Source: Solirubrobacter deserti (GTDB lineage: Bacteria; Actinomycetota; Thermoleophilia; Solirubrobacterales; Solirubrobacteraceae). Taken from it: a stretch of 64,000 nucleotides of DNA. The stretch spans positions 62,001 to 126,000 of the forward strand of contig NZ_JAPCID010000011.1 in assembly GCF_027587175.1 (NCBI RefSeq). The letters are read 5' to 3'. The notes under the pieces were generated by a model. It was not told the origin of the DNA and ran no database searches. It worked only from the letters and a program-made list of their open reading frames with translations. Positions 1 to 64,000 of the stretch are shown here, piece after piece (positions within the stretch are counted from its first letter, which is position 1; the number at the start of each line of letters is the position of its first letter). The position numbers and the translations under genes were made by a program.

Positions 1-1146
1 CCAGCGCCGGCTCGCGTTCGGCGCGGGCAGCTTCTCGATCGTGCGCATCCGGCCGCGGGGGACCTTGAACTCCTCGGCTCCGCCGCCCCGCTCGACGTCG
101 AAGCGCAGCACGTTGCGCGTGCCCGCGGACTCACCGTCGATGTTCTGGAGCACGATCTCCGAGCCGGGTCGGAAGCCGCGGAAGTCGACGAGCAGCTCGA
201 TCCGCTCGGCCGGGTGGATCAGCACCGTGGACCGCAGCACCGGCTGCTCCAGCAGCCCGCCGTCCGACGCGACCTGCAGCAGCGTACGGCCGTTGCCGAG
301 CTTGAGCGTGTAGGAGCGCGCGTTGGACGCGTTCAGCAGCCGCAGCCGGTAGAGCCGGCGCTTGACCGCCATCCGCGGCGACACCGCGCCGTTGACGAGG
401 ATCGTGTCCCCGCGGAACCCGAGGTCCACGTTCTCGGAGTAGCGGAAGGACCCGTCCTTGTTGAACGCGTGATCGGCGATCGTGAGCGGGATGTCGAATT
501 CGGGGTCCGTCGGCAGCCCGAGCTCCTCCTCACGGTCGTCCGACAGCAGATAGGAGCCGACCAGGCCGTAGTAGAGCGTGTGCGCAGTCCGCCCGTGCGC
601 GTGATCGTGGTACCAGAGGTAGGCCGCGTCCTGGTCGTTCGGATACGTGTAGTCGAAGCTCTTGCCCGGAAGGATCACGTCCATCGGGTGTCCGTCGTGC
701 GCGGACGGTACGTACCCGCCGTGCAGGTGCACGTTGGAGTCGAACGACAGCTTGTTCGTCTGACGCACGATCGTCGGGCGGCCCTTGCGCGCGCGGATCG
801 TCGGCCCCGGATAGATGCCCTCGTAGCCGTAGATCGGCGTCTCGAACCCCGGCAGGATCTCGGTGAGGCCCTCCTGGATGTCCATCGCGTAGACGTCGAC
901 GCCCTGGCGCGTCGAGACCGGCGAAAGCGTGGGCGGGATCGGCAGATCGCGGCTGAACGGCGTGAACGGCGTCGCCGCCTTGAAGCGGCGCCCGGCCGAC
1001 GTCGGCGCCGTGGACCGGGTGATCTCAGCGCCCTTGAGCGAGCTCTGCGCGGCGAACGTGCAGACGAGCGCGAGCGAGCTGAACCCGTTGCGCATGAAGT
1101 CACGCCGGTTGGAGCCGGCGCCGAAGGGCGGCTGCTGCGGCGTCAT
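1..1146 (-). CDS. Multicopper oxidase, CotA/bilirubin-oxidase type (C-terminus beyond the left edge)
   Basis: Secreted copper enzyme that oxidises a substrate and reduces O2 to water. About 381 residues are visible. The N-terminus carries a twin-arginine motif (NRRDFMR, residues 14-20) followed by a hydrophobic stretch, so Tat export of the folded protein is likely. The first trinuclear-site signatures HLHGG and WYHDHAHG are present; the C-terminal HxxHxH and HCH motifs would lie outside the window. The ATG (1144-1146) shares one base with the stop of the upstream cupredoxin (TGATG), so the two are translationally coupled. The substrate cannot be told from the sequence. The coupling suggests the cupredoxin is its electron partner, which is inference. 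Confidence 0.88.
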   Translation of the reverse strand, partial: MTPQQPPFGAGSNRRDFMRNGFSSLALVCTFAAQSSLKGAEITRSTAPTSAGRRFKAATPFTPFSRDLPIPPTLSPVSTRQGVDVYAMDIQEGLTEILPGFETPIYGYEGIYPGPTIRARKGRPTIVRQTNKLSFDSNVHLHGGYVPSAHDGHPMDVILPGKSFDYTYPNDQDAAYLWYHDHAHGRTAHTLYYGLVGSYLLSDDREEELGLPTDPEFDIPLTIADHAFNKDGSFRYSENVDLGFRGDTILVNGAVSPRMAVKRRLYRLRLLNASNARSYTLKLGNGRTLLQVASDGGLLEQPVLRSTVLIHPAERIELLVDFRGFRPGSEIVLQNIDGESAGTRNVLRFDVERGGGAEEFKVPRGRMRTIEKLPAPNASRRW

Positions 1147-1949
1147 CAGCGCTTCACCTTCACCGACTTGCGCTGGACGGCGGCTTGGTTGCCGCGTGCG
1201 TCACGCGCCTGGAGCTCGAAGCGGTAGCTCCCGCCGGTGAGCCCGCGGACCGTGAGCGAGCGCGCGCCGGACCGCGCGGACAGGCGGATGGTCTTCACGC
1301 TCGACTTCCCCTTCTTGACGCGGACGGTCACGTTCGCCGTCTCCGACAGCGAGAACGACACTTTCGCTCCGCGCTTGACGGCCTTGAGCTTGATCCGGCT
1401 GATGACGGGCGCGACGGTGTCGCCACGTGCCGCCCCGACCGGCGCCGGCGTCGTGCGATCCATCCCCGGCGTCGGGGTGGGCGTCACCGTCGGTCGCACG
1501 GTCGGCGCCGGCGTGGGCGTGCCGGTGGGCGTCCCCGACGGGGTCGGCGTCGCCTCCACCGGGTCGCCCGTGACCGTCACGGTCCCGAACATCGTGCTGG
1601 CGTGGGCGTCGCAGATGAAGCGGTAGGAACCGGGCTGCGTGAACGTGAACTCGAGCTCGCCGTCATTGCCGAAGCCCGAGTTGGCCTTCAGCCAGTTCGG
1701 GTCCGTCTCCGGTCCCGACTCGCCGCGGACGTTGTGCTGCTGTCCGGCCCGCTCCCAGCGCCACGTCACGGTGTCGCCGGTATTGATGCTGACATTCGGC
1801 TTGTCCCACGCCGTCTCTCCCGCGATGCCGATGAGCTCGTCCGCCGCGCGCTCCTCGGCCGCCCCCGCCACACCGACGGACCCGACGAGCGCTCCGGTCA
1901 GCACGACCCCGATCGCGGCGTGTACGACTCGCCGCTTCCCCTGCGCCAT
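1146..1949 (-). CDS. Secreted plastocyanin-like cupredoxin with Pro/Thr linker and C-terminal beta-sandwich
   Basis: A 267-residue exported type-1 copper protein. A signal peptide ends near residue 30. A cupredoxin domain follows, with the ligand set His (QQHNV) then Cys-His-Met (CDAHASTM), as in plastocyanin. Next come a low-complexity TPTPTP/GTPTP linker and a C-terminal domain of the bacterial beta-sandwich type common in this group's secreted proteins (FSLSETANVTV, then ARDARGN). The ATG at 1949 has a clear GGAGGAG ribosome site. It is first in an operon with the multicopper oxidase. The likely role is one-electron transfer outside the cell, either to the oxidase or from a dehydrogenase. 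The family is certain, the partner is inferred. Confidence 0.87.
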   Translation of the reverse strand: MAQGKRRVVHAAIGVVLTGALVGSVGVAGAAEERAADELIGIAGETAWDKPNVSINTGDTVTWRWERAGQQHNVRGESGPETDPNWLKANSGFGNDGELEFTFTQPGSYRFICDAHASTMFGTVTVTGDPVEATPTPSGTPTGTPTPAPTVRPTVTPTPTPGMDRTTPAPVGAARGDTVAPVISRIKLKAVKRGAKVSFSLSETANVTVRVKKGKSSVKTIRLSARSGARSLTVRGLTGGSYRFELQARDARGNQAAVQRKSVKVKR

Positions 1950-2099
1950 GTTCTCCTCCAACACCGATCTGCTCCCCAACCTACCGAATCGGCCAGGTAC
2001 TTCAGCCGTCCGGTATTCCAAAGCGGTGACCTTGGCTCTGATTGGCTGGTAGGTTACGGCAAGTCGTAGCTGAAATGCGCAGGGGGAGATCGGGAGAGA
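1950..2099. promoter_or_regulatory. Divergent promoter region between the copper operon and the secreted-protein operon
   Basis: A 150-base gap between two outward-facing genes. The same -10-like hexamer TAGGTT occurs on both strands: 2050-2055 on the plus strand and 1978-1983 (read as AACCTA) on the minus strand. This would give leaders of roughly 38 and 22 bases. The -35 elements are poor. The matching elements suggest joint control of the two units, but this rests on pattern reading only. Confidence 0.35.
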
Positions 2100-4091
2100 A
2101 TGCGGTCCGCACGGACGTCGCTTGCTCTGGGAGCAGTCGTGTTGGGAGGCGCGCTCATCGGTCCGGCGGGGACCGGGAGCGCCGCGCCGGCGGGTGGACA
2201 ACCCGCAGCGGTCGATGGATGTTTGATTGACAGTTGCAGCGCGCTTCGGACGATCCGCGCCGCCGAGACCAGCATCCTCGACACGATCGGAATCACCCGC
2301 GCCGACACGCGGAGCAAGAGCCAGATTCGGGGTGGCTACTCGTTCAAGGGCGACCTCATGCCGGAGTCCAAGAGCGTCACCGAGGGCCCGAACGACACCG
2401 TCGACGACGTCCCGCTGCGGATGCCCGACACGACCGGCAACGTGGCCAACCTCGCCGCGTTCAAGGGCCAGGTGCTCGAGCTGCCACCAGGGCAGCAGCG
2501 CCGGTACACGAAGCTGCACTTCTTCGGCACCACGACCGACGGAGACGGCGGCGGCGAGTTCACGCTCACGTACACCGAAGGGCCGGACCAGAAGGTCACG
2601 GTCGCGTTCCCCGACTGGTGCCAGTCCGGCACACCGGACGCGCACATCGCGATCGGGCCGGTTCCGGGGCGCTACACGACCACCGGGGAGGACGGCGCCC
2701 CGTGCTCGATCTTCCACGTCGTGCGCAACCCGGACCCGGCACGCACCCTGAGGTCCGTGACACTGCCGTCCGGGACGAGCGGGGGCGGCGATCGCGTCGC
2801 GCACCTGATGGCGCTCACGCTCGAGGGCGCGGAGTCCTCGTTCACGATGCCCTACCTCGACGGCGTGAACCCGTACCCGAACGACGGCGTCGCGCCGACC
2901 ACGTCCGGCGCGCTGGCGGGCACGCCCGACACCAGCGGGTGGCACCGCACGCCGCCCACGCTCACGATCGGCGCCGACGACGGCGACGGCTCGGGCGTCG
3001 AGCGCATCCAGTACCGCGTCAACGGCGGGCCCGGCCGCACCTACTCGGGGCCGGTGGCGATCACCGACGAGGGTGACCTGAACATCGAGTACCGCGCCTA
3101 CGACCGGGCCGGCAACCCGAGCGCGTTCAAGAGCATCCGGGCCAAGGTCGACGCCACCGCGCCGGCGACGTCCGCGGTCACCTACCCGCAGTCGCCGCCC
3201 GCGAACGGCTGGAACGACAGCGACGTCAAGGTCACGCTGGGCGCGCAGGACGGCTCCGGCTCCGGCGTCACGAGGACCGAATATCGCGTGGGGGAGGCCC
3301 CGGTGACGCCGTACGCCGACACGTTCGCCGTCGGCGGGACCGGCACGCAGGTCGTGCAGTACCGGTCGGTCGACGCCGCCGGCAACGAGGAGCCGTGGAA
3401 GTCGATGGACATCCGCGTCGACACGCTCGCGCCCACGACCACCGTGCTGCTCAACGGCGCGGCGCCGGTGGCCGAGTACGTCAACGCGGCGCGCGTCGCG
3501 TTCACCCGCTCGGACGGGGAGGACAGCTCGGGCGCGGTCAGCACCGAGTACCGCGTCGACGGCGGCGCATGGAAGCCGTACGAGGGCGCGTTCGACCTGA
3601 CCCACCGGCAGGTCTATCAGCTCGACTTCCGCTCGACCGATCAGGTGGGCAACGTCGAGAACTACAGGAGCGTTCGCTTCACGGTCCGCGCCCCGACGGT
3701 GCTCGAGGCCCCGCGCCAGCAGGCCCCCTCCACGACGGCGCCGAAGCCGTTCGCCGCGATCGCGGACGTCTCGACCCGGGTGCGGACGCTCACCGCGCTG
3801 CGCGCCGGGCGGTTCCGCGTGAATGTGAGCTGCCAGGGCGTCCGGCGCGGGAAGCTGATCGCGACGGTCACCCGTGCCATCGCTCGCAAGCTGAAGCTGA
3901 AGTCGAGCACGCTGGCGTCCAAGACGCTCGACTGCGGGGAAGAGGGTCGCGCGACGGTGTCGCTCAGGCCCTCCTCCGCCATTCGCACACGGCTCGCGCG
4001 GACGACGGGGTCCGTGCAGGTCAAGTTGACGCTGCGCATGACGGGTGCGCCGGCCGACACGCAGACGGTGACGTTGAAGGGGAAGTCGTGA
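2100..4091 (+). CDS. Secreted protein with OmpL47/Ig-like repeats and a conserved C-terminal domain
   Basis: A 663-residue exported protein of unknown function. It has a signal peptide (MRSARTSLALGAVVLGG..., cleaved near GSAAPA) and a unique N-terminal half of about 250 residues with Cys pairs. Three repeats of the type 'EYRVDGG.W..Y.G...DYRS.D..GN' follow (about residues 270-530), the OmpL47/beta-sandwich repeat of bacterial cell-surface proteins. The last 110 residues resemble the C-terminus of the next gene (KLKLKSSTL, LRPSSAI). ATG 2100 follows GGGAGAGA. The stop overlaps an ATG (4091) of the following gene, so the two are an operon. It may be an adhesin or a carbohydrate-binding partner of the giant protein downstream. 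Confidence 0.7.
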   Translation: MRSARTSLALGAVVLGGALIGPAGTGSAAPAGGQPAAVDGCLIDSCSALRTIRAAETSILDTIGITRADTRSKSQIRGGYSFKGDLMPESKSVTEGPNDTVDDVPLRMPDTTGNVANLAAFKGQVLELPPGQQRRYTKLHFFGTTTDGDGGGEFTLTYTEGPDQKVTVAFPDWCQSGTPDAHIAIGPVPGRYTTTGEDGAPCSIFHVVRNPDPARTLRSVTLPSGTSGGGDRVAHLMALTLEGAESSFTMPYLDGVNPYPNDGVAPTTSGALAGTPDTSGWHRTPPTLTIGADDGDGSGVERIQYRVNGGPGRTYSGPVAITDEGDLNIEYRAYDRAGNPSAFKSIRAKVDATAPATSAVTYPQSPPANGWNDSDVKVTLGAQDGSGSGVTRTEYRVGEAPVTPYADTFAVGGTGTQVVQYRSVDAAGNEEPWKSMDIRVDTLAPTTTVLLNGAAPVAEYVNAARVAFTRSDGEDSSGAVSTEYRVDGGAWKPYEGAFDLTHRQVYQLDFRSTDQVGNVENYRSVRFTVRAPTVLEAPRQQAPSTTAPKPFAAIADVSTRVRTLTALRAGRFRVNVSCQGVRRGKLIATVTRAIARKLKLKSSTLASKTLDCGEEGRATVSLRPSSAIRTRLARTTGSVQVKLTLRMTGAPADTQTVTLKGKS

Positions 4092-4114
4092 TGTTCGACA
4101 GGGGAGAGCAGGCA

Positions 4115-7100
4115 ATGAGGGGACGTTGGCTGTGGGCACTGGTGCTCGCACTCGCGCTCAGCGCGTTCGGTGCGGGGACCGCCCAGGCACAGACGGGCCC
4201 GAAGGTGCTCGTGCTCAAGGGCGCCGACAACGCGACCAACACCGCGGCGGTCGCCGCGATGAAGGCCCTCGGGACCGCCAACGGGTTCACGGTCGAGGAG
4301 GCCGCGGGTGTGGACGACATCAACTCGTCCAAGCTCGCCGACTACCAGTCGCTGGTGTTCCTCAACGTCGGCGGCGACGTCCTCGACCCCGGCGGCGAGG
4401 CGGCGCTGCAGAGCTACGTCGAGCGCGGCAACGGCTTCCTCGGCATCGGTTCCACGGCCACGCTGCAACCCGGTTCGGACTTCGTCACCAGCCTGATCGG
4501 CGCGCGCCCCACCTCGGCGGGCGAGACCGCCGCCAAGACGCTGGTCGCGGGCGACCGCGTGCACCCGGCGACGCGCGAGCTCCCGCTGCAGGCCGAGCGC
4601 AACGACGTCTGGTACCAGTGGCGGAGCCGCCCGACCGGCAAGACGCACGTGGTCGCGCGCTACCACGCGCCCACCGAGAGCGCCGGCGACGGCACGGCGG
4701 TCGGCGGCACCGACCATCCGATCTCGTGGTGCCATGACTTCCAGGGCGGTCGCTCGTTCTACATGGGCATGGGCCGCACGACGGCCGCCTGGGACGACAC
4801 GCTCTCCAAGCACGTGCTCGGCGCGCTGCAGTGGACCACGGGCCTGGTGCGCGCCGACTGCAAGGCGACGATCAACAGCAACTACAAGGCGACCAAGCTC
4901 ATGAGCTCCGGGGCGACCGTGACCGGCCTGGCCACGAGCGGTGAATCCCACGGCCTGTCGATCGCCGACAACGGCTGGGTGCTGTACATCGGCCGCGGCG
5001 ACTGCCGCACGGACGCCGAGCGCGGCGCGCTGATCGGCGTCCCGGCGTTCGCGCGTGCCTTCAACCACGCGGACCCGAACGTCGGTGTCGGCTGCGGCTC
5101 GGTGCACATCTTCGACCCCGCGCAGTACACGGGCGCCGAGAACAGCGGCGTCACCCGCGCCGGCACGCTCGCGGTCTACGGCGACGGCGGCCAGGGCGGC
5201 GAGCGCACCGACCAGGACAACCACAAGATGGAGTACGGCCTGATCGGCATCGTCGCCGACCCGAAGTTCTCCGAGAACGGCTACGTCTACCTGCAGTACT
5301 TCCCGACCTTCAACCCGGCGACCAAGCCGGCCGGCCTGCCGCTCGAGCGGCGGATCTCGAAGCTGTCGCAGCCGCGCATCTCGCGCTTCACGGTCAACCG
5401 GCAGACCAAGCAGCTCGACCTGGACTCCGAGCGGATCATCTTCAAGTACGACGCCCAGATCTACTCCTGCTGCCACGTCGGCGGGGGCATGGGCTTCGAC
5501 AGCCAGGGCAACCTCTACGTCACCACGGGGGACACGAACTCCTCGCAGAACGCGGGCGAGGAGGCGGTCACGGGCCCGCTCGGCTACTCGGGCAACAACC
5601 CGCTCGCCAAGTGCCCGGTGGGCCCCGCGGGCGAGGCCTCCAGCGCGCACTGCGGCACCGCCAACTACTCCTACCAGGACGCGCGCCGGACCGCGGGCAA
5701 CACGAACGACTACAACGGCAAGCTGCTGCGCTTCAATCCGCTTGAGGACATCCCGGCGGGAACCGAGCCGGGGGTCGGCCGCACGTACTCGCTGCCGGAC
5801 GCCAGCTCGCCGAACGGCCCGAACCTGTTCGACGGCCAGGAGGGCGGGGGCGGCAAGACCAAGCCCGAGATCTACGCGATGGGCCTGCGCAACCCGAGCC
5901 GCCTGTCGATCGACCCCAAGACGGACACGCCGTACACCGCGTGGGTCGGCCCGGACGCCCAGCAGCCGAACGCGACCTGGGGTCCGTCGACCTACGAGAA
6001 CGCCGCCCAGATCACGCGGGCCGGCAACTATGGCTGGCCGTACTGCATGGGCTCCAAGCAGGCCTACCGCGACCGCCTCGCGGACGGCAGCCCGCGTACG
6101 GCCAACGGGCCGGGGTACGTGCCCGGCGGCCCGGCCTCGGGCGGCACCGACGGCTGGTACGACTGCGACAACCTGCGCAACGACTCGCCCAACAACACGG
6201 GCCTGGTCGAGCTGCCGCACGAGACCGGCACCGGCGCGGACGCCGGCAAGGTCCGCGGCAACAACCTCTGGTGGTCGCGTGGCAACAAGGGCGGCAACAA
6301 CGGCTGCCCCGAGTTCGAGCGTCCGCGCTCGAGCGGCGGCACGATCGCCGCACCGAACTACGACGCGACGCCCAAGCAGGGCTGCGCCTACGTGACCGCC
6401 AACGGCCTGACCGTGATGAACGGCCCCGTGTACCGCTACGCGGCCGGCGCGGACAACTCACGCCGCTGGCCCGCGTACTGGGACGGCCGTTGGTTCCTGC
6501 ACAACAACGGCAACGACTCCGTCAAGCACGCGCTGTTGCTGGATCCGGCGACCGCCGGCACGGGCGGCCTGCCGGTGTGGGCCGACTCGCTGCGGACCAT
6601 GCTCACGTGGAACGGCTCCTACATGGACTCCAAGTTCGGGCCCGACGGCGCGCTCTACGTCCAGACCTACGACGGCTTCTTCCGCGCCGGCACCCGCGTC
6701 GGCCTGTACCGCTACGACTACGTCGGTGGCGCCCCGACCCCGGGCGCGAACCCGCGGGCGTTCGCGATCGGCGACCTCGCCGCGCGCTTCTCGAGCCGCG
6801 GCTCGGGCGGCAAGACGTTCGAGTGGGACTTCGGTGACGGCTCGGCCAAGTCGACCGACGCCAACCCGACGCACACGTATCCGCGCGCCGGCAGGTTCAC
6901 CGCGACGTTGACGGTGACCTACGCCGACGGCGCCAAGGACAGCAAGACGGTCCAGGTCGACGTGATCGCGGAGACCGACGCGACCGCGCCGGTCACGACC
7001 GCGACGCTGACCCCGGCCACGCCGGACGAGGCGCCGAACGTCTACCGCCGTCCGGTCACGCTGACGCTCAACGCCGCGGAGGCCACGCCGGGCAGCGGCG

Positions 7101-9535
7101 TGGAGAAGACCGAGTACCGCGTCAACGACGGGCCGTGGCTGGGCTACTCGGCCCCGATTCGCCGTCAGCAGGCCGGGGACTACAAGGTCGAGTACCGCTC
7201 GACCGACCGCAAGGGCAACGCCGAGGAGGTCAAGTCTGTCGCGTTCGCGATCCGGCCGGCCGCGAACTGCACGCCGAACCTCGACGACGAGTTCAACGCC
7301 ACGGCGCTCGACCCGCGGTGGACGGTCCTGCGTGAGGACGCGGCCGCGCGCTCCTTCGTCGAGGGCGCGCTGCGGCTGAAGGTCCGCGCGGGCGACATGA
7401 TCGGCGACCAGGCCTCGGCCAAGAACGTCCTGCTCCAGAACGCGCCCGACGGCGGCTGGCAGGTGCAGACCAAGATCGACGTCTCCACCCTCAACGCCGA
7501 GGGCCAGCAGGCCGGCATCGTGCTGTGGCAGAGCGAGGGCGCTGACAACACGTTCGCGAAGATCACCTACATCGCCAAGAACGGGTTCTCCCAGTACGAG
7601 TGGGTGGCGACGCGCGACTCCGAGGAGGAGATCAAGGCCGGGCCGGAGATCTCGACGCCCAAACACGTGTACCTGCGCGTGAGCACTGACGGCTCTGGGA
7701 CGTACATCGCCGAGGGCTCGACCAACGGCGAGACCTGGCAGCAGATCGGGCCGGAGCTCGACGACCTCGGCGACCCGAACTCGCTGAAGATCGGCCTCAA
7801 GGTCTCCGACAACGCAGATTCCGAGAGCTACGCCGCGTTCGACTGGTTCCGCGTGGACTGCTCGGACCGCTTCGCGCCGCGCACGACGGCCACGCTGACC
7901 GGCGGCACGCAGGGCCAGTTCGGCTGGTGGACGTCCGCCCCCGCGGTGGAGCTGAAGGCCGACGACGGCGCCCGTGGGCAGCTGGACAAGGTCTACTACC
8001 GCGTCGGCGAGGGCCCGGAGCGCGTCTACGAGGGCCCGTTCACGATCAGCGAACCGGGCGAGCACGTCGTCAGCTACTACGCGACCGACGCCAACGGCAA
8101 CGTCGAGAACACCAAGCAGCTCGCCTACCGGATCGACGGCGCGGCCCCGGCGATCGAGGCCGAGCAGGTGGGCAACCCGGCGACCGGGCCGGTCAAGGTC
8201 ACGCTCGACGCGCAGGACGGCGACGCCGGCTCGGGCACGGTGCTGACCGAATACCGGGTCGACGGCGGCCCGTGGACGACATACTCGGCCGTCGACGAGC
8301 ACGTGCTGCTCGACGAGTCCGCGAGCACCCTCGCGCAGTGGCAGCAGGTGGGTGACGGCGGGTTCGAGCGCATGGAGCCCGGCGAGAAGGACGTGGACCT
8401 GGGCGGCATCTCGCCGACCGAGAGCGAGTCGCTCGGGATGCTCTACTACAGGACGCAGGACTTCGGCGACTTCCGCTTGAAGCTGCAGTTCAAGGAGGGC
8501 CGCCCCGAGGGCGACTCCAACGGCGGCGTGTTCGTGCGCTTCCCGAACCCCGAGCAGACGCCGCGGGTGCACGAGTGCTCGAAGGCCGGCGCCGCCGCGG
8601 ACGAGCCGGCGTGGGTCGCGATCAACTGCGGCCACGAGATCCAGCTCTACGACGGCGAGGAGGGCGAGTCGCGCAAGACGGGCTCGGTCTACACGTTCGA
8701 CAACAACGGCATCGAGGACATCGGCCTGCCGAAGCGCGGTCAGTGGGAGGACTACGAGATCGAGGTCGTGGGCCAGCACTACAAGATCAGCCGCAACGGC
8801 GACGTGATCAACGAGTGGGACAACCTCCCGGGCCTGAACTCGGATCGCGCCGGGGACCCGAGCACGACGCTGCGGCAGTTCGCCCGCGGCTACATCGGCC
8901 TGCAGAACCACGGTGGCGAGGACCGGATGCAGTACCGCAACGTCACCATCGAGGACCTCACGCCGGGCAAGCCGAAGGCCGAGGACGCCAAGCCCAACAT
9001 CCAGATCACGGGGGCCGGGCCGCACACGATCGAGGTCCGCGCGACCGACGAGGCCGGCAACACGAGCCGTGAGACGTTCGATCTGGCGATCGGCGACCCG
9101 GCCGCGCCGGGCGGTGCGACGCCGCAGCCGGCGCCGCTGCCCCCGACGAGCACGATCCTGCCGCCCATGATCGACTCGCCGGCGACCTACCGGCTGGGCT
9201 CGCTGAGCTCGCGCGTGACGCGCACGTCGTTCACCAAGCGCGGCCTGAAGGTCCCGATCAGCTGCACCGGCGCGATGGACGGCACGGTGAAGCTGACCGT
9301 CTCCAGCCGTGACCGCAAGCGGCTCAAGCTCAAGAGCGCGACGCTCAAGAGCACCGATGTCCGCTGCTGGGGCCCGCACCGCGTGACGGTGACGCTCAAG
9401 CCTTCGTCGGCGATCGCGAAGCGCTTGGCGGCCAAGGGCGGGCCGAAGCGCGTGAAGCTGACCCTGTCCGTGCAGATGCGCGACTGGGGCAAGCCCGCGG
9501 CGACGACGCGACGGACGATCACGCTCCAGCGGTAG
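4115..9535 (+). CDS. Giant secreted ThuA / sugar dehydrogenase / PKD / DUF1080 protein
   Basis: An 1806-residue exported protein. Approximate order: signal peptide 1-25 (cut after AQA); ThuA-like domain 28-245; glucose/sorbosone dehydrogenase-type propeller 258-870; PKD domain 882-950 (WDFGDGS); OmpL47 repeat 958-1045; DUF1349-like concanavalin fold 1051-1250; OmpL47 repeat 1252-1342; another OmpL47 repeat split by a DUF1080-type domain (about 1392-1618); conserved C-terminal domain 1686-1806. ThuA and DUF1080 proteins are linked to 3-keto-sugar chemistry, and the propeller family oxidises sugars with PQQ. The predicted role is extracellular oxidation and cleavage of a glycan. ATG 4115 is preferred over in-frame ATG 4091 because GGGGAGAG lies 7 bases upstream and the signal peptide then starts cleanly. 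Confidence 0.85.
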   Translation: MRGRWLWALVLALALSAFGAGTAQAQTGPKVLVLKGADNATNTAAVAAMKALGTANGFTVEEAAGVDDINSSKLADYQSLVFLNVGGDVLDPGGEAALQSYVERGNGFLGIGSTATLQPGSDFVTSLIGARPTSAGETAAKTLVAGDRVHPATRELPLQAERNDVWYQWRSRPTGKTHVVARYHAPTESAGDGTAVGGTDHPISWCHDFQGGRSFYMGMGRTTAAWDDTLSKHVLGALQWTTGLVRADCKATINSNYKATKLMSSGATVTGLATSGESHGLSIADNGWVLYIGRGDCRTDAERGALIGVPAFARAFNHADPNVGVGCGSVHIFDPAQYTGAENSGVTRAGTLAVYGDGGQGGERTDQDNHKMEYGLIGIVADPKFSENGYVYLQYFPTFNPATKPAGLPLERRISKLSQPRISRFTVNRQTKQLDLDSERIIFKYDAQIYSCCHVGGGMGFDSQGNLYVTTGDTNSSQNAGEEAVTGPLGYSGNNPLAKCPVGPAGEASSAHCGTANYSYQDARRTAGNTNDYNGKLLRFNPLEDIPAGTEPGVGRTYSLPDASSPNGPNLFDGQEGGGGKTKPEIYAMGLRNPSRLSIDPKTDTPYTAWVGPDAQQPNATWGPSTYENAAQITRAGNYGWPYCMGSKQAYRDRLADGSPRTANGPGYVPGGPASGGTDGWYDCDNLRNDSPNNTGLVELPHETGTGADAGKVRGNNLWWSRGNKGGNNGCPEFERPRSSGGTIAAPNYDATPKQGCAYVTANGLTVMNGPVYRYAAGADNSRRWPAYWDGRWFLHNNGNDSVKHALLLDPATAGTGGLPVWADSLRTMLTWNGSYMDSKFGPDGALYVQTYDGFFRAGTRVGLYRYDYVGGAPTPGANPRAFAIGDLAARFSSRGSGGKTFEWDFGDGSAKSTDANPTHTYPRAGRFTATLTVTYADGAKDSKTVQVDVIAETDATAPVTTATLTPATPDEAPNVYRRPVTLTLNAAEATPGSGVEKTEYRVNDGPWLGYSAPIRRQQAGDYKVEYRSTDRKGNAEEVKSVAFAIRPAANCTPNLDDEFNATALDPRWTVLREDAAARSFVEGALRLKVRAGDMIGDQASAKNVLLQNAPDGGWQVQTKIDVSTLNAEGQQAGIVLWQSEGADNTFAKITYIAKNGFSQYEWVATRDSEEEIKAGPEISTPKHVYLRVSTDGSGTYIAEGSTNGETWQQIGPELDDLGDPNSLKIGLKVSDNADSESYAAFDWFRVDCSDRFAPRTTATLTGGTQGQFGWWTSAPAVELKADDGARGQLDKVYYRVGEGPERVYEGPFTISEPGEHVVSYYATDANGNVENTKQLAYRIDGAAPAIEAEQVGNPATGPVKVTLDAQDGDAGSGTVLTEYRVDGGPWTTYSAVDEHVLLDESASTLAQWQQVGDGGFERMEPGEKDVDLGGISPTESESLGMLYYRTQDFGDFRLKLQFKEGRPEGDSNGGVFVRFPNPEQTPRVHECSKAGAAADEPAWVAINCGHEIQLYDGEEGESRKTGSVYTFDNNGIEDIGLPKRGQWEDYEIEVVGQHYKISRNGDVINEWDNLPGLNSDRAGDPSTTLRQFARGYIGLQNHGGEDRMQYRNVTIEDLTPGKPKAEDAKPNIQITGAGPHTIEVRATDEAGNTSRETFDLAIGDPAAPGGATPQPAPLPPTSTILPPMIDSPATYRLGSLSSRVTRTSFTKRGLKVPISCTGAMDGTVKLTVSSRDRKRLKLKSATLKSTDVRCWGPHRVTVTLKPSSAIAKRLAAKGGPKRVKLTLSVQMRDWGKPAATTRRTITLQR

Positions 9536-9538
9536 CGA

Positions 9539-10480
9539 TCAGGCCACGACGTGAAGCGCGCTCGGGATGATCCCGAAGCGCGCTTCCGTCACGTCTTCGA
9601 TGTGGTCACCGTCGACCTGGATCGGGATCGTGCGCCCGTCGGTGGAGCGCACGACCGCCTCGTGGAAGGCGCCGAACGCGTCCACGCCCTTGTGCTTGGC
9701 GATCCGGGCGGCGCCGGACAGCGCACGGAAGGTGACCGTCGGGACGTCGTAAGGACGGGCGCGCGTGAGCACGACGCCGGCGAGGCTGCCCGAGTCGAAG
9801 CGCGCGCCCTCCACCAGCGGGACGGCGCGCGCGTTGAAGTACGTGTAGTTCTCGGCGTTCTGGACGAACAGCGACACACCGCCGACGGTCCGGCCGTCCA
9901 CCTCGACCTCCAGCCGTGGCGGGTTCACGACGTACTTGGACAGGAACGTCGTGATCGCGCACTCGACGTAGTAGAACGGGCCGAAGCGCTTCTTGAGGGC
10001 CGGGTTGCGGTCCACGCGCTCGACGACGCTCGCGTCCAGCCCCATGCCGGCGGCGAACGTGAAGTGGCGGCCGTTGACCGTGCCGAGGTCGACCGTGCGC
10101 GGCGCCCACGCGTCGGCGAGGCCGAGCAGGTGCTCGGTGGCGTCGACGACGTCGGTCGGGATGCCGAGCAGCTTCGCGACGACGTTGTTGTTGCCGCCGG
10201 GCAGCAGCGTGAGCGCGGTCTCGGTGCCGACGAGGCCGTTCGCGACCTCGTTGACCGTGCCGTCGCCGCCGAACGCCAGCACGGTGTCGTAGCCGTCGGC
10301 CGCCGCCTGGCGCGCCAGCTCGACGCCGTGGCCCTTGGCTTCGGTGTCGGCGGTCGTGACCTCGTAGCGGCCCTGGAGGGCGTAGACGACCAGGCTCTTG
10401 AGCCGGTCGGACATCTTCGTCGCGACCGGGTTGATGATCACGAGCATCCGGCGCCGTTGCGGCGCCGACTCTAGAGCCAT
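9539..10480 (-). CDS. Diacylglycerol kinase / lipid kinase family (YegS/DgkB-like)
   Basis: A 313-residue cytoplasmic kinase of the DAGK catalytic family, which phosphorylates a lipid such as diacylglycerol using ATP. The nucleotide loop FGGDGTVNEVANGL is intact. The next conserved loop reads LPGGNNNVVAKLLGIP, where most relatives have P.GTGND.A, so the substrate may differ. The ATG at 10480 lies inside the 3' end of the upstream corA-like gene (10-base overlap), giving translational coupling. An in-frame ATG at 10447 (MLVIINP) is a possible shorter start. The gene ends 4 bases from the convergent giant-protein gene. Confidence 0.82.
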   Translation of the reverse strand: MALESAPQRRRMLVIINPVATKMSDRLKSLVVYALQGRYEVTTADTEAKGHGVELARQAAADGYDTVLAFGGDGTVNEVANGLVGTETALTLLPGGNNNVVAKLLGIPTDVVDATEHLLGLADAWAPRTVDLGTVNGRHFTFAAGMGLDASVVERVDRNPALKKRFGPFYYVECAITTFLSKYVVNPPRLEVEVDGRTVGGVSLFVQNAENYTYFNARAVPLVEGARFDSGSLAGVVLTRARPYDVPTVTFRALSGAARIAKHKGVDAFGAFHEAVVRSTDGRTIPIQVDGDHIEDVTEARFGIIPSALHVVA

Positions 10481-11466
10481 CCCCGCCGCTTGAAGACGGC
10501 TGCGACGCCGACCACGACCGCGACCATCACGCCGATGATGATCCAGAACGGGACCATGTTGCCGTCCTGGCCCGGCACGTGGACGTTCATGCCGAAGATG
10601 CTCGCGATCAGCGTCAGCGGCAGGAAGATCAGCGAGATCGCCGTCAGCGCGCGGAACGTCTCGTTCGTGCGGTGCGCGATCGCCGACTCGTTCGTGGCCT
10701 CGAGCCCTTCCACGACCTCCTTGAAGTTCTCGAGCATGTCCCAGCCGCGCTCGGACGCGTCGATGATGTCGTCGAAGTAGATGTCGAGGTCCTCGGCGAT
10801 GTAGCGCGCCTTGTTGCGCTCGAGGTCGCGGAAGGCGACGCGCTGCGGCCGGACGATCTTGCGGAAGTTGATGATCTCCTGCTTGGCGTTGGAGATGTCG
10901 CGCACGACGTCCTCGCCCTCGTCGCCCTCGAAGATCGCTTCCTCGATCCGCTCGAGCTTGTTGCCGATCTTGCCCAGCATCGGGAACGCGGCATCGACGC
11001 AGTCGTCGACGATCTTGTAGAGCAGGTAGCCCGAGCCCTTGGAGAACAGCTGGTCGCGGAACTCCTCGTTGGTGCGGCAGCGTTCGAACAGGTCCTCGAC
11101 GCGCTCGACCGGCTCGTTCGGGAGCGTGATCAGAAAGTCGGGGCCGACGAAGAAGTCGACCTCGGCGGCGTTCAGCCGCGCGACCTTCTTGTCGTAGCGC
11201 GGGAAGTGGAGCACGATGAACAGGTAGTCGTCGTACTCGTCGACTTTCGGGCGCTGGTTGCGCGAGCGCACGTCCTCGTAGTCGAGGGCGTGGAAGTCGA
11301 AGTGCTCCTCCAGCCACGCCTGCTCGAGCGAACGCGGGCGCTCGATGTTGATCCAGCGCAGGCCGGGGGACTCGACGATCTCGACGCGCGGCTCGGTGCG
11401 CTCAGGCGCGACCTCAACCGTCGTGCGACCGCGCCGACCGAACGGGCTTCTGGGCAGGCTCGGCAT
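10471..11466 (-). CDS. corA: CorA-family divalent metal ion (Mg2+/Co2+) transporter
   Basis: A 331-residue inner-membrane channel of the CorA/2-TM-GxN family. It has a soluble acidic and helical N-terminal domain of about 265 residues. Two C-terminal transmembrane helices (about 270-290 and 305-325) flank the signature GMN (SIFGMNVHVPG). The C-terminus is basic (FKRRGWL), as is usual. It functions as a pentamer for Mg2+ influx. No good ribosome site precedes ATG 11466. A -10-like TAGAAT lies on this strand at 11514-11519, giving a leader of about 41 bases. Its last 10 bases overlap the downstream lipid kinase, so they are one operon. Confidence 0.9.
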   Translation of the reverse strand: MPSLPRSPFGRRGRTTVEVAPERTEPRVEIVESPGLRWINIERPRSLEQAWLEEHFDFHALDYEDVRSRNQRPKVDEYDDYLFIVLHFPRYDKKVARLNAAEVDFFVGPDFLITLPNEPVERVEDLFERCRTNEEFRDQLFSKGSGYLLYKIVDDCVDAAFPMLGKIGNKLERIEEAIFEGDEGEDVVRDISNAKQEIINFRKIVRPQRVAFRDLERNKARYIAEDLDIYFDDIIDASERGWDMLENFKEVVEGLEATNESAIAHRTNETFRALTAISLIFLPLTLIASIFGMNVHVPGQDGNMVPFWIIIGVMVAVVVGVAAVFKRRGWL

Positions 11467-11565
11467 AGCCGGGACTGAGCGGATCGTCGGTCGGGGGCAG
11501 CATCAGGTCATGGATTCTATCTTCACTGCCGATAGATCCGCTACGCTTCGCCACACATAGCTGGA

Positions 11566-11683
11566 CGCATCAAGAGGGGGGGAGGGATTGGCCCTGTGAA
11601 CCCCCGCCAACCTGCTCCCGGTCGCACACCGGGAAGAAGGTGGCAATTCCATCAGGCTCCAACGAGTAGGCCTGGGAGATGCG
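11566..11683 (+). promoter_or_regulatory. SAM-I (S-box) riboswitch aptamer
   Basis: The leader matches the SAM-I consensus closely. P1 is CGCATC (11566-11571) pairing with GATGCG (11678-11683). Between them lie AAGAG, GGAGGGATTGGCCC, GAACCCCCGCCAACC and the conserved AAGGTGGCAATTCC. The aptamer binds S-adenosylmethionine and usually represses methionine-related genes when SAM is high. It lies about 70 bases upstream of the threonine synthase gene. Confidence 0.95.
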
Positions 11684-11717
11684 GTTGGGGTTCTCCCGGT
11701 GCACCTGCCGAAGAAGA

Positions 11718-11740
11718 CTCCGCCGCACACCCGGGCGGAG
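11718..11740 (+). promoter_or_regulatory. Riboswitch expression platform: hairpin hiding the thrC ribosome site
   Basis: CTCCGCC (11718-11724) pairs perfectly with GGCGGAG (11734-11740). The second arm contains most of the only Shine-Dalgarno-like sequence (GGAGG, 11737-11741) before the ATG at 11753. There is no following T-run. This favours control of translation initiation rather than transcription termination. Confidence 0.7.
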
Positions 11741-11752
11741 GATTCAAATCAC

Positions 11753-12982
11753 ATGCCGGCAGATGCCCTGAAGTGCAAGGAATGCAAGACCGAGTACCCG
11801 CTCGAGGCCCGCTTCGTCTGTGAGCGCTGCTTCGGTCCGCTCGAGGTCAGCTACTCGGCCCCGAATGGGGACCCCGCCGAGATCAAGCGCAGGATCCAGG
11901 CCGGGCCGCACACCATCTGGCGCTACGCGGACTTCCTGCCGCTGGCCGGGCCGGCGCGCAGCGCGCTGCCGACGGGCTGGACGCCGCTGGTGAAGGCGGA
12001 CCGCCTGGCCGAGAGGCTCGGGCTCGGCGAGGTCTGGATCAAGAACGAGACCGCCAACCCGACGCACTCGTTCAAGGACCGCGTCGTGTCCGTGGCGCTC
12101 GCGCGTGCAACGGAGCTCGGCTTCGACACGCTCGCGTGTGCCTCCACGGGCAACCTCGCCAACGCCGTCGCCGCGCACGCCGCGGCCGCCGGGCTGCCCG
12201 CCTACGTGCTGATCCCGCACGACCTCGAGGAGCAGAAGATCCTCGCCACGGGCGCCTACGGCGCGCAGATCGTCGCCGTCACGGGCAACTACGACGACGT
12301 CAACCGGCTCTGCACGCAGGTCTCGGGCGAGCGCCCGAACTGGGCGTTCGTGAACATCAACATGCGTCCGTACTACGCCGAGGGCTCCAAGACACTCGCG
12401 TTCGAGACCGTCGAGCAGCTCGGCTGGGAGCTTCCGGACCGCGTCGTGGGCCCGATCGCGTCCGGCTCGCAGTTCACCAAGCTCGCGCGCGGCTTCCAGG
12501 AGTTCATCGACGCCGGGCTCGTCGAGGGCTCGGTCCCCACGATGAACGGCGCCCAGGCGCTGGGCTGCTCGCCCGTCGCGACCGCCTTCGCGGCCGGGAC
12601 CGACGTGTGCAAGCCGGTCAAGCCGGACACGATCGCCAAGTCGCTCGCCATCGGCAACCCCGCCGACGGGCCGTACGCCGTCGAGCTCGCCCGGTCGACC
12701 GGCGGCTCGATCGACTCCGTGACCGACGACGAGATCCGCGCGGGCATCCGCCTGCTCGCGGAGACGACCGGCATCTTCACCGAGACGGCGGGCGGCGTGA
12801 CGATCGGCACGCTGGCCAAGCTCGCCGAGCGCGGCGACATCGGCCCCGAGGAGCGCGTCGTGTGCATGGTCACCGGCGATGGCCTGAAGACCATCGACGC
12901 CGTGCGCGACACGTTCGAGGTCGCGACCATCCCGGCCGACCTCGACGCCTTCGACGAGCGCTTCGCGCCGGCGGTGGCGTGA
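11753..12982 (+). CDS. thrC: Threonine synthase (PLP enzyme, zinc-ribbon type)
   Basis: A 409-residue fold-type II PLP enzyme. Threonine synthase converts O-phosphohomoserine to threonine. An N-terminal zinc ribbon (CKECK...CERC, residues 7-30) is followed by the PLP-lysine motif NPTHSFKDR, the substrate motif ASTGNLANA and a glycine-rich region. ATG 11753 is chosen over an in-frame GTG at 11699 because the latter lies inside the riboswitch leader. It is first in a three-gene operon with a CysO-like carrier and MetF, all behind a SAM riboswitch. Control by SAM makes sense because O-phosphohomoserine is the branch point to methionine. Use of a sulfur donor by this enzyme instead is possible but unproven. 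Confidence 0.87.
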   Translation: MPADALKCKECKTEYPLEARFVCERCFGPLEVSYSAPNGDPAEIKRRIQAGPHTIWRYADFLPLAGPARSALPTGWTPLVKADRLAERLGLGEVWIKNETANPTHSFKDRVVSVALARATELGFDTLACASTGNLANAVAAHAAAAGLPAYVLIPHDLEEQKILATGAYGAQIVAVTGNYDDVNRLCTQVSGERPNWAFVNINMRPYYAEGSKTLAFETVEQLGWELPDRVVGPIASGSQFTKLARGFQEFIDAGLVEGSVPTMNGAQALGCSPVATAFAAGTDVCKPVKPDTIAKSLAIGNPADGPYAVELARSTGGSIDSVTDDEIRAGIRLLAETTGIFTETAGGVTIGTLAKLAERGDIGPEERVVCMVTGDGLKTIDAVRDTFEVATIPADLDAFDERFAPAVA

Positions 12983-13257
12983 TGGGCGTCACGGTCAAGC
13001 TCCCCACGCAGCTGCGCGACGCCGCGGGCGGCTCGAGCGCGGTGACGGTCGAGGGCGGCACGGTGGGGGAGGCGTTGAACGGCCTCTACTCCGAGCACGC
13101 CGAGCTGCGCGAACGGATCGCGGACGGCGACGGATCCCTGCGCCGCTTCGTCAACGTGTACCTCAAGGGCGAGGACATCCGCTTCCTCGACGGCCTGGAC
13201 ACCGAGGTCGCCGACGGGGACGAGGTCACGATCCTCCCGGCGGTGGCGGGCGGATGA
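12982..13257 (+). CDS. CysO-like sulfur carrier protein (MoaD/ThiS family)
   Basis: A 91-residue ubiquitin-fold protein ending in the free Gly-Gly (ILPAVAGG) that is adenylated and thiocarboxylated in this family. The stretch RFVNVYLKGEDIRF..GL..VADGDEVTILPAVAGG is very close to what I recall of mycobacterial CysO, the sulfur donor for CysM. The ATG shares one base with the thrC stop, and its own stop overlaps metF by four bases. No CysM or Mec peptidase gene is in the window. Its place in a SAM-regulated operon points to sulfur supply for methionine or homocysteine rather than for thiamine or molybdopterin. The family is sure, the pathway is inferred. Confidence 0.85.
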   Translation: MGVTVKLPTQLRDAAGGSSAVTVEGGTVGEALNGLYSEHAELRERIADGDGSLRRFVNVYLKGEDIRFLDGLDTEVADGDEVTILPAVAGG

Positions 13258-14147
13258 CCCGCATCGACGACAAGCTCGGCGCTGAACCGATCGTCTCGTT
13301 CGAGTTCGGCCCGCCGCGCAGCGTCGAGGCCGAGCTCGCGTTCTGGAGCGCGATCGAGGAGTTGGCGGCGCTCGAGCCGGCGTTCGTGTCGGTCACGTGC
13401 GGCGCGGGCGGCACCACGCGCGACCTGACGCTCGCGGTGGTGCGACGGCTGGCCCGCGAGCGCGCGCTGGTGGCCGTCCCGCACGTCACCGCGACCGGCT
13501 TCACCCGCGACGAGCTCGTCGCGTTGCTGGCCGAGGCCGCGGCGGGCGGCGCCGACAACGTGCTCGCACTGCGCGGCGACCCGCCGCGGGGCGAGGCGAC
13601 ATGGCGCGCGCCGGAGGGCGGCCTGCGCTCGTCGCTGGAGCTGACCGAGCTGGCCGCAGAGGCCGGCTTCTGCGTCCTCGGCGCCGCCTATCCCGAGCCG
13701 CACGCGGACTCGCGCGGCTGGGCCGAGGATCTCGCGCACCTGCGCGCCAAGGTGGACGCGGGCGTGCGCGTGCTCGTCACCCAGTTGTTCTTCGCCAACG
13801 ACGACTACCGCCGCCTCGTCGACCGCTTGCGCGCCGGCGGGATCGACGTGCCGGTGTTGCCCGGGGTCATCCCGATCACGAGCATCGCGATGATCGAGCG
13901 GATCACGGCGCTGTGCGGCGCCACGATCCCGGCGGTGCTGCGCCGCGAGCTGGAGGCGCGCCAGGACGACCCCCGTGCCGTGGCCGAGCTCGGCGTCGCC
14001 TACGCGACCGCGCAGGCCGCGGAGCTGCTGGACGAGGGCGCGCCGGGCGTGCACCTGTACACGCTCAACCGCTCCCCGGCCACGCGGGCGATCGTGTCCG
14101 CGCTGCGCGCGGCGGGCAAGTTGCCGGCAGCGACGCCGGCCGCGTAG
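13254..14147 (+). CDS. metF: Methylenetetrahydrofolate reductase
   Basis: A 297-residue cytoplasmic flavoenzyme that reduces 5,10-methylene-THF to 5-methyl-THF, the methyl donor for methionine synthesis. It shows the family start IVSFEFGPPRS, the TCGAGGT segment, the folate/FAD-site stretch VLALRGDPPRG, and the late motif VTQLFFANDDY..LVDRLRAGGIDVPVLPGVIPI. Length is normal. It overlaps the sulfur-carrier gene by four bases (ATGA), so it is the third gene of the riboswitch operon. Confidence 0.92.
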   Translation: MTRIDDKLGAEPIVSFEFGPPRSVEAELAFWSAIEELAALEPAFVSVTCGAGGTTRDLTLAVVRRLARERALVAVPHVTATGFTRDELVALLAEAAAGGADNVLALRGDPPRGEATWRAPEGGLRSSLELTELAAEAGFCVLGAAYPEPHADSRGWAEDLAHLRAKVDAGVRVLVTQLFFANDDYRRLVDRLRAGGIDVPVLPGVIPITSIAMIERITALCGATIPAVLRRELEARQDDPRAVAELGVAYATAQAAELLDEGAPGVHLYTLNRSPATRAIVSALRAAGKLPAATPAA

Positions 14148-14259
14148 CGGGGCGGGAAGAAGGCGAGCGGGGCGGCGCGGGGATCGGAGGCGTGGCGGCG
14201 CGGCTCGCCGGCCCCGCGCGGCTCGTCGCCCCCGCTGCGCGGCACCGGCTCGTCGCGCG

Positions 14260-14595
14260 CTAGGCGGCGGCGCCGCGCGGGCGGAAGTCGTCGGCCGAGA
14301 CCAGGTCCAGCGCGAGCGCGTGCTCGAAGCACGTGACGAGCGCCTCCATGCTCTCGGCCACGCAGCGCTCGTAGCCGGCGACGATCTTGGTGCGGTACTC
14401 GGCCTGCAGGCGATCCAGCTCGCGCATGTCCGCGCGGCTGTGCGGCGCCTTCAGCCACGTGTTGCAGTCTGAGCAGCGCAGCTCGACGAGCATCACGTCG
14501 GCCGCCTTCGCCTCGCAGCGCAAGGGCTGCAGGAAGTGGGACCCGCAGCGCGGGCACATGGTCATCGCGGCCACGTCGGCGACGCTATTCGGCAC
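14260..14595 (-). CDS. Small zinc-ribbon protein of unknown function
   Basis: A 111-residue soluble protein. Two Cys pairs (CPRCG at about 14 and CSDC at about 42) form a probable zinc ribbon, followed by a helical region (ELDRLQAEYRTKIVAGYERCVAESMEALVTC). The listed GTG (14595) is uncertain. ATG 14565 or 14559, just before CPRCG, are equally plausible, and none has a strong ribosome site. No function can be assigned. It lies convergent to metF. Confidence 0.55.
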   Translation of the reverse strand: MPNSVADVAAMTMCPRCGSHFLQPLRCEAKAADVMLVELRCSDCNTWLKAPHSRADMRELDRLQAEYRTKIVAGYERCVAESMEALVTCFEHALALDLVSADDFRPRGAAA

Positions 14596-14648
14596 CCCGG
14601 ACGGAATGACGGTTGTGCCATCCGCCTCGAACGGCCGATCAACCAGGT

Positions 14649-14798
14649 ATGGACGCCCCGCAACCCACGCCCGATCCGACGCCGCCGCCGAGCGACGCCG
14701 AGCACCTGGCCGAGCTCACGAAGATGAGCGTGGATTCCTCACGGACCTTCCTGGAGTTCCACTCGGGCGCGCGCTGGTTACGCCGCGACCGCGACTAG
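14649..14798 (+). CDS. Possible 49-residue hypothetical protein
   Basis: A short open frame starting MDAPQPTPDPTPPP, with a Pro-rich start and a helical, charged end (HLAELTKMSVDSSRTFLEF). Its third-position composition is coding-like. It lies between two leftward genes. The ribosome site is weak (AGG only). I recognise no family, and it may be chance. Confidence 0.3.
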   Translation: MDAPQPTPDPTPPPSDAEHLAELTKMSVDSSRTFLEFHSGARWLRRDRD

Positions 14799-14825
14799 CG
14801 CGGCCGCGACGAGAACCGCATCGAC

Positions 14826-16700
14826 CTACGGCGCCGTCGTGGACAGCGTGAAGGTCAGCGTCTTGCTGTAGGTGCCCGTGCGCAGCGGATCGGTCTCCTT
14901 GATCAGCTGCTTGAACGTGACGTCGACCTCGTCGTTGGAGACGGGGCCGTCCCACGACGTCTTCTCGAGCTCGACGCGCAGCGGCTCGGGCAGCGTGAAC
15001 GCGCCGTTGCTCAGGTGGCCGGGCGCCGAGACGCTGAGCGTCGCGTTGCCGGCGGTCGAGATGACGTTGGCCATCGTGGACGTCGTGTATTCGCGGGTCA
15101 CGCCCGGGACGAACGTGTTGAAGCTCGGCGTGCCGTTGAGCGTCAGCGACAGCGTCGCGGGCACGGTGCCGGTGACCTCGTTGCCCGGGAAGGTCGAGCT
15201 CAGGAAGAAGTTCGCCGGGGTCAAGCTGGGCTTGCCGGCCGTGCGCAGCCACTGAGTGAAGTAGACGTCCAGCTTGCGGAGGTTGGTGGCGTCGAAGCCG
15301 CCCCGGTCGCGCGCGATCCGCTTGGCCAGCTCGATGAACGCGTCGGTCGTGATCGTGCTGTAGCTGAACTCGTCGATCAGCGCGCGCTGGAAGGCCCAGA
15401 ACGCGGGCTCGCCGACGATCTGGCGGTAGCCCTCGAGCATGGCCGCGGACCGGTTGTAGGTCGGGAAGCTCGGGACGAACATGTTCTCGGGGCCGGGCAG
15501 CGCCGCCGGGATGTACTGCCAGTTCGGCGTTGCGTTCGCGTAGACGTTGGCGAACTGCTGCTGCGTCGTGATGCCGCCGTTCTCCTTGTTGCTCCAGTAC
15601 CAGTTCCACCACGTGGCCCAGCCCTCGTTGAACCACAGCTCGTCCCAGGTCCGCGGACCGATGCTGTCGCCGAACCACTGGTGGGCGATCTCGTGCGCGA
15701 GCGTGCCGTGCGGCACGGGGTTGGGCTGGCTGCTGGAGAAGTGCGACTTCGTCTGGGACTCGAGCGCGTAGTCGAGCTGCGCGTCCGCCGCGACCACGCC
15801 GTGCGACTCGAACGGGTACGGCCGCTGCAGTGCGTCGGCCATGAACTTGATGATGTCGTCCTGACGCTGCGTGCCCGTGTTCGCCGCGGTCTTCTGCTCA
15901 GGGCTGTAGGTGCTCTCGATCGCGTCGTAGAGCTCCAGCGGCGCGCCGCTCTTGCCGATCGCCAGCGGGGAGTTCCACTTCGTGTAGTCGAACTTGCCGA
16001 CGGTGGCGGTCGTCAGGTAGGTCGCCATCGGATAGTCGAGCGACCAGTTCCAGGTCCGCAGCCCGTTCGCGGCGGCCGGCTTGCCGGTCGCGTCGAGCGC
16101 GCCCGTGAGCTCACCGTTGGCGATCGAGATGTAGTCCTCGGGGATCGTGACGTGGTAGTCGTAGGTCGCCTTGTCGGCGGGATGGTTGTTGCTCGGGAAC
16201 CAGCCCATCGCGCCCATCGGCTCGTTGACCACGAACCCGCCGGTGGGGATGCGCGCCCAGCCCTCGGTCGAGTTGTCGGGATCGATGACCTCCAGCGGCG
16301 CGCCCGCGAACTTCACGATCGTCTGGAACACGCGCCCGTTGGCGATTCCGGCCGCGGGGGTGACGACGAGCTTGTCGTCCACGCGGGACGTCGTCGCGGC
16401 GGCACCGTCGATCGTGACCTCGGAGACCGTGTAGGCGCGCAGGTCGAGCGAGAACTCCGACAGGCCCTGCGTGGCCTTCATCGTGATCACGGTCTGCGAG
16501 CCCGGCAGCATCGCGTTGTTCACCGGGTCGTAGTTGAGCGTGACGTCGTAGTGCTGCGCGTCGTAGCCGCCGTTGCCGAGCGCCGGGAGCAGCCGGTCGC
16601 CCAGGCTGCGTGAGCCCGGCGAGAACTGCGCGAGCGCGGGCGTGCTCAGCGCGAGACTCGCCAGCAGCCCTCCGACAATGGCCAAAGGCCGACCCCTCAT
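14826..16700 (-). CDS. Secreted M1-family zinc metallopeptidase
   Basis: A 624-residue exported aminopeptidase-fold protein with a signal peptide (MRGRPLAIVGGLLASLALSTPALAQ). The zinc site is complete: HEIAHQWFGD with His336 and His340, and the third ligand Glu359 in WFNEGWA, exactly the M1 spacing. The exopeptidase motif GAMEN reads ALESQTK, so the N-terminus-binding Glu is kept but the motif is divergent. It should cut peptides outside the cell. ATG 16700 is supported by GGAAGGG; an in-frame start at 16781 would lack a clean signal peptide. A C-terminal beta-sandwich follows the catalytic part. Confidence 0.9.
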   Translation of the reverse strand: MRGRPLAIVGGLLASLALSTPALAQFSPGSRSLGDRLLPALGNGGYDAQHYDVTLNYDPVNNAMLPGSQTVITMKATQGLSEFSLDLRAYTVSEVTIDGAAATTSRVDDKLVVTPAAGIANGRVFQTIVKFAGAPLEVIDPDNSTEGWARIPTGGFVVNEPMGAMGWFPSNNHPADKATYDYHVTIPEDYISIANGELTGALDATGKPAAANGLRTWNWSLDYPMATYLTTATVGKFDYTKWNSPLAIGKSGAPLELYDAIESTYSPEQKTAANTGTQRQDDIIKFMADALQRPYPFESHGVVAADAQLDYALESQTKSHFSSSQPNPVPHGTLAHEIAHQWFGDSIGPRTWDELWFNEGWATWWNWYWSNKENGGITTQQQFANVYANATPNWQYIPAALPGPENMFVPSFPTYNRSAAMLEGYRQIVGEPAFWAFQRALIDEFSYSTITTDAFIELAKRIARDRGGFDATNLRKLDVYFTQWLRTAGKPSLTPANFFLSSTFPGNEVTGTVPATLSLTLNGTPSFNTFVPGVTREYTTSTMANVISTAGNATLSVSAPGHLSNGAFTLPEPLRVELEKTSWDGPVSNDEVDVTFKQLIKETDPLRTGTYSKTLTFTLSTTAP

Positions 16701-16752
16701 ACGAACCCTTCCATCCGTGGATGCGTGCCACCCCGCACGCCCATTGGCAGCG

Positions 16753-16781
16753 AAAGTACCGAGAGGACCGGCAGCAAACAA
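16753..16781 (-). promoter_or_regulatory. Candidate promoter of the M1 peptidase gene
   Basis: On the minus strand TTGTTT (16776-16781), a 17-base spacer and TACTTT (16753-16758) precede the gene. The start of transcription would be near 16746, giving a leader of about 46 bases. Confidence 0.4.
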
Positions 16782-16808
16782 GCAGACGGATGTCCAGTTG
16801 CCCCATGT

Positions 16809-17459
16809 TCACCCGGGTGGCGGAACCCGGACGTGCAGTTCGGCGACGAGCGCGCGAGGGTCCTGCTCGACGTGGTCGGCGCCGAACTCGAGCGCGGTCG
16901 CGCGCGTGCTCGCCGTCCAGAACTGGCCGCCGGCGACGATCAGCGGGCGCGGGTCGAGCGCCCTGAGCGCGCGGAGCACCTCCGCGACGCCGTCGAGCGC
17001 GCTCGCTGTAGCGGTCGAGAGGGCGACGAGATCCGGCTGCTCGTGTTCCACGAGCGAGACGAGGTCCACCGCCGGGACGCCCTGCCCGAGCAGCATCACC
17101 TCCCAGCCGTCGGCCTCCAGGAAGTCCGCGACCATCCGCGAGCCGACCGCGTGCTGCTCACCGGGCGTGCCGGTGACGATCGCGAGCCGTCCGTCCCGCG
17201 GAGGGCGCTGAAGCCGGCGCGAGAGGCCGTCGAGGATCGACTGCACCACGGCGGTCGCGTAGTGCTCCTCGGCGACGTTGATCTCGCCCATCGCCCACTT
17301 GTGCCCGACCTCGCGCAGGGCCGGGGCGAGCACGTCGAGGTAGAGGTCCGGAACCGGCGTGCCGTTGTCCAGCGCGGCCTCCACCGCCCGCCGCGCGCGC
17401 GCGGAATCACGAGCCAGCACGGCGTCAAGGAAGTTGGCGCGATGCTCGTCCAGGCTCAC
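16809..17459 (-). CDS. Stand-alone cobalamin-binding protein, CarH/MetH-type cap plus B12 domain
   Basis: A 216-residue cytoplasmic protein with two parts. Residues 1-85 form a four-helix cap like that of methionine synthase and CarH. Residues 90-216 form a Rossmann B12 domain with GEQHAVG (cobalt-ligand His103), LSTATASAL and IVAGGQFW. Trp55-x9-Glu65-His66 matches the Wx9EH motif of light-sensing CarH and LitR proteins. It lacks their MerR-type DNA-binding domain. No methyltransferase is nearby. The GTG at 17459 lacks a ribosome site, and TTATAT lies 10 bases upstream. The likely role is a B12 sensor or photosensor acting through another protein. Confidence 0.82.
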   Translation of the reverse strand: MSLDEHRANFLDAVLARDSARARRAVEAALDNGTPVPDLYLDVLAPALREVGHKWAMGEINVAEEHYATAVVQSILDGLSRRLQRPPRDGRLAIVTGTPGEQHAVGSRMVADFLEADGWEVMLLGQGVPAVDLVSLVEHEQPDLVALSTATASALDGVAEVLRALRALDPRPLIVAGGQFWTASTRATALEFGADHVEQDPRALVAELHVRVPPPG

Positions 17460-17734
17460 CGCGCCCGGAATATAACCCTGGACTTCCGACGGGTGGCGGT
17501 ACAAAGCCCGGAGGCGTAACGTCAAAAAACATGACGCCGCCGCCTCAGCACGACAAGGAGCCGAAGGCCGCGCCGCTCGAGAACGCCGACGCCGCGCGGC
17601 ACCTCCAGCATCTCGGCATGGACGCGAACGCCGCAAAGACCTCGCGGCCTACCACTCCGGGTTGTACGCCGCGTTCAGACCGCGTTAGGGATTCCCCTGA
17701 TGCGCCGGGAGGCTTGCGGGCGCAGCATGACGGC

Positions 17735-19231
17735 ATGCTCCCCGTCCTCCGCCTCCTCGTCGTCTCACTCGGTGTCCTGCTGATATCCAGCTCGGCCGCG
17801 CAGGCGGCCTCCAAGTCGCTCGCGCTGCCCGCCGAGGGCCAGGTCGCCGTGACCTTCGCATCCGGCGTCAAGAGCGTGAAGGTCAAGTCCGCGCCGGCGG
17901 GCGTGACGGTGGCCGGAGGCGTGAAGGGCGGCAAGCTGGCCGTGGCCGTGGTGCGGCCGCGGGGCGCGGCCGCGAGCGGCAAGGTCGTGCTCACGCTCAA
18001 GGGCAAGGCGAAGGGCGCGAAGACGGTCGCGGCCGCGCTCGACGGCGGCAAGGCACCGGTCTGCGCCGGCCTCGACAAGCTGCTGGCCAAGCGCCTGAAG
18101 GGCACCGCCGACGTCAAGGGCCTGGCGGCCGTGCTGGCGGCGAAGCTGTGTGGCCGGCCCGCGCCGGCGGACGCCGCGGCGACGCTCGGCGCCCTCGGGC
18201 TCGGGGCCGTCGTCGCGCCCGCTCCGCCCGCCGCGTCCGGCGTTCCCGCGCCCGCCACGCCCGCGGCGGGCGGCCGCCTCAATCAGCCGGGTCCCGGCCC
18301 GACCCCGACGCCGCCGGCCGGTGGGGGCAAGCCCTGCACGAACGGCGCCGACGACGACAACGACGGCCAGACCGACCTCGAGGACCCGGGCTGCGCCGAC
18401 GGCAGCGACGGCTCGGAGACCGGGGAGGTGCCGGTCTCGGCCGAATGCCTGGACAACCGCTCGGGCGTCGGTCAGGGGGAGGCCGACAACGAGCTGACCG
18501 TCGGGATCAACCGCTGCGGTCAGTTCACCAGGGTCCGCGTCGACGCCGCGCCCGGCGTTGCGTCCTGCGAGATCTTCACCGGCGGCGTGCCGTGGACGTG
18601 CACGGCGTCGGCGGGGCGCGGCGTTGCGACCGGCCCGGCGATCGACACCGCGGACGCGCTGGTCAAGCTGACCGGGCCCGCGAACTGCGCCCGCAAGGTC
18701 ACGCTCGCGCTGTATCGCCCGAACGGCGAGGTGGCCGAGCTGCACACGGCGATCCGCGGCTGCGGCGCCAAGCCCGCGTGCGAGAACGGCAAGGACGACG
18801 ACGGCGACGGGATGATCGACGACCACTTCGCCGAGGGCGCGACCGACCCGGACCCGGGCTGCTCAGCGACCGACGACACGACCGAGAACTCGGAGATCCC
18901 CGCGCCGGCGGGCTGCCGCATCGACCTGGGCGTGTGGGACGACGAGGGCTTCGTGCCGGGGGCGATGACACAGGGCTGCGGCGCGATCCAGGGCTTCTGG
19001 TTCCGCGCGCCGGGCACCGTCCAGCGCTGCGTCTACCGGCTGGGGGAGGGCGCGGACCTGGCGTGCCAGAAGGTGCGGCAGACCGGCGGGACGATGTTCG
19101 ACATCACCGCGGAGGACCTGCGCGTCGGCGTCGAGCTCACCCAGGCGGTCCGCTGCGAGCCGATGACGCTCGCGCTGATCAAGGACAACCACCAGACCTG
19201 GTTCTTCCGCGGCACGCTCAACGGTTGCTGA
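17735..19231 (+). CDS. Secreted protein with two calcium-type Asp-rich loops
   Basis: A 498-residue exported protein of unknown function. A signal peptide (MLPVLRLLVVSLGVLLISSSAAQA) is followed by an Ala/Lys/Gly-rich beta region (to about 170), a Pro-rich linker, then two modules. Each module opens with a Cys and a loop NGADDDNDGQTD or NGKDDDGDGMID, of DxDxDG calcium-binding type, and contains paired Cys. ATG 17735 is chosen for the signal peptide. The frame stays open back to 17531, but that would add 68 residues before the signal. It is divergent from the B12 protein gene and its stop overlaps the convergent M55 gene by 14 bases. Confidence 0.62.
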   Translation: MLPVLRLLVVSLGVLLISSSAAQAASKSLALPAEGQVAVTFASGVKSVKVKSAPAGVTVAGGVKGGKLAVAVVRPRGAAASGKVVLTLKGKAKGAKTVAAALDGGKAPVCAGLDKLLAKRLKGTADVKGLAAVLAAKLCGRPAPADAAATLGALGLGAVVAPAPPAASGVPAPATPAAGGRLNQPGPGPTPTPPAGGGKPCTNGADDDNDGQTDLEDPGCADGSDGSETGEVPVSAECLDNRSGVGQGEADNELTVGINRCGQFTRVRVDAAPGVASCEIFTGGVPWTCTASAGRGVATGPAIDTADALVKLTGPANCARKVTLALYRPNGEVAELHTAIRGCGAKPACENGKDDDGDGMIDDHFAEGATDPDPGCSATDDTTENSEIPAPAGCRIDLGVWDDEGFVPGAMTQGCGAIQGFWFRAPGTVQRCVYRLGEGADLACQKVRQTGGTMFDITAEDLRVGVELTQAVRCEPMTLALIKDNHQTWFFRGTLNGC

Positions 19232-20036
19232 GGTACACGGCGCGCCACGCCGCCCACCAGCTGTCCGCGGTCGCCTCGATCGTCCGCGGCCCGGTCACCG
19301 CGACGTCGGTGCGACCCCGGTACGGGTCAGCCTGGTCGGCGGTGTTGAGCTGCACCGTGATCGTGCAGGGCGCCCCGGGGTCGTAGACCGGGGCGTCCTG
19401 CGGGGCGGCGAGCGCCGCGCGCACCGCCTGCTCGAGCTCCTCGCGAGCGCGCGCGGGAGCGTGATGCCGGGCGCTGTAGCGCCCGAGGGCGGTCTTGACC
19501 GCGAGCGTCTGCAGACCGGGGCCGAGCAGCGCGGCGGCCTCGGCGCACACGACGTCGTCGCCGGTGACCAGCGCCACGGGACAGTTCCACGTGCCGCACA
19601 GCGCCGCGTTGATGCCGACCTCGCCGACCTCGACGCCGTTGAAGTAGAGGGCGTGCCAGTTGGTCGAGCTGACGGTGTGCGAGAGCACGCCGCGCTCGGC
19701 GCCGGCCATCGCGTGCTGGCCGACCAGCAGCGCGACGTCGCAGCCCTGCTCCAGGAAGCCGGTGTACTCGGTCCAACGCGTCTGCACCACGAAGTCCGCG
19801 CGCGGGTCCAGGCGCTCCGGGACGAGGCTGTTGAACGCGCGATCGCCGCCCGCGCCGTGGCAGTCCATCACCACGACGTCGGTCGCACCCGCCGCGAACG
19901 CCCCGCGCACGGCGGCGTTGAGCTCCTCCGTGTAGAGCAGCCGGCCCTCCTCGTAGGCGGGCCGCCCGGCCAGCACCTGATCCCACCGGCAGATGCCGGC
20001 GACGCCCTCCATGTCGGCGATCACGAAGACCTTCAC
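19218..20036 (-). CDS. M55-family D-aminopeptidase (DppA-like)
   Basis: A 272-residue zinc peptidase of the DppA family, which removes D-amino acids from peptides. Its motifs are DMEGVAG at the N-terminus, DCHGAGG in the middle, and the stretch VGQHAMAG...LSHTVSSTNW, all family metal-site or catalytic segments. GTG 20036 (VKVFVIADMEG) gives the usual family length; the frame is open further up but yields only Arg-rich nonsense. No signal peptide is seen. It may act in turnover of D-amino-acid peptides from the wall. Confidence 0.88.
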   Translation of the reverse strand: MKVFVIADMEGVAGICRWDQVLAGRPAYEEGRLLYTEELNAAVRGAFAAGATDVVVMDCHGAGGDRAFNSLVPERLDPRADFVVQTRWTEYTGFLEQGCDVALLVGQHAMAGAERGVLSHTVSSTNWHALYFNGVEVGEVGINAALCGTWNCPVALVTGDDVVCAEAAALLGPGLQTLAVKTALGRYSARHHAPARAREELEQAVRAALAAPQDAPVYDPGAPCTITVQLNTADQADPYRGRTDVAVTGPRTIEATADSWWAAWRAVYLSNR

Positions 20037-20092
20037 GGGCCGCAAGTGATACCCATTGACCGCCAGGGAGGCACCCCGGACCGTTGACCGCC

Positions 20093-21316
20093 ATGAGCTT
20101 CTGCCCCAACTGCGGCGCGCACGTCGACGCCGGCGCGAGCGCCTGTCCGTCCTGCCGGGCACGCCAGGAGCAGTTCGTGGTGCCGGCGTTCATCGCCGCC
20201 GTGATCGCGGGCACGACGGCCGCGGTCGTCGTGCTCGTCGCGGGGCTGCTGATCGCGCTCGTCACACCCGACTCGTCGATCGTGGGCGTCGCCGGCGTGG
20301 ACGCGTCGCTGCTCATCGAGACCTGCCGGCAGGCGGTAGGGACGCTGCTCGCGCCGATGGTGGAGCCGGGGACGTTCCTGCTCGCGGGCAGCCGGCGCAT
20401 CCACCCGATGGTGCTCCTGGCGATCCCGCTCGCGGCGCTCGCGCTGGCGACGCGCTGGCAGCTGCCGCGCACGGCGGGTGCGCCGGCCATGGCGCGCTTC
20501 GGCTGGGCGCTGTTGATCGCGCTGCCGTTCAGCCTCCTCGCGTTCGGGTTCGCGCTGATCGGGGGCGAGACGGAGAGCACCCAGGTGTCGGTGTCCGCCC
20601 TCAGCACGCTCGCGGTGGGCGTGCTGTGGGGGCTGCTCGGCGGCGCGATCGGCGCCGCATCCGCGCTTCCCACACGCGAGCTCATCACGCTGTCGCCCGT
20701 GGGCGCGCGCGTGCTGGCCGCCGTGCGCGCGACACTGCGCCCGCTCGCCGGCGTCGCCCTGGTGAGCACGGTGCTCGCGCTCGCCGGCTGGCTCGTGCAG
20801 ATCGGCGCCAACGCCGGTGACGTCCGCAGCGGCCGGTCGACGGCGACCGCGCTGATCGAGGAGACCGTCTACGCCGCCGAGCACGGCATCCACCTCACCG
20901 CGCTCAGCGCGGGCGCGCTGTTCCGCCCGGACGCGCCGGCGACCGTCGGGTTGCCGTTCCCCGTCGAGGACCCCAACGCGCTCCCGGGTGACTTCCGCAT
21001 CTTCAGCTACCAGGACGCGCTCTCGGACGCCGTCTTTCTGCCCGCGCTCGTCGTCCTGCTGTGCGTGATCACGCTCGGCGCGCTGTACGGCGGGTTCGCG
21101 GCCGCTCGCGCGGCGGGCGCCGAGCGTCCGGCGACGGCCGCGGCCTGGGGCGCGCTCACCGGTCCGGTCTGGGCGCTCGCGATGGCCGTCGCCGTCGTGC
21201 TCGCGGGCGGGCTGTTCCACGGCGACGCGGCGGACGGCTCGGTCTTCGGCCTGTTCCTGGTCGGCGGCGCGCTGCTGGGCGCGGCGGGCGGCGCGCTCGA
21301 GCGCGTACGCGCCTGA
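20093..21316 (+). CDS. Zinc-ribbon polytopic membrane protein
   Basis: A 407-residue integral membrane protein. The N-terminus is a zinc ribbon (CPNCGAHVDAGASACPSC). At least seven hydrophobic segments follow, including FIAAVIAGTTAAVVVLVAGLL and the C-terminal Gly/Ala-rich helices. No catalytic motif is visible. Such zinc-ribbon membrane proteins are common in actinobacteria and largely uncharacterised. ATG 20093 is preferred over an upstream TTG at 20084. It is divergent from the M55 gene, with only 56 bases between them. Confidence 0.7.
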   Translation: MSFCPNCGAHVDAGASACPSCRARQEQFVVPAFIAAVIAGTTAAVVVLVAGLLIALVTPDSSIVGVAGVDASLLIETCRQAVGTLLAPMVEPGTFLLAGSRRIHPMVLLAIPLAALALATRWQLPRTAGAPAMARFGWALLIALPFSLLAFGFALIGGETESTQVSVSALSTLAVGVLWGLLGGAIGAASALPTRELITLSPVGARVLAAVRATLRPLAGVALVSTVLALAGWLVQIGANAGDVRSGRSTATALIEETVYAAEHGIHLTALSAGALFRPDAPATVGLPFPVEDPNALPGDFRIFSYQDALSDAVFLPALVVLLCVITLGALYGGFAAARAAGAERPATAAAWGALTGPVWALAMAVAVVLAGGLFHGDAADGSVFGLFLVGGALLGAAGGALERVRA

Positions 21317-21393
21317 CTTCGTGCCCAGCCGTTACAACCTTCCAAAGTGGTGATGCATTCCTTGCACGCCGCGTTTAGAGTCGGCGGTTGTAA

Positions 21394-22566
21394 ATGGAGA
21401 GTGCGTCCCATCTCCAGCGGATCAGCTGCCACTGCGCGGCGATCGCCCGCCGCATGGACCTCGACGACGAGCTGATCGGCGCCGCCAGCCGCCTGCACGA
21501 CGTCGGCATGAACGGCGTCGCCGACCGCCCGCTCCCGCTCACCGGCCCGGAGCGCCAGGCGCTCGAGCAGCACCCCGAGACCGGGCACGCGATGCTCGCC
21601 GGCTCTGGCCAGCCGGCGTTCGAGCTCGCGGCCGAGATCGCCCTCACCCATCACGAGCGCTATGACGGCCAGGGCTACCCGCGCAGGCTGCACGCGGAGG
21701 AGATCCCGCTGGCGGGCCGGATCGCGGCCGTCGCGGACGCGTTCGACGCCCTCACGACCGACCGCGTGTACCGGCCCGCGGGGACGGTCGAGCACGCCGT
21801 CGCCGCGCTCCGAACCGAGCGCGGCGGCCAATTCGACCCGACCGTCCTCGACGCGTTCATCGACTGCCTCGACGCCGCCGTCGCCGCACTCGAGCGCCAC
21901 CCCCCCGAGCCGCCGGTCGCGCCGCTCGACGAGACGTTCCTGACGCTGCAGGCCGCGGCCGAGGCGCTGCGCATCAACCCGAGCCGACTGCGCCGGTGGT
22001 CGGACGAGGGCCGCATCGAGACCCAGCGCACGCTGGGCGGCCACCGCCGCTTCCCGCTCGCGGCCGTGCGCCGGCTCGCGGACGAGATCGGCGTCCAGCC
22101 GGTCGTGCGCCCGATCGACCCGCCCGACGACCCGGTGCTCGCGCTCGCCGAGACGCTGCGCACGCACGGGCCCAGGCTCGCCGCCGCGGCAAGCGCCTCC
22201 ATCTACCGCGACGGCCCGCGCGGCTGGTTCGCGAGCAGCGACGCCGAGATCGTGATCGGCGAGTGGATCGACACCCTCGCCGAGTGCTGCGCCCGGGGCC
22301 GCTACCTCGCGGCCGGGACGGCCTCCGAGGGCCTGATGCGCTACGCCCACGTGCACGCGGCGTCGCTGCTCGAGCGCCACCTGTTCCTGGAGCGCTTCGC
22401 GCAGCTCACGCTGCGCGTGATCGTCCGGGGGGAGCGCTCGCGCGAGGAGATCAGCCAGGCGCGGCAGGTGTTCAGCGCCATCCAGCAGCACCTGCTCGAC
22501 GTGACGCGCCCGACAGGATTCGAACCTGTGACCTCGCGCTCCGGAGGCGCGCGCTCTATCCACTGA
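21394..22566 (+). CDS. HD-GYP phosphodiesterase-type protein with MerR/excisionase-type helix-turn-helix
   Basis: A 390-residue protein. HD-GYP domain at 1-165, with LHDVGM (the HD pair), HHERYDGQGYP (the GYP motif) and DAFDALTTDRVYR. This family hydrolyses c-di-GMP. The Lys usual in HDxGK is Met here. At about 185-235 lies an excisionase/MerR-type DNA-binding motif (SRLRRWSDEGRIETQ, GGHRRF), then a helical region. The protein begins directly at the HD fold, and a TAA immediately upstream blocks any earlier in-frame start. The last 20 or so codons are antisense to tRNA-Arg. It could be a c-di-GMP-linked DNA-binding regulator. Confidence 0.78.
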   Translation: MESASHLQRISCHCAAIARRMDLDDELIGAASRLHDVGMNGVADRPLPLTGPERQALEQHPETGHAMLAGSGQPAFELAAEIALTHHERYDGQGYPRRLHAEEIPLAGRIAAVADAFDALTTDRVYRPAGTVEHAVAALRTERGGQFDPTVLDAFIDCLDAAVAALERHPPEPPVAPLDETFLTLQAAAEALRINPSRLRRWSDEGRIETQRTLGGHRRFPLAAVRRLADEIGVQPVVRPIDPPDDPVLALAETLRTHGPRLAAAASASIYRDGPRGWFASSDAEIVIGEWIDTLAECCARGRYLAAGTASEGLMRYAHVHAASLLERHLFLERFAQLTLRVIVRGERSREEISQARQVFSAIQQHLLDVTRPTGFEPVTSRSGGARSIH

Positions 22567-22577
22567 GCTACGGGCGC
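22505..22577 (-). tRNA. tRNA-Arg (anticodon CCG)
   Basis: A complete cloverleaf on the minus strand: acceptor GCGCCCG/CGGGCGC, D arm GCTC-AGTGGATA-GAGC, anticodon stem CGCGC/GCGCG with loop CTCCGGA (anticodon CCG), T arm ACAGG-TTCGAAT-CCTGT, discriminator G. The 3' CCA is not encoded. It overlaps the 3' end of the HD-GYP gene on the other strand by 62 bases. Confidence 0.96.
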
Positions 22578-22603
22578 TCGGGGCCGCTAGCTTAGCGGTC
22601 TCC

Positions 22604-23086
22604 GTGCTCCTTGCGGTGATCTCCGACACGCACATGCCGCTCGGGAAGCGCCGCCTCCCGGTCGAGCACCTGGTCGGCGCGGACGCGATCCTGCACGCGG
22701 GGGACTTCTCGGCGCGCTCCGTGCTGGAGGAGCTGCAAACGCTCGGACCGCCGGTGCACGCGGTGCGCGGGAACGTCGAGGACCCGTGGATCCACACGCA
22801 CCTGCCGCTCCAGCGCACCCTCGAGTTCGCCGGGGTGCGGATCGGGATGATCCACGACGCCGGCCCGGCCGCCGGGCGGCTCGCGCGGCTGCGGCGGCGC
22901 TTTCGGGACGAGGACGCGGTGATCTTCGGCCACTCGCACATCCCCCTGCACGAGACGGCCGAGGACGGGTTCCAGATCTTCAATCCCGGCTCACCGACCG
23001 AGAAGCGGCGCCAGCCGAAGTTCACGATGGGGTACGCGCGGGTCGACGATCGAACCGTCACGTTCGAGCTCGTCGAGCTCGGCTAG
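22604..23086 (+). CDS. YfcE/MJ0936-type metallophosphoesterase
   Basis: A 160-residue cytoplasmic calcineurin-like phosphoesterase. All metal motifs are present: SDTHM, AGDFS, GNVED and FGHSHIPL. Members of this small family hydrolyse phosphodiesters; the substrate is not known. It starts with GTG (VLLAVISDTH), 27 bases after the tRNA gene, so the tRNA promoter region overlaps this 5' end on the other strand. Confidence 0.88.
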   Translation: MLLAVISDTHMPLGKRRLPVEHLVGADAILHAGDFSARSVLEELQTLGPPVHAVRGNVEDPWIHTHLPLQRTLEFAGVRIGMIHDAGPAAGRLARLRRRFRDEDAVIFGHSHIPLHETAEDGFQIFNPGSPTEKRRQPKFTMGYARVDDRTVTFELVELG

Positions 23087-23097
23087 ATCGCTTGCGA

Positions 23098-23133
23098 ATT
23101 TCATCGGTTGATGAAATCATCGGTTGATGAATT
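23098..23133. promoter_or_regulatory. Tandem palindromic operator and promoter of the ABC exporter / TetR operon
   Basis: The 15-base unit TCATCGGTTGATGAA occurs twice (23101-23115 and 23117-23131). Each holds a TCATC-GGTT-GATGA palindrome; the first extends to 8-base arms, ATTTCATC/GATGAAAT. TTGCGA (23092-23097), a 17-base spacer and AATCAT (23115-23120) form a possible promoter. The operator covers this promoter and the ATG at 23127. The TetR protein encoded by the third gene is the obvious binder. Confidence 0.75.
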
Positions 23134-23843
23134 CGACAGCGATCAAGGTCGAGGGCCTGCGCGTCGACCGCGGGCACCGCACCGTCCTGAACGGGCTCGA
23201 CTTCGCGATCCCGGCCGGCGCCGTCACCGGCCTGCTCGGCCCGAGCGGCTGCGGGAAGACGACGCTGATCCGGTCCATCGTCGGCGTCCAGCGCGTCAAG
23301 GCCGGGACCGTCGAGGTGCTCGGCCGCCCCGCCGGGGCGAAGGCGCTGCGCTCCCGCGTCGGCTACGTCACGCAGGCGCCGTCCGTGTACGCCGACCTCA
23401 CGGTCGCCGCGAACCTGCGCTACTTCGCGTCCGTGCTCGGCGTGCCGGCGGACCGTGGGGACGCGGCGCTGGACGCGGTCGCGCTCGCGGACCGGCGGGG
23501 CGACGTCGTGGGCCGGCTCTCCGGCGGCCAGCGGGCGCGTGTCTCGCTCGCGTGCGCGCTGCTCGGCGAGCCCGAGCTGCTGGTGCTCGACGAGCCGACC
23601 GTGGGGCTCGACCCGCTGCTGCGCCGGGATCTGTGGCGTCTGTTCCACGACCTCGCCGCGCGCGGCACGACGCTGCTCGTCTCCAGCCACGTGATGGACG
23701 AGGCCGACCGTTGCGACCGCCTGCTGCTGATGCGCGAGGGCGCGATCGTCGCCGACGGCACGCCCGCCGAGCTGCGCGAGCGCACCGGCGCGGACGACCT
23801 CGAGGACGCGTTCGTGCGCGTCGTGGAAGCGGTGGCGGCATGA
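23127..23843 (+). CDS. ABC exporter ATP-binding protein
   Basis: A 238-residue nucleotide-binding subunit. Walker A GPSGCGKTT, Q-loop (VTQAPSVY), signature LSGGQRARV, Walker B LLVLDEPT, and switch His in VSSHVMDEAD. The DrrA/CcmA-like subtype pairs with ABC-2 permeases to export drugs or lipids. ATG 23127 (or TTG 23124) has no ribosome site; the candidate -10 ends six bases before the ATG, so a leaderless mRNA is likely. It overlaps the permease by four bases. Confidence 0.9.
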   Translation: MNSTAIKVEGLRVDRGHRTVLNGLDFAIPAGAVTGLLGPSGCGKTTLIRSIVGVQRVKAGTVEVLGRPAGAKALRSRVGYVTQAPSVYADLTVAANLRYFASVLGVPADRGDAALDAVALADRRGDVVGRLSGGQRARVSLACALLGEPELLVLDEPTVGLDPLLRRDLWRLFHDLAARGTTLLVSSHVMDEADRCDRLLLMREGAIVADGTPAELRERTGADDLEDAFVRVVEAVAA

Positions 23844-24577
23844 ACGCGCGCGTGACGCTCGCCACCGCCCGCCGCGTGCTCGCCCAGCTGCACGGCGACC
23901 ATCGCACGGTCGCGCTGCTGCTGATCGTGCCGTGCGTGCTGATGGCGCTGCTGTACTGGGTCTTCGACGGTGACGAGCGCGTGTTCGGCCGCGTCGGCCT
24001 GATGCTGCTCGGCGTCTTCCCGTTCGTGACGATGTTCCTGGTGACGTCGGTGGCGATGCTGCGCGAGCGCACGAGCGGGACGCTGGAGCGGTTGCTCACG
24101 ACGCCGCTGGCCAAGCTCGATCTGCTGCTCGGCTACGCGCTCGCGTTCGGGGTGGCCGCCCTCGTCCAGGCGGCGCTGGCCTCCGCGCTCGCGCTCGGCC
24201 CGCTCGGGCTCGACCCGGCCGGCTCGGTCACGCTCGTGCTCACGCTCGCGGTCGCCAACGCGGTGCTGGGGATGGCGCTCGGCCTGCTGGTGAGCGCGTT
24301 CGCGCAGAGCGAGTTCCAGGCGGTGCAGTTCCTGCCCGCGTTCGTGCTCCCGCAGCTGCTGCTGTGCGGACTGATCGCGCCGCGCGACCAGATGGCGGGC
24401 GCGCTGGAGGCGATCAGCACCGTGCTGCCGATGACCTACGCTGTCGACGGCATGAACCAGCTCGCGCGCACGTCGGAGTTGAGCGGCGACCTGCTCGTCG
24501 ACCTGCTGGTGGTCGTGGGCGCCGCGGCCGCCGCGCTGGCCCTGGGCGCCGGGACGTTGCGCCGTCGCACGGCCTGA
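23840..24577 (+). CDS. ABC-2 type membrane permease
   Basis: A 245-residue inner-membrane subunit with six hydrophobic segments. It has the ABC-2 hallmarks: LLIVPCVLMALLYW near the N-terminus, MLRERTSGTLERLLTTPL before the third helix, and QLLLCGLIAPRDQMAGALEAISTVLPMTYAVDG in the C-terminal half. It forms an exporter with the ATPase before it. ATGA overlap upstream and TGATG overlap with the TetR gene downstream make this a tight three-gene operon. Confidence 0.9.
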   Translation: MNARVTLATARRVLAQLHGDHRTVALLLIVPCVLMALLYWVFDGDERVFGRVGLMLLGVFPFVTMFLVTSVAMLRERTSGTLERLLTTPLAKLDLLLGYALAFGVAALVQAALASALALGPLGLDPAGSVTLVLTLAVANAVLGMALGLLVSAFAQSEFQAVQFLPAFVLPQLLLCGLIAPRDQMAGALEAISTVLPMTYAVDGMNQLARTSELSGDLLVDLLVVVGAAAAALALGAGTLRRRTA

Positions 24578-25173
24578 TGGCCCGCACGGGCCGCCGGCGA
24601 GGGGAGAGCGGGACGCGCGAGGCGATCCTCGACGCGGCCCGCGCATGCTTTGCCGAACGCGGCTTCTCCACTACGTCCGTGCGGTCCATCGCGGCCGCGG
24701 CGGGCGTGGACCCGGCGCTCGTGCACCACTACTTCGGCACCAAGGGCGAGCTGTTCGCCGCCGCCATGGAGCTGCCGCTGGACCCGGGCGCGGCCGTCCC
24801 CGCGCTGCTCGAGCCCGGCATCGACGGCCTCGGCGAGCGGCTCGTCCGGTTCTTCCTGGGCGTCTGGGACGAGCCCGCCGCGCGCCAGCGCGTCCAGGCC
24901 GTGCTGCGCAGCGCGCTCACCGAGGAGGCCGCCGCGGCGCTGCTGCGCGACTTCGTGACCACGCAGGTGCTGGGTCGCGTCGCCGCGGCGCTCGGCACGC
25001 CCGACGGCGAGCTGCGCGCCTCGCTCGTCGGCAGCCAGCTCGTCGGGCTCGGCCTGCTGCGCTACCTCGTGCGCGTCGAGCCGCTCGCGTCCGCCGACGA
25101 GGACACGGTCGTCGCCGCCGTCGCGCCGACGATCCAGCGCTACCTCACGGGAGACATGCATCAGCCGGGCTGA
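24577..25173 (+). CDS. TetR-family repressor
   Basis: A 198-residue regulator. The N-terminal helix-turn-helix reads ILDAARACFAERGFSTTSVRSIAAAAGVDPALVHHYFGTKGELF, typical of TetR. The C-terminal 130 residues form a helical ligand and dimer domain. It is the last gene of the exporter operon and most likely represses it by binding the tandem palindrome at 23098-23133, releasing it when the exported compound binds. The ligand is unknown. Confidence 0.9.
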   Translation: MARTGRRRGESGTREAILDAARACFAERGFSTTSVRSIAAAAGVDPALVHHYFGTKGELFAAAMELPLDPGAAVPALLEPGIDGLGERLVRFFLGVWDEPAARQRVQAVLRSALTEEAAAALLRDFVTTQVLGRVAAALGTPDGELRASLVGSQLVGLGLLRYLVRVEPLASADEDTVVAAVAPTIQRYLTGDMHQPG

Positions 25174-25174
25174 T
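25160..25174 (+). promoter_or_regulatory. LysR-type box (ATC-N9-GAT)
   Basis: ATCAGCCGGGCTGAT fits the LysR consensus ATC-N9-GAT exactly. It sits in a wider palindrome, CATCAGCC-g-GGCTGATG (25159-25175), over the tetR stop codon and 57 bases upstream of the LysR gene. That is the usual place for an autoregulatory site. Confidence 0.5.
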
Positions 25175-25231
25175 GGCTGCCAGCAGAAGCATGAGTTCGA
25201 CTTGGGAAGCAGGCGCTGGCACGATGAAGCC

Positions 25232-26146
25232 ATGGAGCTCCGCCATCTGCGCACCGTCGAAGCCGTCGCCCGTCACCGCTCGCTCACGAAGGCGGGCGAA
25301 GAGCTCTTTCTCACGCAGTCCGCGGTCTCCCAGCAGATCCGGCGCCTGGAGACCGAGCTCGGCGTCGACGTCTTCCACCGCACCAGCCGCCGCGTCGAGC
25401 TGACGGCCGAGGGGCGCGTGATCCTCGGCTACGCGCAGCGTGCGCTGGCCGAGGTCGACCGCCTGCACCAGGAGCTCGAGCAGATCACCGGTCTGCTGAG
25501 CGGCGAGCTGCGGATCGGCGGCCTGTACCCGACCGGCCACTTCGACCTGTTCGCGCTGCTGGCCGAGTTCCGCGCCGCGCACCCGGGCGTCGCGATCCAC
25601 ATGACCGAGGGCACGCAGGACGACACGTTCGCCGCCCTGGGCGCCGACGAGCTCGACCTCGCGTTCATCGCGCACGATCCCGACGCGATCGGCGAGGAGT
25701 TCTCCGCCGACCTGCTGTTCAAGGACGAGCTCGTCGTCGCGCTGCCCGTCGACCACCCGCTGACGGCCCAGAGCGCGGTGAGCTTCGAGGACGTCGCCGC
25801 GACCGACCTCGTCGCCTACCGCGAGAACTCCGCCATGCGGCTGCGCCTGGAGCGCAAGATGGCCGCCCGCGGGCTGCAGCCGCGCAACGCGTTCATCTGC
25901 ACGGAGATCGCCGCCGTGCGCGCGTTGACCAGCAACGGGCTCGGCGTCGCCGTGATCCCCCGCTCGGTCGCCGAGCAGCCCGGCCCCCCGATCGAGCTGC
26001 GCCCGTTCGGCCCCGACCCGCTGACGTGGCCGGTCGCGCTGGTGTGGCGCGCCGCGCGCCGCCAGTCCCCGGCCGGCAGCGCGTTCCTGGAGGTCGCCCT
26101 CGACTACGCGCGGCGCACCGAGCGCCCGCGCCTGCGCGTCGCCTAG
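25232..26146 (+). CDS. LysR-family transcriptional regulator
   Basis: A 304-residue regulator. Residues 1-60 form the winged helix-turn-helix (LRHLRTVEAVARHRSLTKAGEELFLTQSAVSQQIRRLE). A linker helix and a two-lobe periplasmic-binding-type effector domain follow (LRIGGLYPTGHFDLFALLAEF to the C-terminus). The ligand and targets are not known. No divergent partner gene is present; the next gene is rnz, 34 bases on. Confidence 0.9.
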   Translation: MELRHLRTVEAVARHRSLTKAGEELFLTQSAVSQQIRRLETELGVDVFHRTSRRVELTAEGRVILGYAQRALAEVDRLHQELEQITGLLSGELRIGGLYPTGHFDLFALLAEFRAAHPGVAIHMTEGTQDDTFAALGADELDLAFIAHDPDAIGEEFSADLLFKDELVVALPVDHPLTAQSAVSFEDVAATDLVAYRENSAMRLRLERKMAARGLQPRNAFICTEIAAVRALTSNGLGVAVIPRSVAEQPGPPIELRPFGPDPLTWPVALVWRAARRQSPAGSAFLEVALDYARRTERPRLRVA

Positions 26147-26180
26147 CGGCTGGGCGGCGCCGCGCTAGCCTCGCGGGCCG

Positions 26181-27125
26181 ATGGATCTCAGCGTCTTCTT
26201 CGCCGGCACCGCGGGTTCGGTTCCCACCCCGAAGCGCGGCCTACCCGCGATTCTGCTGCGCGCGGGCGGCGAGCGGATCCTGTTCGACTGCGGCGAGGGC
26301 ACCCAGCACCAGCTGCTGCGCAGCGTCGGCCTGCCGGATTTGGACGCGATCTTCATCACCCACCTGCACCTGGACCACTGGCTCGGCCTGCCGGGGATGA
26401 TCAAGACCTTCGACATGCGTGACCGCGACACCCGGCTGGAGCTCTTCGGCCCGCCCGGCTTCGTCGCCACCTTCGAGAAGGTCGTGCGCCCGGTGATCGG
26501 CCGCACCAAGTACCCGCTGGACGTGATCGACCTCGAGCCGCACGAGGAGATCGGCTTCGACGACTTCGTGATCACCGGCTTCCCGGTCAAGCACCGCGTC
26601 GAGGCGTTCGGCTACGCGTTCATCGAGGACGACCGCCCGGGCAAGTTCGACGCGGCCGAGGCCGAGCGCCTCGGCGTGCAGGCGGGCCCCGACTTCGGCC
26701 GGTTGCAGCGCGGCGAGATCGTGAACGGCGTCACGCCCGAGCAGGTCATGGGGGAGGACCGCCGCGGCCGCCGGATCGTCTACTCGGGCGACACGATGCC
26801 GTCCCAGACCACCGAGGTCTACGCCGCCGACGCCGATCTGCTCATCCACGAGGCCACCTTCTGCGAGGACGAGCGCGCCCGCGCGCGTGAGACGGGTCAC
26901 AGCACGGCCGCCCAGGCCGCCGCGCTGGCCCGCGACGCCAACGTCAAGCTGCTCGCGCTCACCCACCTCTCCACGCGCTACTTCCCGCGCGAGATCCGCG
27001 AGGAGGCGCGCGGCGTGTTCGAGAACACGGTCATCCCGCGCGACTTCGACGCCATCGAGGTGCCGTTCCCGGAGCGTGGGGACCCGCACCTCGTGCGCGC
27101 CGAAGACGTCGTGACCCCCTGCTAG
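26181..27125 (+). CDS. rnz: Ribonuclease Z (tRNA 3' endonuclease)
   Basis: A 314-residue metallo-beta-lactamase-fold nuclease that removes 3' trailers from tRNA precursors. This matters here because the tRNA-Arg in this window lacks an encoded CCA. Zinc motif THLHLDHWLGLPG is intact, with later ligands in SGDT and LTHLSTRYF. The N-terminus FFAGTAGSVPTPKRGLPAILL and FDCGEGTQHQL are typical. Full length for the short bacterial form. Confidence 0.92.
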   Translation: MDLSVFFAGTAGSVPTPKRGLPAILLRAGGERILFDCGEGTQHQLLRSVGLPDLDAIFITHLHLDHWLGLPGMIKTFDMRDRDTRLELFGPPGFVATFEKVVRPVIGRTKYPLDVIDLEPHEEIGFDDFVITGFPVKHRVEAFGYAFIEDDRPGKFDAAEAERLGVQAGPDFGRLQRGEIVNGVTPEQVMGEDRRGRRIVYSGDTMPSQTTEVYAADADLLIHEATFCEDERARARETGHSTAAQAAALARDANVKLLALTHLSTRYFPREIREEARGVFENTVIPRDFDAIEVPFPERGDPHLVRAEDVVTPC

Positions 27126-27135
27126 GTTCACCGCG

Positions 27136-27170
27136 TCCCTTTAACCCGGTCCGGAGAGGCCAGGAAGGAA
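27136..27170 (+). promoter_or_regulatory. PyrR-binding loop in the pyr operon leader
   Basis: The leader reads CCCTTTAACCCGGTCC, then GGAGAGGCCAGGAAGGA. This matches the PyrR RNA site (UUUAA, then GUCC-N-GAGAGGC, closing AAGG). The closing arm AGGAAGGA (27162-27169) is also the ribosome site of pyrR (ATG 27175), and no terminator lies between. PyrR with UMP would therefore block translation, as known for Mycobacterium smegmatis. Confidence 0.85.
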
Positions 27171-27174
27171 CCGC

Positions 27175-27723
27175 ATGCCTGAACCGAAGGTCGTCCTCGA
27201 CGAGGACGACATCCGCCGCACGCTCGTACGCATCGCGCACGAGGTGGTCGAGAAGAACAACGGCCGTCCCGTGGCGCTGGTGGGCATCCACCGGCGCGGC
27301 GCCCACCTCGCCACCCGCCTGCATCAGCTCGTGGAAGACCTGCTGGACGAGCAGGTGCCGCTGGGCGACATCGACATCGCCTTCTACCGAGACGACCTGA
27401 GCACGCGCGGCCCCGATCCGCACGTGAACGACTCGAACCTCGACTTCCGGCTGGAGGACTACACGGTGGTCCTCGTCGACGACGTGCTGTACACGGGGCG
27501 GACGGTCCGGGCCGCGATCGAGGCGTTGTTCGACTACGGGCGGCCGCAGCGGGTGCAGCTCGCGGTGCTGGCCGACCGCGGCCACCGGGAGCTGCCGCTG
27601 CGCCCCGACTACGTGGGCAAGAACCTGCCGACCGCGCGCTCGGAGCGCGTGAACGTCCGCGTCCGCGAGGTGGACGGGGTCGACGACGTGATCATCACCG
27701 AGCTCGAGGAGGCGTTCGCCTGA
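27175..27723 (+). CDS. pyrR: PyrR: pyr operon RNA-binding regulator / uracil phosphoribosyltransferase
   Basis: A 182-residue bifunctional protein. The PRPP motif VVLVDDVLYTGRTVRAA and the N-terminal stretch ALVGIHRRGAHLA are family hallmarks. It senses UMP/PRPP and binds the pyr leader RNA just upstream of its own gene; it can also make UMP from uracil. A strong AGGAAGGA ribosome site precedes the ATG. It is first in the pyr operon and overlaps pyrB by one base. Confidence 0.94.
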   Translation: MPEPKVVLDEDDIRRTLVRIAHEVVEKNNGRPVALVGIHRRGAHLATRLHQLVEDLLDEQVPLGDIDIAFYRDDLSTRGPDPHVNDSNLDFRLEDYTVVLVDDVLYTGRTVRAAIEALFDYGRPQRVQLAVLADRGHRELPLRPDYVGKNLPTARSERVNVRVREVDGVDDVIITELEEAFA

Positions 27724-28654
27724 TGCGGCACCTGCTGTCGATCGACGACCTGGATCGCGAGGCGATCGAGCGCATCCTGGACCGCGCGAAGACGTTCACG
27801 GACGTCTCCGAGCGGGAGATCAAGAAGGTGCCGGCGCTGCGCGGGCGCCGCGTCCTGAACCTCTTCTACGAGGCCTCGACGCGCACGCGCAGCTCGTTCG
27901 AGCTCGCCGCCAAGTCGCTGTCCGCGGACGTCATCAACTTCGCCGCCTCCGGCTCCGCGGTGGACAAGGGCGAGTCGCTCAAGGACACGGTGCAGACCCT
28001 GTCCGCCTACCGGCCGGACCTGATCGTCATCCGCACGCCGTTCGTCGGCGCCGCCCAGCTGGTCGCGAACTGGACCACGGCCGGCGTGGTGAACGCCGGC
28101 GACGGCAAGCACGAGCACCCGACGCAGGCGCTGCTGGACGTCTACACGCTGCGCGAGCGGCTCGGCACGCTCGAGGACAAGAACATCTGGATTGTCGGCG
28201 ACATCACGCACAGCCGCGTCGCCCGTTCCTGCATCCTCGCGTTCCAGAAGATGGGCGCGAAGGTCACCGTTGCGGGCCCGCCGACGCTGATCCCGCGCGG
28301 GATGGAGGCGATGTGCGAGGTCGCCTACGACCTCGACCGCCTGCCCGAGGCCGACGTGGTCTACGCCCTGCGCATGCAGCACGAGCGCATGACCGACTCG
28401 TTCGTCCCGTCCCTGCGCGAGTACGCCGCCGTCTACCAGATCGACGGCCGCCGGCTCGGCGCCCGCCAGGTGCTCATGCATCCCGGCCCGGTCAACCGCG
28501 GCGTGGAGCTGTCCGCCGAGGTGATCGACTCGCCCCAGGCCGTCATCGGCCAGCAGGTCGAAGCCGGGGTGGTTGTCAGGATGGCGGTGCTCTACGAGCT
28601 GCTGACCGGCCGCTCGGCCCCGAAGCCCGCCCTCACGACCGCAGTCCCAGCCTG

Positions 28655-28655
<1 letters not shown>
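27723..28655 (+). CDS. pyrB: Aspartate carbamoyltransferase catalytic subunit
   Basis: A 310-residue enzyme joining carbamoyl phosphate and aspartate to form N-carbamoyl-aspartate. Carbamoyl-phosphate motif YEASTRTRSSFE, plus DGKHEHPTQALLDVYT and the late MHPGPVNRGVE. No regulatory subunit gene (pyrI) follows, as is usual when PyrR is used. It overlaps neighbours by single bases in TGATG arrangements. Confidence 0.95.
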
Positions 28656-29955
<1,300 letters not shown>

Positions 29956-29959
<4 letters not shown>

Positions 29960-31051
29960 GCTCCTTCGTCCTACTGGAAGACGGCACCCGCTTCGACGGT
30001 GAAGCCGTCGGGGCGGAAGGCTCCGTGACGGGCGAGGTCGTCTTCACGACCGGCATGTCGGGCTACCAGGAGTCGATGACCGACCCCAGCTTCGCGCGCC
30101 AGTTGATCACCTTCACGACTGCGCACGTCGGCAACTACGGCGTGTCCGAGCAGGCGATGGAGTCCGACCGCATCCACGCGGCGGGCGCGATCATGCGCGC
30201 GGCGGTCGACTACGACGACGCGCCCGGCGCCGAGCAGGGCTGGCTGAGCTGGCTGAAGGCCAACGGCATCCCCGGCATCGCGGGCGTGGACACACGCGCG
30301 CTCGTCCGGCACATCCGGGAAGCGGGATCGATGCGCGGCGGGATCTTCTCCGCCGACGTGCCGGTCTCCGAGGCCCGCGAGCGGATCGCCGCCGAGCCGA
30401 GCATGGTCGGCCGCGACCTCGCGCGCGAGGTGACGATCGCCGCGCCGACCGTCTTCGCAGGTGAGGGCGACGGTCCGCGCATCGTCGCGCTCGACACCGG
30501 CATCAAGCGCTCGATCATCCGCAACTTCACGTCGCGGGGCGCGACGCTCGAGATCTACCCGTGCACGACCCCCGCCGAAGAGCTGCTCGCCGCCGACCCG
30601 GACGGCTTCTTCCTCGTCCCGGGCCCGGGTGACCCGGCCGCGCTCGATTACATCGTCGAGAACATCCGGACGCTGCTGACCACCAAGCCCGTGTTCGGCA
30701 TCTGCCTCGGCCACCAGCTGCTGTCCCGCGCCGCCGGGCTGGAGACGTTCAAGCTCCCGTTCGGCCACCGCGGCGCCAACCACCCGGTCAAGGACCTGCG
30801 CACCGGGCGGATCGCGATCACCTCCCAGAACCACGGCTTCGCGGTCGCGGGGAAGCCGGGGGAGGTCATCGAGTCCGAGCTCGGCGCCGCCCAGCTCACG
30901 CACGTGAACCTGTACGACAACACGATCGAGGGCATCCGCCTGCTCGACGTCCCCGCCGGCTGCGTGCAGTACCACCCCGAGGCCGGCCCCGGCCCCAACG
31001 ACTCGCTCGGGCTGTTCGACGAGTTCATCGCACTGTTCGAGAAGGCCGGAA

Positions 31052-31062
<11 letters not shown>
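29956..31062 (+). CDS. carA: Carbamoyl-phosphate synthase small subunit (glutaminase)
   Basis: A 368-residue class-I glutamine amidotransferase. Nucleophile Cys in [10 protein letters not shown], catalytic His and Glu in YHPEAGPGP; the N-terminal domain opens with [11 protein letters not shown]. It passes ammonia to CarB. It overlaps pyrC by four bases (ATGA) and carB by eleven. Confidence 0.95.
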
Positions 31063-34114
<3,052 letters not shown>

Positions 34115-34129
34115 ATCGATGGGATAGAG

Positions 34130-34158
34130 TGCGCCCGCACCTTCTGCGTGCGGGCGCA
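34130..34158 (+). terminator. Strong hairpin after carB (terminator without a clear T-run)
   Basis: TGCGCCCGCAC (34130-34140) and GTGCGGGCGCA (34148-34158) form a perfect 11-base-pair stem with a 7-base loop, 16 bases after the carB stop. The following bases (GATCTTGGGTCT) are only moderately T-rich. A transcription end is likely. Confidence 0.6.
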
Positions 34159-34178
34159 GATCTTGGGTCTGTACGGCT

Positions 34179-34225
34179 AGTCCTCACGGACTGGACGGTC
34201 AGTCCATGCCTCGACCAACGTCCAG
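34179..34225 (+). other. Leader-like segment with competing hairpins between carB and mihF
   Basis: AGTCC (34179-34183) can pair with GGACT (34188-34192), and that same GGACT can pair instead with AGTCC (34201-34205). A third option pairs CTGGACG (34191-34197) with CGTCCAG (34219-34225). The folds exclude one another, as in attenuators or small RNA leaders. No coding sequence or known RNA family is recognised in this 238-base gap. Confidence 0.3.
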
Positions 34226-34316
34226 GAAAAGCCCTGCAAACGCGTGGCTTAGGCTCGCACACCCTCTCCAGGATTGAACCTCAAGTTCAGGTGAAGCGAT
34301 GTTTCGGTCAGGACCC

Positions 34317-34344
34317 TTGTCGGCGGCTCCCAGCGCTGTAGACT
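34317..34344 (+). promoter_or_regulatory. Promoter of mihF
   Basis: TTGTCG (34317-34322), a 16-base spacer and TAGACT (34339-34344). The -10 ends only 8 bases before the ATG at 34353, so the transcript would have almost no leader. Confidence 0.5.
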
Positions 34345-34352
34345 CGCCGCCC

Positions 34353-34697
34353 ATGCCGCCAGCGACGAAGACGCCCGCCAAGCCCACCACGGCTGCTCCA
34401 GAGCGTTCCCTCGTCCAGCGCATGGAGGCGCTCCAACGTGCGAATGAGATCCGAACCAAGCGTGCGTCCCTGAAGCGCGACCTCAAGGCTGGGCGTGCCA
34501 GCATCCACCTGCTCCTGATGGAGCCTCCCGACTACATCGAAACGGCGAAGGTCTTCGACATGCTGCTCGCGGTCCCGAAGTACGGGCGCGTAAAGGTGAA
34601 CAAGGTCTTGCAGGTCTGCCGTATCTCACCCTCGAAGACCATCGGCGGTCTCTCGGAGCGTCAGCGCGCCGAGCTGATCTCCATGCTTCGTCGATAG
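34353..34697 (+). CDS. mihF: Integration host factor, actinobacterial type (mIHF)
   Basis: A 114-residue nucleoid DNA-binding protein. A Pro/Thr-rich N-terminal tail precedes the conserved core: a helix EIRTKRASLKRDLKAGRASI, then VPKYGRVKVNKVLQVCRISPSKTIGGLSERQRAELISML, which contains the helix-two-turn-helix-like DNA-binding part. It bends DNA and shapes the chromosome. The gene sits directly before gmk with no gap, as in most actinobacteria. The start is supported by the promoter just upstream. Confidence 0.9.
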   Translation: MPPATKTPAKPTTAAPERSLVQRMEALQRANEIRTKRASLKRDLKAGRASIHLLLMEPPDYIETAKVFDMLLAVPKYGRVKVNKVLQVCRISPSKTIGGLSERQRAELISMLRR

Positions 34698-35249
34698 TTG
34701 TCCGGGACCGTCTTTGTCATCACCGGCCCTTCGGGGGTCGGGAAGGGAACGCTGATCCGCACGCTGCTCGAACGGATGCCCGAGCTCGAGCTGGCGGTGT
34801 CCGCCACCACGCGCTCGCCGCGGCCGGGGGAGGAGCACGGCGTGCACTATCACTTCCTGGACGACGTGGAGTTCGATCGGCGCGTCATCGAGGGTGATTT
34901 CGTCGAGCACGCCGAGTACTCCGGTCGCCGCTACGGGACCCTGCGGTCCGAGCTCGAGAAGCGCATCGCCGAGGGGCACTCCGTGGTGCTGGAGATCGAG
35001 GTGCAGGGAGCCCGCCAGATCGCGCAGACGATGCCGGACGCCGTCCGCATCTTCATCGCCCCGCCGTCGGAGGAGACGCTGCGGCTGCGCCTGGTCGGGC
35101 GGGGCACCGACGACATGGACCAGATCGAGCGCCGGCTCGAGGTCGCCAAGGCCGAGCTGGCCGCGCAGGACGAGTTCGCGCACATCGTGCACAACGACCG
35201 CCTGGACGAGGCGGTCGGCGAGCTCGAGCGGATCGTCCGCGGCGCCTAG
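34698..35249 (+). CDS. gmk: Guanylate kinase
   Basis: A 183-residue enzyme that phosphorylates GMP to GDP. P-loop GPSGVGKGT at residues 10-18; GMP-binding segment SATTRSPRPGE and YHFLDDVEFDR. It starts with TTG at 34698, the base after the mihF stop. No other start precedes the P-loop, so TTG is well supported. Its TAG stop lies in a CTAG that also ends the convergent propeller gene. Confidence 0.95.
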   Translation: MSGTVFVITGPSGVGKGTLIRTLLERMPELELAVSATTRSPRPGEEHGVHYHFLDDVEFDRRVIEGDFVEHAEYSGRRYGTLRSELEKRIAEGHSVVLEIEVQGARQIAQTMPDAVRIFIAPPSEETLRLRLVGRGTDDMDQIERRLEVAKAELAAQDEFAHIVHNDRLDEAVGELERIVRGA

Positions 35250-36466
35250 TCCACCACGCGCATGCTCGCGCCGCTGTCGGCGTAGTTGCCCTCGGCGTCG
35301 CGCAGCTCCCAGGACAGCTCCAGCTCGGGCCGGCTCAAGCGAGCGAGGCGACGCAGTCGCGCCGGGCTGATCGGCAGCCGGAGCGTGCCGGGCTGCACGA
35401 TCGTGTCGCGGCTGGAGAACGGGTCCTCGCCCGCGTCGGCGAGGTGGATCCCGAGCCGGACCGGCTCGCGGACCGTGACCTTCAAGCCGCCGTGGCGCCG
35501 CAGCGCCGCGAGCCTCACGCGCTTGGCCGGCTTGGGCGTGATCTCGATCTCCGGCGCGGTGGAGTCGCAGCCGTGGGCGGGCGCGCCGATCGTCGTGCGC
35601 TGCAGGCGGGCGCTGCTGCCGAGCCAGAGGCCGCCGTCCGGGGCGAACTCGATCGACCAGCTGGGAAGTGCGGTCGGCGTCTTCGTGATCGTGCCGTCGG
35701 CGTTCGCGCGCGCGATGTGGCAGCGGCCCGTGGCGAACCACGCCGCGCCGTCGGGTGCGAGCGCCACGTCATAGGTGCGGCCCGCGCCACGCAGCTTCGT
35801 AACGCGGCCGCGCGCGTCGATGTGGCCGGCACTCTCGAAGATGGAGCTGAGCCACATCCCACCCGCGGCGTCGGGCACCAGCCGCTCCTCCCCGGACCTC
35901 CCACTGGGCACGTCGGCGATCGTGACCGGCGTGCCGCCGAGCGGCAGGCGGACCATGCCGCACCGGCTCGTGAGGAACCACATCGCGCCATCGGAGGCGC
36001 GGGCGAGCGCGTCCACGCGCAGCCCCCTGCAGCCCGGGACCTTGAACGGCGTGCTCGTGATCCGGCCGTCGGGCGTGCTGCGCTGCAGCCCGTGCTGGGC
36101 CGTGTGCCACCAGGCCAGGCCGTCCGGTCCGGTAGCCAGCGCGTCGACGAACGTATCGCTCACCGTCGTCACGGTGCCCGCCGCGTCGACGCGCTCGATC
36201 GTGCCACCCGTCAGCACCCAGGGCAGCCCGTCCGGACCGAGCGCCATACCGTTGAGCCCGGACACCGACGAGACGCGCGCGGTCCCGTCCGGCTCGACGC
36301 GGTGCACGGCCGCCCCGCCGCGCACCCAGGCGCCGGTCCACGCGCCGCCGTCCGGCGTGGCCAGCACGTGGCCGATGGCGTCGCCCAGACCGACGCGGAG
36401 GACGTCCTGGGCGTGCGCGGGCGCCGCCAGCGCCAAGAAGGCGATGGCCGTGAGGAGCGCTCTCAC
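35246..36466 (-). CDS. Secreted beta-propeller protein (NHL/virginiamycin-lyase-like), second of a pair
   Basis: A 406-residue exported protein. Signal peptide (VRALLTAIAFLALAAPAHAQ) then about seven propeller blades with the repeated core 'ALGPDGLPWVL', 'ATGPDGLAWW', 'ALAPDGAAWFAT', 'EFAPDGGLWLGS', as in streptogramin-lyase-type propellers. A C-terminal beta-sandwich follows. Conserved Cys occur in matching blades. GTG 36466 overlaps the stop of the upstream paralogue (GTGA). No lyase catalytic residues can be confirmed. It is inserted, antisense, between gmk and rpoZ. Confidence 0.72.
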   Translation of the reverse strand: MRALLTAIAFLALAAPAHAQDVLRVGLGDAIGHVLATPDGGAWTGAWVRGGAAVHRVEPDGTARVSSVSGLNGMALGPDGLPWVLTGGTIERVDAAGTVTTVSDTFVDALATGPDGLAWWHTAQHGLQRSTPDGRITSTPFKVPGCRGLRVDALARASDGAMWFLTSRCGMVRLPLGGTPVTIADVPSGRSGEERLVPDAAGGMWLSSIFESAGHIDARGRVTKLRGAGRTYDVALAPDGAAWFATGRCHIARANADGTITKTPTALPSWSIEFAPDGGLWLGSSARLQRTTIGAPAHGCDSTAPEIEITPKPAKRVRLAALRRHGGLKVTVREPVRLGIHLADAGEDPFSSRDTIVQPGTLRLPISPARLRRLARLSRPELELSWELRDAEGNYADSGASMRVVD

Positions 36467-37716
36467 CGGGTCACTCGTACCCGGAATGCGTGTCCGCGCT
36501 CGTTGCCTTCGTCGTCGGTGACGCCCACGGTCATGAAGATCGTCGTCGAGCGCTTGATGCGGCGGCGATCGGCGTAGGCGACGCGCGCGAACACGCGGCC
36601 GGCGCGCGCGAGGACGCGCTCGGTCGGGATCGGGCTGAAGGTCGCGTTCGGCACGTTCACCGTGGTGCCCGCGGTCACCCGCGCGCGCCCGGAGACGCGG
36701 ATCGGGATGCCGCGCCGCAGCGACGCGAACGAGACCCTGCGCGGGACGTGGACGCGCGGCGCGGCGCCGCGACAGCGGCCCTCGAGCCCGCGCGCCAGCC
36801 GCGCGCGGTTCGCCAGCCAGATCGCGCCCGTGCCGTCGAACGCGAGCTCCCGGGCGGCGATCGGCGCGGCGATCAGCCTGACCGCGCCGTCCAGACCGAC
36901 GCGCGCGATGGTGCAGCGGCCGAACGCGATGAAGGCGCTGCCGTCGGGCGCGGACGCCAGATCGGTCGGGGCGCCGAGCGCCCGCGGCAGCCGCGTGTCG
37001 GCGACCTGCCCGTCCGCGGCGGCGTGGGCCACGGTGGCTGGAACGGCGCCGCGGCGCAGGAACCAGACGCCGCCGGCCGCGTCGGCCACCAGCCCGTCGG
37101 GGTACGGGTTCACGTGGAATTGCACGCCTTCGCGCGTGAGCCCGCCACACCGGTCCGCCGTCCACAGCGCGCCGTCCGCGGTCCGGGTCATCCAGTAGCC
37201 GTCGGGCCAGTCGTCCGAGCACGCCTCGCGCCTGCTCGGGACGTACGTGAGCGTGCCGTCCGGGGCGATCCGCGCGAGCTGGTCGTGCTCGACCGTGCTC
37301 GACCAGATCGAGCCGTCGGGCGCGCCCACCAGCGGCAGCGCGGGCACCGCGCCGGTGGTGGGGGTGAGCGCCACCGCGCGCGGCGTGCCGGCCGGATCGA
37401 CGCGCAGCGCCCGGAAGGGGTCCGTGCCGTACCAGGCGCTGCCGTCGGCGCCCACGGCGCCGCCGACGAGATCGCCGACGTCGGGCGTGCGTACGACGCG
37501 CCCGTCCGGCAGCGCGCGGACGATGTCGGTGTCGCCGCGGCGACTGACCTGCACGTACGCGCCGCCGTCGGGTCCCGCCAGCAGCCCGTGGACGTCCTCG
37601 CGCAGCCCGACGCGGGTCACATCCGCGGCCTGTGCGGGCATGCTGAGCAAAGCGAACACCGCTGCGGCTAGAATTGCGGTGTGATTTCTCCGCGCGTAGA
37701 CCGCCTTCTCGAGCAT
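36463..37716 (-). CDS. Secreted beta-propeller protein (NHL/virginiamycin-lyase-like), first of a pair
   Basis: A 417-residue paralogue of the downstream gene: signal peptide (cut near SMPAQA), blades marked 'LAGPDGGAYV', 'AVGADGSAWYG', 'VGAPDGSIWSS', 'RTADGALWTA', 'ASAPDGSAFIAF', then a C-terminal beta-sandwich domain (FARVAYADRRRIKRSTTIF). The ATG at 37716 lies 36 bases inside rpoZ on the opposite strand; no later start keeps the signal peptide. Function unknown, possibly carbohydrate or peptidoglycan binding. Confidence 0.7.
   Translation of the reverse strand: MLEKAVYARRNHTAILAAAVFALLSMPAQAADVTRVGLREDVHGLLAGPDGGAYVQVSRRGDTDIVRALPDGRVVRTPDVGDLVGGAVGADGSAWYGTDPFRALRVDPAGTPRAVALTPTTGAVPALPLVGAPDGSIWSSTVEHDQLARIAPDGTLTYVPSRREACSDDWPDGYWMTRTADGALWTADRCGGLTREGVQFHVNPYPDGLVADAAGGVWFLRRGAVPATVAHAAADGQVADTRLPRALGAPTDLASAPDGSAFIAFGRCTIARVGLDGAVRLIAAPIAARELAFDGTGAIWLANRARLARGLEGRCRGAAPRVHVPRRVSFASLRRGIPIRVSGRARVTAGTTVNVPNATFSPIPTERVLARAGRVFARVAYADRRRIKRSTTIFMTVGVTDDEGNERGHAFRVRVTR
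37669..37674 (+). promoter_or_regulatory. -10 element of rpoZ
   Basis: TAGAAT lies six bases before the GTG start of rpoZ, so transcription should start at the GTG itself. No ribosome site exists. The -35 is not clear. The element lies within the 5' part of the antisense propeller gene. Confidence 0.55.
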
Positions 37717-37908
37717 GTCGACTCCCCGTACGCGAGCGTGATCGTCGCCGCCAAGCGCGCGCGGCAGATCAACTCGTACTACCACAACCTCGGTGAGGGC
37801 ACGTTCGAGGAGTTCCCGCCGCCGATGGTCGACACCGCGTCGAAGAACTACCTGACCATCGCGCTCGAGGAAGTCGCGACGGGCAAGGTCGCGTACCGCT
37901 ACCGCTAG
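37681..37908 (+). CDS. rpoZ: RNA polymerase omega subunit
   Basis: A 75-residue omega subunit that helps assemble RNA polymerase. The conserved core reads DSPYASVIVAAKRARQINSYYHNLGEG, then the C-terminal ALEEVATGKVAYRYR. GTG start, apparently leaderless. It normally follows gmk directly in actinobacteria; here 2.4 kb of antisense genes separate them. Eight bases follow before coaBC. Confidence 0.92.
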   Translation: MISPRVDRLLEHVDSPYASVIVAAKRARQINSYYHNLGEGTFEEFPPPMVDTASKNYLTIALEEVATGKVAYRYR

Positions 37909-37916
37909 CGCTCTGA

Positions 37917-39164
37917 ATGCCGCGCATCCTTCTCGGTGTGTGCGGCGGCATCGCGGCCTACAAGGCGCTCGAGTTCACCCGCCTGGCCACCAAGGCCGGC
38001 CACAGCGTGCGCGTGGTGCAGACGGAGGCCTCCACGCGCTTCGTGGGGACCGCGTCGTTCGCGGGCATCACCGGCGCGCCGGTGCTGATCACCGAGTGGG
38101 AGCCGGACCCGCTGCGCGGCGTGTTCCCGGGCGACCCGCTGCCCGAGCACGCGCCGCTGTCGCACCTCGCGCTGGTCGAGCACGCCGACGCGTACCTGAT
38201 CGCGCCCGCGACCGCCGAGACGCTGGCCAAGCTCGCTTGCGGGCTGGCGGACAATCTCCTGACGGCCGCCGCGCTCGCGTGCCGGCGTCCGCTGATCGTC
38301 GCCCCGGCCATGAACAACGCGATGTACGAGCATCCCGCGACGCAGGCGAACCTCGCCACGTTGCGGGCGCGCGGTGTGACGGTGCTCGAGCCCGGGGTCG
38401 GGCCGCTCGGCTCGCCGGGGGAGTTCGGCGTGGGGCGGCTGCCCGAGCCGCCCGAGCTGCTGGCAGCCGTGGAAACCACGTTCGACGCCTCGCTGCGCGG
38501 CGTGAACGTGCTCGTGAGCGCGGGCGGGACGCGCGAGCCGATCGACGCGGTGCGCTTCATCGGCAACCGCTCCTCGGGCCGGATGGGGTTCGCGGTGGCC
38601 GAGCAGGCGCAGCGCCGGGGCGCCAACGTCACCGTCGTGGCCGCGAACGTGTCGCTCCCGCGGGCCACGGGCATCGAATATGTCGACGTGGTCACCGCCG
38701 CCGAGCTCGCCGACGCCTGCGCCGCGCGTTTCGACGCCTGCGACGTGCTGATCATGGCCGCCGCCGTCGCCGACTACCGGCCCGAGGCGGCCCACGGCGG
38801 CAAGCTCAAGAAGGATCAGACCGGCGAGGAACTGAACCTGCGGCTCGTACGTACCACGGACGTGCTCTCCTCGCTCGCGGACCGCCGCCGGCCCGGCCAG
38901 ACGATCGTCGGCTTCGCGGCCGAGCACGGCGACGGTGCGCTCGCTTACGGGCGCGGCAAGCTCGAGCGCAAGCATCTCGACGCCGTGGTCGTCAATGACG
39001 TCAGCGGCGCCGGCATCGGGTTCGACGCCGCCGACAACGAGGTGTGGATCGTCACGGCCGAAGGCGAGCACCACGTCCCCAAGACGTCCAAGGATGCGGT
39101 CGCGGCCGCCATCCTCGACGCGGTCTTGAACCACTCTTCATCAAACGACACAAAGGTCCGCTGA
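37917..39164 (+). CDS. coaBC: Bifunctional phosphopantothenoylcysteine decarboxylase / synthase
   Basis: A 415-residue flavoprotein of CoA synthesis. CoaC half (1-180): GVCGGIAAYKALEFTRL, active-site region LSHLALVEHADAYLIAPATAETLAK and the family loop APAMNNAMYEHP. CoaB half (190-400): VLVSAGGTREPIDAVRFIGNRSSGRMG and the conserved lysine in KLKKDQ. It makes 4'-phosphopantetheine from phosphopantothenate and cysteine. It follows rpoZ closely, as in relatives; metK is not next. Confidence 0.94.
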   Translation: MPRILLGVCGGIAAYKALEFTRLATKAGHSVRVVQTEASTRFVGTASFAGITGAPVLITEWEPDPLRGVFPGDPLPEHAPLSHLALVEHADAYLIAPATAETLAKLACGLADNLLTAAALACRRPLIVAPAMNNAMYEHPATQANLATLRARGVTVLEPGVGPLGSPGEFGVGRLPEPPELLAAVETTFDASLRGVNVLVSAGGTREPIDAVRFIGNRSSGRMGFAVAEQAQRRGANVTVVAANVSLPRATGIEYVDVVTAAELADACAARFDACDVLIMAAAVADYRPEAAHGGKLKKDQTGEELNLRLVRTTDVLSSLADRRRPGQTIVGFAAEHGDGALAYGRGKLERKHLDAVVVNDVSGAGIGFDAADNEVWIVTAEGEHHVPKTSKDAVAAAILDAVLNHSSSNDTKVR

Positions 39165-40139
39165 ATGGAACCCCTCGAGGAAGCCGTCCCTGAGCGCCTG
39201 GCGCAGGCGGAGATCGACGCCGCGGTCTCGGTGGCGCGCCGGCTCGTTCAGAACATCCGTCGGGCGGTCCAGGTCAATGATGACGTCCTCGAGCATGTGA
39301 TCGTGACGATGCTCTCCGAGGGGCACATCCTCGTCGAGGACTACCCGGGCGTCGGCAAGACGGCGCTCGCGCGGTCGGTCTCGCGCTCGATCGACTGCCA
39401 GTTCGCGCGCGTGCAGTGCACGGCCGACCTGCTGCCGGCGGACATCGTCGGCACCCAGATCTACAACCAGCGCGAGTCGCGCTTCGAGTTCCGGCCCGGC
39501 CCGATCTTCGCCAACGTCGTGCTGGTGGACGAGGTCAACCGCGCGTCGCCGAAGACGCAGTCCGGCCTGCTGGAGTGCATGCAGGAGCGCCAGGTGACCG
39601 TCGAGGGCATGTCGCACGAGCTCGCGCGCCCGTTTCTGGTGTTCGCCACGCAGAACCCGGTCGAGTACGAGGGCACCTATCCGCTGCCGGAGGCGCAGGT
39701 CGACCGCTTCATGGTCCGGCTGTCGATGGGCTACCCGACCGCCGACCAGGAGGCCGGGATGCTGATGGGGCACGAGTCCCATGACCGCGTGATGGACCTC
39801 GAGCCGGTCGCGGATCGCGCGGAGATCGTCGAGGCCGTGGAGACCGCGCATCGCGTGCACGCCTCACGCGCGCTGCGCGAGTACATCGTCGCGCTGCTGC
39901 GGCGCACCCGCGAAGACGACCGCACCGAGCTCGGCGCCTCCCCGCGTGCGGGCCTGATGCTGCTGCGCGCCGCCAAGGCGCGCGCGCTGGTGCACGGTCG
40001 CGACCACGCGCTGCCCGACGACGTGCAGGCGCTCGCCGACGCCGTCCTCTCGCACCGCATCATGCTCGCCCCCGAGGCGGCCGGCGTGCAGCGCTCGGAG
40101 ATCATCCGGGACGCGATCACGGCCGTCCCGGCGCTATAG
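39165..40139 (+). CDS. MoxR-family AAA+ ATPase
   Basis: A 324-residue cytoplasmic AAA+ chaperone. Walker A EDYPGVGKTALA, Walker B VVLVDEVNRASPKTQ, sensor region FATQNPVEYEGTYPLPEAQVDRF, all typical of MoxR. It heads a MoxR - DUF58 - transglutaminase cluster; such clusters are thought to mature or assemble a membrane or secreted complex. It starts on the base after the coaBC stop. Confidence 0.92.
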   Translation: MEPLEEAVPERLAQAEIDAAVSVARRLVQNIRRAVQVNDDVLEHVIVTMLSEGHILVEDYPGVGKTALARSVSRSIDCQFARVQCTADLLPADIVGTQIYNQRESRFEFRPGPIFANVVLVDEVNRASPKTQSGLLECMQERQVTVEGMSHELARPFLVFATQNPVEYEGTYPLPEAQVDRFMVRLSMGYPTADQEAGMLMGHESHDRVMDLEPVADRAEIVEAVETAHRVHASRALREYIVALLRRTREDDRTELGASPRAGLMLLRAAKARALVHGRDHALPDDVQALADAVLSHRIMLAPEAAGVQRSEIIRDAITAVPAL

Positions 40140-40148
40140 GAGCCATCG

Positions 40149-40226
40149 ATGAATACCGCCACACCTGCTGCGGCCCATCCGCTGCACCACATCAGGCGCA
40201 CCGCCCATTCCTCGAAGGACTCCTAG
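40149..40226 (+). CDS. Possible 25-residue leader peptide before the DUF58 gene
   Basis: An ATG with an AGGAG site 8 bases upstream opens a 25-codon frame (MNTATPAAAHPLHHIRRTAH..., ending in TAG). It ends ten bases before the TTG start of the DUF58 gene, which suggests coupling. No homologue is known to me, and the gap is only 97 bases, so chance is possible. Confidence 0.3.
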   Translation: MNTATPAAAHPLHHIRRTAHSSKDS

Positions 40227-40236
40227 GGGTACGGGG

Positions 40237-41337
40237 TTGCGCTCGGCGCTCAGCTGTGCAGGGCTCGGCGTCCTGCTGCTGCTCGTCGCGGGCACGTTCG
40301 ACGCCGAGCCGTTGTACGTGACCGGAGCGGCGCTGCTGCTGCTCGGCGCGGGCGCGCTGGCCTGGATCGGCGCAGGGTCGATCGGCGCGCGGCTGACGCG
40401 CGAGATCGGCGTTCGCTCGGTCATCGAGGAGCAGCCGCTGGAGGTCAAGCTGTTCGCCCAGTCCGGCCGGCTGCCGCTGCCGCCCGGCTGGATCGACGAG
40501 CCGCTGCTGCCTGAGCCGCTGCGCCTGCCGGCCGGGCGCCGCCAGGCGCGCGTGCGGATCGAGGTCACGTTCGGCCGCCGCGGCCGCCGTCAGCTGCCGC
40601 CGCCCGCGCTGGTGCTGCGCGACCCGTTCGGGCTCGCCCAGCGCGTGATCACCGGTCCCGCGACCGACGAGGTGCTGGTGCTGCCGCGGATCTTCCCGGT
40701 CAGCGTCACCGCGGGCGGGGGAGACGCGACCCCCGCGCACGCGCGCGCCTCACTGCTGGCCGCGGCCGAGACCGAGATCGACGGTCTGCGCCCGTGGCGC
40801 GAGGGCTCGCCCGCCTCGCGCATCCACTGGCAGTCGTTCGCGCGCGGCGCGGGCCTGATGGAGCGCAAGCTGATCTCCGAGGCCGACTCGCGCCCGCTGG
40901 TCGTGATGGACCCGCGCTCGCCCGCGTCGCCCGAGGCGCTGGACGCGGCCGTCCGCGCCGCCACGTCGCTGATCGTGCACTTCGCCAAGCGCACCGGGTG
41001 CTCGGTGCTGCTGCCCGGCGACCGGCGGGCGAACGTCGTCGAGCACGACATGGCCGCCTGGCCCGCGCTGCACGTGCGGCTCGCGCTGCTCGGCGAGGAG
41101 GTCGGCCCGTCGCTGTCGGCCGCCCAGAACCGGCGCGGGCTCGTGCTGTACGTCGCCGCCCGCCCGGTCGATCGCGCCCCGCGCGGGCTCGGCCGCACGC
41201 CAGGCGGCTGCCTGATCGTCGTCCCGGGCCAGATGGGCGGCCGCCGCGCGATCCTCGAGGTCGCGGGCTGCTACGGCTACCCGGCCGGCCGCCACTCGGG
41301 CGGGGCCGCCGTGGCCGCGCTGGAGGGCGCGGCGTGA
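40237..41337 (+). CDS. DUF58-domain membrane protein
   Basis: A 366-residue protein. Two N-terminal hydrophobic helices (about 5-50) anchor a cytoplasmic region with the DUF58 core (DGLRPWREGSPASRIHWQSFARGAGLMERKL), which is close to a von Willebrand A fold. These proteins are partners of MoxR ATPases. TTG start at 40237. The last four bases overlap the next gene's GTG. Confidence 0.85.
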   Translation: MRSALSCAGLGVLLLLVAGTFDAEPLYVTGAALLLLGAGALAWIGAGSIGARLTREIGVRSVIEEQPLEVKLFAQSGRLPLPPGWIDEPLLPEPLRLPAGRRQARVRIEVTFGRRGRRQLPPPALVLRDPFGLAQRVITGPATDEVLVLPRIFPVSVTAGGGDATPAHARASLLAAAETEIDGLRPWREGSPASRIHWQSFARGAGLMERKLISEADSRPLVVMDPRSPASPEALDAAVRAATSLIVHFAKRTGCSVLLPGDRRANVVEHDMAAWPALHVRLALLGEEVGPSLSAAQNRRGLVLYVAARPVDRAPRGLGRTPGGCLIVVPGQMGGRRAILEVAGCYGYPAGRHSGGAAVAALEGAA

Positions 41338-43604
41338 GCACCACCGTCGCACCTGCGCGGGGCGACGACGGGACGGTCACGGCCAAGCCGATCACCACGC
41401 CCGCGCCGCCCCGGCGCGGCGACGCGGGCCGGCCGCTCGTCCCGCGCGCGGCGGCGCGGCTGATCGGCTTCGCGGCACTGGCGCTGTGGGGCGCCTTGCA
41501 CTGGATGCAGCTGCTCGAGCCGGCCGAGCCCGGGCGGGCGTGGCTGGTGGTGCTCGTGGGGCTCGCCGCCGCGGGCGCGATGCTCGCCGCGGGGCGTCTG
41601 GGCGCCGCGCGTGCACGCACGCTCGCCGCCCTGGGCGCGCTCGTCCCGATCGCCGCGCTGATGCTGGTCGCGGGCCGGGTCGCGGACGAGCTCGTCCTGC
41701 CGACGGGCTGGACCGAGCTGGCCGGCGGGATCTCACGCGCGGTCGAGGATCTCCCGGGCGTCCGTGTGCCGTACCGCGGGCTGGACGAGTGGGTGCGCAC
41801 GGCGATCCCGCTCGGCGGCTCGGCGCTGGTCGCGCTCGCCGCCGTGCTGGCGTTCTGGCCGCGCCGCAGCAAGCTCGGCTTCCCGGCGCTCGCGCTGCTC
41901 GCGCTGATGACCCTGTACGTGGTGCCGGTGGTGGCGCTGGTGATGGAGCACGAGTTCTGGCGCGGCGCCGCCTTCACGTTGCTGATGGTCGCGTTCCTGC
42001 GGCTCGAGACACTGCGCCGGACGGACACGGTCGCGGCGGCCACGCTCGCGCTGGCGGCGACGGTGGTCGCGTTCGCGGCGGCGCCCGCGCTCAACCGCGA
42101 TCAGCCGTGGTTCGACTACGAGACGTGGGCGGCGGAGACGTCGACCTCCAAGTCGACGACGTTCACGTGGACCCACAACTACGACGGGCTCAACTGGCCG
42201 CGCGACGGCCGCGAGCTGCTGCGGGTCAGCGCGCGCCAGCCCGCGTACTGGAAGGCCGAGAACCTGGACTTCTTCGACGGCGAGAAGTGGGTGCGCAGCC
42301 GCCTGGGCTCCGCGACGCCGGACATCCCCGAGGACGACCCGCGGCTCGTGCGCCGGTACACGCAGGAGATCAAGGTGTCGATCCGCAACCTGCGGACGGA
42401 TCAGTTCATCCTCGCCGGCGTCGCGCGTGACGTCCAGATCCCGCGCCTGAACGACCTGCCGACGCTCGACGGCCTCTACCGCTCGCCGCGCACGCTGCGC
42501 CGCGGCGACGCCTACACGGCGGTCGTCTACACGCCGCGGCCGACCGAGAACCAGCGCCGCCGGGCGACGACCGAGTACGACGAGTCCCTGCGCGAGTACG
42601 CGTCGATCCTCGCCACCGACCCGAACCTCACCGGCGCGCCGCGTGACTTCCTGCAGTTCCCGTTCTTCGGCGACGACCCGGCGCAGATCTTCACCCGCAA
42701 CGGCACGTTCGGCGACGCGCCCGGCCTGATCCGCCGCGCCGGGCTCGAGCGCTCCTACGCGCTCGCGCGCGAGCTCGCCGACGGCGCCGAGACGCCGGAG
42801 GAGTACGTCCAGCGCGTCCTCTCCTACCTGGGCGACACGGACCGCTTCACCTACAGCGAGACGCCGCCGCCCGAGGCGCGCACGCTCGAGGGCTTCCTGT
42901 TCGAAGCGCGCCAGGGCTACTGCCAGCAGTACTCGGGTGCGATGGCGCTGCTGCTGCGGATGGCCGGCATCCCCGCGCGCGTGGTCACCGGCTTCAGCAC
43001 GGGCGCGACCGACACCAAGACGGGCGAGTACGTGGTCCGCGACTTCGACGCGCACTCGTGGGTCGAGGCCTACTACCCGGGCTACGGCTGGGTCACGTTC
43101 GACCCCACGCCGGCCGCGAGCCCCGCCCGCAGCCAGCCCGCAGACGCGGCCAGCGCCTCCGGCTCGCCGAGCAGCTCGATGCCGATCACGCCCGCGGACC
43201 CGCTCGCCGAGCGCGGCGGCGGCATCCCGGTCGCGGCCGAGTCGCGTCCGTGGTGGCACTACCCGGCCGGCGCACTCCTGCTGCTCGCGCTCGCGGGCGG
43301 GATCGTCCTGCTCGTCCGTCGCCGGCGCGCCGGCGCGCCGCCCGCGCTGTCCGAGCTCGAGCGGGCGCTCAAGCGGACCCGTCGCCAGCCCGCGCCGGGC
43401 ACCACGCTGCACGCGCTCGAGCTGCGCTTCGCCCAGCACACGCCGGCGGCCGCGGGGTACGTGCGGGCGCTGCGCGAGAGCCGCTACCGGGACGAGCCGG
43501 CACGGCCGACGCGTGCCCAGCGACGCGGCCTGCGGTCCGAGCTCGGACGCGGGGGAGGCCTGGTCGGCCGCCTGCGCGCCTGGTGGGCGTTGCCCCCGCG
43601 TTAG
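41334..43604 (+). CDS. TgpA-type membrane transglutaminase-like protein
   Basis: A 756-residue membrane enzyme. An N-terminal block of about seven to eight helices (30-250) is followed by an extracytoplasmic region with the transglutaminase triad: Cys in ARQGYCQQYSGAMALLLR, His in FDAHSWVEAYYPGYGW, Asp in TFDPTP. A Ser/Pro linker, one more transmembrane helix (about 640-660) and a basic cytoplasmic tail close it. It may cross-link or cut proteins at the cell surface. GTG 41334 overlaps DUF58 by four bases. Confidence 0.9.
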   Translation: MSTTVAPARGDDGTVTAKPITTPAPPRRGDAGRPLVPRAAARLIGFAALALWGALHWMQLLEPAEPGRAWLVVLVGLAAAGAMLAAGRLGAARARTLAALGALVPIAALMLVAGRVADELVLPTGWTELAGGISRAVEDLPGVRVPYRGLDEWVRTAIPLGGSALVALAAVLAFWPRRSKLGFPALALLALMTLYVVPVVALVMEHEFWRGAAFTLLMVAFLRLETLRRTDTVAAATLALAATVVAFAAAPALNRDQPWFDYETWAAETSTSKSTTFTWTHNYDGLNWPRDGRELLRVSARQPAYWKAENLDFFDGEKWVRSRLGSATPDIPEDDPRLVRRYTQEIKVSIRNLRTDQFILAGVARDVQIPRLNDLPTLDGLYRSPRTLRRGDAYTAVVYTPRPTENQRRRATTEYDESLREYASILATDPNLTGAPRDFLQFPFFGDDPAQIFTRNGTFGDAPGLIRRAGLERSYALARELADGAETPEEYVQRVLSYLGDTDRFTYSETPPPEARTLEGFLFEARQGYCQQYSGAMALLLRMAGIPARVVTGFSTGATDTKTGEYVVRDFDAHSWVEAYYPGYGWVTFDPTPAASPARSQPADAASASGSPSSSMPITPADPLAERGGGIPVAAESRPWWHYPAGALLLLALAGGIVLLVRRRRAGAPPALSELERALKRTRRQPAPGTTLHALELRFAQHTPAAAGYVRALRESRYRDEPARPTRAQRRGLRSELGRGGGLVGRLRAWWALPPR

Positions 43605-43644
43605 AGGGGGTGGACACGCCGCCCGCGGGCCTACAATCCGAGGG

Positions 43645-44004
43645 ATGGACGATGTCTATGACCTCTATCAGCGGGGGATGGCGCTGCTGGAGGACGGGCA
43701 CTTCCACCAGGCCGTGATCCCGCTGTCCAAGGCCGCTGACCTGGACCCCGAGAAGACCTCGATCCGCGAGGCGCTCGGCCGGGCGTACTACCGCAGCGGC
43801 AACTACGAGCCGGCCCGGGTGGAATTCGAGGCCGTCGTCGAGCGCGCACCCACGAACGACTACGCCCTGTTCTGCCTCGGCCGCAGCCTGATGCAGCTCG
43901 GACGCCACCGCGAAGCCCGCAAACCGCTGACGCTGGCGGCGAACATGAACCCCCGCCGCCGCGACTACGCGATCTACCGCGACCGCGCGCGCAAGGCCGC
44001 CTGA
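43645..44004 (+). CDS. Tetratricopeptide-repeat protein
   Basis: A 119-residue soluble protein made of about three TPR units (YDLYQRGMALLEDGHFHQAVIPLSKAADLDP, ALGRAYYRSGNYEPARVEFEAVVERAP, FCLGRSLMQLGRHREARKPLTLAANMNP). It should mediate protein contacts; the partner is unknown. TACAAT (43632-43637) ends seven bases before the ATG and there is no ribosome site, so it also looks leaderless. Confidence 0.82.
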   Translation: MDDVYDLYQRGMALLEDGHFHQAVIPLSKAADLDPEKTSIREALGRAYYRSGNYEPARVEFEAVVERAPTNDYALFCLGRSLMQLGRHREARKPLTLAANMNPRRRDYAIYRDRARKAA

Positions 44005-44116
44005 ATTTGAAGTGGGGACATCCCCTCCGCCCCACCCCGATCATCCGACCTCAAATGGGATCCCGCTGCTAACCTGAATCCACAAGCTTTTCGCGGCCGC
44101 AAGGCCACGTTTGGGA

Positions 44117-44140
44117 AGCGGGCGAAGAGCCCGCTTTTTT
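44117..44140 (+). terminator. Rho-independent terminator 20 bases upstream of rimP
   Basis: AGCGGGC (44117-44123), loop GAAGA, GCCCGCT (44129-44135), then a run of six T. It is the best intrinsic terminator in the window. It may end the TPR transcript. Since it touches the ribosome site of rimP, it may instead be an attenuator for the rimP-nusA operon. A GNRA hairpin GGCC-GCAA-GGCC lies just before it. Confidence 0.82.
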
Positions 44141-44160
44141 ATTGCACTAGGGAGGTGGAA

Positions 44161-44574
44161 ATGAGCGATATCCAGGCCGAGATCGAGGCCCGTCTGGCAG
44201 AGGCGGAGCCCGAGGTCGAGGTGCTGCTCGCCGAGGTCCGCGGGGACCTCGTCCGCCTCTTCATCGACCACCCGCAGGGCGTGACGCTGGACCTGTGCGA
44301 GCGGGTCACGCACCAGCTCCCGCAGATCCGTGAGCAGTACGCGCTGGAGGTCTCCAGCCCGGGCGCGCAGCGCCCGCTCACCAAGCCCGAGCACTTCCGC
44401 CGCTATGTCGGCCGCAAGGCGAAGGTCCGCACGCGGGAGGCCAAGGACGGCCACAAGTCATTCACCGGCGAGCTGTTGAACGCCACCGATCTCGCGGTCA
44501 CCGTGGCCGCGTCGACCGGCGTCGTGTCGATCGCCTACGCCGACATCCACCGTTCGAATCTCGTGGGAGACTGA
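44161..44574 (+). CDS. rimP: Ribosome maturation factor RimP
   Basis: A 137-residue factor for 30S subunit assembly. The two-domain family pattern is clear: LVRLFIDHPQGVTLDLCERVTHQLPQI, then LEVSSPGAQRPLTKPEHFRRYVGRKAKV. ATG 44161 has GGAGG six bases upstream; an in-frame GTG at 44155 is less likely. It is first in the nusA operon. Confidence 0.93.
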   Translation: MSDIQAEIEARLAEAEPEVEVLLAEVRGDLVRLFIDHPQGVTLDLCERVTHQLPQIREQYALEVSSPGAQRPLTKPEHFRRYVGRKAKVRTREAKDGHKSFTGELLNATDLAVTVAASTGVVSIAYADIHRSNLVGD

Positions 44575-44579
44575 GGCCT

Positions 44580-45851
44580 ATGTCCGCTGAGATCGTCGAA
44601 GCCGTAAAGACTCTCGGGCGCGAGAAGGGCATCTCCGAGGAGAAGCTGATGGGCGCGCTCGAGGACGCGCTGCTCAGCGCGTACAAGAAGCAGCCCGGCG
44701 CGGCCCGCTACGCCCGCGTGCGCATGGACCGCGACTCCGGCGACTTCATCGTCGAGGAGTTCCTGCTGCCCGAGGACCTCGAGGACCAGCTGCTCGACGA
44801 GGCCGAAGAGCAGGCGACGGGCGCGCTCGAGCGCCGCGTGGACCCGGAGACCGGCGAGGTCATCATCCCAGAGGCCCCGGACATCGATCCCGCGCGCCTG
44901 AGCGACTTCGAGGACCAGATCGAGATCCGCGACGTCACGCCGCACGACTTCGGCCGGATCGCCGCGCAGACCGCCAAGCAGGTGATCCTGCAGCGCATCC
45001 GCGAGGCCGAGCGCGACATGATGTTCGAGGAGTACCGCGACCGCGTGGGCGAGCTGATCACCGGCATCGTCCAGCAGTCCGACTCCCGCTACACGCTCGT
45101 GCAGTTGCGCGAGCGCGTGGAGGCGCTGCTGCCCAAGTCCGAGCAGGTCGACGGCGAGCGCTACGACCATTCACAGCGCATCAAGGCCGTGATCAAGGAG
45201 GTCTCGTCCTCCACCCGCGGCCCGTCGATCATCGTCTCCCGGCGTGACCCGGAGCTGATCAAGAAGCTGTTCGAGCTCGAGGTGCCCGAGATCGCCGACG
45301 GCCTGGTGGAGATCACCGGCGTCGCGCGCGAGCCCGGCTACCGCTCCAAGATCGCCGTCGTCTCGCACGCCGACGGCGTGGACCCGGTCGGCGCCTGCGT
45401 GGGCCCGCGCGGCTCGCGCGTGCGCATGGTCGTGTCCGAGCTGCGCGGCGAGAAGATCGACATCATCCCCTACAACGACGAGCCGGCCCGCTTCGTGGCG
45501 AAGGCCCTCAGCCCCGCGCGTGTGCGCGAGGTGCTGGTGGATGACACCAACAAGCAGGCCACGGTCATCGTGCCCGACGACCAGCTCAGCCTGGCGATCG
45601 GCCGCGAGGGCCAGAACGCTCGCCTCGCCGCCCGCCTGACCGGCTGGCGCGTGGACATCCGCAGCGAAACCGAGTTCGCGCGCGAGGAGCAGGACACCGG
45701 GACCGAGGAGGAGGAGACCGGTGGCCGCTGCGCCGCGATCCTCGGCAACGGTCGCCGCTGCCCGAACGCCGCGCTTCCGGGCTCGCGCTACTGCGGTCTG
45801 GACGCCCACCAGGCGCTCTCCAACAAGGACACCGACCGCGTCGGGGCATAG
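44580..45851 (+). CDS. nusA: Transcription factor NusA with a C-terminal zinc-finger tail
   Basis: A 423-residue elongation, termination and antitermination factor that binds RNA polymerase and RNA. N-terminal polymerase-binding domain 1-125, S1 domain about 130-200, KH1 and KH2 about 200-370 ([39 protein letters not shown]). After an acidic linker (TGTEEEETG) the tail has Cys384, Cys394, Cys405 and His410 in the pattern C-x9-C-x10-C-x4-H, a probable zinc finger not found in standard NusA. The tail's coding sequence overlaps ylxR out of frame by 131 bases. Confidence 0.95.
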
Positions 45852-46113
45852 CCCAGAGCGCCGCTGCATTGGCTGCGGGCGGGTCGCGCCACGAGCGCAC
45901 CTCGCCCGCTTCGCTAACGTGGACGGTTGCGCGGTGCCGGATCCTCGCGCGTCCTTGCCCGGTCGGGGCGCCTGGCTGCATCCCAACCGCGACTGCTTTG
46001 AGGCAGCGACGGCTCGTCGCGCCTTTCACCGCGCGTTCCGCGCGCCCGTAAACCTCTCACAGGAAACCGTAGACTTAACCCAAACATGGCCAAGAAGCGC
46101 GTCCACGAGCTAG
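45721..46113 (+). CDS. ylxR: YlxR-family RNA-binding protein (DUF448) with an overlapping N-terminal extension
   Basis: The YlxR core begins at about residue 46 ([19 protein letters not shown]) and runs through [22 protein letters not shown] to AFHRAFRAP. No ATG, GTG or TTG lies near the core. The only upstream start is GTG 45721, which has a very strong GAGGAGGAGG site. It lies inside nusA in another frame, giving a 130-residue protein with an Ala/Arg-rich 45-residue extension. A +1 shift from nusA is the alternative. The gene ends 28 bases inside infB. Core confidence is high, start moderate. Confidence 0.75.
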
Positions 46114-48437
46114 CCAAGCAGTACCAGATGCCAGTGCCTGAGGTGCTGAAGCGCCTCCAGGGCTACGGCCTCGACGTCAAGGCTGCCGCGACCGCCGTGG
46201 ACGAGAAGCTCGCCGACGCTGCGCTCACGGGGAAGCCCAAGCCGAAGGCCGCCGCCTCCAACGGCGCGGCCAAGAAGCCCGCTGCCACGCCGATGCAGGC
46301 GCGGGCCGGCTTCGGCCACGGCACCGCCCGCGCCCCGCGCGCGGAGAACCTCGCTCCGCCCAAGCCGAAGGCGAAGCCCAAGCCCAAGCCCGGCGCCCGT
46401 GACGGGCAGGGTGGTGGCGGAGGCCGTGACAACGGCCAGCAGCGCCGGCCCACGCGGTCCAGCCTCCAGGGCGAGCGTGCTCCGGGCCAGGGCGGCGTTC
46501 GCCGCGTCGTCATCGACTCGCAGGCCTCCCGCCGTCCGGGTGGCCCCGGCGGCCCGGGCGGCGGTCCCGGTGGCGGCCCCGGCGGCGGTCCGCAGCAGCG
46601 CCCGCCGCGGCGTCGCGGTGGCCGGCGCCGGCGTGGCACCTACGAGGAGCCCGTCGCGCAGGACAAGAGCGAGCTGAAGGCCGACGTCATCCGCATCAAC
46701 TCGGGCTCGACGGTCAAGGACGTCGCCGAGTACCTGGGTGTCGCGGTGCCGGAAGTGATCAAGAAGCTCATGGGTCTCGGCGAGATGGCGACGCTCACGC
46801 AGACGCTGTCCGACGACGCCATCCAGGTGCTCGCCGACGAGTTCGAGAAGAAGATCGAGATCGTCACGGCGGCCGAGGACGTGAACGCCGACCCGACCTA
46901 CGAGGACGCGGACGAGGACCTCGAGCCGCGCCCGCCGGTGATCACGATCATGGGTCACGTCGACCACGGCAAGACGTCGCTGCTGGACGCCATCCGCGAG
47001 ACCGAGGTGGCCGCGGGCGAGGCCGGCGGCATCACGCAGCACATCGGCGCCTACCAGGTTCACAAGAACGACAAGGTCATCACGTTCCTGGACACCCCGG
47101 GCCACGAGGCGTTCACCGCCATGCGTGCCCGCGGTGCCGAGGCGACCGACATCGCCGTGATCGTGGTCGCCGCCGACGACGGCGTGCGCCCGCAGACCCG
47201 CGAGGCCGTCGATCACGCGAAGGCGGCCGACGTGCCGATCGTCGTGGCGGTCAACAAGATCGACAAGGAGGGCGCGCAGCCCGACCGCGTCCGCACGGAG
47301 ATGACCCAGCTCGGCCTCCAGCCGGAGGAGTGGGGTGGGGACACGATGTTCGTGGACGTGTCGGCCAAGACGCACCAGGGTCTCGACGATCTGCTCGAGG
47401 GCCTGCTGCTGACCGCCGAGATCGAGGAGCTCACCGCCAACCCGGACGCGGAAGCCTCGGGCACCGTGATCGAGTCCAAGCTCGATCCGGGCCGTGGCGC
47501 GGTCGTCACCGTGCTGGTGCAGCGCGGCACGCTCAAGATCGGCGACGCGATCGTGGCGGGCGCCCACTGGGGCCGCGTGCGCGCGATGTCCGACTACACG
47601 GGCAAGCGCGTGAAGACCGCGACGCCGGCCGAGCCGGTCGAGATCCTCGGCTTCGACACCGTCCCGGAGGCGGGCGAGTTCGTGCGCGTCGTCGAGAACG
47701 ACCGCAAGGCCCGCCAGATCGCCGGCGAGCGTGGGCATCGCCTCAAGCAGGAGGCGCAGGCGCGTCGCGGTGGCATCAAGTACTCGCTGGCCAAGCTGTT
47801 CGAGCAGCACGGCGCCGGGCTCAAGGAGCTCGGGGTGGTCATCAAGGCCGACGTGTCCGGCTCGCTGGAGGCGTTCGAGGACGAGATCGCCAAGCTGCCG
47901 CAGGACGAGATCCTGGTGCAGATCGTGACCTCCGGCGTCGGTGGCATCACGGAGTCCGACGTCAACCTGGCGGCCGCGTCGGAGGCGATCATCATCGGCT
48001 TCAACGTCCGGCCCGTCGGCGAGGCGGCGCTCCTGGCCCAGCGCGAGGGCGTCGAGATCCGCACGTACTCGGTCATCTACCGCGCGATCGACGAGCTGCG
48101 CGACGCCATGCAGGGCATGCTGGCGCCGGAGACCGTCGAGGACGTGGTGGGCGAGATCGAGGTGCGCGAGACGTTCCGCGCGTCGAAGATCGGCATCATC
48201 GCCGGCTGCATGGTCACCGACGGCAAGGTCACGCGCGGCGCGAAGGTGCGCCTCATCCGTGACGGCGCGGTCATCCATGACGGCGAGATCGGCTCGCTGC
48301 GCCGCTTCAACGACGACGTGCGCGAGGTCCTGCAGGGCTTCGAGTGCGGCATCGTGCTCGCCGGCTACCAGAACGTGCAGCCGGGCGACACGATGGAGGT
48401 CTACGAGACGCGCCAGGTGGAGCGCACGCTGTCATAG
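46086..48437 (+). CDS. infB: Translation initiation factor IF-2
   Basis: A 783-residue GTPase that brings initiator tRNA to the ribosome. N-terminal IF2N domain ([23 protein letters not shown]), a long Lys/Pro/Ala and Gly/Pro/Arg-rich linker (to about 195), a second IF2N-like domain, then the G domain with [17 protein letters not shown] and NKID, and C-terminal domains II-IV. The Gly-Pro repeat in the linker (about 46540-46610) is low complexity, not a DNA repeat element. Confidence 0.96.
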
Positions 48438-48441
48438 GGTC

Positions 48442-48753
48442 GTGGACGCGTTTGTCGTCCTCATGCAGGTCGATCTGTTCTTTCCGGAGTCCGGCTCGCT
48501 GAAGGGCAAGCGAGCCGAGCTCAACCGTGTCAAGGCGCTCCTGCGGGAGCGCCTGCACACGTCCGTGGCCGAGGTGGGCCATCAGGACACGTGGCAGCGC
48601 TCGACGCTCGCGGTCGCCATCGCGGCGCGCTCCGCCGGCATCGCGGAGGAGACCGTGGACACCGTTCGCCGGGCGCTGGACAGCCGTTTCCCGCAGGGGG
48701 TCAGCGTGAGCTATCGGCTTACAAGCTGGGAAGACCTGGAGTCACTAGGATGA
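48442..48753 (+). CDS. DUF503 (YlxP-like) protein
   Basis: A 103-residue small protein of the DUF503 family: LMQVDLFFPESGSLKGKRAELNRVKALLRERLHTSVAEVGHQDTWQRSTLAVA is the complete core. Its function is unknown, but it is conserved in this position between infB and rbfA in Gram-positive bacteria. GTG 48442 starts four bases after infB; it overlaps rbfA by four bases (ATGA). Confidence 0.9.
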   Translation: MDAFVVLMQVDLFFPESGSLKGKRAELNRVKALLRERLHTSVAEVGHQDTWQRSTLAVAIAARSAGIAEETVDTVRRALDSRFPQGVSVSYRLTSWEDLESLG

Positions 48754-49094
48754 CGTCCGATCGGATGCGTCGGGTCAACGAGGCCATGAGGGAGGTCTTG
48801 TCCGGCGCGATCACCACAGAGCTGAAGGACCCCAGGGTCGGATTCGTCACCGTGACGTCAGTCGAGACATCCGCTGATCTGCGCCATGCGCGCGTATACG
48901 TGTCGGTGCTCGGCAACCCCGGCGAGCGCCGCCGCTCGCTGAAGGCGCTCGACAGCGCGCACGGGTTCCTCCAACGCCGGATCGGGGCCGAGCTGCGCAT
49001 GAAGAACACGCCGCAGCTGCAGTTCGTCTACGACGACACGCCGGAGCGCGGAATGCGGATTACAGAGCTGCTCGACAAGGAAGACCCGTCGTAA
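48750..49094 (+). CDS. rbfA: Ribosome-binding factor A
   Basis: A 114-residue KH-type factor for late 30S maturation. Core: RMRRVNEAMREVLSGAITTELKDPRVGFVTVTSVETSADLRHARVYVSVLG, and TPQLQFVYDDTPERGMRI at the C-terminus. Its stop overlaps the nrnA start by one base (TAATG). Confidence 0.94.
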   Translation: MTSDRMRRVNEAMREVLSGAITTELKDPRVGFVTVTSVETSADLRHARVYVSVLGNPGERRRSLKALDSAHGFLQRRIGAELRMKNTPQLQFVYDDTPERGMRITELLDKEDPS

Positions 49095-50083
49095 TGGGGG
49101 GATCGAACGGGTCGCTGCCTGCGCGGGAGGAGGTGCTGCAGGCGATCCGCGCGCACCAGCGCTTCTGCCTCACCACCCACGAACGCCCCGACGGCGACGC
49201 GGTCGGTTCGCTCGCGGCGATGCAGGGCGTGCTCTCCGGGCTCGGCAAGGAGGCGCTCGCCTTCCTCCCGGCGGAGGAGTTCCCGCTGCCCTACGAGTAC
49301 CGCTTCATCCAGCTCGAAGGCCTGGTCACCGAGCCACCGGACGACCTCGCCGACCGCGTGCTGATCTTCCTGGACTGCGGCAACATCGACCGCTCGCCCG
49401 TGGGTGAGTCCAACGCCCGCCTGGTGATCAACGTCGACCACCATCACGACAACACGCGCTTCGGGGCGATCAACCATGTGGACCCGCAGTCCTCGTGCAC
49501 GGCCGAGATGGTGTGGGACCTCGCGCACGGGCTCGGCGTCACGACGGCGCCGCCGATCGCTGAGGCGCTGTACGTCGGCCTGGTCACGGACACGGGCCGC
49601 TTCATGTACGAGAACACCGGGCCGCGCGCGCACCAGATGGCGGCGGAGCTGATCGCGAACGGCCTGCAGCCGCACGAGATCTACCGGCACCTGTACGAGG
49701 GCGTCCCGCAGGGCAAGCTGGTCCTGCTGGCGCGCGGGCTGACGAACGTCGAGCGCTTCGACGACGGCCTGCTGACGGTCACCCAGCTCACCGCCGACGA
49801 CTACGCGCACGCGGGCGCGGACGAGTCCTTCTCCGAGGGCGTCGTCGATCACCTGCGCTCCGTGGAGGGCACCGCGGTGGCGGGCCTCGTGCGCGAGCAG
49901 CTCGGCAGCGGCGGCGCGACGCGCAAGGTGTCGCTGCGCGCGACCGACGATCGCGTGGACGTCTCCGCGATCGCGCGGGCGGGCGGCGGCGGCGGGCATC
50001 GCCGCGCGGCCGGCTTCTCCACCGAGCTCGACTTCCCCGAGTTGGTCACGTTCCTGCGGGAACAGCTGGCGCAACAGCTCTGA
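49094..50083 (+). CDS. nrnA: DHH/DHHA1 phosphoesterase, NrnA-like (oligoRNase and pAp phosphatase)
   Basis: A 329-residue Mn-dependent enzyme that degrades very short RNAs and dephosphorylates pAp; some relatives cut c-di-AMP products. Motifs: ERPDGDAVGSL, FLDCGN, VDHHHDN, VTDTGRF, and the C-terminal DHHA1 glycine run ARAGGGGGHRRAAGF. It lies in the usual place between rbfA and truB. Confidence 0.92.
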   Translation: MGGSNGSLPAREEVLQAIRAHQRFCLTTHERPDGDAVGSLAAMQGVLSGLGKEALAFLPAEEFPLPYEYRFIQLEGLVTEPPDDLADRVLIFLDCGNIDRSPVGESNARLVINVDHHHDNTRFGAINHVDPQSSCTAEMVWDLAHGLGVTTAPPIAEALYVGLVTDTGRFMYENTGPRAHQMAAELIANGLQPHEIYRHLYEGVPQGKLVLLARGLTNVERFDDGLLTVTQLTADDYAHAGADESFSEGVVDHLRSVEGTAVAGLVREQLGSGGATRKVSLRATDDRVDVSAIARAGGGGGHRRAAGFSTELDFPELVTFLREQLAQQL

Positions 50084-50084
50084 C

Positions 50085-50876
50085 ATGACGGACGGGGTGT
50101 TGCTGGTCGACAAGCCTGCGGGCGTGACGTCGCACGACGTGGTGGCGCGGATCCGGCGCGGGCTGCCGAAGGGCACGAAGGTCGGTCACGCCGGGACGCT
50201 GGACCCGTTCGCGACGGGGCTGCTGCTGATCCTGATCGGCCGCGCCACGCGCGTCCAGCGCTTCTTGATGAAGCAGCCCAAGCGCTACGAGACGATCGCG
50301 CGCCTCGGCTACACGTCGACGACCGGGGACCCGGAGGGCGAGATCCGGCCCGGCAACATGCCCGGCGAGGAGCTCGAGCTCCCGACCGGGATCATCACCC
50401 AGCGCCCGCCCGCGTACAGCGCGGTCAAGGTCGGCGGCAAGCGCGCCTACGCGCTCGCCCGCGCGGGCGAGGACGTCGAGATCCCCGAGCGCGAGGTGCT
50501 CGTCGCCCGCTTCGACCTCGAGTGGCGCGAGTACGGCCGCGCGAAGTTCGTCATCGAGTGCTCGTCCGGCACCTACGTCCGCTCGCTGATCATGGGCCTC
50601 AACGACGCCTACTGCGTGGAGCTGCGGCGCACCCGGATCGGCGACTTCGACGTCGCCGACGCGTCGGAGGAACGCCTGATCGGGCTCGACGACGCGTTGG
50701 CGTTCATGCCCGCCGTCGAGCTGGATACCGAGGACGCCGCAAAGGCGTCGCACGGCGCCGCGGTTCCCGGGCACGCCAAGGGCATGGTCCGGTTGCGCGA
50801 CGAGCAGGGCCTGATCGCGCTCGCCGAGCCGCGTGGAGGCGGAACGCTCAAGCCCGTCGTAGGCTTCCGCGCGTGA
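50085..50876 (+). CDS. truB: tRNA pseudouridine-55 synthase
   Basis: A 263-residue enzyme that makes pseudouridine 55 in tRNA T loops. The catalytic Asp is in GHAGTLDPFATGLL; LVDKPAGVTSHDVV, RPPAYSAVKVGGKRAY and SSGTYVRSL are family motifs. The start follows one base after nrnA; the end overlaps ribF by four bases. Confidence 0.95.
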   Translation: MTDGVLLVDKPAGVTSHDVVARIRRGLPKGTKVGHAGTLDPFATGLLLILIGRATRVQRFLMKQPKRYETIARLGYTSTTGDPEGEIRPGNMPGEELELPTGIITQRPPAYSAVKVGGKRAYALARAGEDVEIPEREVLVARFDLEWREYGRAKFVIECSSGTYVRSLIMGLNDAYCVELRRTRIGDFDVADASEERLIGLDDALAFMPAVELDTEDAAKASHGAAVPGHAKGMVRLRDEQGLIALAEPRGGGTLKPVVGFRA

Positions 50877-51751
50877 AGACCGTCTGGCTCCCCGACGCGA
50901 CTCCTCGCGAGCGCCGGCTCGCCGTGGGCGAGTTCGACGGCGTGCACGTCGGCCACCGCGCGGTGATCGACGGCGCCGACAGCGTGCTCACGTTCGAGCC
51001 GCACCCGCGCACCGTCGTGGCGCCGCAGGCCGCGCCGAAGCTCCTGACCACGCTCGAGCAGAAGGCCGACCTGATCGCCGGCCTTGGCGTCGACGAGCTG
51101 ATCGTGATCCCGTTCGACGGCGAGCGGATGGCGCAGACCGCGCAGGACTTCATCGACCACGAGCTGATCGAGCGGCTCGGCGCGACCTGGGTGTCGGTGG
51201 GTGAGAACTTCCGCTTCGGCAACCGGGCGCGCGGCGACGCGGCGCTGCTGAGCGAGCAGACGGCGTTCACGACGCGCGTCAGCCGGCTGGTCGAGCTCGA
51301 CGGCGAGATCGTGTCCTCCACGCACATCCGCGGGCTGATCGCCGGCGGGCAGGTGGCGGAGGCGGCGCGCTTCTTGGGCGCGCCGTTCGAGACGCGCGGG
51401 ATCGTCGCGCACGGCGACAAGCGCGGGCGCACGCTCGGCTACCCGACCGCCAACCTCGTCCCGGACCCGGCGCTCGCCGTCCCCGACCACGGCATCTACG
51501 CCTGCCTGGCCACCGTGCCCGGGATGGGGCAGTGGACGGCCGCGGTGTCGATCGGCGTGCGGCCGACGTTCGTCACCGGCCGCGGGCTGCTCGTCGAGGC
51601 GTTCCTGCTCGACTTCGAGGGGGACCTCTACGGGCGCGAGCTGCGCCTGCAGTTCATCGACCGGATCCGCGGGGAGAAGCGCTTCGACACCGTCGAGGCC
51701 CTCATCGAGCAGATGGGCCGCGACGTCGACGAGATCGCCCGTCTGGTCTGA
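50873..51751 (+). CDS. ribF: Bifunctional riboflavin kinase / FAD synthetase
   Basis: A 292-residue enzyme converting riboflavin to FMN and FAD. The adenylyltransferase half shows VGEFDGVHVGHRAV and VSSTHIRGLI; the kinase half shows GIVAHGDKRGRTLGYPTANL, GIYACLATV and FDGDLYG-type EGDLYGRELRLQF. The GTG start overlaps truB (GTGA). Confidence 0.95.
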   Translation: MKTVWLPDATPRERRLAVGEFDGVHVGHRAVIDGADSVLTFEPHPRTVVAPQAAPKLLTTLEQKADLIAGLGVDELIVIPFDGERMAQTAQDFIDHELIERLGATWVSVGENFRFGNRARGDAALLSEQTAFTTRVSRLVELDGEIVSSTHIRGLIAGGQVAEAARFLGAPFETRGIVAHGDKRGRTLGYPTANLVPDPALAVPDHGIYACLATVPGMGQWTAAVSIGVRPTFVTGRGLLVEAFLLDFEGDLYGRELRLQFIDRIRGEKRFDTVEALIEQMGRDVDEIARLV

Positions 51752-51805
51752 CAACTCGGCGTTCGTTCGAGTCTCGCCGAACCGTCCAGGGGGTATAGAG
51801 GCTCA

Positions 51806-52693
51806 ATGCGGGTGCTGTTAGCCCATGCGTTGACCCCGAAGCGGCGCAGGATCGCTCGGGTGCTGGCCGAAGCCGGGCATGACGTATACGAGACCGACGA
51901 CGCCGATGAGGCGCTCGAGCGCTGCCGGACCTGGGAGCCAGCCGTCGCGCTGATCCATGTGGAAGTCGGCGACCTGGTGTGTGCCATCAAGTCCGATCCC
52001 GTCGCCTACAGCACGGCGATCATCCTGATCGAGCGGCCGGGGCTCTCGCCCCAGGACGCGCTCGCGGGCATGCGCCGCGGCGTCCAGGACTACTTGATCG
52101 AGCCGGTGACCGACGGCGAGGTGCTCACGCGCGTCGAGGCGGCGTCGCGCACCAAGGAGCTCCAGTACGAGCTCGTCGCTCAGGGCGCGCGGCTGGAGGC
52201 GTTGCTGCGCGAGGACGCGCTCACCGGGCTGTCCAACCGGCGCGCCATCCTCACCCAGCTCGCGGGCATGGTGTCCGGCGCCCGCCGTCACGGCCACCCG
52301 CTGTCGATCGCGGTCTGCGACATCGACCTCTTCAAGCACGTCAACGACCGGTACGGGCACAAGACCGGCGACGAGGTCCTGATCGCCGCGGCGCACGCCA
52401 TGGGCACGCATCTGCGTCAGGAGGACCAGCTCGGCCGGCTCGGCGGCGAGGAGTTCCTCGTGCTGCTGCCCGATACCGACGGCGACGCCGCGATGGCCGC
52501 CGCCGAGCGCATCCGGCACGAGGTCGCCAACGCGCCGTCGCCCGTCGCGGTGACGGTCAGCATCGGGATCGCGACCTGGGAGGAGGGCGAGTCACCGGAG
52601 GCGTTCCTGCACCGGGCCGATGAGGCGCTGTATGCAGCGAAAGACGCGGGGCGTGACCGCGTGCTGGCTGCTACTCTGCACGACCGCACATGA
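51806..52693 (+). CDS. Diguanylate cyclase with a degenerate receiver domain
   Basis: A 295-residue signalling enzyme. Residues 1-120 have a receiver-like fold, but the phospho-acceptor Asp position reads His (VALIHVEVG) and the N-terminal acidic pair is missing, so it is probably not phosphorylated. Residues 135-290 form a GGDEF domain with active-site GGEEF and an inhibitory-site RQED five residues before it; it should make c-di-GMP and be feedback-inhibited. It sits between ribF and rpsO and overlaps rpsO by four bases (ATGA). Confidence 0.9.
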
Positions 52694-52959
52694 GCATGAC
52701 CGCAGAGCAAAAGCGCGAGATCATCTCGCGGTTCGGCAAGGACGAGAACGACACCGGCAAGACCGAGGTCCAGGTGGCGCTGCTTACGCATCGCATCAAC
52801 CACCTGACGGAGCACCTGCGCGAACACAAGCATGACCACCATTCGCGCCGGGGCCTTCTGATGCTCGTCGGCCGCCGTCGTCGTTTCCTCAACTACCTCC
52901 AGAAGAATGATCTCGAGGGCTACCGCTCGCTGATCCGCGAGCTCGGCCTGCGTCGATAG
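52690..52959 (+). CDS. rpsO: 30S ribosomal protein S15
   Basis: An 89-residue ribosomal protein binding 16S rRNA. Core: [50 protein letters not shown] and LIRELGLRR at the end. ATG 52690 overlaps the diguanylate cyclase stop; ATG 52696 is an alternative. The usual next gene pnp is absent here. Confidence 0.96.
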
Positions 52960-52961
52960 CA

Positions 52962-53411
52962 GTGGTCGTCGCGGCCGGAAATCCCGCGCCCGACTTCACG
53001 CTCAAGACGGAGGAGGGAGAGGCGTTCACGCGCGAGCAGCTGCTCGGGCGTACGACCGTGCTCGTGTTCTACCCCTTCGCCTTCTCGCCGGTCTGCACGG
53101 ACCAGCTGTCGGTCTACAACGACCTGCTGGAGGATTTCAGCGCGCGCGGCGCCACCCTTTACGGGGTGTCGTGCGACGCGTCGCCGTCGCAGGCGGCGTT
53201 CAAGCAGCAGCTGGGAGTGCAGATCGAGCAGCTCTCGGACTTCGAGCCCAAGGGCGCCACGTGCCGCGCCTTCGGCGTCTACCACGGGGGCGGGTTCGCG
53301 CAGCGCGCCCTGGTCATCGTCGGCCCGGACGGCGTCGTGCAGTGGTCGCACCAGGCGGAGAACCCGGGCGTGCTGCCCGGCGCCAACCTCATCTTCGACG
53401 CGTTGTCCTGA
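52962..53411 (+). CDS. Peroxiredoxin (AhpC/TSA family, AhpE/BCP-like)
   Basis: A 149-residue thiol peroxidase. The peroxidatic Cys lies in FYPFAFSPVCTDQ (family pattern P..T..C); other Cys residues at CDAS and ATCRAFG could resolve it. It reduces peroxides with a thiol partner. GTG start two bases after rpsO. It overlaps the next thiol-redox gene, which may be linked. Confidence 0.88.
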   Translation: MVVAAGNPAPDFTLKTEEGEAFTREQLLGRTTVLVFYPFAFSPVCTDQLSVYNDLLEDFSARGATLYGVSCDASPSQAAFKQQLGVQIEQLSDFEPKGATCRAFGVYHGGGFAQRALVIVGPDGVVQWSHQAENPGVLPGANLIFDALS

Positions 53412-53896
53412 GCGACCTCGGTTCGTCCCCGCTGGCCCCGATCGGGCCCTCTGACCATGTGCGTGGGCAGGGTGCGCTGGTGATCGTCTACGGCGACTAT
53501 GAGTGCCCGTTCTGCGCGGCGCTCGACCTCCGGCTCGCCGAGCTGGACGTGCAGGTCTGTTTCCGGCACTTCCCGGTCAAGAGCTCGCACCCGCGGGCAT
53601 GGCCGGCGGCGTGCGCGGCCGAGGCGGCGGCCGAGCAGGGCGCGTTCTGGGCGATGCACGACGCGCTGTTCGCCGACCAGGGCCGGCTCGAGGACCCGCA
53701 TCTGTGGGCCCGCGCCGAGGCGCTGGGGCTGGACGTAGAGCGCTTCGACGCCCACCGCCGCTCCGACACGATCCACACGCGGGTGAAGTCGTCCTTCCGG
53801 GCGGGTGTCTCGTGCGGCGTCGTGACGACGCCGAGCGCGTTCCTGGACGGCGTGCTGCATCCGGGGCGCGAGATCCTGGACGTCCTCGCCACCTGA
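53408..53896 (+). CDS. DsbA-family thioredoxin-fold protein, probable CTG start
   Basis: A 162-residue cytoplasmic DsbA/FrnE-like protein: VYGDYECPFCAALDLRLAEL with the redox CPFC, FRHFPVKSSHPRAWPAACAAEAA, and the cis-Pro motif VVTTPSAFLDGVLH. The family's N-terminal stretch (PLAPIGPSDHVRG) is present upstream of the first GTG (53459). The only candidate before it is CTG 53408, which overlaps the peroxiredoxin stop as CTGA, like the ATGA/GTGA junctions elsewhere. It may recycle the peroxiredoxin. Confidence 0.8.
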   Translation: MSDLGSSPLAPIGPSDHVRGQGALVIVYGDYECPFCAALDLRLAELDVQVCFRHFPVKSSHPRAWPAACAAEAAAEQGAFWAMHDALFADQGRLEDPHLWARAEALGLDVERFDAHRRSDTIHTRVKSSFRAGVSCGVVTTPSAFLDGVLHPGREILDVLAT

Positions 53897-53930
53897 GAAG
53901 GCTCCACCCCTCTATCTTCGGCGGGGCGTC

Positions 53931-53956
53931 GAACCGGGAAGCGGACCGGCGCGTAT
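53931..53956 (+). promoter_or_regulatory. Candidate ECF-sigma autoregulatory promoter
   Basis: GAACC (53931-53935), a 16-base spacer and CGTAT (53952-53956) resemble an ECF promoter (GGAAC / CGT). It lies 12 bases before the ATG of the ECF sigma gene, as expected for self-activation. Confidence 0.5.
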
Positions 53957-53968
53957 TTCACAACGTCG

Positions 53969-54514
53969 ATGTCTACGGACGCTCAACTGCTCGCGCGCAT
54001 CTCGTCGGATACCACCGGCGAGGCGCTTCGTGAGCTCTACCGGGTGTATGCCGGTGAGCTCTATGGCTTCGCCCTGAACGCACTCGGGGACCGGGGGACC
54101 GCCGAGGAGGTCGTGCAGGAGGTGTTCACGCGCGCCTGGCGGCACGCGGACGCCTACGACCCGACGCGCGGCAGCGTCCGCACGTGGCTGTACCAGATCG
54201 CGCGGCACGCGATCATCGACACGCGCCGGCGCGCCGCGGTGCGCCCGGCGCTGGCGCTGCACGAGCCGCGTGAGGAGCAGGACCCCGAGGGCCTTTCGAT
54301 CGAACGCGCGATGCTGGGATGGCAGGTCGCCGGTGCGCTCGAGAAGCTCACCCCCGAGCATCGTCAGGTGATCCGCCTGGCCCACGTCCAAGGACTGTCG
54401 GTCAGGGAGATCGCGGAGCGGCTCGGGCTGCCCGAGGGCACCGTCAAGAGCCGTACGTGGTATGCGCTGCGCTCCCTGCGGCTGATTCTGGAGGAAATGG
54501 GGGTGCGGGCATGA
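53969..54514 (+). CDS. ECF-family RNA polymerase sigma factor
   Basis: A 181-residue group-4 sigma factor. Region 2: LYRVYAGELYGFALNALGDRGTAEEVVQEVFTRAWRHADAYDPTRGSVRTWLYQIARH. Region 4: ALEKLTPEHRQVIRLAHVQGLSVREIAERLGLPEGTVKSRTWYALRSLR. Linked by an ATGA overlap to its zinc anti-sigma partner. The signal and regulon are not known; the nearby cupredoxin lipoprotein is a likely target. Confidence 0.93.
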   Translation: MSTDAQLLARISSDTTGEALRELYRVYAGELYGFALNALGDRGTAEEVVQEVFTRAWRHADAYDPTRGSVRTWLYQIARHAIIDTRRRAAVRPALALHEPREEQDPEGLSIERAMLGWQVAGALEKLTPEHRQVIRLAHVQGLSVREIAERLGLPEGTVKSRTWYALRSLRLILEEMGVRA

Positions 54515-55218
54515 CGCACGTCCACGAGGACATCGGGGCCTACGTGCTCGGTGCGCTGGACGCGGAGAACGTCAAGCGCGTGGAGGCCCATCTGGCGGAG
54601 TGCGCCGAGTGCGCGGCCGCCCACGCCGAGCTCGCCGGGCTGCCGGCGCTGCTCGACCTGGCGGTGGTGACCGGCGCGACGGACGAGGAGCCGCTCCCGC
54701 CCGCGATCGAGGAGCGGATCCTCGACCGCTTCGCGCGCGAGCACTCGCCTGAGCCCAAGCAGCGGCGCCGCTGGCGGCCTCGGATCGCGATCGCGATCCC
54801 GAGCGCGCTCGTCGGTGCCGCGGCGGCGGCGGCCGCGCTGGTCCTCGGGTTCGGCTTCGAGCGGGCGCCGGAGCGCCCCGCCAACCAGTACCGGCTGGTG
54901 CTGCAGCCGATCAGCGCCGCGGCGCAGAACGGCAGCGCCCGCGCCGGGCTGCGGACGACCGCCGAGGGCACCGTCGTCCGGCTGTGGGTGTACGACCTGC
55001 CGGGCGGCCCGCAGGACATCTACGAGGTCTTCTGCGACGCGAAGGGCTGGAGCGCGAGCGCCGGCACGTTCCGCGTCGACGCCCAGGGCAACGGCTACGT
55101 CATCCTCACCTCAGCCGTCAAGCGCGGCCAGTACGAGGCGTTGCGCATCGTCCGCCGCGCACACTACGCGGGCGGCGACGTGCGGGACATCGACATCCTG
55201 CGGGCCAAGATCTCGTGA
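54511..55218 (+). CDS. Zinc-binding anti-sigma factor (ZAS/RskA type)
   Basis: A 235-residue membrane protein. The N-terminal cytoplasmic domain has the HxxxCxxC zinc motif (HLAECAEC), one transmembrane helix follows at about 92-112 (IAIAIPSALVGAAAAAAALVLGF), then an extracytoplasmic RskA-type beta domain (WVYDLPGGPQDIYEVFCDAKG). It should hold the ECF sigma factor inactive until a surface signal arrives. Confidence 0.92.
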   Translation: MTHVHEDIGAYVLGALDAENVKRVEAHLAECAECAAAHAELAGLPALLDLAVVTGATDEEPLPPAIEERILDRFAREHSPEPKQRRRWRPRIAIAIPSALVGAAAAAAALVLGFGFERAPERPANQYRLVLQPISAAAQNGSARAGLRTTAEGTVVRLWVYDLPGGPQDIYEVFCDAKGWSASAGTFRVDAQGNGYVILTSAVKRGQYEALRIVRRAHYAGGDVRDIDILRAKIS

Positions 55219-55220
55219 AC

Positions 55221-55247
55221 CTCGGGATGCGCGCTGCGTATCCCGAG
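55221..55247 (+). other. Perfect inverted repeat before the cupredoxin lipoprotein gene
   Basis: CTCGGGAT (55221-55228) pairs with ATCCCGAG (55240-55247), ending two bases before ATG 55250 and starting two bases after the anti-sigma stop. It has no T-run. It may hide the start codon region, protect the mRNA or be a weak terminator. Confidence 0.5.
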
Positions 55248-55249
55248 TT

Positions 55250-55687
55250 ATGAGACGTATCGCAGTATTCGCGGCGAGTGCCGCGCTGATGTTCGCCGCG
55301 TGCGGCGGTGACGAGGAGGAGCCCGCCGCCACGCCCGCCGCCACCGAGGCGGCGACCGAGGCGCCCACGGAGGCGCCGACCGAGGAGGCCGCCGCGAGCG
55401 GGGGCGGGGCCACGCTGGCCATCGCCGCCGACCCGGGCGGCGCCAACGCCTTCACCGAGACCGAGCTGGAGGCCGCCGCCGGCGACGTCACCATCGAGTT
55501 CGCCAACGAGTCCTCCAAGCCGCACTCGGTCGTCATCGAGGGCGTCGACGGCGCCGCCACCGAGACCGTTCAGGCAGCGGACGCCCCGCCGGTCGACGTG
55601 ACGCTGGAAGCGGGCGAGTACACGTACTTCTGCCCGGTCGGCAATCACCGTGCCGACGGCATGGAGGGCAAGCTCACGGTCCGGTAG
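55250..55687 (+). CDS. Cupredoxin lipoprotein (plastocyanin-like)
   Basis: A 145-residue exported copper protein. The signal peptide ends in a lipobox-like LMFAAC, so it is probably membrane-anchored by lipid. A Glu/Ala/Thr/Pro spacer precedes the cupredoxin fold with ligand His in SKPHSVV and Cys-His-Met in FCPVGNHRADGM. It likely carries electrons at the cell surface. It follows the sigma/anti-sigma pair and overlaps the convergent SRPBCC gene by 43 bases. Confidence 0.85.
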   Translation: MRRIAVFAASAALMFAACGGDEEEPAATPAATEAATEAPTEAPTEEAAASGGGATLAIAADPGGANAFTETELEAAAGDVTIEFANESSKPHSVVIEGVDGAATETVQAADAPPVDVTLEAGEYTYFCPVGNHRADGMEGKLTVR

Positions 55688-56106
55688 TCGAAGATCCGCT
55701 CGAGGTCGCGGCGGACGAACGCGAGGTGGGCGAGGCCGCCGAACACGCCGAACGGGAGGGCGTAGCGGACGATGTCGCGCACGATCGTCCCGTCCCCGTC
55801 GGCCTCGAACTCGTGGGTGTGGTGCCAGAGGGCGTACGGGCCGTGGATCTGCGCGTCGACGAAGCGTTCGCCCGGCACCCACTCGTCGATGCGGGTCAGC
55901 CAGCTGATCGGCAGCCCGTGCAGCCTGAGCTCGTACTCGATCAGCGTGCCCTGGCGCATCTCGATCGGGCGCGGCGTGACGATGTGGAAGCTCAGCCAGG
56001 GCGGCGTGATCGACTCGAGGTTGCCCGCGTCGGCGAAGAAGCCGAAGACCGTGTCGGGGTCGCCCTGGACGCGCTGCTCGCGGCGGATGACGTGATGGCG
56101 GAACAC
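55645..56106 (-). CDS. SRPBCC (START/Bet v1-like) ligand-binding protein
   Basis: A 153-residue single-domain protein: EQRVQGDPDTVFGFFADAGNLESITPPWLSFHIVTP, LRLHGLPISWLTRIDEWVPGERFVDAQIHGPYALWHHTHEFE. This fits the YfiN/cyclase-like SRPBCC group that binds small hydrophobic ligands. GTG start. The ligand is unknown. It overlaps the cupredoxin gene tail to tail. Confidence 0.85.
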   Translation of the reverse strand: MFRHHVIRREQRVQGDPDTVFGFFADAGNLESITPPWLSFHIVTPRPIEMRQGTLIEYELRLHGLPISWLTRIDEWVPGERFVDAQIHGPYALWHHTHEFEADGDGTIVRDIVRYALPFGVFGGLAHLAFVRRDLERIFDYRTVSLPSMPSAR

Positions 56107-56125
56107 ACCCGTGGTACGGGGCGCG

Positions 56126-58018
56126 TCAGCGTGCGGCTCTCTCGAACGCCTGCTCGAGGATCGGCCAGCCCTGCTTGCGCCGCTCGTGCCACTGGACCCG
56201 GTTCCACGTCTTCCAGCTGTAGCGACGCCCGTCCACTCGGATCGACGCCACGCGCCGGAACGTCACGCCCGTCGCGCCGGGTACGAAGACCGTGCGCGAG
56301 GACGGATCCGCGAAGCCGAGCAGCAGCCACGGGATCCGGAGCTCGACGTCGCTCCCGCTGCCCGCCGCGAGCCGCCGGACGTCGCTGCCGCCCCAGCGCA
56401 CGGTGCCGAGATCCAGGTACTCCGGCGCGAGCTCGCGCCCGGTGGTGGGCTCGGTCAGCGGCAGGCTGAGGATCAGCCGGGGGGAGACCCACTCGTCCAG
56501 GCGCAGGCCGACGCGGAACACGCTCGGGATGGGGTCCAGCGCACTCGGCTGCTGCAGGCGCGCCCGGCGGCCCGGGCCGAGGATCACGCGCAGGTCCGGC
56601 CCGCCGCCGGGCCGCGTGTCGATCTCGATCGTGCTCGGCGTGCGTGCTCGCAGGTACAGGTAGGCGGCGTCGTGCTTGATGCGCGCGCCGCGCCACTCGC
56701 GGACGCGCCCGTCGAGCTCCACGACCGGCCGGCGGCCGGGGTCGACCGCGATCACGCCGAACTGCGTCTCGTTCGTGAGCACGTTGTGCCACAGCGGCCG
56801 CCGCTCCACGGGGCGCGCGACGTCCTGCGTGTTCCAGGTGCGCTTGAACCATTCGTCGGTCCACTCGAAGAGCACTGCGCCCGAGTAGCCCTCCTGCTCG
56901 ATCTCGCGCATCATGGCGGCGTCGATCCGCGCGGCCTCGCGCTCGTCGTGGTCGCCCTGGTCGCGTCCGAGCGGCCCGCGGTGGGCGGCGCCGAGCCCCG
57001 TCGGCACGCCGAACTCGGTGACCATCAGCGCCTGGCCCTGGTGGTGCTGCCTGAGCTGGCGCAGGTAGGCGGCGTACGGCGAGGGCTGCCCGCCCGGGTA
57101 CTCCAGGCGCAGGAAGTCGGGGTAGTAGGGATACGCGTGGTAGGAGGCGAAGAAGCCGCCCGGCCACGAGGGGGTCGCCTGCACGTGCATCGCGTCCACG
57201 CTCACCGCGTCCTCGAGCGCGAGCGGCTCCATCGGGTGGCTCAGCGGGTCGACCGTCAGCCAGTTGGTGAACGTGATCGGGCGGCTCCACCCGCGCCGCG
57301 CCTCGAGCGTGGCGAGATGGTCGAGCCGCGCCGCGATCCAGCTCTCCATCGGGGTCGCGTTCGGTGTGGACTGGATGAAGCGGCCGAGGTGCGGCGGCGC
57401 GCCGGCGTTCACCTGATCGGTGTTCACGACCGCGTCCGGGTCCCACTCGACGCCGGGTGACCAGGCGAGCAGCCAGCGCGAGACGTCGGTCCGGTAGCGC
57501 CCGCTCGCGTGCCCCCGGCGCGGCCGGAGCGTCGCGTCGCCGTGCACGACGGCGACCGCGTCGGCGATCTCGCGGTCGAACTCGCCGGTCGTCGCGTACG
57601 CGTTTCTGGTGGCGAGGAAGTCCTCCTCGGGGATCCACACGCCCTGGATGAAGTACAGCGGCGTCTTCGGGTGCCGCCGGTTGTGCGCGGCCAGCGCCTC
57701 GTAGAAGCGCGGGCGCAGGATCGTGTAGACGCGCACGACGCGGACCCCGAGGTCCTGCATCCCTTCGAGCCAGCGGTCGTAGTCCTTGCGGGACGGCGCG
57801 AGCTCGCCGGGCGCGTGCCCGGGCACGGTGGCGCCGAGGTTGACGCCGGGCCAGAAGCGCGTGGCGAAGCTCCCGCCGATCGCGAGCTGCACGTCTTCGC
57901 CGGACACGCGCGCGGGCAGCGTCACCCCGTCCTGGCGGATGGGCCGGCCGGCGTACGAGGCCGCCTCGGCCGAGGACGCCAGCGCGAGGAACGTTGCCAC
58001 CACCAACAAGAGCTTCAC
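56126..58018 (-). CDS. Secreted glycoside-hydrolase-like TIM-barrel protein
   Basis: A 630-residue exported protein. Signal peptide (VKLLLVVATFLALASSAEA). Residues 40-400 look like a clan-A (beta/alpha)8 barrel: FWPGVNLGATVPGHAPGELAPSRKDYDRWLEGMQDLGVRVVRVYTILRPRFYEALAAHN, a possible acid/base Glu in SPGVEWDPDAV, and a likely nucleophile Glu in MVTEFGVPTGLG. A C-terminal beta domain (430-630) follows. The substrate cannot be told. GTG start. Similar proteins I know of are labelled only hypothetical or family-2/cellulase-like. Confidence 0.7.
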   Translation of the reverse strand: MKLLLVVATFLALASSAEAASYAGRPIRQDGVTLPARVSGEDVQLAIGGSFATRFWPGVNLGATVPGHAPGELAPSRKDYDRWLEGMQDLGVRVVRVYTILRPRFYEALAAHNRRHPKTPLYFIQGVWIPEEDFLATRNAYATTGEFDREIADAVAVVHGDATLRPRRGHASGRYRTDVSRWLLAWSPGVEWDPDAVVNTDQVNAGAPPHLGRFIQSTPNATPMESWIAARLDHLATLEARRGWSRPITFTNWLTVDPLSHPMEPLALEDAVSVDAMHVQATPSWPGGFFASYHAYPYYPDFLRLEYPGGQPSPYAAYLRQLRQHHQGQALMVTEFGVPTGLGAAHRGPLGRDQGDHDEREAARIDAAMMREIEQEGYSGAVLFEWTDEWFKRTWNTQDVARPVERRPLWHNVLTNETQFGVIAVDPGRRPVVELDGRVREWRGARIKHDAAYLYLRARTPSTIEIDTRPGGGPDLRVILGPGRRARLQQPSALDPIPSVFRVGLRLDEWVSPRLILSLPLTEPTTGRELAPEYLDLGTVRWGGSDVRRLAAGSGSDVELRIPWLLLGFADPSSRTVFVPGATGVTFRRVASIRVDGRRYSWKTWNRVQWHERRKQGWPILEQAFERAAR

Positions 58019-58061
58019 GGCGATCCGGTTACCCGAAGCGCTGCCTCGGCAGTACGGCAGG

Positions 58062-60032
58062 TCACATCTGGCGCCGGCGGCGTCGGCGCACGAGCAGCAG
58101 CCCCGTGGCCGCGAGCGCCGCGACGCCGGAACCCGCGGGCGCGACGATCCGCACCACGTCCGGCCCGCTGCCCGGCCGCTGCGCGTGCGTGCTCAGCAAC
58201 GTCGTCGTGTGGCGCGCGAGGTCGCGCACGAACACGCCCGCGATCCCATCCGGCTTGCCCTCGGCCAGATTGCCGCCGGTGGAAGCGAACGCGACGCGCT
58301 GTCCGTCGGCGGAGATCGCCGGGTCGGTGGCCAGGCCGTCGCCGGGCTCTCCCCGCCGGCCCGCCGCGCGGCTGACGAGGGTGTTGCGGCCGGTCTGCAG
58401 GTCGTGGCGCCAGATCCGCGAGCGCAGGCTCTTCTGCGTGCCGTTCGGACGCCCGACCCGAACGACGAACGCGACGTAGCGCCCGTCCGCCGACAACGAG
58501 GGGGAGCCGGCGTCGGCCTTGATGGCGCCCGTGACGAGCCGAGTGGCACCGGCCTTCAGGTCCCGCACGTAGACGTCGGCGCGGCCGTCGCCGCCCAGGT
58601 TGCGCGCGCGGCTGGTGAAGGCGACGTAGCGGCCGTCGTGCGAGACGCTCGGGTCGTACGCGTCGCCGTCTGCCGGGGCGCTCGCCCGTGAGACCAGCGT
58701 CGTCTTCCTCGTGTGGAGGTTCGTGCTGTAGATGTGCGTGAGGCCCGCGTTGTCGGCTTCGGCCGACGTGTAGACGACGGTGCGCCCGTCGCCGGCGACC
58801 TCGGGCAGGTACGCGGCGCCGCGCGAGCTGGCGGTCACGAGCCGCTCGCGTCGGCGCGCGCGATCGACCACCCAGAGGCCGTTCTCGGACGGTGTGCCGT
58901 TGCGGCCGGCGTCGGTGGCCTCGAAGGCGACGACGTTTCCGTCGGCCGAGAGCGCCGGGTTGAACGCGGTGCGGGTGGGGGCGCCCTTGGGCCGGAAGGC
59001 GTGGCTCACGCGCGTCACGGCGCCCGTCGCGAGGTCGCGCACGTGCACGGTCATCTGGCCGACCCGCTTGGCCAGCGGATAGGTCGACTCGGCCGTCTCG
59101 AACGCGACCGCGGTGCCGTCGGCGGAGACGACGGAGTTGTAGGCCGAGCGGGGGCGCCGGGTCTCCGCGCGCGGCGGCGTGACGGAGAACTTGCGCTGGC
59201 CGAGCACGGCCGCGCGCACGTGGATCTCGCCGAAGCGCTCGGCCTGGGCGACGTCTGCGCGGTACGCGTCCCACACGACCGTCAGCCCGTTGGCGGACAG
59301 GCTGGGGTGCTTGGCGGCGTCGGCTTCCGGGAGGTCGGGCTTGTTGGCGCCGCCGGACGGGCCGTTGTAGCGGTGCTGCCCCAGCCAGCGCGGGACCTGG
59401 CGCAGCTGGCGGTCGAGCATCACCTCGGCCTGGGCGGGCGGCAGGGAGCCATCACGCACGCCGCGGGCGGCCGCCTCCCGCAGCGCGTCCGACACGCCCT
59501 TCTGCGCCTCGACGCGGGTCTTGCCGTTGAGCTCGCAGATCTGCAGCGGGCTGAGCTCCGCGCGCCGCAGCTTGAGGAACTCGTCGCGGTCGCGCGTGCC
59601 GAAGATCACTGTCGCCTTCTCGGGCACGGCGGTCTGGTGCAGGGCGTGGAAGAGGATGTGCTGGCCGAGGTGGCCCTGGGTGAGCGTGCGCTCGGCGCGG
59701 TCGGCGAGCTCGCGCAGCTTGGCCGCGCTCACCGTGCCGCGCCGCGGCTCCACCAGCGCCTCCGCGAGCTTGCGCGGCTCCCAGCCGTTGGTGCGGGCGA
59801 GCTCGGCGATCGTCTTCTCGTCGCGGACCCAGCGGAACACGTCACCGCGCGAGTGGCCGATCAGCTCGTACAACCGCGCCTCCTCGTACGGGAGCCACAG
59901 GTAGTTGATCCAGTCCTCGTTGGCGAGCCAGTGCTTGGGCGCGCCGTCGGGCGCCTCCGGGTCCTGGGCATGCGCGGGCGCCGCGGCCGCGAGCGTCGCG
60001 GCGAGGGCGAGGGCGGCGGTTCGGGTCCTCAC
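58062..60032 (-). CDS. Secreted, C-terminally anchored WD40/TolB-like propeller protein
   Basis: A 656-residue protein: signal peptide, a helical N-terminal domain of about 200 residues of no known family (WLPYEEARLYELIGHSRGDVF, LGQHILFHALHQT), then about seven TolB/PD40 blades with repeats 'SLSANGLTVVWDA', 'VVSADGTAVAFET', 'ALSADGNVVAFEA', 'SVSHDGRYVAFTS', 'SLSADGRYVAFVV', 'AISADGQRVAFAS'. A last hydrophobic helix and the tail RRRRRRQM suggest membrane anchoring. GTG 60032 overlaps the asnB stop (GTGA). Confidence 0.78.
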   Translation of the reverse strand: MRTRTAALALAATLAAAAPAHAQDPEAPDGAPKHWLANEDWINYLWLPYEEARLYELIGHSRGDVFRWVRDEKTIAELARTNGWEPRKLAEALVEPRRGTVSAAKLRELADRAERTLTQGHLGQHILFHALHQTAVPEKATVIFGTRDRDEFLKLRRAELSPLQICELNGKTRVEAQKGVSDALREAAARGVRDGSLPPAQAEVMLDRQLRQVPRWLGQHRYNGPSGGANKPDLPEADAAKHPSLSANGLTVVWDAYRADVAQAERFGEIHVRAAVLGQRKFSVTPPRAETRRPRSAYNSVVSADGTAVAFETAESTYPLAKRVGQMTVHVRDLATGAVTRVSHAFRPKGAPTRTAFNPALSADGNVVAFEATDAGRNGTPSENGLWVVDRARRRERLVTASSRGAAYLPEVAGDGRTVVYTSAEADNAGLTHIYSTNLHTRKTTLVSRASAPADGDAYDPSVSHDGRYVAFTSRARNLGGDGRADVYVRDLKAGATRLVTGAIKADAGSPSLSADGRYVAFVVRVGRPNGTQKSLRSRIWRHDLQTGRNTLVSRAAGRRGEPGDGLATDPAISADGQRVAFASTGGNLAEGKPDGIAGVFVRDLARHTTTLLSTHAQRPGSGPDVVRIVAPAGSGVAALAATGLLLVRRRRRRQM

Positions 60033-61921
60033 GCGGCCTCCTGGAGGATGAGCGGCTCGACGGGATGCAGGTGGACGGGCGGTGCGGCGGCCCAGGCGTC
60101 GTGCCAGAGGCCGAACGCGATCAGCGCCCACAGCGAGCGGCCCAGGTCCTCGCGGCGCGCGAGGTGGCGTTCCAGCAGCCGCGTGACCGTGGACGGGTTC
60201 AGCCAGCCCTGGCGCGCGACGCGGTCCGGGGCGAGCAGGTCACGCGCGAGCGGCTCGAGCGGACCGCGCAGCCAGGCGGCGACGGGCGTGCAGAAGCCGC
60301 GCTTGGGCCCGCGCACCACCGCTTCGGGCAGCAGCTGCGCGGCCGCCGCGCGCAGCACGCGCTTGGTCTCGAGGCCGCGCACGCGCGCGTCGACGGGCAG
60401 CGCGTAGGCCAGCTCGGCGACCACCGGGTCCAGGAACGGCACGCGCACCTCCAGCCCGTGCGCCATCCCGGCGCGGTCGGCCTGGGGGAGCAGGTCGTCG
60501 GCGAGGAACGTGCCGGCGTCCACGTCCTGCAGGCGGGCGATCGGGTCCAGGCCGTGCGTCTCGGCGTAGCGGGCGCGCAACGGCGCGAGCGGGTGGCCGC
60601 TCCAGCCGAGCAGCTCCCGCCGCAGCGCAGCGCTGAACGTCTGCTTGAACGCGTGGTGGCGCTCCAGCGGGCCCAGCCCGGCGCCGAGCGCGAGCCGCCG
60701 CAGCTGGAAGTCCAGGGAGAGCCGGCCGGAGGAGCTCGGGAAGCGCGCGACCGCCGGCGCGAGCGCCTGTGCGGCGCGGGCGGCGGGCGCGCCGAGCCGG
60801 TCCGCGACGTAGGTCTGGTAGCCGCCGAACAGCTCGTCGGCGCCCTCGCCGGTCAGCACCGCCTTCACCTCGCGGGCCGCGAAGCGCGCCAGCAGCCAGT
60901 ACGGCAGCGCGGTCGCGTCGCCCGAGGGCTCGTCGTAGGTGGCTGCGACGCCCTCGAGCTCGGCCGCGTCGTCGGCGGCGAGCCGCAGCTCGTGGTGGTC
61001 GGTGCCGTAGCGCTCGGCGACGGCGCGCGCGTGCGTCAGCTCGTCGAACGCGGCGATGTCGAACCCGACGCTGAACGTCTTGACCGGTGCGCCGGCGACC
61101 GCGGTCACGAGGCCCGAGTCGATCCCGCCGGAGAGCAGCACGCCGACGGGCGCGTCCGCCTGCAGGTGCGCGCGCACCGAGGCCGCGAGCCGCTCCCGGG
61201 CTTCGGCCGCGAGCGTCGCCAGCGGCTCGGTGCGGTGCTCGGCCGCGGGGCGCGGGCGCGCGTACCGTTCGAGGCGGATGCCGGCCGGCGTGACGATCAG
61301 CCGGTGCCCGGGTTCCAGCTTGCGCGCGGCGCGGAAGATCGTGCCGGGCGCCGGGACCGCGTTGTGCGCGAGGTAGGCCTCGACCGCTTCCGGGTCGATG
61401 TCGCGCGGGAAGCCGGGCAACGCGAGCAGCGCCTTGAGCTCGGACGCGAACGCCAGCCGCCCGGGCAGCAGTGCGTAGACAAGCGGCTTGATCCCGTACG
61501 GATCGCGGGCGAGCACGAGCGTCCGGCGGCGAGAATCCCACAGCGCCACCGCGAACATGCCGCGCAGCTGCTCCACGAACGCGGGCCCGCGCTCCTCGTA
61601 CAGGTGCACCAGGACCTCGACGTCCGAGCCGGTGCGGAACGTGTGCCCGCGCCGCTCGAGGGAGCGGCGCACCGCGCGATGGTCGTAGAGCTCCCCGTTG
61701 GCGACCACCCGCACGGTGCCGTCCTCGTTGGCGATCGGCTGCTGCCCGCCGACGGGATCGACGAGGGCGAGCCGCCGGATCGCGAGCGCGGCCGTGGCGT
61801 CGAGGTGGAAGCCGGAGCCGTCCGGGCCGCGGTGCGCGAGCGCCGCGCTCATCGCCGCGAGCTCGTGCCGCGACGGCGGCGCCCCGTCGGGCAGCGCGAG
61901 CAGGCCGGCGATCCCGCACAT
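60029..61921 (-). CDS. asnB: Asparagine synthetase (glutamine-hydrolysing)
   Basis: A 630-residue enzyme. N-terminal glutaminase begins MCGIAG with Cys2 as the nucleophile; the synthetase domain has the ATP motif VGVLLSGGIDSGLV and TGEGADELFGGY. It makes asparagine, or amidates another acid in a surface pathway. Its operon partners are a membrane protein upstream and a propeller downstream, so a role in modifying a secreted product is possible. ATG 61921 overlaps the upstream stop (TGATG). Confidence 0.9.
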   Translation of the reverse strand: MCGIAGLLALPDGAPPSRHELAAMSAALAHRGPDGSGFHLDATAALAIRRLALVDPVGGQQPIANEDGTVRVVANGELYDHRAVRRSLERRGHTFRTGSDVEVLVHLYEERGPAFVEQLRGMFAVALWDSRRRTLVLARDPYGIKPLVYALLPGRLAFASELKALLALPGFPRDIDPEAVEAYLAHNAVPAPGTIFRAARKLEPGHRLIVTPAGIRLERYARPRPAAEHRTEPLATLAAEARERLAASVRAHLQADAPVGVLLSGGIDSGLVTAVAGAPVKTFSVGFDIAAFDELTHARAVAERYGTDHHELRLAADDAAELEGVAATYDEPSGDATALPYWLLARFAAREVKAVLTGEGADELFGGYQTYVADRLGAPAARAAQALAPAVARFPSSSGRLSLDFQLRRLALGAGLGPLERHHAFKQTFSAALRRELLGWSGHPLAPLRARYAETHGLDPIARLQDVDAGTFLADDLLPQADRAGMAHGLEVRVPFLDPVVAELAYALPVDARVRGLETKRVLRAAAAQLLPEAVVRGPKRGFCTPVAAWLRGPLEPLARDLLAPDRVARQGWLNPSTVTRLLERHLARREDLGRSLWALIAFGLWHDAWAAAPPVHLHPVEPLILQEAA

Positions 61922-63381
61922 CAGCACCGCCCCCAGGCCTCGAAGCGCTCCGTGCGGGCGATCAGCGCGTGGCCCGCGGGCGCGGCGGCGATCGCGGTGC
62001 CATCGGCCGGGACCTCGTAGACGTTGAGCGCCGCGCTCTCGTCGTGCGGCGGGCGGACCGCGAGCGCCAGGCCAGGACCGGTGGCGTCGAACGTGCGGTC
62101 CGAGCGGGCGCGCACGCCGCTCGCCGGCGCGTCGAGCGCCCAGCGGATCTCCGGCAGCAGCTTGTGGTTGGGCACCGTGATCGGCCCGCACGCGGCCGCG
62201 GCGGCGACTTCGGGCCGCGCGAGCAGGCCGTGCAGCTCCGCGCGAAGCTCGGGCCGCTCGTTCAACGCCCGCACGAGCCCCGGCCCGCTGAGCCGCGCGG
62301 CCGTGTAGGCGCCGCCCACCACCGCCGCGAAGATCGCCACGCTCATCCACACCGTCCGCATCCGTGACGCCGGCAGCCGCGCCCAGCCCGCCAGCGCGAA
62401 CGCCGCGAACAGCACGCCGCCGATCCCGGTCAGCAGCAGGTAGCGATAGACGCCGGCCAGCCCGCCCGTCGCGATCACGAGGTAGCTCGCCAGCGTGACC
62501 AGCGCGACCGCTGCCGGCACCGCGAGCGGCACGGCCCGCGCGCGCAGGGCGAGCACCACGCCGATCCCGGCCAGCAGCAGCACCGGCAGCTTGAGGATCT
62601 CGGTCAGCAGGAACAGCGTCATGTGCGGGATCTCGCCGAGCGGGATCTCCCGCTGGAGCTCGGCCGCGAGCGCGTCCGTGTGCCGGATCGAGAACAGCGG
62701 GTCGCCGGTGACGGCGAGATCGAGCGCCATCCAGATCGCCGGCGCCGCCAGCGCGGGCAGCGCCGCCTGTGCACGGCGGATCAGCCCGCCGCGCCCGATC
62801 CAGAGCCCGTACAGACCGGCGAGCAGCCACGCCTCGGGCCGCAGCAGCCCGGCCAGCCCGAGCAACCACCACACCGCGCCGCCGCGCCGCGGCCGTTCCG
62901 CCTCCAGCGCCATCGCCCACGCCACGAACGCGCAGTACGGCACGTCCAGGTACCCCTTGGACGCGAGCAGGCCGAAGTTGAACCGGCTCAGCAGCAACCC
63001 GGCCGCCACGAAGCCGCCGACCGGCCCCGCGGCCAGCTTCCCGAGCCGGTACACGGCCGCCACCAGCGCGACCAGGCCCGCGAAGCAGAGCGCGATGAAC
63101 AGCCGCGCGCCCGCGTCCCCGAACGGGACCAGCAGCAGGCCGACTGGCAGCAGCAGCGGATGCTGCGTGGGCGTGCGGTAGCCGTCGAAGCCGGGCGTGG
63201 TCCCGTCGAGCAGCTCGCGGGCCCACAGGAGGGCGTAGAGCGAGTCGTACGCGGGATAGGTCGGGTAGGCGAGGAAGACGGCGAGGCCGGCGGCGGTGAC
63301 GAGAGCGAGCGCGCAGGCCGGAGCGCTCAGCGCGAATCGCCGAGAGGGTGCAAGCGGTATGAGCCACGGGATCGTGCTCAT
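61921..63381 (-). CDS. Polytopic membrane protein resembling GT-C glycosyltransferases
   Basis: A 486-residue protein with about ten hydrophobic helices and a soluble C-terminal domain of about 110 residues (RSDRTFDATGPGLALAVRPPHDES). The first loop (YPTYPAYDSLYALLWARELLDGTTPGFDGYRTPTQHPLLLP) resembles the GT-C/ArnT first loop, but the diagnostic acidic pair is not clear. It may move a lipid-linked sugar. ATG 63381 has a -10-like TAGGGT only seven bases before it. First gene of the asnB operon. Confidence 0.55.
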   Translation of the reverse strand: MSTIPWLIPLAPSRRFALSAPACALALVTAAGLAVFLAYPTYPAYDSLYALLWARELLDGTTPGFDGYRTPTQHPLLLPVGLLLVPFGDAGARLFIALCFAGLVALVAAVYRLGKLAAGPVGGFVAAGLLLSRFNFGLLASKGYLDVPYCAFVAWAMALEAERPRRGGAVWWLLGLAGLLRPEAWLLAGLYGLWIGRGGLIRRAQAALPALAAPAIWMALDLAVTGDPLFSIRHTDALAAELQREIPLGEIPHMTLFLLTEILKLPVLLLAGIGVVLALRARAVPLAVPAAVALVTLASYLVIATGGLAGVYRYLLLTGIGGVLFAAFALAGWARLPASRMRTVWMSVAIFAAVVGGAYTAARLSGPGLVRALNERPELRAELHGLLARPEVAAAAACGPITVPNHKLLPEIRWALDAPASGVRARSDRTFDATGPGLALAVRPPHDESAALNVYEVPADGTAIAAAPAGHALIARTERFEAWGRC

Positions 63382-63388
63382 CGGCACG

Positions 63389-63419
63389 ACCCTACGTGGG
63401 GGTCCGGCGGAACCGTCAA
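63389..63419 (-). promoter_or_regulatory. Candidate promoter of the membrane protein - asnB operon
   Basis: On the minus strand TTGACG (63414-63419), a 19-base spacer and TAGGGT (63389-63394). The -10 ends seven bases before the ATG at 63381, so the transcript would be leaderless or nearly so. Confidence 0.4.
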
Positions 63420-63610
63420 AGGCGGCCACCGAGGGGGAAAGGAGCGGCGTTTCGCTCGCGCGCCTGGGCTCAGCGCCTCCCGGGCTCCGCGTGGCTCGGT
63501 CGGGGCGGCGTGCGGCGTACCGACAGATACGGGCTACGGAGACGACGTGGGGCCGCGCGGCGAGGACCGGCCTCGTGCGGATCTCGCGGAAACGAACACG
63601 CGCCGGAAAA

Positions 63611-63659
63611 GGGGTGCGGTCGGAAACCTGCCCTCAGGGCAAGAAATCGACCGCACCCC
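63611..63659 (-). terminator. Two-level hairpin, probable terminator of the minus-strand partial gene
   Basis: GGGGTGCGGTCG (63611-63622) and CGACCGCACCCC (63648-63659) pair perfectly over 12 bases. The loop contains a second hairpin GCCC-TCA-GGGC (63630-63640). Read on the minus strand the stem is followed by TTTTCC, a short T-run, about 95 bases after the stop of the gene at 63753. Confidence 0.65.
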
Positions 63660-63752
63660 CCTTGTTCGAAGCGCGGTCGTGATCGAATGCGACCGTTCGG
63701 GCGTGGTGCAGGCGCGACCGACCGCGCCTTCTCGATGCGCCGTTCGGGCCGG

Positions 63753-64000
63753 CTACGGAGTTCGGGCGAGGCCGGCACTGCGCGCCCCGGCCTCGAAATC
63801 CGAGAGGCCGAAGGCCGAGATCGGCCCGAGCACGCCCGCGGCGCCCGAGACCTCACGCTGCGCGGCCCATGCGATCAGCGACGCCGTGAAGTCATACGGA
63901 TCCGGCCCTACCAACTCCACCCGCGCGAGCACCTCGCCGCCCGCGTCGAGCGCCTCGGCCACGATGTCCGAGCGCACGTCCCCCGTGGTCCCCGCGTCCG
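63753..64000 (-). CDS. C-terminal fragment, possibly a saccharopine-dehydrogenase-family oxidoreductase
   Basis: The last 82 or so residues of a protein that enters from the right edge. The frame is open to the edge (TTGDVRSDIVAEALDAGG...). The stretch GPDPYDFTASLIAWAAQ...AGVLGPISAFGLSDFEAGARSAGL resembles the C-terminus of actinobacterial saccharopine-dehydrogenase-like oxidoreductases as I remember them. There is no catalytic part in view, so this is tentative. Confidence 0.45.
   Translation of the reverse strand, partial: DAGTTGDVRSDIVAEALDAGGEVLARVELVGPDPYDFTASLIAWAAQREVSGAAGVLGPISAFGLSDFEAGARSAGLARTP

What the first reader, a model, noticed from the sequence alone, without database searches (positions are those of the whole stretch)
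4115..9535. One secreted polypeptide joins ThuA, sugar dehydrogenase and DUF1080: a possible oxidise-then-cleave glycan machine
Seen: a signal peptide, then ThuA, a glucose/sorbosone-dehydrogenase propeller, PKD, OmpL47, DUF1349-like and DUF1080 domains in 1806 residues. Known: ThuA proteins act on 3-keto-sugars, DUF1080 members are 3-keto-disaccharide hydrolases, and the propeller family oxidises sugars. Inference: the chain could oxidise a sugar unit and cleave the glycosidic bond by a keto-intermediate outside the cell, instead of by classical hydrolysis.
Basis: partly seen in the sequence, partly recalled or inferred. Interest (0 to 1): 0.75.

Follow-up and report, generated by a model that had tools for sequence, protein, structure and literature searches.

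The report
Secreted sugar-oxidise-and-cleave copper system (candidate)
A soil bacterium makes one giant secreted protein that carries a sugar-oxidase-like part and a keto-sugar-cutting part, and in many relatives, including Streptomyces, the same parts sit beside a blue-copper protein and a well-studied enzyme of unclear purpose, the small laccase, which suggests an unrecognised extracellular way of breaking sugar bonds with oxygen.

Summary
ORF 4115-9535 (+) encodes 1,806 residues: signal peptide, ThuA, six-bladed GSDH-type propeller, PKD, OmpL47 repeats, a concanavalin-like domain, and a 3-keto-glycoside (DUF1080) domain nested inside an Ig-like repeat. The genus is Solirubrobacter.

In 67 related actinobacterial loci the same ThuA-propeller unit has DUF1080 in the same or a nearby gene (65), a cupredoxin (64) and a SLAC-type two-domain laccase (63). 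In 51 Streptomyces genomes the ThuA-propeller gene and SLAC occur in the same 30, always adjacent. The window locus has the cupredoxin gene (P0007, divergent), conserved in four congeners, but no laccase next to it. Some relatives also fuse an IolE-like TIM barrel.

PQQ chemistry is doubtful and the cofactor unknown.

Best reading: an extracellular 3-keto-glycoside elimination system whose oxidative step feeds electrons into blue copper, and in SLAC-bearing relatives to O2. New variant of a known kind; enzymatic steps are inferred.

The parts
4115..9535 (+). P0001: secreted 1,806-aa ThuA - propeller - PKD - OmpL47 - GH43_C2 - OmpL47 - [DUF1080 nested in an Ig-like repeat] - C-terminal domain
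   Evidence: orthologues in 4 congeners
4115..4192 (+). signal peptide (by eye: MRGRWLWALVLALALSAFGAGTAQAQ)
   Evidence: translation; not tested with a predictor
4202..4837 (+). ThuA domain, residues 30-241
   Evidence: PF06283 1.5e-40; Z 22.9 to ThuA-like 4jqs
4868..6724 (+). six-bladed GSDH-type propeller, about residues 252-870; CCH motif at 452-454, RN at 592-593; lacks K377/R406/R408 equivalents
6779..6964 (+). PKD domain, residues 889-950
   Evidence: PF18911 1.7e-15
7058..7252 (+). OmpL47-type repeat, residues 982-1046
   Evidence: NF047446
   Evidence: PF17851 1.6e-19
7931..8158 (+). OmpL47-type repeat, residues 1273-1348
8207..8290 (+). first half of the Ig-like OmpL47 repeat that hosts DUF1080
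   Evidence: AlphaFold model, pLDDT 91.7
8294..8968 (+). DUF1080 / 3-keto-disaccharide hydrolase domain, residues 1394-1618
   Evidence: PF06439 8.7e-26; Z 19.8 to 8rr2 and 9fbe
8999..9091 (+). second half of the host Ig-like repeat
   Evidence: Big_13 over cut-off at 1634-1659
9152..9532 (+). C-terminal domain resembling the C terminus of P0002 by eye (surface or sorting role guessed)
   Evidence: P0002 C terminus matches C termini of P0001 orthologues in blastp
2100..4091 (+). P0002: secreted 663-aa protein with OmpL47 repeats, 23 bases upstream of P0001; orthologues next to P0001 orthologues in 4 congeners, two of them in ORFs that also carry a DUF1080 domain
1146..1949 (-). P0007: secreted cupredoxin (QHN ... 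FICDAHASTM), divergent from P0002/P0001; conserved in 4 congeners

Best explanation
P0001 is the main chain of an extracellular system that breaks glycosidic bonds by oxidation and elimination rather than classical hydrolysis. Inferred order: the ThuA-propeller unit binds and oxidises a sugar ring (presumably at C3); electrons leave through the blue-copper protein encoded next door (P0007), and in SLAC-bearing relatives go on to a two-domain laccase and O2; the DUF1080 domain on the same chain then cleaves the 3-keto-glycoside by 1,2-elimination/hydration. An IolE-like TIM barrel, fused or nearby in some relatives, handles the keto-glycal product. Shown: domain content, nested DUF1080, conserved association with cupredoxin, SLAC-type laccase and TIM barrel, retention of the catalytic His and of DUF1080 conserved residues. 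Inferred: redox activity of the propeller, C3 as target, direction of electron flow. Unknown: the cofactor (PQQ anchors are missing), the role of ThuA, the substrate.
For: (1) DUF1080 family, fold and conserved residues match solved 3-keto-glycoside eliminase/hydratases. (2) The propeller matches PQQ sugar dehydrogenases best (Z 29.5 to 2ism) and keeps sGDH His144 and Arg228-Asn229 in nearly all ThuA-linked members. (3) 67 best-matching loci from other genomes: DUF1080 in the same or a nearby ORF in 65, cupredoxin in 64, SLAC-type laccase in 63, in different arrangements: two adjacent genes with divergent laccase (Streptomyces), one chain with co-directional laccase (Micromonospora, Jiangella, Asanoa and others), one chain with fused cupredoxin (Solirubrobacter). 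(4) In 51 genomes of the Streptomyces group of G253 the ThuA-propeller gene is in 30 and SLAC in the same 30, 269-569 bases between the matches in all; 20 have neither and one has only a SLAC remnant. (5) A relative joins TIM barrel, ThuA, propeller, DUF1080 and cupredoxin in one ORF (L087). (6) The cupredoxin-P0002-P0001 trio is kept in four congeners. (7) P0001's propeller groups with the SLAC/DUF1080-linked clade, support 1.0.
Against: PQQ-anchoring residues are absent and no PqqC was found in the genome, so no cofactor for the oxidation is known. HHIP, a binding protein with this fold, is among the structural matches. DUF1080's fold is also that of sugar-binding modules. No laccase lies beside the window locus; the genome's laccase-like genes are elsewhere. 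One paralogue has ThuA and DUF1080 without a propeller (L067), and several ThuA-propeller proteins have no DUF1080, so the parts are separable. No biochemical data.
Confidence: 0.5

Rival explanations
1. Phenolic-glycoside system: the chain strips sugars from plant phenol glycosides by 3-keto elimination, and the laccase with cupredoxin acts on the released phenol (detoxification or mediator cycling), not as the electron sink of the sugar oxidation.
For: Laccases oxidise phenols, and a known 3-keto eliminase acts on a flavonoid glucoside (PMC10628242). Laccase, cupredoxin and DUF1080 co-occur.
Against: It does not explain why the cupredoxin is fused to the DUF1080 chain or the ThuA-propeller chain, which fits internal electron transfer better. 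It still needs a sugar oxidase.
Confidence: 0.2
2. Glycan-binding scaffold: the propeller has lost redox function, like HHIP, and together with OmpL47, PKD, GH43_C2 and perhaps DUF1080 it holds a polymer, while oxidation is done by another enzyme or not at all.
For: K377, R406 and R408 are lost; HHIP structures with heparin-like ligands match the model; DUF1080 fold resembles CBM66 and lectins.
Against: The sGDH base His144 and Arg228-Asn229 are kept in nearly all of about 105 ThuA-linked propellers, and a CCH motif in 74 of 74 members of the clade, which binding alone does not obviously require; cupredoxin and laccase linkage implies redox.
Confidence: 0.2
3. One reading: a PQQ/Ca-dependent sugar dehydrogenase fused to a 3-keto-glycoside hydrolase.
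For: Nearest solved relatives are PQQ sugar dehydrogenases; His144, Arg228, Asn229 kept; AA12 binds PQQ without Lys377 by other residues (PMC6881789).
Against: Arg406 and Arg408 are also lost in P0001, and 408 is mostly Met in the ThuA-linked set; no PqqC in a 96.7% complete genome, although PQQ could be scavenged.
Confidence: 0.1

Closest known systems
3-keto-glycoside pathway of Bacteroides (BT2157-type PF06439 proteins) and related eliminase/hydratases
   Same: DUF1080 fold and conserved residues (8tda, 8v31, 8rr2, 9fbe); oxidise-then-eliminate logic; TIM-barrel partner (last point from own knowledge).
   Different: There the oxidation is by other dehydrogenases as separate proteins (own knowledge). 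Here a ThuA-propeller and DUF1080 share one secreted chain, with copper proteins next door.
Caulobacter LacABC lactose 3-dehydrogenase plus DUF1080 (PMC9007349)
   Same: Envelope-side sugar oxidation followed by proposed DUF1080 cleavage.
   Different: The oxidase is membrane-bound LacABC; no ThuA, propeller or laccase is described there.
Soluble PQQ glucose dehydrogenase / aldose sugar dehydrogenases (1cq1, 2ism, 3das) and AA12
   Same: Six-bladed propeller fold, His144, Arg228-Asn229.
   Different: PQQ carboxylate anchors K377, R406, R408 absent; CCH motif; long insertions; fused to ThuA and DUF1080.
Streptomyces small laccase SLAC (3cg8)
   Same: It is the laccase encoded beside the Streptomyces form of this system (S. 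coelicoflavus copy nearly identical to 3cg8).
   Different: SLAC is studied as a lignin/phenol oxidase; physiological roles of two-domain laccases are called poorly understood (PMC13151041). I found no paper linking it to ThuA-propeller or DUF1080 genes.
Hedgehog-interacting protein (HHIP)
   Same: Same propeller fold.
   Different: Animal binding protein, not fused to ThuA or DUF1080.

Membership tests
PF06439 3-keto-disaccharide hydrolase (DUF1080) | score over Pfam gathering cut-off over the whole model | tested here: met
   91.5 bits vs 26.8, profile 5-187/187
PF06439 3-keto-disaccharide hydrolase (DUF1080) | fold of solved 3-keto-glycoside eliminase/hydratases | tested here: met
   Z 19.8 to 8rr2 and 9fbe, 19.5 to 3osd/BT2157
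PF06439 3-keto-disaccharide hydrolase (DUF1080) | family-conserved polar residues (E/Q/D of HEIQxxD, TG..Y, W, N, QxH, RN) | tested here: met
   which of them are catalytic could not be read from a held paper
PF06439 3-keto-disaccharide hydrolase (DUF1080) | activity on 3-keto-glycosides | not testable with these tools
   needs purified protein
ThuA (PF06283) | score over cut-off and ThuA fold | tested here: met
   140 bits vs 33.4; Z 22.9 to 4jqs
PQQ-dependent sugar dehydrogenase (sGDH/Asd, PF07995) | six-bladed propeller fold and Pfam score | tested here: met
   63 bits vs 25; Z 29.5 to 2ism
PQQ-dependent sugar dehydrogenase (sGDH/Asd, PF07995) | catalytic base His144 and Arg228-Asn229 | tested here: met
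PQQ-dependent sugar dehydrogenase (sGDH/Asd, PF07995) | PQQ carboxylate-binding Lys377, Arg406, Arg408 | tested here: not met
   G, S, M in P0001; control L037 keeps both arginines; Lys377 and Arg408 named as PQQ-binding in PMC6881789, Arg406 from own knowledge
PQQ-dependent sugar dehydrogenase (sGDH/Asd, PF07995) | host can make PQQ | tested here: inconclusive
   no PqqC in own genome, 6 of 198 phylum genomes over cut-off; PQQ may be scavenged
AA12 pyranose dehydrogenase | AA12 PQQ ligands (Arg273, His539, His560, Arg621) | not tested
   AA12 structures are lower structural matches, Z about 20.7; residues not aligned
SLAC-linked ThuA-propeller/DUF1080 cluster | propeller belongs to the linked clade | tested here: met
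   clade support 1.0, with one extra own-genome member L078
SLAC-linked ThuA-propeller/DUF1080 cluster | cupredoxin gene adjacent | tested here: met
   P0007, conserved in 4 congeners
SLAC-linked ThuA-propeller/DUF1080 cluster | SLAC-type laccase adjacent | tested here: not met
   none in window or 10 kb upstream of it; two 38-39% relatives and a weaker one elsewhere in the genome

The most novel reading that the evidence does not exclude
An undescribed, widespread actinobacterial extracellular 'oxidative glycosidase': a ThuA-propeller dehydrogenase with a cofactor other than classically bound PQQ, wired through blue copper to the small laccase and O2, and cutting glycosidic bonds by 3-keto elimination on the same chain. 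It would give SLAC its missing physiological role and ThuA a defined place in a pathway.
Probability: 0.35. Interest if true: 0.88.

Novelty: new variant of a known kind. Interest (0 to 1): 0.72.

Why it matters
If right, bacteria have a secreted, oxygen-driven route for breaking glycosidic bonds that is not classical hydrolysis, and the much-used Streptomyces small laccase has a genetic partner system that explains why it exists. The link is testable by three gene deletions in standard Streptomyces strains. It also poses a clean question: what cofactor does a sugar-dehydrogenase propeller use once the PQQ anchors are gone?

Tried and rejected
A PqqC search in the own genome alone was uninformative because the control genomes were also negative; repeated over the phylum to get positives. 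Literature searches found no description of this architecture or of the SLAC neighbourhood; only open-licence PMC papers are held, so this is weak evidence of absence. Papers on 3-keto-glycoside enzymes that I tried by DOI were not held, so published catalytic residues of DUF1080 could not be checked. Residue distances inside the propeller could not be measured: no model coordinates were found in the Python box. The antisense ORF 1146-4151 (-) looked like an artefact over P0002, but its 3' part is the cupredoxin gene. Pfam did not call the TIM barrel in L087; pairwise BLASTP to the L155 TIM domain (35%, 7e-39) did. Associations outside Actinomycetota (for example planctomycetal GSDH/DUF1080/cytochrome proteins recalled from memory) were not tested.

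Full report
OBSERVATION. The ORF at 4115-9535 (+) encodes 1,806 residues with a signal peptide by eye. Pfam and NCBIfam call ThuA (30-241), GSDH (367-481), PKD (889-950), GH43_C2 (1058-1247), DUF1080/PF06439 (1398-1613), all over cut-off, and four OmpL47-type repeats. Full-length orthologues occur in four of five congeners (77, 71, 64, 50%) and not in the other genera of the family that were searched. The nearest named genome is Solirubrobacter taibaiensis.

STRUCTURE. A model of residues 25-884 (pLDDT 89.2, pTM 0.92) gives a ThuA fold (Z 22.9 to 4jqs) and a six-bladed propeller whose best matches are sugar dehydrogenases (2ism Z 29.5, 3a9g 29.2, 3das 27.0, 1qbi 24.6), then HHIP and AA12. A model of residues 1262-1668 (pLDDT 91.7) shows DUF1080 inserted between strands of an Ig-like OmpL47 repeat. 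Its nearest structures are DUF1080 proteins, among them 3-keto-2-hydroxy-glucal hydratases (8v31, 8tda) and 3-keto-glycoside eliminase/hydratases (8rr2, 9fbe) at Z 19 to 20, above the lectin and CBM matches (Z 14 to 18). Residues shared by the family (HEIQxxD, TGSVY, W, N, LQNHG, YRN) are present.

PROPELLER RESIDUES. Sequence-profile alignment to sGDH, a 110-sequence MAFFT alignment and hhalign agree: His144 (in a CCH motif) and Arg228-Asn229 are kept; Lys377 is Gly, Arg406 is Ser and Arg408 is Met in P0001. Across about 105 ThuA-linked propellers Lys377 and Arg408 are never kept, Arg406 only in a few, and 408 is mostly Met. A stand-alone GSDH of the same genome (L037) keeps Arg406 and Arg408 with a pairwise MAFFT alignment to sGDH. 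PMC6881789 states that Lys377 ion-pairs with the C-7 carboxylate of PQQ and names Arg408 as a PQQ-related arginine near the C terminus. That paper also shows that AA12 binds PQQ without Lys377, so loss does not by itself exclude PQQ. PqqC (TIGR02111) is absent from this 96.7% complete genome, while 6 of 198 genomes of the phylum score over cut-off; uptake of PQQ from outside remains possible.

PARALOGUES. The genome holds 23 ThuA places over cut-off, 9 DUF1080 places over cut-off and 39 GSDH matches, many of them pieces of the same propeller. Many are large ThuA-propeller-PKD-CBM6 chains; one carries a cupredoxin (L069), one joins ThuA, propeller, DUF1080 and cupredoxin (L076), one has ThuA and DUF1080 but no propeller (L067).

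NEIGHBOURHOOD. In the window a secreted cupredoxin gene (P0007, 1949 to 1146, minus) stands divergent from P0002 (2100-4091, OmpL47 repeats); P0001 follows P0002 after 23 bases. All three are conserved next to each other in four congeners; in two of these the ORF with the P0002 orthologue also holds a DUF1080 domain, and in one a TIM-barrel gene lies beside it. A second cupredoxin gene lies a little further upstream, outside the window.

OTHER GENERA. The 80 best propeller matches in the genome collection are all actinobacterial. Of the 67 loci L087-L153, which match over the whole propeller, DUF1080 is in the same or a nearby ORF in 65, a cupredoxin in 64 and a SLAC-type laccase in 63; at least three of the misses are at contig ends. 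Neighbours were found with small home-made HMMs (one to six sequences), checked against Pfam or PDB for a few loci. Streptomyces splits the chain: ThuA-propeller, then cupredoxin-Ig-DUF1080, with the laccase divergent. Micromonospora, Jiangella, Asanoa, Saccharomonospora, Cellulosimicrobium and others have one chain of about 1,300-1,600 residues with the laccase upstream on the same strand. The laccase is SLAC: the S. griseus copy scores 580 bits and the S. coelicoflavus copy 734 bits to 3cg8, the latter nearly identical along its length. More distant propellers are fused to an IolE-like TIM barrel (L155-L158, L161), and in L087 one ORF reads TIM, ThuA, propeller, DUF1080, cupredoxin. P0001's propeller falls in the SLAC/DUF1080-linked clade (support 1.0; one further own-genome paralogue, L078, joins it).

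CO-OCCURRENCE. In 51 genomes drawn from the genus of the S. griseus genome, the ThuA-propeller gene is present in 30 and SLAC in exactly those 30, with 269-569 bases between the matches; 20 genomes have neither and one has only an interrupted SLAC remnant. Ignoring shared ancestry, nesting this exact has a hypergeometric probability of 3e-13; shared ancestry makes the true figure larger. In four genomes checked, SLAC is single-copy and is the copy in this cluster.

MECHANISM. The repeated joining of a sugar-dehydrogenase-type propeller to two unrelated families associated with keto-sugar elimination or hydration (PF06439; IolE-like TIM barrels), and to blue-copper proteins and an O2-reducing laccase, is best explained by oxidation of a sugar followed by elimination, with copper carrying electrons away. 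Each chemical step is inference. The main doubt is the oxidation itself, because the PQQ anchors are gone and no cofactor is identified. The window locus has the cupredoxin but no adjacent laccase, so its terminal acceptor is unknown; two SLAC-like genes elsewhere in the genome (38-39%) are candidates.

KNOWN OR NEW. Each domain family is known, and oxidise-then-DUF1080 logic is known from Caulobacter and Bacteroides (PMC9007349). What I did not find described is the single secreted chain and the linkage of ThuA-propeller, DUF1080 and cupredoxin with SLAC, whose class is said to have poorly understood physiological roles (PMC13151041). The library is open-licence only, so prior description elsewhere is possible. 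Verdict: new variant of a known kind.

Noticed in passing
G000 (own genome), loci L067-L086: Expansion of ThuA-bearing proteins (24 places, 23 over cut-off), mostly in 1,000-2,800-residue ORFs; the other genera of the family that were searched give few or no matches to P0001.
   Followed up: partly
L069 3896-12223 (+): One 2,776-aa ORF with cupredoxin, ThuA, propeller, CBM6, four GH43_C2 stretches and a second ThuA.
   Followed up: partly
L174 8036-9040 (+), upstream of the window start: A second cupredoxin gene just outside the window, similar to P0007 (32%).
   Followed up: no
L171 12449-16240 (-), L172 1826-6700 (+): In two congeners the ORF holding the P0002 orthologue also holds a DUF1080 domain, absent from the window's P0002.
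   Followed up: no
G304:C83:33233-33712: A Streptomyces-group genome with only an interrupted SLAC remnant and no ThuA-propeller gene, as if both were lost together.
   Followed up: no
L155 8086-12432, L156, L157, L158, L161: Propellers of the ThuA-linked type fused to IolE-like TIM barrels instead of DUF1080.
   Followed up: partly
74 of 74 propellers of the clade, and 28 of 37 others: CCH motif: two adjacent cysteines directly before the histidine that aligns with sGDH His144; function unknown.
   Followed up: partly
L078 (G000:C1:222305): A ThuA-propeller paralogue that joins the SLAC-linked clade although its catalytic positions read R, S, D instead of H, R, N; possible dead copy or misalignment.
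   Followed up: no
window 10471-11466 (-) and 11699-12982 (+): By eye a CorA-type transporter and a threonine-synthase-like protein; no evident link to the finding.
   Followed up: no
window 54671-55684 (+): Weak cupredoxin-like hit (18 bits).
   Followed up: no

What the first reader, a model, noticed from the sequence alone, without database searches (positions are those of the whole stretch)
16809..17459. Stand-alone B12 domain with the CarH photoreceptor motif but no DNA-binding domain
Seen: Trp55-x9-Glu65-His66 in the cap domain and a B12 His103, exactly the CarH/LitR arrangement, in a 216-residue protein that starts at the cap. Known: in CarH this motif surrounds the adenosyl group that light removes. 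No methyltransferase or corrinoid-enzyme partner is near. Inference: a B12 light or cobalamin sensor that works by protein contact.
Basis: partly seen in the sequence, partly recalled or inferred. Interest (0 to 1): 0.6.

Follow-up and report, generated by a model that had tools for sequence, protein, structure and literature searches.

The report
Stand-alone B12 sensor, probably light-responsive
A soil bacterium carries a small free-standing vitamin-B12 protein with the parts that known B12 light sensors use to hold their light-breakable cofactor, but with no DNA-binding part, so it probably signals by touching other proteins; two tiny unknown proteins sit beside it.

Summary
Observation confirmed: window 16809-17459 (-) encodes a 216-residue B12-binding protein with Trp55-x9-Glu65-His66 and His103 and no other domain. 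All four motifs of the published light-responsive B12-domain signature are present. 'Exactly CarH' is too strong: CarH His132, which captures cobalt after illumination, is Ala56 here; CarH Arg176/Asp201 are Gln102/Gly127. The CarH H132A mutant photolyses adenosylcobalamin but stays mostly tetrameric, so a CarH-style monomerising switch is unlikely.

It is not a recently stripped CarH: it lies in a separate, mostly stand-alone clade and is conserved in 6 of 6 Solirubrobacter genomes. In the sister clade 6 of 8 genes sit in operon with SpoIIE phosphatases, some with RsbW-like or STAS genes, which supports signalling by protein contact. Solirubrobacter has no such adjacent partner; instead two homologous ~50-residue proteins flank the cassette in all six genomes and occur nowhere else in 100 family genomes searched (the window's divergent copy is frameshifted).

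Best reading: an adenosylcobalamin/light sensor acting through protein contact, a new variant of a known kind. Cofactor, light response and partner are inferred, not shown.

The parts
16809..17459 (-). Stand-alone B12-binding protein (216 aa, P0001): four-helix cap domain plus Rossmann B12 domain
   Evidence: orthologue in 6 of 6 Solirubrobacter genomes
17262..17297 (-). Codons of residues 55-66, WAMGEINVAEEH (Wx9EH cap motif); Ala56 stands at the CarH His132 position
   Evidence: 0 of 22 aligned sequences have His at that position
17151..17162 (-). Codons of residues 100-103, GEQH; His103 is the predicted lower axial cobalt ligand
17073..17087 (-). Codons of residues 125-129, GQGVP (GxxxP signature)
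   Evidence: signature from PMC11796333
17460..17530 (.). 71-bp divergent intergenic region; TATATT at 17469-17474 (- strand), 9 bases before the GTG, suggests a leaderless transcript; AGAAGTCC-like block conserved
   Evidence: the sigma-70 consensus scan found nothing
17531..17689 (+). Small ORF A (52-61 aa in relatives), divergent from the B12 gene; in the window its frame is broken by one missing base
   Evidence: codon-position bias in three intact copies
14649..14798 (+). Small ORF B (49 aa, predicted helical), homologue of ORF A on the far side of the cassette
14826..16700 (-). M1-family peptidase with an apparent signal peptide, next gene downstream (in L043 and L044 a GNAT acetyltransferase gene sits here instead, overlapping by 4 bp or 5 bp away)
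14260..14595 (-). About 100-aa Cys-rich (MCPRCG) protein beyond ORF B, kept beside the cassette in 6 of 6 species; no Pfam match

Best explanation
A free-standing adenosylcobalamin sensor. The helical cap closes over the adenosyl group with Trp55, Glu65 and His66, and His103 ligates cobalt from below (inferred from homology). Blue/green light, or loss of adenosylcobalamin, would remove the adenosyl group and change the cap/Rossmann arrangement. With Ala56 in place of His132 the light state should be a water- or hydroxo-cobalamin form rather than bis-His, and the change should be small, more like CtMerR or photocobilins than the CarH tetramer-to-monomer collapse. Having no output domain, it must act by touching another protein. 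In its sister clade that protein is probably a SpoIIE-type PP2C phosphatase of a partner-switching (RsbW/STAS) circuit; in Solirubrobacter the partner is unknown, and the two flanking ~50-residue proteins are the best positional candidates. Shown: motifs, domains, conservation, gene context. Inferred: cofactor, light response, contact mechanism, partner.
For: All four light-responsive signature motifs present; PMC11796333 reports that exemplar proteins with this signature were experimentally light-responsive (abstract and sections 8, 9, 11, 12). Best solved relatives by sequence are the CtMerR B12 domain, photocobilins and CarH, ahead of methyltransferase corrinoid proteins; the family profile agrees, though there one corrinoid protein (7xcn) ties with CarH. 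The predicted fold aligns over nearly its full length with photocobilin 8j2w (Z 20.1), CtMerR 8jbs (18.7) and CarH 5c8d (17.1) (model pLDDT 71). One orthologue in each of 6 of 6 Solirubrobacter genomes. Tree: clade of 23 (93/83) separate from 13 MerR-fused rows (100/99). SpoIIE in operon in 6 of 8 of the sister clade. Own genome encodes a cobalamin adenosyltransferase.
Against: Light response rests on a sequence signature alone. CarH H132A, which has the residue found here naturally, shows minimal structural change on illumination and stays mostly tetrameric (PMC10442372 passages), so light might do little. No same-strand gene within 60 bp in the window or in 3 of the other 5 Solirubrobacter loci. 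Small ORF A, the nearest candidate partner, has a broken frame in the window.
Confidence: 0.55

Rival explanations
1. A sensor of adenosylcobalamin level rather than of light: the cap recognises the adenosyl group, and binding or loss of the cofactor, not photolysis, is the signal, for example tied to B12-dependent methionine or propionate metabolism.
For: His132 is absent (0 of 22 aligned sequences have His; 1 of 55 signature domains among the called loci); a metF gene lies within 10 kb in 6 of 6 Solirubrobacter loci, in the window with a SAM riboswitch upstream of its gene group; own genome has MetH, further B12-binding matches of mutase type (type judged from frame length and recalled family features) and an adenosyltransferase.
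Against: Photocobilins and CtMerR lack His132 and still photoreact (PMC11796333 section 11). The synteny with metF is non-specific: genes on the other side are largely kept too, and 4 and 2 genes intervene in L042 and L043.
Confidence: 0.2
2. The B12 half of a split CarH: it docks on a separate HTH protein encoded elsewhere and controls its DNA binding, as AerR does with CrtJ.
For: In G009 (L058) a relative sits divergently next to a stand-alone MerR gene. AerR precedent (PMC5362033 abstract).
Against: No HTH gene directly adjoins it in the Solirubrobacter loci; among the 22 aligned sequences I saw one adjacent MerR gene (L058) and, by eye, one adjacent ArsR-like gene (L059).
Confidence: 0.12
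3. A corrinoid carrier for methyl transfer (MtaC/MtbC type) or a cobalamin storage or chaperone protein.
For: Same two-domain fold as corrinoid proteins (3ezx Z 17.6); NCBIfam gives sub-threshold matches to MtgC and MtbC.
Against: Best NCBIfam match is CarH, itself far below cut-off (77 of 400 bits); Glu-x-His instead of the Asp-x-His typical of methyl carriers (recalled); invariant Wx9EH; no methyltransferase gene nearby.
Confidence: 0.08

Closest known systems
Light-responsive cobalamin-binding domains defined by SignatureFinder (PMC11796333), e.g. CtMerR 8jbs
   Same: GxxW, EH, GxxH and GxxxP all present; non-His residue after the Trp, as in CtMerR (Arg)
   Different: CtMerR carries an N-terminal DNA-binding domain; this protein has none
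Stand-alone photocobilin SasPcob (8j2w)
   Same: No output domain; B12 domain similar (Z 20.1, 29% identity); proposed to act by protein contact, with predicted STAS/SpoIIE links (PMC10979010 section 9)
   Different: No bilin-binding globin-like domain: 216 aa against 339
CarH/LitR (5c8d)
   Same: B12-domain fold and the Wx9EH plus ExHxxG core
   Different: No MerR domain; His132, Arg176 and Asp201 replaced by Ala56, Gln102 and Gly127
AerR (7te2)
   Same: Stand-alone B12 protein, known to act by binding a regulator (CrtJ)
   Different: Distant: 16% identity, Z 16.5
SpoIIE-linked stand-alone B12 proteins of the same family of bacteria (L051-L053, L055-L057, seen here)
   Same: Same protein family (39-47% identity), same length, same cap motif
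   Different: They have SpoIIE phosphatase operon partners; the Solirubrobacter orthologues do not

Membership tests
CarH/LitR | Wx9EH cap motif | tested here: met
CarH/LitR | ExHx2Gx41SxV/Tx22-27GG | tested here: inconclusive
   all but the V/T position (Ala150)
CarH/LitR | N-terminal MerR-type DNA-binding domain | tested here: not met
   conserved GTG start
CarH/LitR | His132 (bis-His light state) | tested here: not met
   Ala56; numbering and role from PMC10442372
CarH/LitR | Curated family score (NCBIfam NF052513) | tested here: not met
   77.3 bits against cut-off 400
Light-responsive B12 domain (SignatureFinder signature) | GxxW, EH, GxxH, GxxxP | tested here: met
Light-responsive B12 domain (SignatureFinder signature) | Spectral change on 530-nm light | not testable with these tools
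   needs purified protein
Photocobilin | Bilin-binding globin-like domain | tested here: not met
   216 aa, both B12 domains fill it, no further domain
AerR | Stand-alone B12 domain that binds a CrtJ/PpsR regulator | not tested
   a CrtJ homologue was not searched for in this genome
Corrinoid methyltransfer protein | Methyltransferase partner gene nearby | tested here: not met
   neighbour genes; partners elsewhere in the genome not searched

The most novel reading that the evidence does not exclude
Solirubrobacter uses a DNA-binding-free, bilin-free B12 photoreceptor whose output is a genus-specific pair of ~50-residue helical proteins encoded on either side of it: light or cofactor loss changes which small protein it holds, a new kind of photoreceptor output.
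Probability: 0.15. Interest if true: 0.65.

Novelty: new variant of a known kind. Interest (0 to 1): 0.42.

Why it matters
If the light response holds, B12 light sensing in soil actinobacteria reaches beyond CarH and photocobilins to free-standing domains, some apparently wired to SpoIIE partner-switching circuits. The natural H132A-like pocket makes a specific question testable: can a B12 photoreceptor signal without the bis-His switch? The flanking small proteins are concrete partner candidates.

Tried and rejected
Partner by operon in the window: rejected; the next gene (M1 peptidase with an apparent signal peptide) starts about 110 bp away and is replaced by GNAT in two species.

metF partnership: considered; synteny is shared by the whole region, and metF is separated by 4 and 2 genes in L042 and L043.

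Recent loss of a MerR domain from CarH: not supported by the tree; at least two other Solirubrobacter genomes (G012, G080; L118, L117) hold a signature-bearing MerR-type protein as well.

RHH DNA-binding extension in L048-L050: suspected by eye; neither Pfam nor PDB sequences support it; left unexplained.

Anti-phage role: PADLOC gave nothing. Promoter consensus scan: no sigma-70 site. Pfam on the small ORFs: nothing significant. PDB search with the unknown 128-aa neighbour in L052: nothing.

The four-sequence AlphaFold model is only moderate (pLDDT 71), so the geometry of the pocket was not argued from it.

Literature searches (open-licence papers only) turned up no paper on a B12-domain photoreceptor of Solirubrobacter.

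One search was this report in a wrong format and was not accepted.

Full report
WHAT IS THERE. The reading frame 16809-17459 (-) encodes 216 residues with a B12-binding_2 cap and a B12-binding Rossmann domain and nothing else. The GTG start is supported by a conserved GTG and an upstream TATATT/TATGCT box in orthologues.

HOW CARH-LIKE IT IS. The light-responsive signature published in PMC11796333 (GxxW, EH, GxxH, GxxxP; abstract and sections 8, 9, 11 and 12 read) is fully met. In an alignment of 22 sequences, 7 of its 8 residues are among 17 invariant columns. But CarH His132 is Ala56; 0 of the 22 have His there, and 1 of 55 signature-bearing domains in the loci whose genes I called does (62 loci called, 6 without a called B12 domain, one further locus, L010, dropped as a duplicate of L061; the loci were chosen by similarity, so this is a biased sample). 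From the alignment to the PDB sequences and residue numbers in PMC10442372 (passages read), CarH Arg176 and Asp201 correspond to Gln102 and Gly127, while Gly192 is kept as Gly118. The CarH H132A mutant photolyses adenosylcobalamin to a hydroxylated cobalt(III) form but mostly stays tetrameric; an earlier report of its disassembly is disputed there. So the cofactor pocket is CarH-like, but the CarH switch is not expected to operate unchanged. CtMerR (Arg), SasPcob (Gln) and AbDPcob (Tyr) also lack this His and still photoreact. The Wx9EH and ExHxxG definitions of CarH were checked in PMC8156234 (passages).

STRUCTURE. By sequence the best solved relatives are 8jbs, photocobilins 8j2y/8j2w/8j2x and CarH. 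With the family profile the same groups lead, but the trimethylamine corrinoid protein 7xcn scores level with CarH. An AlphaFold model (pLDDT 71, four sequences) aligns with photocobilin 8j2w (Z 20.1), CtMerR (18.7), a monomethylamine corrinoid protein (17.6), CarH (17.1) and AerR (16.5). The fold alone therefore does not separate sensor from carrier; the motifs do.

FAMILY AND TREE. One orthologue (63-82% identity) occurs in each of the 5 other Solirubrobacter genomes held. In the wider family, 43 of 100 genomes have some match at 1e-10. A tree of 69 B12 domains places this protein in a clade of 23 (93/83) apart from 13 MerR-fused proteins (100/99) (MerR assigned by a sequence pattern in the same script). 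Two other Solirubrobacter genomes (G012, G080) also carry a signature-bearing MerR-type protein (L118, L117), so the stand-alone form is a separate lineage rather than a stripped CarH. In the window genome only MetH and this gene match B12-binding_2 (draft of 428 contigs).

CONTEXT OF RELATIVES. In the 8-row sister clade, 6 (L051, L052, L053, L055, L056, L057) have a SpoIIE phosphatase gene on the same strand within 60 bp; 2 (L054, L059) do not (Pfam-confirmed for L053, L055, L056; the others by a local profile). L051 and L053 add an RsbW-like ATPase gene beside the B12 gene, and L056 and L057 a STAS gene (the 60-bp script did not score the STAS genes as next neighbours). Across the phylum sample (26 of 296 genomes with a match at 1e-38; 20 regions fetched), five B12 proteins of 353-368 aa, the length of photocobilins (bilin domain not tested), also adjoin SpoIIE genes (L187, L188, L191, L196, L197). 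PMC10979010 already predicted links of a stand-alone photocobilin to SpoIIE and STAS (section 9). This makes protein-contact signalling the best guess for the family, though not proof for the window protein.

CONTEXT IN SOLIRUBROBACTER. The kept order is small ORF A (divergent) - B12 gene - M1 peptidase or GNAT - small ORF B (opposite strand) - Cys-rich gene, in 6 of 6 loci. The gap between ORF A and the B12 gene is 69-75 bp in five loci and 279 bp in L044. GNAT replaces M1 in L043 (4-bp overlap with the B12 gene) and L044. ORFs A and B are homologous (17.7-43.7 bits of each B against the A profile). A profile of both finds 12 copies in the 6 genomes, all at these two sites; weaker matches elsewhere start at E 0.04, and none is found in the other 94 family genomes at 0.001. 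Three intact A copies show third-position-biased differences (summed over three pairs: 29, 19 and 58 at positions 1, 2, 3), so it is probably a real gene. In the window one base is missing and the frame shifts, either a true loss or a draft error. AlphaFold gives ORF B three short helices (pLDDT 76). Their exclusive place beside the B12 cassette makes them the best positional partners, but the ORF A break in the window argues against an essential role there, and conserved order within one genus is weak evidence of a functional tie.

MECHANISM. Shown: motifs, domains, conservation, contexts. Inferred: adenosylcobalamin binding (the genome encodes an adenosyltransferase), photolysis, and output by contact. 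The main rival is a cofactor-level sensor; a metF gene group with a SAM riboswitch upstream lies near, but the synteny is non-specific. AerR shows that a stand-alone B12 protein can work by binding a regulator (PMC5362033, abstract), and a short-LOV/MerR pair shows a stand-alone photoreceptor controlling a separate DNA-binding protein (PMC9758184, passages).

VERDICT. A real, conserved, stand-alone B12 sensor-type protein; a new variant of a known kind. Light sensing is likely but untested, and the CarH-type oligomer switch is unlikely.

Noticed in passing
L048 8802-8981, L049, L050: Three relatives carry a 50-60 residue N-terminal extension that looks by eye like a ribbon-helix-helix DNA-binding domain; in L048 a urease gamma/beta gene follows directly (Pfam), and genes of the same cluster follow in L049 and L050. 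Pfam and PDB sequence searches do not support the RHH guess.
   Followed up: partly
L108, L111, L112, L113: Another group of stand-alone signature B12 proteins lies directly upstream of a MacB/FtsX permease gene (Pfam on L108, local profile on the others), followed by what looks like an ABC ATPase gene, in 4 of 4 loci viewed: possibly a B12- or light-linked transporter.
   Followed up: partly
L052, L099, L103, L106: ABM-type monooxygenase domains recur beside or fused to signature B12 proteins (adjacent gene in L052, L099, L106; fused in L103); an unknown 128-144 aa protein without a Pfam match recurs in L052, L103, L106.
   Followed up: partly
L051 10670-11473, L052 11763-12785, L053 7697-8584: A second, degenerate B12-like domain without Wx9EH is encoded close to each of these SpoIIE-linked B12 proteins; perhaps a cofactor-free partner.
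   Followed up: no
window 11564-11685: SAM riboswitch upstream of a PLP-enzyme (threonine-synthase-like) gene, a MoaD/ThiS-like frame (no family search run on it) and metF: a probable SAM-controlled methionine gene group.
   Followed up: partly
window 21454-22566: HD_5 domain fused to a MerR-like/HTH_17 domain, an unusual-looking combination.
   Followed up: no
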